Positions 1 to 24,081 of a DNA stretch of 24,081 nt are shown here, in pieces. The DNA is from a virus. Below the pieces are notes generated by a model. It was given only the letters and a program-made list of their open reading frames with translations, was not told where the DNA came from and searched no databases. Positions within the stretch are counted from its first letter, which is position 1, and each line of letters opens with the position of its first letter. The stretch spans positions 1-24,081 of the IMG/VR virus record IMGVR_UViG_3300027754_003212; one strand, 5' to 3'. The translations under genes were made by a program, and so were the position numbers.

Positions 1-42
1 GATTGTACGGTTAGGGGCTTTTGCAATAGGCGTCGGGAGCAT
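1..42 (-). CDS. Partial gene at left edge, unknown product
   Basis: An ATG at 42-40 shares its A with the TGA stop of the preceding minus-strand gene (TGATG overlap), the coupling used elsewhere in this operon. Fourteen codons are open to the edge, reading MLPTPIAKAPNRTI. Too little is visible to assign a product. By position after the portal and one small protein it could be a scaffold, protease or other head-morphogenesis gene, but that is inference from common phage gene order. Confidence 0.5.
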   Translation of the reverse strand, partial: MLPTPIAKAPNRTI

Positions 43-314
43 CACGTGCTTTGGCTTGGGTTGGATTGCTTTCCGTCAATCCTAGCCTTGAGCATGAAGT
101 CCCTGTTAGCCTGAAGTGCCGCTAGGAGTTCATTGAATGCACTGCACCTTCCAGCGGAGTGAACCCGTTGTTCCCCTACAAAACTTTGGCTCATCAGTTT
201 TTCGAGTTCGTTCTGGAACTCGGTATCAATGATGACCAATACGGCCTTGTAGAGGTCTTCGGCATCCCTGTTGGCAAAGCCAAAAGCCTTCGTAGTTGGG
301 TCGATTTCAGCCAT
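42..314 (-). CDS. Small acidic protein downstream of portal, unknown function
   Basis: A 90-residue protein starting one nucleotide after the portal stop (TGA, T, ATG), so almost certainly co-translated with the portal. It is soluble, without membrane segments or cysteine motifs, and has a predicted helical middle (about residues 18-45, rich in E, L and K) and a second helix around 58-78. Small genes directly after portals often encode head-tail or scaffold-associated proteins, but no family is recognised. The stop overlaps the start of the next gene by one base. Confidence 0.75.
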   Translation of the reverse strand: MAEIDPTTKAFGFANRDAEDLYKAVLVIIDTEFQNELEKLMSQSFVGEQRVHSAGRCSAFNELLAALQANRDFMLKARIDGKQSNPSQST

Positions 315-315
315 A

Positions 316-2571
316 TCAGATTAATCCTTGGCTTGCACCAACTGGCGGGACACCGCCCTGCTGTTGCTGGGGTTGCTGTTGCTGGGCCTGTTGCTCTTGC
401 TGTTGCTCACCAAACTTCTGCTGAATTTCTTCAGACGCTGGCGTAACTCCAATCCTTCCGATTTGCTTGTTCTTCTCTTGGTCCAAGGACATCTGGAGGT
501 TCTTCTGGTAGTTCTGGAGCAGAATCTGGAAGATTTGGTCTCCCTGAGCGGCCTGTTGAGCCTTCGGGTTCTTTTGGAGGATTTCCTGAAGATACTGCAT
601 CTTGGTCTGTGCGGCGGGGTCGTTCTCGGTGTATAGGGCTTCGTTTCCGAGCATCATCATGCCGACATCGGAAATGACCTCCTTGTACAGTTTCTGTGAA
701 GCAGTGGTCTGGTCGATGATAAGTTCCCTTGCGGCATCTGGACTGATAGCCTCGATGACAAGTTTGACCAACTTGTTCCTGTCAATGACACCACCAGAGT
801 CCAGAGGTACGACAGTACTCACAATGGACTTGAGTTTCTCCATGACAAACTCTGGGTCGGTGTCACGTACGTCAAATCGTACGTTGAAGTCATATTCGCT
901 ATGGATGTCTTCCATGCCTTGCTTGAGTGGAGCACCAGTAATCCTGACAATTTCCTCCTCTGGCATGAACTGAAGGCAAAGAGAGAACAATTGCTTGTAG
1001 CACTGAGTCCAGAAACTAAGCCAATTGTTGACGTGCAACTGCTGGAGCATCTTGACCTTATTTGGGTCAACTTCTTCTCCTACGATAAATCCGTAGTAGT
1101 TACCGAGATTAACCTCAATCTGCTTGATGACTTGGAAGGCATACTCTGCCTTGCCCTGCGGTGGTTCGAGCCAAGTGTAGTCATCCTTGTTGGAGACTGG
1201 AAGCACCTGAGCGGGGGCAATTCGGTTAAGGGCACCGATTCGTTTGACTACCTTGACTGGGGGAAGGACCTCGAATGCAGTCCTGTCCCTGATTGCGTCA
1301 TGCTGGGCCTTAATTTCATCTTGCTCGGTCTTTGAGATTTCTGGCACTCCTCGGCTTTCAGTTACCTGCCTTCGAGTCATCTCGTACCTAAGATTAATGA
1401 ACGGGTATTCTCCGTGTGCGTAGTTAAGCATCTCTTGGATGGCATAATTATCAGCACCGACATGTGGAGAGAATACGGTGTAGTAGATAGACGGGATGTC
1501 ATTCTCGTCCATCTGCCTGTAGTAAGCCCATACAACTTCGATGAGGAAGTCTCCACGCTGGACATTAGAGTTCAGCATGGTCGTTGTAGGAATCAGGTTT
1601 GGGTCATTGAAATAGAAGTGGTTGCCCATCGTCCTAACAGCCTTTTCGACGAATTCAGCGTCCCAGCCAGCGTTTGCAACCATGCCCCTGAGTTCTACCT
1701 CGGTCATGTACTGCCTCCTGAAGATAACTCGAGCCTTCTGAAGGTCCGTGGTCTCTGGGGGGAAACATACTTCGTCAAATGGCTTAAGTGCAATGAGTTG
1801 AGGTAGGTTTTTTTGAATGTACATCTCCTCGATTTCGCCCTGACCCTTGTCACGCATGTCCTGAACAAACTTCCTAACGCTCTTTGCTTTCATCTGTGGC
1901 AGTTGCTGTTTAACCAACTCAATAGCGTAATCTTCCTTTGCTGGATTCATGATGGCTTGAATCAAGTTAGAGGTATCATTCGTACCCATCTGCTGTTCCT
2001 GCTGTTGGACCTGATAGAGTTCATCCATGGTCATACTGTTCTTCCTGAGTCCAATCTGCCTGTCCCAAGTTACTTGTACGCAGGTCCATCCATAGGTAAG
2101 CATGTAGTCGGCGGCGAGTTCAGCCTCACGTTTGAGGTCTGGGTTCATCTTGGTTTCTACTAACCAACGCATAAGGTTGGTGGCAGAGGACGCAGACATA
2201 GTGTCGTTGATTTCAGTTCCACCCACCTTGAGAGTGCTCGAATTGAAAGCGGTCATTAGCATGGCCTTCTGGTCCCTGATGAGCCTGTCAACCAGCCTAC
2301 ACCTGACGTCAGACGCACCCTCGAAAGGAAAGGCTGGGTCTCCCTCTGGGCGAGCCCAAGAGTGCTTTTTGCCGTCATCCGTCTGTCCAGACCAGCGAGC
2401 GTACCTGATGTCATCTGCGTAGTTCATCTTCGACACCATCGTACCGAAGTAGGCGGACCTCTGGTACTCGACCAGAAGCCTGTTGATGTCTGGGGAATTC
2501 TCGTGGTACGAGATTGGGTCCCTCAGATACTTATGGTCGTTAAGTTTGTTAGGAGTTCGGCTGGATGGCAT
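316..2571 (-). CDS. Portal protein (head-tail connector)
   Basis: A 751-residue protein, close in length to the portals of P22-like and other podoviruses. The portal forms the dodecameric ring at one capsid vertex through which terminase pumps DNA. The call rests on size, its place after the large terminase, an N-terminal region rich in aromatic and charged residues, a helical middle, and a glutamine-rich C-terminal tail (about residues 680-745, runs of Q with G and P) like the barrel or tail extension of many portals. The ATG at 2571 overlaps the end of the preceding helix-turn-helix gene by 23 bases; the next methionine is about 45 residues in, so this start is preferred. No Shine-Dalgarno sequence is visible, so translational coupling is likely. 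Arginine is mostly encoded by AGG. Family membership is judged by eye. Confidence 0.75.
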   Translation of the reverse strand: MPSSRTPNKLNDHKYLRDPISYHENSPDINRLLVEYQRSAYFGTMVSKMNYADDIRYARWSGQTDDGKKHSWARPEGDPAFPFEGASDVRCRLVDRLIRDQKAMLMTAFNSSTLKVGGTEINDTMSASSATNLMRWLVETKMNPDLKREAELAADYMLTYGWTCVQVTWDRQIGLRKNSMTMDELYQVQQQEQQMGTNDTSNLIQAIMNPAKEDYAIELVKQQLPQMKAKSVRKFVQDMRDKGQGEIEEMYIQKNLPQLIALKPFDEVCFPPETTDLQKARVIFRRQYMTEVELRGMVANAGWDAEFVEKAVRTMGNHFYFNDPNLIPTTTMLNSNVQRGDFLIEVVWAYYRQMDENDIPSIYYTVFSPHVGADNYAIQEMLNYAHGEYPFINLRYEMTRRQVTESRGVPEISKTEQDEIKAQHDAIRDRTAFEVLPPVKVVKRIGALNRIAPAQVLPVSNKDDYTWLEPPQGKAEYAFQVIKQIEVNLGNYYGFIVGEEVDPNKVKMLQQLHVNNWLSFWTQCYKQLFSLCLQFMPEEEIVRITGAPLKQGMEDIHSEYDFNVRFDVRDTDPEFVMEKLKSIVSTVVPLDSGGVIDRNKLVKLVIEAISPDAARELIIDQTTASQKLYKEVISDVGMMMLGNEALYTENDPAAQTKMQYLQEILQKNPKAQQAAQGDQIFQILLQNYQKNLQMSLDQEKNKQIGRIGVTPASEEIQQKFGEQQQEQQAQQQQPQQQQGGVPPVGASQGLI

Positions 2572-2761
2572 CGGAGTTGGAGTAGGAGTTAATTTTCAGG
2601 AATTTCTCGATGGCGTCTCGGTAAAACATGTTCTGACCTCCTTGGGTCCTGAACACTTGGATTACACCTTGTCGCCTGAGCCTGATGAAAGTTGATTTAG
2701 ACAAACCGTAGATTCTGGCGGCGTCAGCCAGCCTGAGTAGTGGTGGGATTTGATTGTTCAT
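2549..2761 (-). CDS. Small MerR/excisionase-like helix-turn-helix protein
   Basis: A 70-residue protein between large terminase and portal. Residues about 8-60 have the layout of the MerR/excisionase winged helix: a recognition segment (LADAARIYGLSKSTFIRLR), then a wing (RRQGVIQVFRTQGGQNMFYRDAIEKFL). The ATG at 2761 is separated from the terminase stop by one base, which decides this start over longer in-frame extensions that run into the terminase gene. Such domains occur in phage excisionases and in lambda Nu1-type small terminases. Its position makes a DNA-packaging or late regulatory role plausible. A second small-terminase candidate lies at 6366-6926, so the assignment is open. Confidence 0.75.
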   Translation of the reverse strand: MNNQIPPLLRLADAARIYGLSKSTFIRLRRQGVIQVFRTQGGQNMFYRDAIEKFLKINSYSNSDAIQPNS

Positions 2762-2762
2762 G

Positions 2763-4361
2763 TTAGTAAGAGCCTCCCCCGATTGCCTTGTAGGTATTAG
2801 CATCCCCGAATTCGGGTTGCATGACTGCAAGGTATCTTAGCACGTCGATGGGGTCCTTCGACGCACCCTTGTCTCCGTCATTGCCAGTCCATTCACGCAA
2901 GCACCACATCAGGTTCTTGCATTCATCTGAGATGAAAATCTTAGGCTGGTTGACGATGCTGACTGGCTGGTTCTGGTCATAGGCCATCCAGTCGTTGATA
3001 ATTGAGATACCCTCCTCCAGCCTTAGGCCAGCGGATGGCGTGAAGTACATGGCGTTTGGCTCTTCGTCGAGTAACTGCAACAAGGTAGTGCCACCCTCTT
3101 TGTTGATTACTGGGGAGCCAGCGGCACGTGGGTCAATGTACCTTTCGGCAATCTTTTCACCGTTCTCAAGTTTAAGGATGTGGTCTTTGATTTCGACAAG
3201 CCCCATGCCAGCGTTCTGCTTCTGGGCTGGACCAGCCTTTCCGTCTGACTTTTCACCAGCCATGGCCCATTCGCCCATGCTGATGTCTGGCCATTCCCTA
3301 TAGACGAACTTGTTGCCATCCTTGTCTACCCTCATCCAGAGCATAAACCAGTTTCTGGCACCAGCAGGGTCAGTCGCCATGTAGTTGGTCCCTTCTTCTG
3401 GCACTTGGCTTGCTGGGATGATGTGCGTCTCGCCAAATCTGGAGAATTGGGAGCCTGACAAAGATTCGGCCCATCCGTATGCACGAATTTTTACCTCGTA
3501 AGGACCACGTCCACGAAGTGCTAACTTGATTTGTTCGAAAGGAGAGTACTTATTCAGGATTGAATGAAACCAGATGACATTTGCGGCCCCCTTGCTGCAT
3601 TCTGCGATGTAGGGCATGTGTCCCTTAGGGATACTTGGGACATTTTGCGTATCTGGAAGCAGGTCAGCAAAGAGCGTTTTCTTGATACGGCATCCCGAAA
3701 CGTAGTCCTTCACCACTGGCGTAAAGCCCGTGATGGGCGTAAAGGTAAGAATCATTTTACCCGAGCGAGTAACAAGTCGGTACCTTAGCGTCTCAATCCA
3801 GTCCTGCGGGACTAGTTCGTCGCACCAGATGATGTCTGGTTCGCCACCCTCGATAACCTTCTTCTCCTGACCGTAGTTCATGAAGAAGCACTGAGAGCGA
3901 TTTGGCAGAACAAAGGTTGCGTCGGTAAATCCGTTTTTCTGCGAATACTGAATGTTGGTGACCTTGGTCTTTCTGGCGTTCTTGAACTCTGGTGGCATGT
4001 ACTTCCAGATAGCCGCCTGTTGCATCTGGATGGAAGTCTGGGATGTCGTGTGAAGGCACCAGACTCGGCAATTCGGTCTGGTGGATAGCACCTGCATCAC
4101 ACGCTTGGCCGCATACTCCGTCTTGCCAGCACGGTTGCCGCCCATGATGAGCAGTTCATTGCCAGACATCAGAAGTTTATCGGCGTCCACCCAACTTTCG
4201 GGCTCGAAGCCATGCCTATATGGGTCCTGCTCCTCGGCCTTGATTTTGTCCTCACGCTTCTGGAGGATGTCTATCACGGCGTCGACGCCAAGTTTGCCCC
4301 CAATCTCCAGCACCTCTTCCTCAGATGGAAGGTAGATGATAGGGTGCTTGGTCAGCGTCAT
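2763..4361 (-). CDS. terL: Terminase large subunit
   Basis: A 532-residue packaging motor: ATPase that translocates DNA into the procapsid plus nuclease that cuts concatemers. With the start at 4361, residues 74-81 form a Walker A loop (GGNRAGKT), residues 177-182 a Walker B strand (IIWCDE), followed by a coupling-type motif (TFTPITG). The C-terminal RNase H-like nuclease shows the first acidic strand (YMATDPAG), a second one (YIDPRAAG) and a terminal DPIDVLRY motif typical of the family. Longer in-frame starts would overlap the upstream 227-residue gene, whose stop lies 26 bases before this ATG; the intervening bases include ACACACA and an AGGTGG, a usable ribosome binding site. The stop is one base from the next start. 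Confident family call. Confidence 0.93.
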   Translation of the reverse strand: MTLTKHPIIYLPSEEEVLEIGGKLGVDAVIDILQKREDKIKAEEQDPYRHGFEPESWVDADKLLMSGNELLIMGGNRAGKTEYAAKRVMQVLSTRPNCRVWCLHTTSQTSIQMQQAAIWKYMPPEFKNARKTKVTNIQYSQKNGFTDATFVLPNRSQCFFMNYGQEKKVIEGGEPDIIWCDELVPQDWIETLRYRLVTRSGKMILTFTPITGFTPVVKDYVSGCRIKKTLFADLLPDTQNVPSIPKGHMPYIAECSKGAANVIWFHSILNKYSPFEQIKLALRGRGPYEVKIRAYGWAESLSGSQFSRFGETHIIPASQVPEEGTNYMATDPAGARNWFMLWMRVDKDGNKFVYREWPDISMGEWAMAGEKSDGKAGPAQKQNAGMGLVEIKDHILKLENGEKIAERYIDPRAAGSPVINKEGGTTLLQLLDEEPNAMYFTPSAGLRLEEGISIINDWMAYDQNQPVSIVNQPKIFISDECKNLMWCLREWTGNDGDKGASKDPIDVLRYLAVMQPEFGDANTYKAIGGGSY

Positions 4362-4387
4362 GCCAGCAACCACCTGTGTGTTGTTGC

Positions 4388-5071
4388 TCAAGCGTTTTCG
4401 TTCTCTGCTTGGCCGTAGGACGTAGTAGCGGACGTCCCATTCTGGCTGATGTCCATGTTTGTGAATCCTCCGTTCCAACTAAGTCCCTGAATCGTCGTCG
4501 CCCCCAGCGTAAATGCAACTGGGTTAAGCCCGAACGAGGGGATTGTAACTGGGTTCCCAATTCCCCCCACTGCACTATCGTATGTGGCAGACTTGAACAT
4601 CATCGGGAACCAACCACTAAAAGGAGTCGACCTGCCGAAGGCAGACGAATTTTTTGTAGATGGCCTCAGTGTACTCTTCGGTCCATCTCCACTAGCATCC
4701 CTTTTTCGTGTAGGAGCCGAGGTGATGGTCTTGCGTAGCAGGTTAGGCTCGGCATCACCAGTACGCCTAAGCAGACCATCGGAACCCCTGTAGAAGTTGC
4801 TCTTGTCGGTCTTTAACTTGAGCAACCCGTTGCTATCCCTGTCGAAGGAAGAGCCAGAGGCTGGGGTCAGCGAAGTATCGAACTTTCCCGACCTGAGGTC
4901 TGAGGAAGGATTCGTGTACTTGTTGCCGCCGCCGAGCGACGTGTCAAATTTACCAGACCTAAGGTCGGAGGCTTGGTTACTGAAGTCCCTCGTCTTGCCT
5001 AGAGCGAGGATGTCTGGCTGGAGTTTTTGGTTTCCAGCCGACGGAACGGTTATGTCCTTGTTATCAGCCAA
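4388..5071 (-). CDS. Low-complexity repeat protein upstream of terminase, unknown function
   Basis: A 227-residue protein, rich in S, G, T, N and D and probably mostly disordered in its first 130 residues. It contains a 12-residue motif, SDLRSGKFDTSL, exactly twice, 22 residues apart, and a looser pair of S-(N/D)-G-L-L-(K/R) segments after it. The C-terminal third (about 155-227) is richer in F, G, T and N and may be folded, resembling virion surface proteins only in composition. It begins with TTG at 5071, immediately after the TAA of the preceding microprotein, and no other plausible start occurs for about 150 residues. Placement before terminase suggests a virion or assembly role, but no family is recognised. 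Confidence 0.75.
   Translation of the reverse strand: MADNKDITVPSAGNQKLQPDILALGKTRDFSNQASDLRSGKFDTSLGGGNKYTNPSSDLRSGKFDTSLTPASGSSFDRDSNGLLKLKTDKSNFYRGSDGLLRRTGDAEPNLLRKTITSAPTRKRDASGDGPKSTLRPSTKNSSAFGRSTPFSGWFPMMFKSATYDSAVGGIGNPVTIPSFGLNPVAFTLGATTIQGLSWNGGFTNMDISQNGTSATTSYGQAENENA
4868..4969 (-). repeat. Two 12-residue peptide repeats with diverged codons
   Basis: The codons for SDLRSGKFDTSL occupy 4969-4934 and 4903-4868 on the minus strand. The two copies encode identical residues, but 9 of the 12 codons differ at synonymous positions. This indicates an old duplication with the peptide kept by selection. Confidence 0.9.
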
Positions 5072-5173
5072 TTACTTAATCTGCGACTTGATGTACTCGA
5101 CAAGCCTTGCGTCCAGTTCGAAGAACCTGACGAAGTAGCCGACGAAATAGGAAATGAGGACGGCGTAGAACAT
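5072..5173 (-). CDS. 33-residue single-pass membrane microprotein
   Basis: The reading frame from ATG at 5173 to TAA at 5074-5072 encodes MFYAVLISYFVGYFVRFF followed by a charged amphipathic tail ending in K. The first 18 residues form one hydrophobic segment rich in F, Y and V. It sits in the minus operon: it starts 8 bases after the stop of the 69-residue gene and its stop directly abuts the TTG start of the next gene, without a gap. This tight packing is the main evidence that it is real. It might be a small membrane effector or accessory lysis protein, but nothing identifies its function. Confidence 0.6.
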   Translation of the reverse strand: MFYAVLISYFVGYFVRFFELDARLVEYIKSQIK

Positions 5174-5181
5174 GGGTCTTT

Positions 5182-5391
5182 TTATTTGCCAGCCCAGCCG
5201 CCGCCAGACTTGTAGTGCTTGCGGGAGACGGGGGCCTCACGGTACTCGGGTTCCTTCTTGATGCTCTTCTCCATGCCTTCCATGACGGGGGACTCACAGC
5301 ACTCGGCGTCAGTCGAGTTCTGAATCTGCATCTTGGCGTTACGGGCGATGTCGTTACGCATCTTGTCCATCTTGGCTCGGTTGAACTTCAT
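5182..5391 (-). CDS. Small basic protein, unknown function
   Basis: A 69-residue, lysine- and arginine-rich protein with a helical N-terminal half and a Gly/Trp/Lys C-terminus (GGGWAGK). It carries adjacent cysteines (ECCES). The ATG at 5391 overlaps the previous gene by 38 bases; in-frame ATGs at 5370 and 5361 are alternatives, and 5361 would give an 8-base overlap like the one elsewhere in this phage. Basic charge would suit nucleic acid or capsid contact, but no family is recognised. Confidence 0.65.
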   Translation of the reverse strand: MKFNRAKMDKMRNDIARNAKMQIQNSTDAECCESPVMEGMEKSIKKEPEYREAPVSRKHYKSGGGWAGK

Positions 5392-5842
5392 TGGTATTTC
5401 GTTTGATTAGTTGATTGATTCTCAGAATGGAAGTTGGGCGATGTTCGCAGAAAAAGCGATTCCCACGGCTTACTACGGCAATGGGCAACTTCGGCTTGAA
5501 CCGCCTTGAATCGTTAACATTCGCAAATACCGACTTTCCGTTGGACAACTTGACCAGCATGATGCGGATGTTCGGGTAATCACACCTGATGACGGTAGCC
5601 TGAGTTATCTCCTCGGGCGGGGGAGCGGCGGGTGCCATAATTTCGGAGTCGGGCTTCTTGAGGCCGAATTTCTCGAATACCTTGTCCAAGCCAGATTCCA
5701 TGTAAAAGGCTGGGCAGAGGTAGGGAGGCTTGGATGCCTGAATTTCTCGGTCCCAGTCGATGCCCTCGACAAGCGTCTTGCGAAACGCCTTCAGTTCATC
5801 CTTCGGAACGCCATAGCGTTCAATGACGTCCTTCTCTCTCAT
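5354..5842 (-). CDS. Hypothetical protein following RusA
   Basis: A 162-residue protein whose ATG overlaps the RusA stop in an ATGA junction. Residues about 1-60 look like a small helical DNA-binding module (EKDVIERYGVPKDELKAF, then a helix around 48-60). A proline-rich linker (APAAPPPEE) follows, and residues about 80-135 form a beta-rich segment with a KLSNGKSVFANV strand pair. The two-domain layout and neighbourhood suggest a DNA-associated protein partnered with the resolvase, which is inference. No family recognised. Confidence 0.7.
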   Translation of the reverse strand: MREKDVIERYGVPKDELKAFRKTLVEGIDWDREIQASKPPYLCPAFYMESGLDKVFEKFGLKKPDSEIMAPAAPPPEEITQATVIRCDYPNIRIMLVKLSNGKSVFANVNDSRRFKPKLPIAVVSRGNRFFCEHRPTSILRINQLIKRNTNEVQPSQDGQDA

Positions 5843-6327
5843 TTGCTCAGATGGTCAATGGTGGCACCCATCAGCACGGAGTCGATATGCTCGGCTGGCT
5901 TAATCCAGACTCCAAGGAAGGGCTTGTCGGTTCGGAACTTCATCACCTTGCCGAACACAATCTGGCAGTCGTCGTACCAGAAGCCGCAGTTGGTCAGGGA
6001 GTCGGTGACCGCCTTGGCCAAGTTGTCGAAGTCGGGGCGAGTTGCCATGTGGACCGTCTTGCCCTTGTCAGCGATGACGTTGGGGAAGCCGAAGTAGAGC
6101 GTCATCTCAAGGGGGCCAGTGTAAGGCTTATCAGGGATGTACTTCTTCGCCTTCAACTCGAACTCCTTCATCCATGCCTTAATGGCGGAACGAGTCGTCT
6201 TGCCTACGAACATCCTGCCATCACCTGCTTTAAGTATCCTTAAGTCGGATTGGTGGGTAGTCCTGATGGGGACGATGTCCACGATGAATTTACGTTCGAA
6301 GTAATCTGGCCTATCGTCGGGTGTCAT
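5839..6327 (-). CDS. rusA: RusA-family Holliday junction resolvase
   Basis: A 162-residue endonuclease that would cut four-way DNA junctions arising from recombination or replication so DNA can be packaged. The RusA signature is complete: residues 97-103 RPDFDNL, supplying D99 and D101, and residues 117-122 WYDDCQ, supplying the third acidic metal ligand. The basic N-terminal part (KFIVDIVPIRT) matches the first strand of the fold. Length is slightly above E. coli RusA (120 residues). It is the first gene of the minus-strand packaging operon and overlaps the next gene by ATGA. Its start lies 38 bases from the divergent small-terminase-like gene. Confidence 0.9.
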   Translation of the reverse strand: MTPDDRPDYFERKFIVDIVPIRTTHQSDLRILKAGDGRMFVGKTTRSAIKAWMKEFELKAKKYIPDKPYTGPLEMTLYFGFPNVIADKGKTVHMATRPDFDNLAKAVTDSLTNCGFWYDDCQIVFGKVMKFRTDKPFLGVWIKPAEHIDSVLMGATIDHLSK

Positions 6328-6365
6328 GGATTGACAGGCTTAACACCATCCACACGTTGTCAACA

Positions 6366-6926
6366 ATGGATAACGAACGACTAGACACGAACCCGTCATC
6401 AAACCACAACGCCAAGAGGGTTACCAAGGACCGCAGGGAGAAGGTCGAGAAACTACTCAGGGAGGGTACGCCCGTCCTTGAGGTCGCCAAGGAGGTCAAG
6501 ATGTCGCCGAACAATGTCACGGCCATCAAGAAGGACATGCCAGAGTCCACAGGGCTCGTCGATGAGTTCAAAGCGGTCACCGTCCGAAACCTCAAAGCCT
6601 TCGTCCAACAGGCCAGCCAGAAACTGGTCAACGAATTGGACAACCTGCACGTCTCCCAGATACCCATCGCCATGGGCATCGCCATTGACAAGATTCAGAC
6701 CCTCCAAGACCAGCCTCAGGCGGTGGTCGAACACCGATTCAACATCTCGCATGAAGCCCTCTCCAATTTGCTCCGAAGTAGGGCTGTCGGTGCAAGGCTG
6801 TCCCAAGAAGGGGTCATTGAGGCTGACTTGGTGGTAGAGAAGCCTAAGGATACCCAGCAGTTCCTTGATTGGGCAAAAGACCCCCGTTCTTTTTTGGAGA
6901 AAAAAGGGGTGGTTGATAATCCGTAA
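6366..6926 (+). CDS. Small terminase subunit-like HTH protein
   Basis: A 186-residue protein. Residues about 20-55 form a resolvase-type helix-turn-helix (KVEKLLREGTPVLEVAKEVK then MSPNNVTAIKKD). A long helical oligomerisation region with a central IPIAMGIAIDKIQTLQ segment follows, and then a tail with a conserved-looking FLDWAKDPRSFLEKKG. This order matches many phage small terminases, which bind the packaging site and regulate TerL. ATG at 6366 is chosen over an in-frame GTG at 6321 because the latter overlaps the divergent rusA start. Being on the strand opposite to terL is unusual. It could instead be another HTH regulator. Confidence 0.6.
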   Translation: MDNERLDTNPSSNHNAKRVTKDRREKVEKLLREGTPVLEVAKEVKMSPNNVTAIKKDMPESTGLVDEFKAVTVRNLKAFVQQASQKLVNELDNLHVSQIPIAMGIAIDKIQTLQDQPQAVVEHRFNISHEALSNLLRSRAVGARLSQEGVIEADLVVEKPKDTQQFLDWAKDPRSFLEKKGVVDNP

Positions 6927-7230
6927 CACAAAGTACGACCTACTCGTCGATGACCCCCCCCGCCCCCTTCTGCATGCTGGGTACAGGGGTCAGGTATGCA
7001 CGTATACCCATGCATTTCGCACAACGGGCGTTATGTCTAGTCGATAGTTAGACTGAAAGCAGGTCATATCAGGTCACGATACGATAGGGGGCTTGACACG
7101 GGTGTGCTTTGTTATGGACTTACCATGGGTCGTGCGTCGGGTCAGATACACCTAACCTAGTTCACCCTGACCAGATGACCTTGACCGTATCAAATGGCCT
7201 CTCAAGTCAACCTAGGCCATGCAATCCACT
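6927..7230. other. Gene-free gap with C-tract and inverted repeat
   Basis: No convincing reading frame fills these 304 bases between two convergent genes. It holds a cytosine tract (eight Cs, G, five Cs at 6954-6967), a large inverted repeat at 6971-7014, short direct repeats (CAGGTCAT / CAGGTCAC near 7050-7075) and two AACCTAG words. No U-tract follows the hairpin, so a canonical intrinsic terminator is not supported. Convergent transcription must end here somehow. Confidence 0.5.
6971..7014. repeat. Imperfect inverted repeat (10 bp stem with 3-nt bulge)
   Basis: TGCAT (6971-6975) plus GGGTA (6979-6983) pair with the continuous TACCCATGCA (7005-7014); GCT bulges out. A competing small hairpin, GGTAT/ATACC (6993-6997 and 7004-7008), lies inside. 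It follows the end of the small-terminase-like gene by about 45 bases and could be a terminator-like or protein-binding structure. Confidence 0.6.
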
Positions 7231-7659
7231 TCACCCATTGGTCACCTTACGAGTAACAAACGGTAATGTGCGACATGTAATCTGCCATAGGTTAGCAATG
7301 GGCACTAGGATGACCTCTGAGGCGTTATCGTCTCCACCTGCGGTGATACGACAGCCATAGGTCTCAGGCCTCTCATAGACGGCACGGAGATAGTCCTTCA
7401 GGTCTTCGGTAGGTAGGACCAGAGCCATGGTCGTGACCTCACCTAACTTGAACACGTGTACCCAATAGTCCGAACTTGTCACGGCGATGCCTGACTTGTG
7501 ACCTCGGCACCTGAACTCGAATACGGCATTACCTGTGGTGGCCCAAGTATCACGCTCGGTCTTGACCTCGACCTTGGCTTGGTCTGTGCCTAGCCATGTG
7601 AGCCATTTCTCACCAGCCTGACCATACTGTAGGTCTATGTCGAACTTGGAGCGTTCCAT
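7231..7659 (-). CDS. PD-(D/E)XK superfamily nuclease
   Basis: A 142-residue protein with a restriction-endonuclease-like core near its N-terminus: E17 on the first helix, D26, then the E31-V-K33 strand (KVEVKTER). A following TGN...FEFRCRGHKSGI strand and TSSDYWVHVF are typical of a widespread phage nuclease family. It probably cuts host or recombination-intermediate DNA; substrate cannot be told. ATG at 7659 shares its A with the TGA of the upstream transglycosylase gene, and this decides the start over an ATG two codons earlier. It is the last gene of a two-gene minus-strand unit. Confidence 0.75.
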   Translation of the reverse strand: MERSKFDIDLQYGQAGEKWLTWLGTDQAKVEVKTERDTWATTGNAVFEFRCRGHKSGIAVTSSDYWVHVFKLGEVTTMALVLPTEDLKDYLRAVYERPETYGCRITAGGDDNASEVILVPIANLWQITCRTLPFVTRKVTNG

Positions 7660-8345
7660 CACCATAGCAGTGGGATGCCATTGGTATGGAGTGATTCCTG
7701 ATGGGCGAATACGAGTGCCTCCATACGCTTGCCTGTGGATATCTTACGTTGGGCTAACTTGTACGTAATGCCTAGGTCAGTGAATAGCCTGTGGGCTGTC
7801 TTGGCTGATGTGCCACCAACACATGCCTCAAGGTATGGACATACCTCAATGCCATAGGACGTCATGCGGCCTATCTTGTTAAGTATGCTAGGTCCGAAAC
7901 TGTAGCATGCGTAGAGCACTGGGATGCTTGGGGGCATATGATGATGCACCCTGAAGCGACTGATGATGGTCCGCAAAAATGTCGTCGCATACTCACGTGC
8001 AATGACAGGCTTCAATGCGTCATGATATGGATACGTAGTCATTCCGTTGGCCTTACGTAGAGCACTGATGTCATCCCATGCCTTCTGGTGTATCTGGAAT
8101 GCACCTAGTGCTGGGCCATCTGGGTCGTGCGTATCACCAATGGCATTGGGCTTGTTATCCGATTCAATGATGGCCAGTGCGTTCAACAACGCTCGCTCGT
8201 CTTGATAGATAGTCGGAATCATTTGCTTGCCCATGTTCTGCTGTAATGCGTATGCATCACGTATGCCAAAGCAACACAGGAAAGCAAGGAGCAGTGCTGA
8301 GCCATTGCTTAAGAAGTATGGACCAAGCGGTTTGAGCGGGTTCAT
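7659..8345 (-). CDS. Exported lysozyme/lytic transglycosylase-like endolysin
   Basis: A 228-residue protein with a signal peptide or signal-anchor: basic N-terminus, hydrophobic core (SALLLAFLCCFG) and an A-Y-A cleavage-like site at residues 31-33. The goose-lysozyme/SLT-type catalytic segment follows: ALAIIESDNKPNAIGD with E61 as likely general acid, then GPALGAFQIHQKAWDD, the classic G-x-x-Q strand. Further motifs (ACYSFGPSILNKIG) fit the rest of a glycan-hydrolase fold. It would cleave peptidoglycan at lysis or during DNA entry. ATG at 8345 avoids overlap with the divergent gene; an ATG at 8363 is an alternative. It lies far from the holin-spanin cassette. Confidence 0.75.
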   Translation of the reverse strand: MNPLKPLGPYFLSNGSALLLAFLCCFGIRDAYALQQNMGKQMIPTIYQDERALLNALAIIESDNKPNAIGDTHDPDGPALGAFQIHQKAWDDISALRKANGMTTYPYHDALKPVIAREYATTFLRTIISRFRVHHHMPPSIPVLYACYSFGPSILNKIGRMTSYGIEVCPYLEACVGGTSAKTAHRLFTDLGITYKLAQRKISTGKRMEALVFAHQESLHTNGIPLLW

Positions 8346-8352
8346 CAAGCAC

Positions 8353-8721
8353 ATGAAGGGCATTCAGTGTGACCTAGGCAACATGGTTATGCTAGAGCCT
8401 TACCAATGGTTAGACTATGCATGCGTAGGTGTTGCTGAGGATTACGCCATGGGTGCTTCAAGCGTGTACCGATGCGTATATGACCTCAACTTGTTGGAGC
8501 ATGCCTATGCACTCATGTATGCGTATGAGGAATTCGGATACACCAGTATCGACAAACTGGTTATCAATGCTACGCCTGAGCAATTCGACATGGCCCAAGA
8601 GTGGGTATCCTACAATACACTCAGGGCTAGTCCCCATATGGGGCAGTCTGCACCCCTATTTATACGCTCTCATGACCCAAAAGACTGGCAAACTAGCGAT
8701 AAATGGGCCCAAGGCTGGTAA
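8353..8721 (+). CDS. Unknown protein divergent from the endolysin
   Basis: A 122-residue protein, rich in Y, M and acidic residues, with a helical middle (LNLLEHAYALMYAYEEFG) and no membrane segment strong enough to call. ATG at 8353 follows GCAC, and ATGs at 8383 and 8389 are alternatives. The frame reads further upstream but there overlaps the endolysin signal sequence on the other strand. It is alone on its strand between gaps, so the evidence is open frame length and composition only. No family recognised. Confidence 0.5.
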   Translation: MKGIQCDLGNMVMLEPYQWLDYACVGVAEDYAMGASSVYRCVYDLNLLEHAYALMYAYEEFGYTSIDKLVINATPEQFDMAQEWVSYNTLRASPHMGQSAPLFIRSHDPKDWQTSDKWAQGW

Positions 8722-8773
8722 CTGGATTTCATTGATATACATGCACTTACGTAAATAGGTGCAGATTCTTTCT

Positions 8774-8831
8774 ACTATGTGTTGACGTACGACTACATAG
8801 TTACAGTGTCATTGGAGTAGTCACTGACTAC
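8774..8831. promoter_or_regulatory. Operator-like inverted and direct repeats before tRNA-Pro
   Basis: ACTATGT (8774-8780) is the inverted repeat of ACATAGT (8795-8801), and GTAGTC (8817-8822) of GACTAC (8826-8831). The word GACTACAT occurs at 8791 and 8826. A TTGACG at 8782-8787 could be a -35 element but no good -10 stands at 16-18 bases. Position at the head of the long plus-strand operon suggests a promoter-operator region for host or phage regulators such as the HTH and RHH proteins encoded downstream. Confidence 0.4.
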
Positions 8832-8851
8832 ATCGTTCTTTCGTCATCTAT

Positions 8852-8926
8852 CAGCCAGTAGCATAATGGTATTGCACCTGCTTTGGGAGCAGGGGGTTAC
8901 AGGTTCAAGTCCTGTCTGGCTGACCA
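8852..8926 (+). tRNA. tRNA-Pro (anticodon TGG), CCA encoded
   Basis: A full cloverleaf is visible: acceptor CAGCCAG/CTGGCTG, a three-pair D stem around AATGGTA, anticodon arm CCTGC-TTTGGGA-GCAGG with TGG at the anticodon position, variable GGGTT, and T arm ACAGG-TTCAAGT-CCTGT. The discriminator A is followed by a genomic CCA at 8924-8926. It heads the plus-strand transcript and directly precedes the structured non-coding region. Confidence 0.93.
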
Positions 8927-8932
8927 TCTTAT

Positions 8933-9225
8933 GGGCAGAAGAACCATAGGTTCCCCGAATTGAAGGGGACGCAAGGTATCGCATCACGACCTCGATACGC
9001 CTCTCTGCCCTGAATTAGGAACCACACTGACGGTAGGACAGTACCTCACACATAAGCCTTGGTACGCTTGTCCTCTGGTCTTACAGGTTCCACCCTTTCG
9101 TCTCTCTACGGGGCTAGGCTCGACTCCTAGCATGCGTGAAGAGCGGAATGTGGGTTCCCCGACGTGCTTTGGTCGCACCACGGGACGCAAGTCGGTTAAC
9201 AAAACCGAGCCTCAATCACTTTCAC
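8933..9225 (+). ncRNA. Candidate structured RNA with a duplicated domain
   Basis: This stretch between tRNA-Pro and the first small gene has no convincing plus-strand reading frame but dense helices. Domain A (8933-9010): outer stem GGGCAGA/TCTGCCC, a GGTTCCCCGA box at 8949, a CCCC/GGGG hairpin, ACGCAAG, hairpin GTATCG/CGATAC, then GCC. Domain B (9136-9225): outer stem GTGAAG/CTTTCAC, the same GGTTCCCCGA box at 9153, GGGACGCAAG at 9182, hairpin TCGGTT/AACCGA, then GCC. Loop and box sequences are kept while stem sequences differ. Between them are a three-part helix (GGAACC 9018/GGTTCC 9086; AGGACA 9035/TGTCCT 9069; GTACC 9041/GGTAC 9061) and a T-arm-like hairpin (GCTAGG 9113/CCTAGC 9126). Function unknown; no Rfam family was recognised by eye. 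Confidence 0.6.
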
Positions 9226-9227
9226 CC

Positions 9228-9253
9228 GCCGCAAGGCACAAACAACACAACAC
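9228..9253 (+). promoter_or_regulatory. Hairpin plus A/C-rich translation leader
   Basis: A GCC-GCAA-GGC tetraloop hairpin (9228-9237) is followed by a G-free stretch ending in AACACAACAC-ATG. No Shine-Dalgarno sequence is present. The layout closely matches the leader at 15198-15224. Confidence 0.55.
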
Positions 9254-9352
9254 ATGAACAAACAGCAAATCGGCACCCTCTGGGTCGTCGCCCTCATCAT
9301 CGACACGGCTATTCTCGTAGCCCTCTGCGTCATTGTCGGCCTCGTCTACTAA
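9254..9352 (+). CDS. 32-residue single-pass membrane microprotein
   Basis: ATG at 9254 to TAA at 9350-9352. After a short polar head (MNKQQIG) the rest is one hydrophobic helix ending in GLVY. The start follows the A/C-rich leader used by the other plus-strand genes, and a UUCG-type hairpin and another gene follow at once, which supports its reality. Function unknown; a small inner-membrane effector would be a guess. Confidence 0.6.
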   Translation: MNKQQIGTLWVVALIIDTAILVALCVIVGLVY

Positions 9353-9357
9353 GTGCC

Positions 9358-9386
9358 AGCCCTTCGGGGCTCCAATTTCCACACAC
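9358..9386 (+). promoter_or_regulatory. UUCG hairpin plus A/C-rich translation leader
   Basis: AGCCC-TTCG-GGGCT (9358-9371) is a perfect five-pair hairpin with an ultra-stable UUCG loop. It is followed by CCAATTTCCACACAC and ATG. The sequence after the hairpin resembles the leader at 13851-13867 (CCAATTTTCTACACAC). Confidence 0.65.
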
Positions 9387-9584
9387 ATGAGCAAATACAA
9401 GTACATCAAAGCATCGGCCATTAAGGCCATGGTCAAAGCCCACAATGGCAAGCGGGTATCCACCAACTTCCTCTACGTCCTCGAAGGATTCATTGAGAAG
9501 AAGGTCAAGCAAGCCGCAGACCTCCACAACGGTAATGCTAAAACAATTTCAGATTACGTTGCTGGCTACGTCGGCATCAAATAA
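9387..9584 (+). CDS. Bacterial-type histone-fold DNA-binding protein (predicted)
   Basis: A 65-residue protein with the histone-fold layout of bacterial single-domain histones: short helix 1 (ASAIKAMVKAHN), loop 1 with GKRVS, a central helix (NFLYVLEGFIEKKVKQAAD), loop 2 with NAKTI, and a final short helix (SDYVAGYV). The spacing from RVS to KTI (26 residues) is that of bacterial histones rather than the longer archaeal type. The K-R-V-S and K-T-I elements match positions that contact DNA and pair loops in known histones. It would bind DNA as a dimer, perhaps protecting or compacting phage DNA or shaping the replication origin. ATG at 9387 follows the ACACAC leader. A profile search is needed to confirm; seen by pattern only. 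Confidence 0.65.
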   Translation: MSKYKYIKASAIKAMVKAHNGKRVSTNFLYVLEGFIEKKVKQAADLHNGNAKTISDYVAGYVGIK

Positions 9585-9607
9585 TTTCACCCACACACAA
9601 CACACAC

Positions 9608-10534
9608 ATGAGTAACATCAACACAGAAGCACGTTCCCTCTATCGGGCCCGTGTCAACAACAGCCGAGTCAACAGCGACAAAATCGTTCGTGACCAGAAC
9701 GCCCACCGCTTCAGCGTGAAGTCGGTGCCCCTCTTCACCGAGGACGGCGTTCCCGCCAACGCTTGGGGCAACGTCCGTGAGGACAAGAACATCGTCATTG
9801 GTGTCACGTCCGAGCGTTACGGCATCCTCCAGAACAACGAACTCGAAGACGTCATCCTTGGCGGTCTCCGTGAGCGTAACCTCCAGCCTAGCGTTACCGA
9901 GGGCATCGTAGCCAAGCATGGCTCCCGAGTCCACGTACGCTATGACTTCCGTGAAGCATCTTTCGAGGTGCCTACGCAGAAGAAGGGCGACATCATCTGT
10001 CTCCGCCTCATCACGCACAACTCGTTCAATGGCTCCGCACCTGCGGCGGTCTCTGTAGGTGCCGTACGTCTCGTATGCACCAACGGAATGACCTCCTTCT
10101 GTGAGGAACTGACCCTTACGAGCAAGCACAACACGCACATCCGTCCTGAGTTTGCCCTTGGCGTACTTGACAACGCACTCCTCCAGTGGGATGTGCTTAA
10201 GGAGAACAGCACGTCGCTCGCTGGTAAGCGGATTTCCAATAACATGGGAGAGAATGCGATTCAGAACCTCGTTAATCGTGGGGTGGTCAGCAGTTTCGAC
10301 GGCAATCGTGTACTGGCTCGCTGGAACGCTCCTTCATTCGAGCATGACGCTGAACGCTCCATGTGGAATCTGTACAACGCTTTCACCGAAGTGTTCACGC
10401 ATGAGGCCAGCAATCATCGCTATGAGGCCAATGAGCGTAAGTCTGGGCGTCTGCTCAGTGCACTCGTCACTGCTTCTCAAAACGAAGAAATTGGTTTCAA
10501 CCTGCTCTCCAGCGTCGAGGCCTTGAAGAACTAA
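9608..10534 (+). CDS. DUF932 phage/plasmid-like protein
   Basis: A 308-residue protein of the DUF932 family found in phages and plasmids. The diagnostic elements are an early YGILQNNEL segment, a long beta-rich middle, and the VRLVCTNGMTSF motif near residues 155-170 (family consensus C-x-N-G). The biochemical role of the family is unknown; its usual neighbours are recombination and replication genes, as here. ATG at 9608 follows an ACACACAC leader. Arginine is encoded only by CGN codons in the parts read, unlike the late genes, suggesting high expression or a different origin. Confidence 0.85.
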   Translation: MSNINTEARSLYRARVNNSRVNSDKIVRDQNAHRFSVKSVPLFTEDGVPANAWGNVREDKNIVIGVTSERYGILQNNELEDVILGGLRERNLQPSVTEGIVAKHGSRVHVRYDFREASFEVPTQKKGDIICLRLITHNSFNGSAPAAVSVGAVRLVCTNGMTSFCEELTLTSKHNTHIRPEFALGVLDNALLQWDVLKENSTSLAGKRISNNMGENAIQNLVNRGVVSSFDGNRVLARWNAPSFEHDAERSMWNLYNAFTEVFTHEASNHRYEANERKSGRLLSALVTASQNEEIGFNLLSSVEALKN

Positions 10535-10535
10535 C

Positions 10536-10649
10536 ATGACCATCATCAAAATCGTCGCTTGGTTTGGCGGACACATCTGTAAGGTATGCGGCACTGTCGC
10601 ACCTTACGGCGTCTGCCCCACCTGCAACAATCTGAACACCAAGAAATAA
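10536..10649 (+). CDS. 37-residue zinc-ribbon microprotein
   Basis: ATG at 10536 lies two bases after the preceding stop region and the frame ends in TAA at 10647-10649. The peptide holds C15-x2-C18 and C27-x2-C30, the two knuckles of a small zinc ribbon, with a hydrophobic N-terminus (MTIIKIVAWFGG). The next gene starts two bases after its stop position. It may contact nucleic acid or another protein; no family can be named. Confidence 0.65.
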   Translation: MTIIKIVAWFGGHICKVCGTVAPYGVCPTCNNLNTKK

Positions 10650-10650
10650 G

Positions 10651-10905
10651 ATGCACGACAAGCATTACGAGTACACTCACGTTGCCCTAATCGGGCGTGA
10701 GTTGTTGACCCCCAAGCAGAAAGAAACTGTTATGCTTATCTGTGACGGTCTCAGCAACCCTGAGATTGCAGAGCAAATGGGAATCAGCGAAAGCACCGTT
10801 GCAAACCAGCGTATAATGGCCATGAACAAACTCAAGGGTCAGGGCGTACATAACACCGCCACACTGGTTAAATGGGCCATCGTAACTGGCGTCTACAAAC
10901 TCTAA
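10651..10905 (+). CDS. Stand-alone LuxR/GerE-type HTH regulator
   Basis: An 84-residue protein that is little more than a LuxR-type DNA-binding domain: LTPKQKETVMLICDGLSN, then PEIAEQMGISESTVANQR as turn and recognition helix, then a dimerisation helix with NTATLVKWAI. There is no receiver or ligand domain, as in phage and spore-type (GerE-like) versions. A transcription-regulator role for this operon or the late genes is likely. ATG at 10651 follows the preceding stop by one base. Confidence 0.85.
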   Translation: MHDKHYEYTHVALIGRELLTPKQKETVMLICDGLSNPEIAEQMGISESTVANQRIMAMNKLKGQGVHNTATLVKWAIVTGVYKL

Positions 10906-10907
10906 AC

Positions 10908-11780
10908 ATGAGCAAACAATACAACCCAAAGCAATTCGCTGACTTCAAACTGGAGTTCTTCGAATCGGTATTCATCCAAGGCATTTCTGACGCAGATTAT
11001 CGTGCGGCAGAGGGACTGAATCAGTCCTTCCTTAAGGACATTGATGACCTCTCGCCTTCCGAGGCTGAGTACAGGGTGTCGCACCGTGAGGAAGCGACTC
11101 CTGCCATGAAGATTGGTAGCGTGATGCATAGTCTCGCACTAACTCCTGATGATATGGACCATTACGTCATCCAGCCAGACTGTGATAGGCGGACTAAGGA
11201 CGGTAAGATGGTATATGAGGAATTCATGGCTAGTGCCATTGGCAAGGTCGTGCTCAAGCGTGACGACTGGGATTTGGCCGAGCGTATGGCCAAAGCCGCC
11301 AAGCCCCACGTTCCATTCTCTTTAGGCAAGCGTAAGGCTTACCCTGAGGCAGTGCTCTACGCTAAGGCGTACGTGGTCTCTGGCCCTTTCAAGGGCTCTG
11401 AGGTCAAGTTCAAGGGTAAGTTGGACATGATGGTGCTTGATGACGTGCGTTCGCCCGACGGCGTGGTGCATATCCATGACCTGAAGTCCTGTGCCGACAT
11501 CAGCGACATCGCTGGTGCCTCGTACAAGAGCGGCTGGGCCGTCCAGTCTGCCCTGTACGGCGATATGGCGGCGTTTGCATACCGTCGTCCCGCTGACTTC
11601 ACCTATACCTGCATTAGCAAAGAGGGACCCCATAGCATCCGTAATGCCATTGTGACCGAGGAAATGATGATGAAAGGGCGTCAGCGTTATACCAAGGCTA
11701 CTGCCAAATGGCTGTGGTATGTGAATAACGGTAGGCCTAATATGGAGGAGTTCTATGGACTCGAAGAACTCAATGGCTGA
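10908..11780 (+). CDS. RecE/exodeoxyribonuclease VIII-like exonuclease
   Basis: A 290-residue PD-(D/E)XK exonuclease of the RecE C-terminal type. Visible elements are GSVMH (residues 70-74), the strand E147 (YPEAVLYA), D173 in KGKLDMM, and D191-L-K193 (HIHDLKSC), which together make the metal site. It would chew 5' strands of linear DNA to leave 3' tails for the ERF annealase encoded at 14377-15114. ATG at 10908 follows the LuxR gene's stop by two bases. Its end overlaps the replication initiator gene by 26 bases. Confidence 0.85.
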   Translation: MSKQYNPKQFADFKLEFFESVFIQGISDADYRAAEGLNQSFLKDIDDLSPSEAEYRVSHREEATPAMKIGSVMHSLALTPDDMDHYVIQPDCDRRTKDGKMVYEEFMASAIGKVVLKRDDWDLAERMAKAAKPHVPFSLGKRKAYPEAVLYAKAYVVSGPFKGSEVKFKGKLDMMVLDDVRSPDGVVHIHDLKSCADISDIAGASYKSGWAVQSALYGDMAAFAYRRPADFTYTCISKEGPHSIRNAIVTEEMMMKGRQRYTKATAKWLWYVNNGRPNMEEFYGLEELNG

Positions 11781-12423
11781 GTTCAACTTCAAGGGCGTGT
11801 GGGTGCCAGCCAAGGTCTTCACGGACCCTAGGCTGACCCATGCGGACAAGTTCCTGTTCTCCCTAGTGCACATCTTGACCAACGAGCGTGGGTGCTTTGC
11901 TACCCGTGAGACGCTGTCAGGGTACATGTGCCAGTCGGTCAGGAACACCCAGTACAGCATCTCTAGGCTCCACAGCCTAGGCTACATCCGCAAGGACCCT
12001 GATGGCACCCTGTGGGACATTGTTTCGGCGTCCTTAGAGGGTGAAGAGAATTTCATGGCTACCGTGAAGAAAATTTCACCTGAGCCATGCAAAAAACTGC
12101 ACCCAGATAGTAACAAGGATGGAAACAAGTTAAGTAAAAGGGTTCAGCCTGAAATTCACATTGATTTCATTAGGTCAAACATGGCTACCTCTCATGCATG
12201 GGACCAGTGGATTGAGTACCGCCGCAGTCGGGCTTGGACGGTCAGTAACGAGTACCAGAATCGCTGGGATAAGGCGTTCAAGGAGCAGGGCTGGGGTATC
12301 AGCCAGATTGTGGACTCCGCCAACCAGAGCATGCTCAATGGCTGGCAAGGATTGTTCAGGCCTAAGAACGGAACCATGGCCACCAAGCCTAAGTCCGACT
12401 CTGACCACGCCGCTGGATTCTGA
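11755..12423 (+). CDS. Phage replication initiator, winged-helix type
   Basis: A 222-residue protein with an N-terminal HTH_36-like winged helix (residues about 12-80: FKGVWVPAKVFTDPRLTHAD, later SVRNTQYSISRLHSLGYI), a variable charged linker, and a C-terminal region with WIEYRRSR, NRWDKAF and MLNGWQGLFRP, typical of phage replication organisers. It would open the origin and recruit helicase through the loader encoded next. ATG at 11755 has a strong Shine-Dalgarno (GGAGGAG with TTCT spacer), the only clear one in the plus block; an ATG at 11773 would give an 8-base overlap. Confidence 0.75.
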   Translation: MDSKNSMAEFNFKGVWVPAKVFTDPRLTHADKFLFSLVHILTNERGCFATRETLSGYMCQSVRNTQYSISRLHSLGYIRKDPDGTLWDIVSASLEGEENFMATVKKISPEPCKKLHPDSNKDGNKLSKRVQPEIHIDFIRSNMATSHAWDQWIEYRRSRAWTVSNEYQNRWDKAFKEQGWGISQIVDSANQSMLNGWQGLFRPKNGTMATKPKSDSDHAAGF

Positions 12424-12459
12424 TTTGACAACCAACTACTAACCAACACTAACACACAC

Positions 12460-12672
12460 ATGGAACACGACTACACATCCAAAACCCACGAAGAACTTGT
12501 GGTCCTCATTGCCACCCTCAAGGCGGAGAATGAGAAACTGCGTGAGGAACGCAACGAACAGGCCGTAAACTTGAAGCAACATATCGTTAGGTTTGCGGAA
12601 TTGCGTGAAATGTTTGCCAAACTTCAATCGGAGGTTCACCTCCTCGTCAAACGTGTCGCTTCCAAATCCTAA
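12460..12672 (+). CDS. Small coiled-coil protein
   Basis: A 70-residue protein that is almost entirely one helix with heptad-like L, I and E/K patterning (LIATLKAENEKLREERNEQ) and a leucine-rich second part. It starts after an AACACACAC leader. Its 3' end overlaps the helicase loader gene. It may be an adaptor between initiator and loader, but that is context only. Confidence 0.7.
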   Translation: MEHDYTSKTHEELVVLIATLKAENEKLREERNEQAVNLKQHIVRFAELREMFAKLQSEVHLLVKRVASKS

Positions 12673-13339
12673 GTGCAGGGAGTGCGGCGAACACAGCCGC
12701 ATCCGTGAGTACGGAGAGGACCAAGTGCCTATCTTTGACGTCTTCTGTGACTCATGCTTTAAGGCATGGTCAAAGGATGCAGAGGAGAGGTACCAAAGGT
12801 TTCTTCCTAAGCCTCCTAAACCAGAGACTCCTATGCCTGATTTGTTTTCCGACACCGACCCTGACCGCTTGGGAGATTTAGGATTCATTGCCAAGTTCTG
12901 GGACCATAGGACGGGCAAGGGATTGCTTATCCATGGTGCCACCCGCAAGGGTAAGACACGTACGGCTTGGTATATCGCCAAGAGGGTGTGGAATGAAAAC
13001 AATTACAAGAACAAGTACCTGTTCCTGACCATGTTCGAACTTGAGGCACGTCTTGTAGCATCATGGGGCAAGGAGGCTTGGGATAAGACCATGCTTCACA
13101 TGACGCACATGCCATACCTGTTCCTTGATGACTTGGGTAAGGAGAAGATGACTGACCGCATGGCCTCATGCCTGTTTGCTCTCGTTGACCAGCGTACCAT
13201 GCACAAGCGTCCTACCATCATCACGACTAACCTGACTGGTGACCTGCTCATGGAGCGTTTCCATGATAAAGAAACGGGAGCCGCATTTGTGGCACGACTC
13301 AAGGACCCTGACCTGTTTGACAAGGTTGCCGCAAAATAA
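12653..13339 (+). CDS. DnaC-like helicase loader with N-terminal zinc finger
   Basis: A 228-residue AAA+ ATPase of the DnaC/IstB type. Walker A is GATRKGKT (95-102), Walker B YLFLDD (155-160), and a sensor-1-like TIITTN segment follows. An N-terminal zinc finger (C8, C11, C32, C35) precedes a proline-rich linker. It would load the replicative helicase, host or phage, at the origin. GTG at 12653 gives MSLPNPKCREC and a 20-base overlap with the coiled-coil gene; a TTG at 12593 is an alternative. A perfect GGAGG-TTCA-CCTCC hairpin at 12630-12643 hides a possible ribosome binding site upstream. Confidence 0.8.
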   Translation: MSLPNPKCRECGEHSRIREYGEDQVPIFDVFCDSCFKAWSKDAEERYQRFLPKPPKPETPMPDLFSDTDPDRLGDLGFIAKFWDHRTGKGLLIHGATRKGKTRTAWYIAKRVWNENNYKNKYLFLTMFELEARLVASWGKEAWDKTMLHMTHMPYLFLDDLGKEKMTDRMASCLFALVDQRTMHKRPTIITTNLTGDLLMERFHDKETGAAFVARLKDPDLFDKVAAK

Positions 13340-13521
13340 TGGGCCCATCCAAGAAAAACATGGCTTTCGTTAAGCGTGGTTTGACGCCTCAAGAGGAAAA
13401 AATTGTCGAACAATCTCAGGCCGACATTAAGGAAATGTGGAAGTCGTTGTATGCTAGGAACAAGTGGAAGCAACCTGACGCCGAAAAAAAGATTAAAAAT
13501 ACCTTGCGTCCGACTACATAA
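13339..13521 (+). CDS. Small basic hypothetical protein
   Basis: A 60-residue, lysine-rich, helical protein (LTPQEEKIVEQSQADIKEMW) whose ATG shares its A with the loader's TAA stop. It ends just before a hairpin leader. Coupling to the loader suggests a replication accessory role; no family recognised. Confidence 0.7.
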   Translation: MGPSKKNMAFVKRGLTPQEEKIVEQSQADIKEMWKSLYARNKWKQPDAEKKIKNTLRPTT

Positions 13522-13542
13522 ACTATTCAACTCTTCATCTCG

Positions 13543-13587
13543 CCCCTGCTAACACGGGGGATAACTAACAACAAACAACCAACACAC
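13543..13587 (+). promoter_or_regulatory. Hairpin plus A/C-rich translation leader
   Basis: CCCC (13543-13546) pairs with GGGG (13556-13559) across a TGCTAACAC loop. A G-free run of AACAACAAACAACC follows and ends in AACACAC-ATG. No Shine-Dalgarno sequence is present. Confidence 0.5.
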
Positions 13588-13827
13588 ATGAGCGAAATCA
13601 ACATCAATCAAGTCAATGCTCGCATCGAGGACCTCGAAAAGGAAATCGCTGTCATCAAGGCTGAGAAGGCAAACCTGACCGACCCCACAATCAAGGGTCT
13701 CGGTATCAAGTTCTCCGAACTCGACCTGAGCAAGGCCTCATCTGTCATCCACCTGCACAATGCTCTCATCGAGCGTCTTGAAGGACTGACGGCCAAGGTC
13801 GAGGCTCTCGAAGCCAAGGCTAAGTAA
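13588..13827 (+). CDS. Small coiled-coil protein
   Basis: A 79-residue protein with two helical coiled-coil segments (ARIEDLEKEIAVIKAEKANL near the start and ALIERLEGLTAKVEALEAKA at the end) around a short hydrophobic middle. It starts with ATGAG after the ACACAC leader and is followed by a GC hairpin. An antiparallel or dimeric helical bundle is likely; no function can be given. Confidence 0.75.
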   Translation: MSEININQVNARIEDLEKEIAVIKAEKANLTDPTIKGLGIKFSELDLSKASSVIHLHNALIERLEGLTAKVEALEAKAK

Positions 13828-13833
13828 TCCATC

Positions 13834-13867
13834 GGGGGAGAAAGGCCCCCACCAATTTTCTACACAC
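13834..13867 (+). promoter_or_regulatory. GC hairpin plus A/C-rich leader
   Basis: GGGGG (13834-13838) pairs with CCCCC (13846-13850) across AGAAAGG. ACCAATTTTCTACACAC then leads to ATG. The short T run might make it a weak terminator, but its repeated use as a leader element suggests a translational or stability role. Confidence 0.55.
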
Positions 13868-14176
13868 ATGAGTAAATGCAAAAATCCATCAGGAACTTCC
13901 GTAGTCGATACGGCATCCTACAACGGCTACAAGAACCACGCTACGTGGGAACTTGCAGTCACAATCCAGAACAATGAGGGGTTGCACAACATGTGCAAAG
14001 ACCTCTTTGATGACGGCTACAAATCCTTCGGTGCCATGAAGTGCAAACTCATGGAGTTCGGTCCTCGCTGGAAGGCTGACCATCTGACTTCCATCTACTG
14101 GAACAATGATGACATCTGTTCCAAGGAAATCACCAAGGTGCTTGTCGACCTCTTCGCCAAGCCTAAAAAGAAATAA
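13868..14176 (+). CDS. Phage protein with NGY-N-TW-IQN signature
   Basis: A 102-residue protein. The segment NGYKNHATWELAVTIQNNEG resembles a short family common in phages and plasmids whose members read like N-x-x-N-x-x-T-W-N-V-x-L-W-x-x-N. Function of that family is unknown. The rest is a mixed fold with an LMEFGPRWKADHL segment and a lysine tail. ATGAG follows the ACACAC leader. The family match is from memory of the pattern and should be checked. Confidence 0.7.
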   Translation: MSKCKNPSGTSVVDTASYNGYKNHATWELAVTIQNNEGLHNMCKDLFDDGYKSFGAMKCKLMEFGPRWKADHLTSIYWNNDDICSKEITKVLVDLFAKPKKK

Positions 14177-14179
14177 TTT

Positions 14180-14365
14180 ATGCCCCACGAAACCAAAGAA
14201 AAAACCAAATTGCTGTGGGTCAAGGTACCCCAGCCGTGTGCTAAGAAACTCGGAGACATTGCCGCCGCAATCGGCGTGTCCCGTGCGGACTTCATGCGAC
14301 TCATCCTTATCAACTTCATTAACAACGAATCCACTTCGTTCACCATCTCCACACCCAAACAGTAA
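14180..14365 (+). CDS. Small ribbon-helix-helix-like DNA-binding protein
   Basis: A 61-residue protein with a beta strand (TKLLWVKVP) followed by two helices (AKKLGDIAAAIGVSRADFMR, then LILINFI), the order of an Arc/CopG ribbon-helix-helix domain. Such proteins bind operators as dimers. The start is three bases after the previous stop, without the ACACAC leader. It is a candidate autoregulator of this operon. Confidence 0.65.
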   Translation: MPHETKEKTKLLWVKVPQPCAKKLGDIAAAIGVSRADFMRLILINFINNESTSFTISTPKQ

Positions 14366-14376
14366 TGCACACACCC

Positions 14377-15114
14377 ATGAATAACAACATCACGCCTGAG
14401 TTCGCCTCCGCTTACGTCAAGGCAGTCAGTCAAACCCACGCCGTCGTAGCAGACGCTGAGAATCCTTTTCATAAGAATTCTTACGCCACCCTCGGGGCTC
14501 ACATCTCGGCCACGAAGGGCATCTTCGCCCAGAACGGACTTGCCATCGTGCAGTTCCCTTACGGCGATTCCCATCAGGTCGGCATCAACACCATGGTCAT
14601 CCATAAGGATGGCGGATACATCCAGAACTACATCACGCTTCCTGTTGTTGATGGCGTCAAGGGTCAGGACGTGGGTTCACTAATCTCGTACTTACGCCGC
14701 TATGCCATCGCCGCCGTCGCAAATCTGGCTACTTCGGATGATGACGGTGAAGCCGACAGGGTCGTGCGTTCTGAACCTGTTGCCGTTAAACTGGTGCAGG
14801 TTCCTAAGGCCGCTCCCGCTCCTTTGCAGAAGCCCGTGGCTCCCGTACAGAAGGCTCCTGCCGCTCCCGTGAACAGCGACCTTTCTGCGGCCCTTCAGTT
14901 CATCGTCCCGTTCGGCAAGAACAAGGGCGTGACGCTGGGCGAACTGCCCGAGAACTCTCTCCAGTGGTACATCAAGGAATACCAGCCTAAGCCTTACCAA
15001 GGAAAAATCAGCGAGCGTGACACGGCTTTCCGTACCGCCCTCGACACTGTCCGTGATTCACGTGACGGCGGTGCAAGCGGCGACGCACAGGAGGAAGACG
15101 GCGTACCCTTCTAA
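14377..15114 (+). CDS. erf: ERF-family single-strand annealing protein
   Basis: A 245-residue recombinase. The ERF domain (about residues 1-130) shows NSYATLGAHISATKGIFA, a VIHKDGGYI strand, and DVGSLISYLRRYAIAAVANL before an acidic GEADR end. A proline-alanine linker leads to a second small domain (VPFGKNKGVTLGELPENSLQ) resembling the DUF3820-type GKxKG module, and the protein ends EEDGVPF, very like the SSB tip. It would anneal tails made by the RecE-like nuclease. ATG at 14377 follows ACACACCC; an ATG at 14365, overlapping the previous TAA, is an alternative adding four residues. Confidence 0.88.
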   Translation: MNNNITPEFASAYVKAVSQTHAVVADAENPFHKNSYATLGAHISATKGIFAQNGLAIVQFPYGDSHQVGINTMVIHKDGGYIQNYITLPVVDGVKGQDVGSLISYLRRYAIAAVANLATSDDDGEADRVVRSEPVAVKLVQVPKAAPAPLQKPVAPVQKAPAAPVNSDLSAALQFIVPFGKNKGVTLGELPENSLQWYIKEYQPKPYQGKISERDTAFRTALDTVRDSRDGGASGDAQEEDGVPF

Positions 15115-15120
15115 GCCTTA

Positions 15121-15192
15121 GGCCTCATCGTTCAACGGATAGGACAGGCGTTTCCTAAACGCTAAATCTAGGTTCGATTCCTAGTGGGGCCA
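15121..15192 (+). tRNA. tRNA-Arg (anticodon CCT)
   Basis: Acceptor GGCCTCA/TGGGGCC (one G-T pair), D arm GTTC/GGAC, anticodon arm GGCGT-TTCCTAA-ACGCT with CCT at the anticodon, and T arm CTAGG-TTCGATT-CCTAG. CCA is not encoded. It starts six bases after the erf stop and ends 32 bases before the next start, so it is embedded in the mRNA operon. It reads AGG, the favoured arginine codon of the late genes. Confidence 0.93.
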
Positions 15193-15197
15193 ATTTC

Positions 15198-15224
15198 GCC
15201 GAAAGGCACAAACAAAACACACAC
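15198..15224 (+). promoter_or_regulatory. GAAA hairpin plus A/C-rich leader
   Basis: GCC-GAAA-GGC (15198-15207) is followed by ACAAACAAAACACACAC-ATG. It matches the 9228-9253 leader in hairpin, loop type (GNRA) and the shared GGCACAAACAA sequence. Confidence 0.6.
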
Positions 15225-15551
15225 ATGAAGAAAATGCACAACAGGAAAAAGGGAGCGGTTCAATCCGTCATCGGTCAGACCATCGTCTGCACCAACGTCT
15301 CAACGGACGTTGCAAAGCAGATTGATGCGTTGGCCGCTGTCGAGGGCATCAGCCGTTCCGACTTAATCCGCACCGCAGTCATCCGTGAGGTGGCGTTCCG
15401 TTCCTACATCAAGGACCGTGACATCGCCTCGTCGGCTATCGGCGGCGGCTTCAACTATGGCTCTGAAGCCAAGTCTAAAGCCTACGCTGACCAAATCGCG
15501 GTTGCCTACAAGGCCTTCAACGCCGCTTTGGCATTGAACGTTGGCAACTAA
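15225..15551 (+). CDS. Ribbon-helix-helix (CopG/Arc-like) regulator
   Basis: A 108-residue protein with a strand and helix pair at residues about 20-57 (TIVCTNVSTDVAKQIDALAA, then SRSDLIRTAVIREV), the RHH layout, and a C-terminal helical extension rich in A, Y and K. It probably represses a phage promoter as a dimer or higher oligomer. It is the last gene before the strong terminator at 15580, after the embedded tRNA-Arg. Confidence 0.75.
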   Translation: MKKMHNRKKGAVQSVIGQTIVCTNVSTDVAKQIDALAAVEGISRSDLIRTAVIREVAFRSYIKDRDIASSAIGGGFNYGSEAKSKAYADQIAVAYKAFNAALALNVGN

Positions 15552-15579
15552 CGTTAATAAGAAAAACGTTATCAACACA

Positions 15580-15601
15580 GGGACCTTTGGGTCCCTTTTT
15601 T
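15580..15601 (+). terminator. Strong intrinsic terminator of the plus-strand operon
   Basis: GGGACC (15580-15585), loop TTTG, GGTCCC (15590-15595), followed by a run of six T (15596-15601). It closes the plus-strand operon and prevents read-through into the convergent lysis cassette. Confidence 0.92.
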
Positions 15602-15616
15602 GTGCCTGTGCGAGGC

Positions 15617-15649
15617 GGGGTTTCCCCCTTTAAGGCCAATTGAATGGCC
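15617..15649 (-). terminator. Possible end of the minus-strand lysis transcript (weak)
   Basis: On the minus strand two hairpins follow the lipoprotein gene: GGCCA/TGGCC (15649-15634, loop TTCAAT) and GGGG-GAAA-CCCC (15628-15617). Neither is followed by a U run, so intrinsic termination is doubtful; they may be a stability or factor-dependent end. Confidence 0.3.
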
Positions 15650-15689
15650 ACCTCACGACACATGAGACAGGCAGTGAGCCTGACGGGGT

Positions 15690-16400
15690 CTACGTTGTGG
15701 TGTTCTTTGGCTCCGTCAAGCGGCTCTTAACGGCCCTATGGCTCTTCCAGTATGAGTATGTACCCCATGCTATAGCCAGAAGGCACAGGACGGCTGTCGC
15801 CATATGGAACCAAGGTGACTCGACTACGCTCCTGATGACAAATGGAGCACCGCCAAAGAAAGTGGATAGGCCAATCATAATGAAGCCAGCAGAGCGGCCA
15901 GTGCCGCCTAAAAAAGTGGATAGGATGAAAAGACCAGCACCAATAAAAGCAAAAATACCAGCCACGCCCAAGAACTTGGTCCTGAGTTCTCCCCATTCCT
16001 TTTCAGCCTGTTGAGCCTCAAGGATGGCCCTAAGTTGAGAGTTCTCTTCGTCGAGCCTTTCAGCCTCCTGTTGGAGCCTGTCTGTTTCTGCGTCTACCTT
16101 AGATGCCCTGTCACGCTCCTTAGCCAGCAAGGATGGGTCAATCATTGCTTTCTCATACTCAGCCACCTTAGCAACACTTGGCTCCTTGATGCCAGCCAGC
16201 CTGACTTGAGTTAATTCGACTAACCCCTTGCCCCTTCCTTCAATGTTCTTGGTAGCAACAGATAGGGCTGAAGCACCGTCACTGGCCTCGGATTCAAGTT
16301 TGCGAATGTAGGTGTCCTTCTCTGGGTTGTCTACGACCTTAATGGTGGGCTCTTGGGGCGTACAGCAACCCGTAAGCAGTATGGCCAGCAAGTATCTCAT
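15690..16400 (-). CDS. Lipoprotein with coiled coil and C-terminal membrane helices, spanin candidate
   Basis: A 236-residue protein. A very short signal (MRYLLAILLTGC) has a lipobox with C12 as the lipid-attachment residue. A long charged coiled coil (about 90-140) leads to three hydrophobic helices (about 143-165, 170-190, 198-218) and a basic tail. Lipid anchor at one end and membrane helix at the other is the layout of unimolecular spanins, which fuse inner and outer membranes at lysis; three helices rather than one is unusual. ATG overlaps the holin stop as ATGA. It could alternatively be a non-lytic envelope protein. Confidence 0.65.
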   Translation of the reverse strand: MRYLLAILLTGCCTPQEPTIKVVDNPEKDTYIRKLESEASDGASALSVATKNIEGRGKGLVELTQVRLAGIKEPSVAKVAEYEKAMIDPSLLAKERDRASKVDAETDRLQQEAERLDEENSQLRAILEAQQAEKEWGELRTKFLGVAGIFAFIGAGLFILSTFLGGTGRSAGFIMIGLSTFFGGAPFVIRSVVESPWFHMATAVLCLLAIAWGTYSYWKSHRAVKSRLTEPKNTTT

Positions 16401-16696
16401 TTAATTCTAAGAATCCTCGTTCTTACGGTGTCGAGTACTTCGTGGGAGAACGTCCCGATGATGCTGTAAATCATTGCTTCGTAAATCGGGGGCACTAGGC
16501 CGTGTACCGCAAAATAGCCAAGGACACCCATGATTCCCCCAGCGACTATCCTCCGAATCCAGACTACCCAATCGTGTGAATCGTCGCTTATCAGGAGTCG
16601 GCAGAACGCACCAAGAGCACCAAGGACCGCTACTATCCACCCTCCGTCTTTTAGGTCCTCTACCGTCTTGGTGATTGTGGGGTCGGGAGGGCTCAT
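16397..16696 (-). CDS. Holin (phage holin superfamily III/LydA-like)
   Basis: A 99-residue membrane protein with a polar start, three hydrophobic segments (about 18-38 GGWIVAVLGALGAFCRLLI; 47-66 RRIVAGGIMGVLGYFAV; 68-85 LVPPIYEAMIYSIIG) and a charged, arginine-rich C-terminus. Size, topology and the place after a giant late gene and before a spanin-like gene fit the LydA-type holins, which make the inner membrane lethal lesion and release endolysin. ATG overlaps the upstream stop as ATGA. The family match is by eye. Confidence 0.72.
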   Translation of the reverse strand: MSPPDPTITKTVEDLKDGGWIVAVLGALGAFCRLLISDDSHDWVVWIRRIVAGGIMGVLGYFAVHGLVPPIYEAMIYSIIGTFSHEVLDTVRTRILRIK

Positions 16697-19600
16697 CGGT
16701 CATCTTGCCTGTAGTTAGACTTATACGGCTTAAGGTAGGTCTTCATGATTCCAACAGCCGCTTTGGTGGTAGTTTCCTTGCCGAATCCACTGACGCTTAG
16801 AAGGGGAACCCCATTGATGATGAGTTTCTTCATGTTGTCCACATGGGCTTGAGTCGGGAACTCTGGCTTGATGACCAAGAGAGGAGAAGTGAAGTTGGTG
16901 GCTTCGGCTACAGCCGCAGAGAATTCTGCATCACTTGCACCATCACGTAGACCCATGGCATGTAAAGCCATCACAAGCCTTGCTTTTACTTCTTTGCTCT
17001 CGCCTTGATGGCCTGTAAATCCGCCATGCAAAAGTTCATCATACAATCCTAGGCCACTTACGACTTTCTGCGAGTCTGCGGCAAGGGAGCCATTTTGATT
17101 AAAGGGAGCGTCTGGTGATACGCCTCCAGCAAAAACCTTTTCTTTCAGTCCAGCATCTATGGTGGAATTAATGCTTGGGTTGAAAGCAATGTTTCCAGTG
17201 GTAGCCAATGCGGTGTCCAAGGCTTCGGATTGCATCACAGTTGGAGACCTTGATAAAAGGCCAACGCTTTCAGCATTTCTCACACGATTTACCAGCATGT
17301 GTGCTCGCTTGACGTGTCCTCCAGCAGGTCCGTATTGCTTGATGAAGTTGGTAACAAATGGCACGTTGCCCAGATACTTGGACAGTTGTGCCCTGCGTTC
17401 TTGGAGCATCCTGACGTCGGTAATTCCTCCTTCAAGTTTCTTGCCAGTCTTATCGTAAAGAGACCAAGAGTCTCCCTCCATCTTGGCTTCAGGAACGTCA
17501 AAGGCATCGTGCGATACGGACAAGATACTCTTAAGGCCCTGTCCAGTATACTGAATCTCAGCCATCCACTTAGGTATGCCATAGTTAACAGCATATCCAT
17601 GCATCTTGTCGTAAGGGATGGCTACCGCCGATGAACCAGCGACCAATGAAGCAGACAATTTTCTTTCCACGTCTGCGTAGGAATCGCTGTTAGATATGCC
17701 AGTGCTACGAACAATGGCTTTAATGTTGTCTGGCGTGGTTGCATCCGATGCATGCTCAAAAGCGTTGGCGTAAGACAGTCCAGTAGATTTTACCAAGGAT
17801 TCAAACTGTTCACTGAAGTCTGAACGCTTGAATGCATCTGCAAAACCTTCGGCTATGGCCAATTTGTAATGGCCAATAAGGTTTTCCCTAGCACCATTAT
17901 GGTCAACCTGAGTAAGGTGGCTAGGTGCCCATTCGCCCCTTGCTACCTTACCAAAAAAGTCACCATGGGCTTTAAGCGAGTCGCAATGATTGATAAGGTA
18001 TGCGGTCATCTTTGAAGAATTTCCAAGTTGGCCTACCTTGTTCCCAAATTTGGCATATGAGGCAGAGTAGTTGGTCGAAGTATACCTAGTCCTATGGTGC
18101 CTTGCATCAGCCCAAGCCAGACCAGCCTTACCTTGCTGAAGTGCGTCCATGACCAAGAAGTTGATGGACATGGAGCGGTAAGCATTGTCTTCACCTAATG
18201 GAATGGTGTTTGGATAAGTGTAGTTAGGGTCCAGAGGAACGTTTGCTTTCTTTTTGAGTTCAGCACTTTGTGCCGTCAATTCGTCAAACCTTACTTTTGC
18301 ACCATTCGAAGCATAGGCAGTGATTAATGAATCTGAAACAGATTCACAAAGCCTTCCAAGCATGCTCTTAGACTGGAACGCCTTGGATATTGGTGCATCA
18401 AGCCCCATACGATATGAGGAAAGCGAATCGCTGTCGTAATCTCGGTCAAACGTACGCAACTGTCTCCATTCGTGACCATCGCCAACGCTATTCCCAGAAA
18501 GAAGAATCTTCATGTTTTCTACGTCGTTTTGAGGCTTTTCGCCCGTGAGAATTTCTCTGTACGCATACGTCATTTGTTCGGCAATATCTAGGGGAACATC
18601 TGCACCCAAAAGATTACCACGGTAGTTAGAAATTACTCGCTCCATGGTTCTTCCTCCGAACTTTTGACCAATCATAGCATCAATCCTCATTGCTTCCATT
18701 GGGGTAAGGGACAATGCTCTTGCACTTCTTCCAGCAGAAATGTCCATGGAACTCGTAGCCTCCTTTGGAATGTTTGAATCAAGGAATTGAACTCCTGCTT
18801 CAATTCCAGTCTGATAGTCGCTCTGGTTCATGATGTATAGGCGTTTAGCACCTAAGTCATGATTCAAAGACCATTCATATGGCAGTCCTTCAAATTGGTC
18901 TGAAATGTAAATTACTGTTGGCTTAGCCGTGACTCGTTGGGCGACGGTAATTTCATTTCCAGAAGTGATTGCCATCCTGTGTAAATCTTGAGCCCTAGTG
19001 CTGGCAATCATTCTGTTATTTCCGTTTAGTTTGCTGTTACTAAGCCTTGCCTCAAAGGCTACGGCCACCCTCTTGGCTAACGCTTCGTAATCGAACGGAT
19101 GCTTTCCAATGATTCCATCTAGGTTAGATGCTTCAAGCATTGCTGGAAGTGCTGCCGCAAGTTCCTCGTCTCTGCACATTTCATTGAAAATAATCTGCTT
19201 CAACTGGCTGATGTTATCTACGCTGAAATTTTGATACGAATTAGGGGGCACTGGAACGTTCGGGTTGCTGTCACCATAGATACGGTCAATTCCGTCAAAC
19301 GTACTGTATCCGTGTTCACCTCCCACATAGATGTTTCCAAGCATCCTGCACATCGAGTCATAGTATGGGCTAGACTTGTCCAAGACGTACGTAGGAATCT
19401 TTGGCGGCAACCCAGCCCTTTCTTGAACCGCTTTGCTGATTGAGACTGGCCTAGAAGCATCTTCTTGGAAGATGGACATCAATTTCAACTTAATGTGTTC
19501 ATCGACAACTCCACTTTCAATGATGCTTTTTGCTTTCTCTACCATCAGGTGTTGCACAATCCTGCTTGATAGTTCGAACCTGTGTTCAAACATGGCAGAA

Positions 19601-22600
19601 TTAACTGAATTACCTAGATACCTGTTTGTCCTAATCGTCTTGGCGTGACTACCAGTAACATTTGCCATTCTGTCTGCCTCAATTTTAATCTTTGCCTCCA
19701 GTGCGTTAATTTCTGGAAGTACGGACATTCCTTCTGCTTCCTTGAAGTCTCCAGCAAGAGTAGTGGCGATTGTCTTAGGACCAAACGTAGAACGTTGGTA
19801 AGCGTCTGACTGCAACTCTTCTACGAAATTGATTGGCATAACATCACTACCACGTGAAATGGATTCTGCTAAATCAGTAATTCCAGTACCCATGTTGCTT
19901 GAAAATACAGATGCACCATCAGAAGTACGCAGGTGAGAATACTGCATGGAACCATGAGGACTATTCCAGTGTCCGCTTGACCTCATTTGGTCCATCAAGG
20001 CCTTCCTGACTTCGGTTACGTTTTTAACTGACTCAAGAATTTTGTTAAGTTTAGCCAATTCTTTAGGGTCTGTGCTTTGTGCAATTCTGGCCCTGATGGA
20101 CGTGCCATACTCTTCCATACGCTTAAAAGCCTGAACGTCAGATGCGTGACCATGCAGGACATTGACCTGATAAGGGCCAAGGCCAGATGCGTACTGACCC
20201 CAGTTAGGGGTGCTTCCAGTATGTGCTACTCCAGAAGAGTCATACGTATTTGCTTTAGCCCTGAATGCATTCTGCTCATCAAGGGTCATGCCAGTCGGAG
20301 ATTTGTCGTCGTGGAATCCATCCGTAAGGTTTCCAACGTCAAACCCAGCGGCTTCGGCGGCTTGCCTAACAGACTCATCCCTGCTTCTGCCAACCATGTT
20401 TTGCCTAAACAATTCGAGCGTGGATGGGTTAATTTTAAGACCTTCTTTGTCTTTATTAAGAGAGCCAGTAGCCTTCAGGATGTAATCAGCCACGCTCATG
20501 TCGGCAGGAATATCCTCTGCCGCCGCAAGGCCATGTCCTTCAGCCAATGCGTCTTTAAAGGACTTTCTGATAATGTCGCTGAGTGCCATCGCATGCTGTC
20601 TTTGTCCTTCAGTTCCAGTATCAATGGTGACCTTGAGATTGATTTCAGCCTTAGAAATCCTTCGTAGGTATTTCATGGTATTTTGGTTGTTAGCCCATTC
20701 TCCGCTGGATACGACTGGCCAGTGGTACGAAGCAGGGTCAGTTCCAATCGCCTTGCTAATTATGTGCCTACCAAACATCGGGTAAACAGCCGCAACAAAT
20801 TGAGAGATTTCAAGCCTACTCATCTGCTCGTCCTTGTTCCTGTAAAGCATGTCAGCAAGTCCAGTGACACGCATTTCATGCTTACTTACCCCATGCAATT
20901 GAAGAAGGTCGAACATCTGCTGGCCAGTCATGGCTTCCTTGAAATTCTTATTCCTGTCCGCACCGAAGGCCAAAGCCCTCATGGCCCTAGATGAGAACCT
21001 GTACATAGAGCCAGCGGTGCCAAAGGACATCTTGTTCCTGACAACACGTTCTAGGTCTCCAAGTTCAGTGCCTCCTACGGAAAGCATCACGGTTCCACGC
21101 TCTGGTGCCTTGCCGCTGACCATGTCGTTAGACATAAGCAGTTTCTGCACGGCAAGTGCTTCTTGCTTGGTCATCGGTTTTTCAATGTCACCAACCCTGT
21201 ACATTGCCGTAGGCTCAATGACACTAGTGGTGTTTTCTGGACTGAAATTAACGCTTCTAACTTGTTCTAGTTCGCCGTCCAACATCTTGGTCTGTCCTAG
21301 GCTTTCGACATGATACCTTGAGCCGTCTCCGTACATAGACTTAGGAATGTGTGCCTCAGTTGCGGCCTGAGAAATCGTTGCCACGTACGCATTGGCATCG
21401 GATTCAGTCCTAAATGGGACAACTTTCCTAGACGTCTTTGGAATTCCATTTGAGTCAACGTCCGTGACGACGTCGTGTCCGACTAAGTATCCAGCGTTCT
21501 TTCCAGACTTTTTTACGACTGAGATGTTGTTGCCTCCGCTTTTCTTATCCCAAGCATAGTGGGTAAGGTCTTCCCTGTTCGGGAACATAAGCCTGATTGC
21601 CGCCTCCCTGTCACCGTGCAGTTGTAGCCTACGTTCTGCCTCTGGAATAAAGTATCCAGAGTCCGAGCCAAGAACCCTTTCGGATGCTTCATTAATGTCT
21701 GGAACAAAATTAGGGTTTCTTGCAGAAATGTCCCTGAAATTCTGAACTCCGCTAGAGTTTGAATTTGACGAGGCGGCAGATGCATTGTCTGAAATATTAA
21801 ACCCAAGGTCAGATTTGGCTAAGTTTTGTTCACCTTGAGTTCTAGCAGTTTCGTTCTGTAGCAAATGCAAAGCACGGTCAGCATAAACAGAGTCTGCTTT
21901 TCCAAACCTAAACCTGTCCATGCCGTCGTTGCTTATTCCGATTAATCCCTTTCCTGCGTAGATTCCATTGGCGATATGGAAAGAAGCAATAGCGGCTTGG
22001 ATATGCTCTTGCTTTGAATCCGCTGGGAGAATCAAAGTGGTGTATGAATTCGTTTGATTGTTAAGGTGAATCAAATGGTCTCCGTCATTAACTAACTCAA
22101 AGCCTTTTTCATGGTTAATTTGCTGTGGGGTATGATGAGAAGACGAATCAGTTTCTGGGTCGTAAAAGTCTCCGCTCGAACCCAAGAACTGTGCCAATTT
22201 ACTGTTGCTTGCCAATTCACCATTGGGGTGATTGTGCATGGTTAGGTCCACTTCAGTAGCACCAACATCGCTGGCAATAAGCCTGACGGCTTTGCCGTAA
22301 TGCCTTTGAACTTCTTTATCAAACGACAGCAAGGAACGAATGTGGCTGGCGGCGGACAGTTTTTTCATTGCTGTGCTTTGGCCTAATTTTTGTGCCAATT
22401 CAGCCGTTCTCCTGAAACTCTGTGGGATTATGGTCCCAGTATGTGCATCAAACCCGATTACTTTTCTGAACGGAATTCCAATTTTAATCTTAGCACTTCT
22501 GGGCGACTGGGACATTTCATTCAGCATTGGAGTATCAATGTCCGCAGTGTAGTTAAGCATAATCCTTCCATCGGAAAGTCGCTTCCAACTTACACCCATC

Positions 22601-24081
22601 CTAGGAACGTCCTGACTTCCAATGGACGTGCCATAATCTCCACCATAGCCGTATAACGCATTGTTGGTAGAACGTTCGGTGAATTCATACCTGTTGCTCG
22701 CATTCATACCCATGAAAGTCGTAGGAATTCTTCCAGACACTTGGAACCTAGCCGCAGGTGTGGAAACCTTGTCGGTTCCCAAAGACCTAGCCGCTTCAGC
22801 CAACTGTTGCCTAATTACTTTTCTCCTTAATTCGCTAGTAATGGTGTCCTTAACAACAGGCATTACCAAGGTCTTGGTGCCAGACTGAACTTCAACGCCT
22901 TGGCTTGCTGAAAGTGAAGTCAAGGATTCCGAGACATGTGCGGATTTGTTGTTTTCAATCAGTTCGCTTAATGAAATTTCACCTTTAGGCGTCTTAAACC
23001 TTTTTCTCCTCATTTCGCCCTGAGGGTCATACTTTTCAAGTGACTGCCTTTGTTGGGTACCATTTTCATACCTTGTCACGGAAAAGATTCCAATAGGCTG
23101 TGCTAGATTTGGAAAACCTTGATGGAACCCATGGATAGAATCAACAAACCTTTCATAAGGTGCCGTGTTGTAATGTTTAAGCAAAGACGTTCCGTCTCTA
23201 AGTTGTTCTTTGATTCCATCTGGACCTAGGCCCGTGGTGCCCCTGTAAATGTAATCTGGCCCTGCTGGCCCAGTAGTCTCAATGTTCGGAACCATGATTT
23301 CGTCGTGTGCCGATAGGGACGCAAAATATCCATGCCAGAAATCTTTAGTCCTGATTGCATTTGGTAGTGCTGAAGCAAAGGTTTTTGCGTGTGCAATTGG
23401 GGTTCCCCATGTATTAATTCCATCAGTCCCAGTAGTTCCAGTTACGAACAAATGCTCAGAGTTAACGATGCAATGGTCTACTGCTTTCCTGATTCCTAGG
23501 CCATCGGCACCCATGCTAGGAACAAACTGCTTCTTAATGGTGTGCTGGAATTCGGCAGGATTGGCTTCCTGTAGTTCCGCCACCTGATATGCCATAGAGG
23601 CACCAATAGCCGTACTGACGGTCTCGATGTTTTTAATCGAAGACATTTCAAGGGCTAGCCTGTCAATGGTAGTATCTGGAATAGACCTGATGAAATCATC
23701 AAGTGCCCTAGATGCCTCTGGAGAGACCTCAGAGGAATGCTTTTCGTATTCACCACGCATTGCATGTTCTACAACAATAGCGTGAAGTGCAGATGTGAAT
23801 GCCGCTGGAGTGCCAAACCTAGGGTTTCCGTTCGGCCTATCAATGATGCCTCTAGCAAGAATCATCCTTACGAGAGGAGAAGACATGGCACCAATGATGG
23901 AGTTGCCAACTGACACACCGTTCTTATCTCCAAGCACGAATTGATGCGGAACGGTAGGGACTATTTTCCCGATAGGAGAATCTGCGTCACCAAACACCCT
24001 TTTCATTTCTTCTCCACCGATTAGTGTCACCATGTCAGTCAATGACATACCTGCATCACGTGCATGACGGACCGCATGCGT
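16693..24081 (-). CDS. Giant polyvalent-like protein, 5' end outside window
   Basis: At least 2451 residues from ATG 24048, and the frame stays open for the remaining 11 codons to the right edge, so the true start may lie beyond it. Residue numbers here count from that ATG. There are no signal peptide or clear membrane helices. Recognisable spots: HNHPNG at 605-610, resembling the RadC/JAB motif but lacking the later aspartate; a region with HWNSPHG and then FVEELQSDAYQ at 1408-1418, like the EiQSD motif of large phage polyvalent proteins; a Rossmann-like VIYISDQFEG...RLYIMNQ strand pair near 1712-1740. Giant proteins of this kind are usually packaged and ejected with the DNA. It overlaps the holin start by ATGA. 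Arginine is mostly AGG. No catalytic activity can be claimed. Confidence 0.8.
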   Translation of the reverse strand, partial: THAVRHARDAGMSLTDMVTLIGGEEMKRVFGDADSPIGKIVPTVPHQFVLGDKNGVSVGNSIIGAMSSPLVRMILARGIIDRPNGNPRFGTPAAFTSALHAIVVEHAMRGEYEKHSSEVSPEASRALDDFIRSIPDTTIDRLALEMSSIKNIETVSTAIGASMAYQVAELQEANPAEFQHTIKKQFVPSMGADGLGIRKAVDHCIVNSEHLFVTGTTGTDGINTWGTPIAHAKTFASALPNAIRTKDFWHGYFASLSAHDEIMVPNIETTGPAGPDYIYRGTTGLGPDGIKEQLRDGTSLLKHYNTAPYERFVDSIHGFHQGFPNLAQPIGIFSVTRYENGTQQRQSLEKYDPQGEMRRKRFKTPKGEISLSELIENNKSAHVSESLTSLSASQGVEVQSGTKTLVMPVVKDTITSELRRKVIRQQLAEAARSLGTDKVSTPAARFQVSGRIPTTFMGMNASNRYEFTERSTNNALYGYGGDYGTSIGSQDVPRMGVSWKRLSDGRIMLNYTADIDTPMLNEMSQSPRSAKIKIGIPFRKVIGFDAHTGTIIPQSFRRTAELAQKLGQSTAMKKLSAASHIRSLLSFDKEVQRHYGKAVRLIASDVGATEVDLTMHNHPNGELASNSKLAQFLGSSGDFYDPETDSSSHHTPQQINHEKGFELVNDGDHLIHLNNQTNSYTTLILPADSKQEHIQAAIASFHIANGIYAGKGLIGISNDGMDRFRFGKADSVYADRALHLLQNETARTQGEQNLAKSDLGFNISDNASAASSNSNSSGVQNFRDISARNPNFVPDINEASERVLGSDSGYFIPEAERRLQLHGDREAAIRLMFPNREDLTHYAWDKKSGGNNISVVKKSGKNAGYLVGHDVVTDVDSNGIPKTSRKVVPFRTESDANAYVATISQAATEAHIPKSMYGDGSRYHVESLGQTKMLDGELEQVRSVNFSPENTTSVIEPTAMYRVGDIEKPMTKQEALAVQKLLMSNDMVSGKAPERGTVMLSVGGTELGDLERVVRNKMSFGTAGSMYRFSSRAMRALAFGADRNKNFKEAMTGQQMFDLLQLHGVSKHEMRVTGLADMLYRNKDEQMSRLEISQFVAAVYPMFGRHIISKAIGTDPASYHWPVVSSGEWANNQNTMKYLRRISKAEINLKVTIDTGTEGQRQHAMALSDIIRKSFKDALAEGHGLAAAEDIPADMSVADYILKATGSLNKDKEGLKINPSTLELFRQNMVGRSRDESVRQAAEAAGFDVGNLTDGFHDDKSPTGMTLDEQNAFRAKANTYDSSGVAHTGSTPNWGQYASGLGPYQVNVLHGHASDVQAFKRMEEYGTSIRARIAQSTDPKELAKLNKILESVKNVTEVRKALMDQMRSSGHWNSPHGSMQYSHLRTSDGASVFSSNMGTGITDLAESISRGSDVMPINFVEELQSDAYQRSTFGPKTIATTLAGDFKEAEGMSVLPEINALEAKIKIEADRMANVTGSHAKTIRTNRYLGNSVNSAMFEHRFELSSRIVQHLMVEKAKSIIESGVVDEHIKLKLMSIFQEDASRPVSISKAVQERAGLPPKIPTYVLDKSSPYYDSMCRMLGNIYVGGEHGYSTFDGIDRIYGDSNPNVPVPPNSYQNFSVDNISQLKQIIFNEMCRDEELAAALPAMLEASNLDGIIGKHPFDYEALAKRVAVAFEARLSNSKLNGNNRMIASTRAQDLHRMAITSGNEITVAQRVTAKPTVIYISDQFEGLPYEWSLNHDLGAKRLYIMNQSDYQTGIEAGVQFLDSNIPKEATSSMDISAGRSARALSLTPMEAMRIDAMIGQKFGGRTMERVISNYRGNLLGADVPLDIAEQMTYAYREILTGEKPQNDVENMKILLSGNSVGDGHEWRQLRTFDRDYDSDSLSSYRMGLDAPISKAFQSKSMLGRLCESVSDSLITAYASNGAKVRFDELTAQSAELKKKANVPLDPNYTYPNTIPLGEDNAYRSMSINFLVMDALQQGKAGLAWADARHHRTRYTSTNYSASYAKFGNKVGQLGNSSKMTAYLINHCDSLKAHGDFFGKVARGEWAPSHLTQVDHNGARENLIGHYKLAIAEGFADAFKRSDFSEQFESLVKSTGLSYANAFEHASDATTPDNIKAIVRSTGISNSDSYADVERKLSASLVAGSSAVAIPYDKMHGYAVNYGIPKWMAEIQYTGQGLKSILSVSHDAFDVPEAKMEGDSWSLYDKTGKKLEGGITDVRMLQERRAQLSKYLGNVPFVTNFIKQYGPAGGHVKRAHMLVNRVRNAESVGLLSRSPTVMQSEALDTALATTGNIAFNPSINSTIDAGLKEKVFAGGVSPDAPFNQNGSLAADSQKVVSGLGLYDELLHGGFTGHQGESKEVKARLVMALHAMGLRDGASDAEFSAAVAEATNFTSPLLVIKPEFPTQAHVDNMKKLIINGVPLLSVSGFGKETTTKAAVGIMKTYLKPYKSNYRQDDR

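Follow-up and report, generated by a model that had tools for sequence, protein, structure and literature searches.

The window, by which we mean the whole 24,081-nucleotide stretch of DNA that was analyzed, represents a 24-kb piece of the genome of a tailed, uncultured phage and encodes terminase, RusA, Erf, an exonuclease VIII-like protein, and replication functions; the left arm is read from the minus strand, the early genes from the plus strand. The gap between a plus-strand gene ending at 8721 and the open reading frame (ORF) at 9254-9352 is taken up by a conserved leader, a tRNA-Pro gene, and the stretch 8933-9225 (Table 1). Across the phage group, the leader follows the pattern GATTTCRTTG..ATCA..ACTTACG, then TTGACG..GACTAC. 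A consensus promoter scan of 8724-8800 was negative, and its promoter role is thus a putative one. Positions 8724-8795 form a conserved block with TTGACG and an inverted repeat (CGTTG..CAACG in relatives), and this block is likely the control region of the early operon. Further downstream, positions 9387-9584 encode a 65-aa protein that is kept in relatives (SAIKAMVKAHNGKRVS..HNGNAKTI), is by eye reminiscent of a histone-like fold, and has no Pfam or PHROG match. No isolated relatives of the phage were found, the best TerL match being at 33% (Phage C75C1). The IstB-like protein retrieved no relative as a query against 84,980 prokaryote genomes, and one strict pattern gave no host tRNA match.

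Table 1. Features of the window and recurrent units of related cassettes (positions preceded by an L number are on contigs of relatives)
Feature	Position	Strand	Evidence
Conserved leader 5' of the cassette, putative operator/promoter	8724-8800	+	Alignment of 15 phages
tRNA-Pro (TGG), first cassette unit	8852-8926	+	ARAGORN; Rfam RF00005, 68.2 bits
Extra outer stem GGGCAGA/TCTGCCC around A1	8933-9010	+	Sequence, fold; window-specific, absent in relatives
Module A, copy 1 (A1)	8944-9006	+	Model R1, 39.9 bits, E 1.4e-8 (copy used in building R1); covariation; descriptor alignment
Module B, irregular hairpin	9018-9091	+	Model R2, 87.9 bits, E 3.3e-20 (sequence used in building R2)
Small GCTAGG/CCTAGC hairpin in the interval from B to A2	9113-9131	+	Sequence, fold
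Module A, copy 2 (A2)	9148-9216	+	Model R1, 62.2 bits, E 5.9e-15 (copy used in building R1); descriptor alignment
Own leader of the ORF: hairpin GCC-GCAA-GGC, then CACAACACAACAC	9228-9253	+	Comparison with relatives
32-aa predicted membrane-peptide ORF (tm; MNKQQIGTLWVVALIIDTAILVALCVIVGLVY), conserved gene 3' of the cassette	9254-9352	+	Protein comparison with relatives
CCA-tailed tRNA-like RNAs	L012 ~7020-7105, L016 1378-1456, L019 ~6920-7000, L020 ~6650-6722, L022 ~6820-6895		
Module C	L011 6840-6915, L014 6225-6285, L016 1455-1530, L020 6725-6800, L022 6895-6975		
Module D	L014 6145-6205, L015, L018, L026, L030 3505-3560, L038		

An earlier note had described 8933-9225 as one structured, internally duplicated non-coding RNA, and every element that it named was found in place. 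These are the outer stems GGGCAGA (8933-8939)/TCTGCCC (9004-9010) and GTGAAG (9136-9141)/CTTTCAC (9219-9225), the boxes GGTTCCCCGA (8949-8958 and 9153-9162) and GGGACGCAAG (8966-8975 and 9182-9191), the inner hairpins GTATCG (8976-8981)/CGATAC (8993-8998) and TCGGTT (9192-9197)/AACCGA (9203-9208), a GCC directly 3' of each inner hairpin (8999 and 9209), a long helix GGAACC (9018-9023)/GGTTCC (9086-9091), and a T-arm-like hairpin GCTAGG (9113-9118)/CCTAGC (9126-9131). Exact occurrences of both 10-mer boxes within the window are confined to these two sites each, and the folding energy of the stretch is modest (z -2.5) and lends weak support.

The stretch consists of three discrete modules of ~65-75 nt in a row, A1, B, and A2. 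Its two domains do share the same ordered elements, but they are two copies of a dispersed module A: A2 shares 82% identity with the L019:7205 copy of a relative and only 56% with A1, and a single duplicated RNA was therefore rejected. The outer stems pair in the window but are no part of the conserved family, being absent from the other copies, most of which run from an AU-rich linker directly into the first helix (P1) with no outer stem. Similarly, the long helix and the T-arm-like hairpin are both present but do not serve to join two domains, the long helix being a separate family (module B); at the site in L019 that corresponds to the hairpin, pairing is not kept.

Relatives were collected by means of the two boxes in order and then with the IstB-like, 65-aa, and TerL proteins as bait, and copies of module A were found with a structural descriptor and a covariance model, R1. 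We identified 20 distinct copies on 15 contigs of one phage group, with 1-2 copies per contig and always on the sense strand of the early operon. Two further A-specific patterns, searched in 2.9 million viral contigs, matched only contigs of this phage group, so the module looks restricted to it. Two matches of the first pattern search were excluded from the count, namely L006, which looks like a chance hit within apparently coding sequence, and L003, with only 20.6 bits against R1 and an unrelated setting. Sub-threshold R1 matches (11-14 bits) in L110, L078, and a distant part of the L021 contig were treated as noise.

When module A was aligned with MAFFT without reference to structure, 90.8% of its cells were paired vs 72.3% in shuffles, its covariation score was reached by none of 500 shuffles, and 11 of 14 pairs had double changes. 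When partners were slid by 1-3 columns, the score dropped about five- to fourteen-fold and pairing was at most 50%; covariation was assessed with these shuffles and slid controls, not with R-scape. Compensated examples include GGGGU/GCCCC, UGUAGGU/GCCUACA, UGUGGGU/GCCCACA, and CAGGU/GCCUG in P1 and UCGG/CCGA, CCAC/GUGG, CCAG/CUGG, and UCAU/AUGA in P3. The covariation proposed from the window is thus genuine, with homologs that keep pairing while the helix sequences change. No conserved reading frame runs through the region, where the copies have different stops and their length differences are not multiples of three, and the idea of structured non-coding RNA adjoining a phage tRNA is borne out. 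Judged on this comparative evidence, module A is a new RNA family with two copies in the window.

The predicted fold of module A, with strong covariation, is a compact three-way junction of ~60-73 nt per copy, in the order P1..GGU, P2, CGYAAG, P3, GCC..P1'. P1 abuts P2 and P3 abuts P1', and the six bases of CGYAAG between P2 and P3 are the sole junction nucleotides. A1 comprises P1 AGGU (8948-8951)/GCCU (8999-9002), P2 UCCCC (8952-8956)/GGGGA (8965-8969), the joining strand CGCAAG (8970-8975), and P3 (8976-8981/8993-8998), the corresponding parts of A2 being GGGU (9152-9155)/GCCU (9209-9212), UCCC (9156-9159)/GGGA (9182-9185) plus an inner stem, CGCAAG (9186-9191), and 9192-9197/9203-9208. GGU and CGYAAG are present in 20/20 copies, both having belonged to the search descriptor, and model R1 yielded no additional copies without them. 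GCC is present in 19/20, the lone exception being ACC, which changes the U-G wobble to U-A. The loops show no conservation, and when copies are folded thermodynamically together with their flanks, alternative pairings compete with P1 in many of them. The closing pair of P2 is associated with the Y of the joining strand (U-A with C in 8/10, C-G with U in 10/10; Fisher p 0.0007), an association that may represent a base triple or, alternatively, shared ancestry.

Modules A and B had no match in Rfam, even at E<=10, and the earlier note's impression of an unrecognized RNA held: tRNA was the sole match above threshold in 8800-9400 of the window, as were tRNAs in the relatives' cassettes. A tRNA or tmRNA identity of A and B was rejected, neither being called by ARAGORN or RF00005/RF00023. 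We found no earlier description of the modules in the literature, with small coverage of subscription papers. The joining strand of module A resembles that of the c-di-GMP-I (RF01051) and glutamine riboswitches, which we take to carry a GGACGCAA(A/G) or ACGGAAG-like strand near a multi-helix junction. Both were rejected, since neither RF01051 nor the glutamine riboswitch models (glnA RNA / Downstream-peptide) had a match at E<=10 in 8800-9400 of the window and the cassettes of four relatives (L014, L017, L016, and L030). The remainder of either consensus was not recognized in module A, in line with the earlier remark that, apart from ACGCAAG, the c-di-GMP-I consensus is absent. A CRISPR-repeat mimic (type I-E-like GTTCCCC..GGGGA hairpin) was rejected because the sequence of P2 is free while its pairing is kept (TCCC/GGGA, CTTG/CAAG, CACTC/GAGTG); CRISPR-DR35 scored only 16.7 bits (E 2.4), and this on the opposite strand. 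Known self-cleaving families were also rejected, with no Rfam ribozyme matching the window or the relatives' cassettes. A compact three-way junction with ~12 conserved core nucleotides, sited between units needing separation, could suggest that the cassette transcript is processed by a catalytic RNA, self-cleaving or otherwise; this is very improbable for module A given the lack of any Rfam ribozyme match and the tRNAs and modules that share the same arrangement with no adjoining A.

Module B has helices at 9018-9023/9086-9091 (P1), 9029-9031/9078-9080, 9036-9039/9070-9073, and 9041-9045/9061-9065. It is represented by 8 distinct sequences with R2 matches of 87-102 bits, and double changes were counted at 11 of 18 pairs in the model-fitted alignment and at 9 of 18 in a free alignment. 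On this sequence comparison, it is a second new RNA family, unrelated to A, lying between A1 and A2.

The contents and order of units differ among 26 distinct cassettes 5' of the membrane-peptide ORF. Between two conserved flanks, the upstream leader and this ORF (29-32 aa across related cassettes), the units that are swapped include tRNAs of varied specificity, CCA-tailed tRNA-like RNAs, A, B, and at least 3 further recurrent structured units (C, D, and E). Module A occurs singly, in tandem a few nt apart (L017), followed by C (L057), or followed by B (window). The window and L016 have flanking proteins (pcsA, exo, and erf) that are 80-91% identical; the cassette of L016 holds tRNA-Pro, a tRNA-like module, and C, and that of the window tRNA-Pro, A, B, and A. 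Linkers between units are short, for example ATTT or ACTTT, and those from tRNA to tRNA (CCA-ATTT) are similar. An automatic test of the flanks of module A found the linker pattern in 9 of 20 5' flanks (background 12%) and 10 of 20 3' flanks (background 21%), which is only moderately strong. Modularity and the structure predicted from covariation are demonstrated by these comparisons.

Among the other units, the tRNA-like RNAs have a CCA tail, an acceptor and a T arm, and an abnormal middle with CGACACA, and are not called by ARAGORN or RF00005; the one in L016 gave sub-threshold matches to RAGATH-21 (21 bits, E 0.25) and tmRNA (16.4 bits, E 1e-4). Module C (CTTGGC..GCCTAAACGCC, with a hairpin after it) is an apparent RNA family in the same cassettes. 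Module D (GGGCCTCT..AGAGGTAAGAAG..CCTATCACCC) adjoins tRNA-Arg and may be a second three-way junction, with UAAGAAG as its joining strand. Module E (L047 ~5228-5295 and the L060 cassette) has three helices, of which the outer stems covary (GCAGG/CCTGC, ACTGGG/CCCAGT), and its GTAGTAG and TTTGCAA-like elements are shared.

Unrelated folds interchangeable at one site, AU-rich linkers between units, and placement just 5' of short ORFs would all suit a mechanical function, in which modules are robust folds that remain at the 5' (or 3') ends created by an endonuclease and shield polycistronic mRNA or tRNA precursors from exonucleases, any compact fold being sufficient. We consider this improbable, as stability alone would not require an invariant CGYAAG and U-G wobble over 20 divergent copies, and folding energies are ordinary in most of them (z above -2 in 15/20).

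Sequence related to the ORF's own leader precedes another gene of the window (15197-15224), and the leaders before several genes, in the window and in relatives, have a hairpin GCC(N)-GNRA or UAAC loop-(N)GGC followed by a CACACACATG-like sequence. No Shine-Dalgarno sequences are evident in these phages. The tm leader is of one type in the window, where A is present, and in L054, where it is not (both share CCCGCCGCAAGGCACAA), and the hist leader TTTCC..CACACATG is kept in L014, L018, and L030 with A and in the window without it. Because the type of the ORF leader does not depend on the presence of A, module A looks like an insert, not a part of the leader.

A cis-acting role is nonetheless nearly as credible as one in trans, because 17/20 copies lie directly 5' of an ATG, always on the sense strand. 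Module A may be a 5'-leader element, an aptamer or a site bound by an RNA-binding protein of phage or host, that would control translation or transcript fate of the next small ORF, with tandem copies acting cooperatively. Binding pockets usually show themselves in this way, by helices that vary around a junction that is conserved; these 17 copies have the riboswitch-type feature of a candidate aptamer-like core 5' of an ORF, and the ORFs concerned are several (tm, hist, and others), as in a regulon. Against such a role, no expression platform was seen: there was no terminator-like site near A2 or the ORF, no Shine-Dalgarno sequence to mask, no special leader pairing, and no pairing preference of module A for its own leader. 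Further, the same ORF is preceded in relatives by B, C, another module, a tRNA, or nothing, and the remaining three copies of A are not beside an ORF. The manA and wcaG leader RNAs of cyanophages, mostly from marine sequences, are reported to lie before metabolic and stress genes (PMC2864571); they are, like module A, structured phage RNAs 5' of ORFs, and module A has no match.

Our tentative preference, held with slightly less than even confidence, is that module A, a new family in a swapped cassette, is cut out as an autonomous small RNA whose junction binds a partner in trans. The cassette would be made as one early transcript, and each module, like the adjoining tRNAs, would be excised at the short linkers, AUUU or ACUUU. 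Function would reside in the invariant junction (GGU/GCC with the U-G wobble, and CGYAAG), whose surface would bind a protein or some other partner while the variable helices serve as its scaffold. Excision and action in trans are suggested by the tRNA-like layout, the swapping of modules, and the invariant junction. Against them stand the lack of a CCA end and of a known processing signal in module A, the 17/20 copies before a start codon, the partial linker pattern, and the competing P1 pairings.

Fast turnover of modules beside tRNAs suggests that the excised RNAs would act against host defenses or in host takeover rather than in housekeeping. An anti-defense role is perhaps plausible because phages are known to use their tRNA regions against host defenses, phage tRNAs there opposing tRNA-cutting systems (PMC11555353); both cases concern small RNAs of a tRNA-rich phage region, but theirs are true tRNAs and A is not. 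A broader version, rather unlikely in our estimate, would make the cassette a fast-evolving "RNA toolkit" in which at least 5 unrelated families of structured, tRNA-sized RNAs, together with tRNAs and the CCA-tailed tRNA-like RNAs, all from one early transcript, serve as trans decoys or inhibitors of RNA-targeting host defenses, module A being one three-way-junction decoy among several.

The nearest known RNAs in kind are GOLLD and ROOL, single large phage or prophage RNAs that often lie beside tRNA genes and form multimeric cages, many GOLLD being >800 nt (PMC12286853). The earlier comparison with them was apt as to kind, structured phage non-coding RNAs adjoining tRNA genes, but not as to size and architecture, the modules here being separate, 60-75 nt long, of other folds, and able to occur singly; the GOLLD and ROOL Rfam models had no match in the window. 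T4 "species 1 and 2" (RNA C/D) are small stable RNAs of the tRNA cluster whose function is not known. They are likewise co-encoded with phage tRNAs but are one pair in one phage group, whereas here families are shuffled; the likeness is one of description.

To our knowledge, structured phage RNAs in the vicinity of tRNA genes are few, and the function of GOLLD and ROOL is still not settled. This locus offers a defined minimal family with 20 natural variants, a nearly invariant 12-nt core, and a working covariance model, and such RNAs are seen here as interchangeable tRNA-sized units between conserved flanks, which makes the purpose of the extra RNAs in phage tRNA arrays directly testable.
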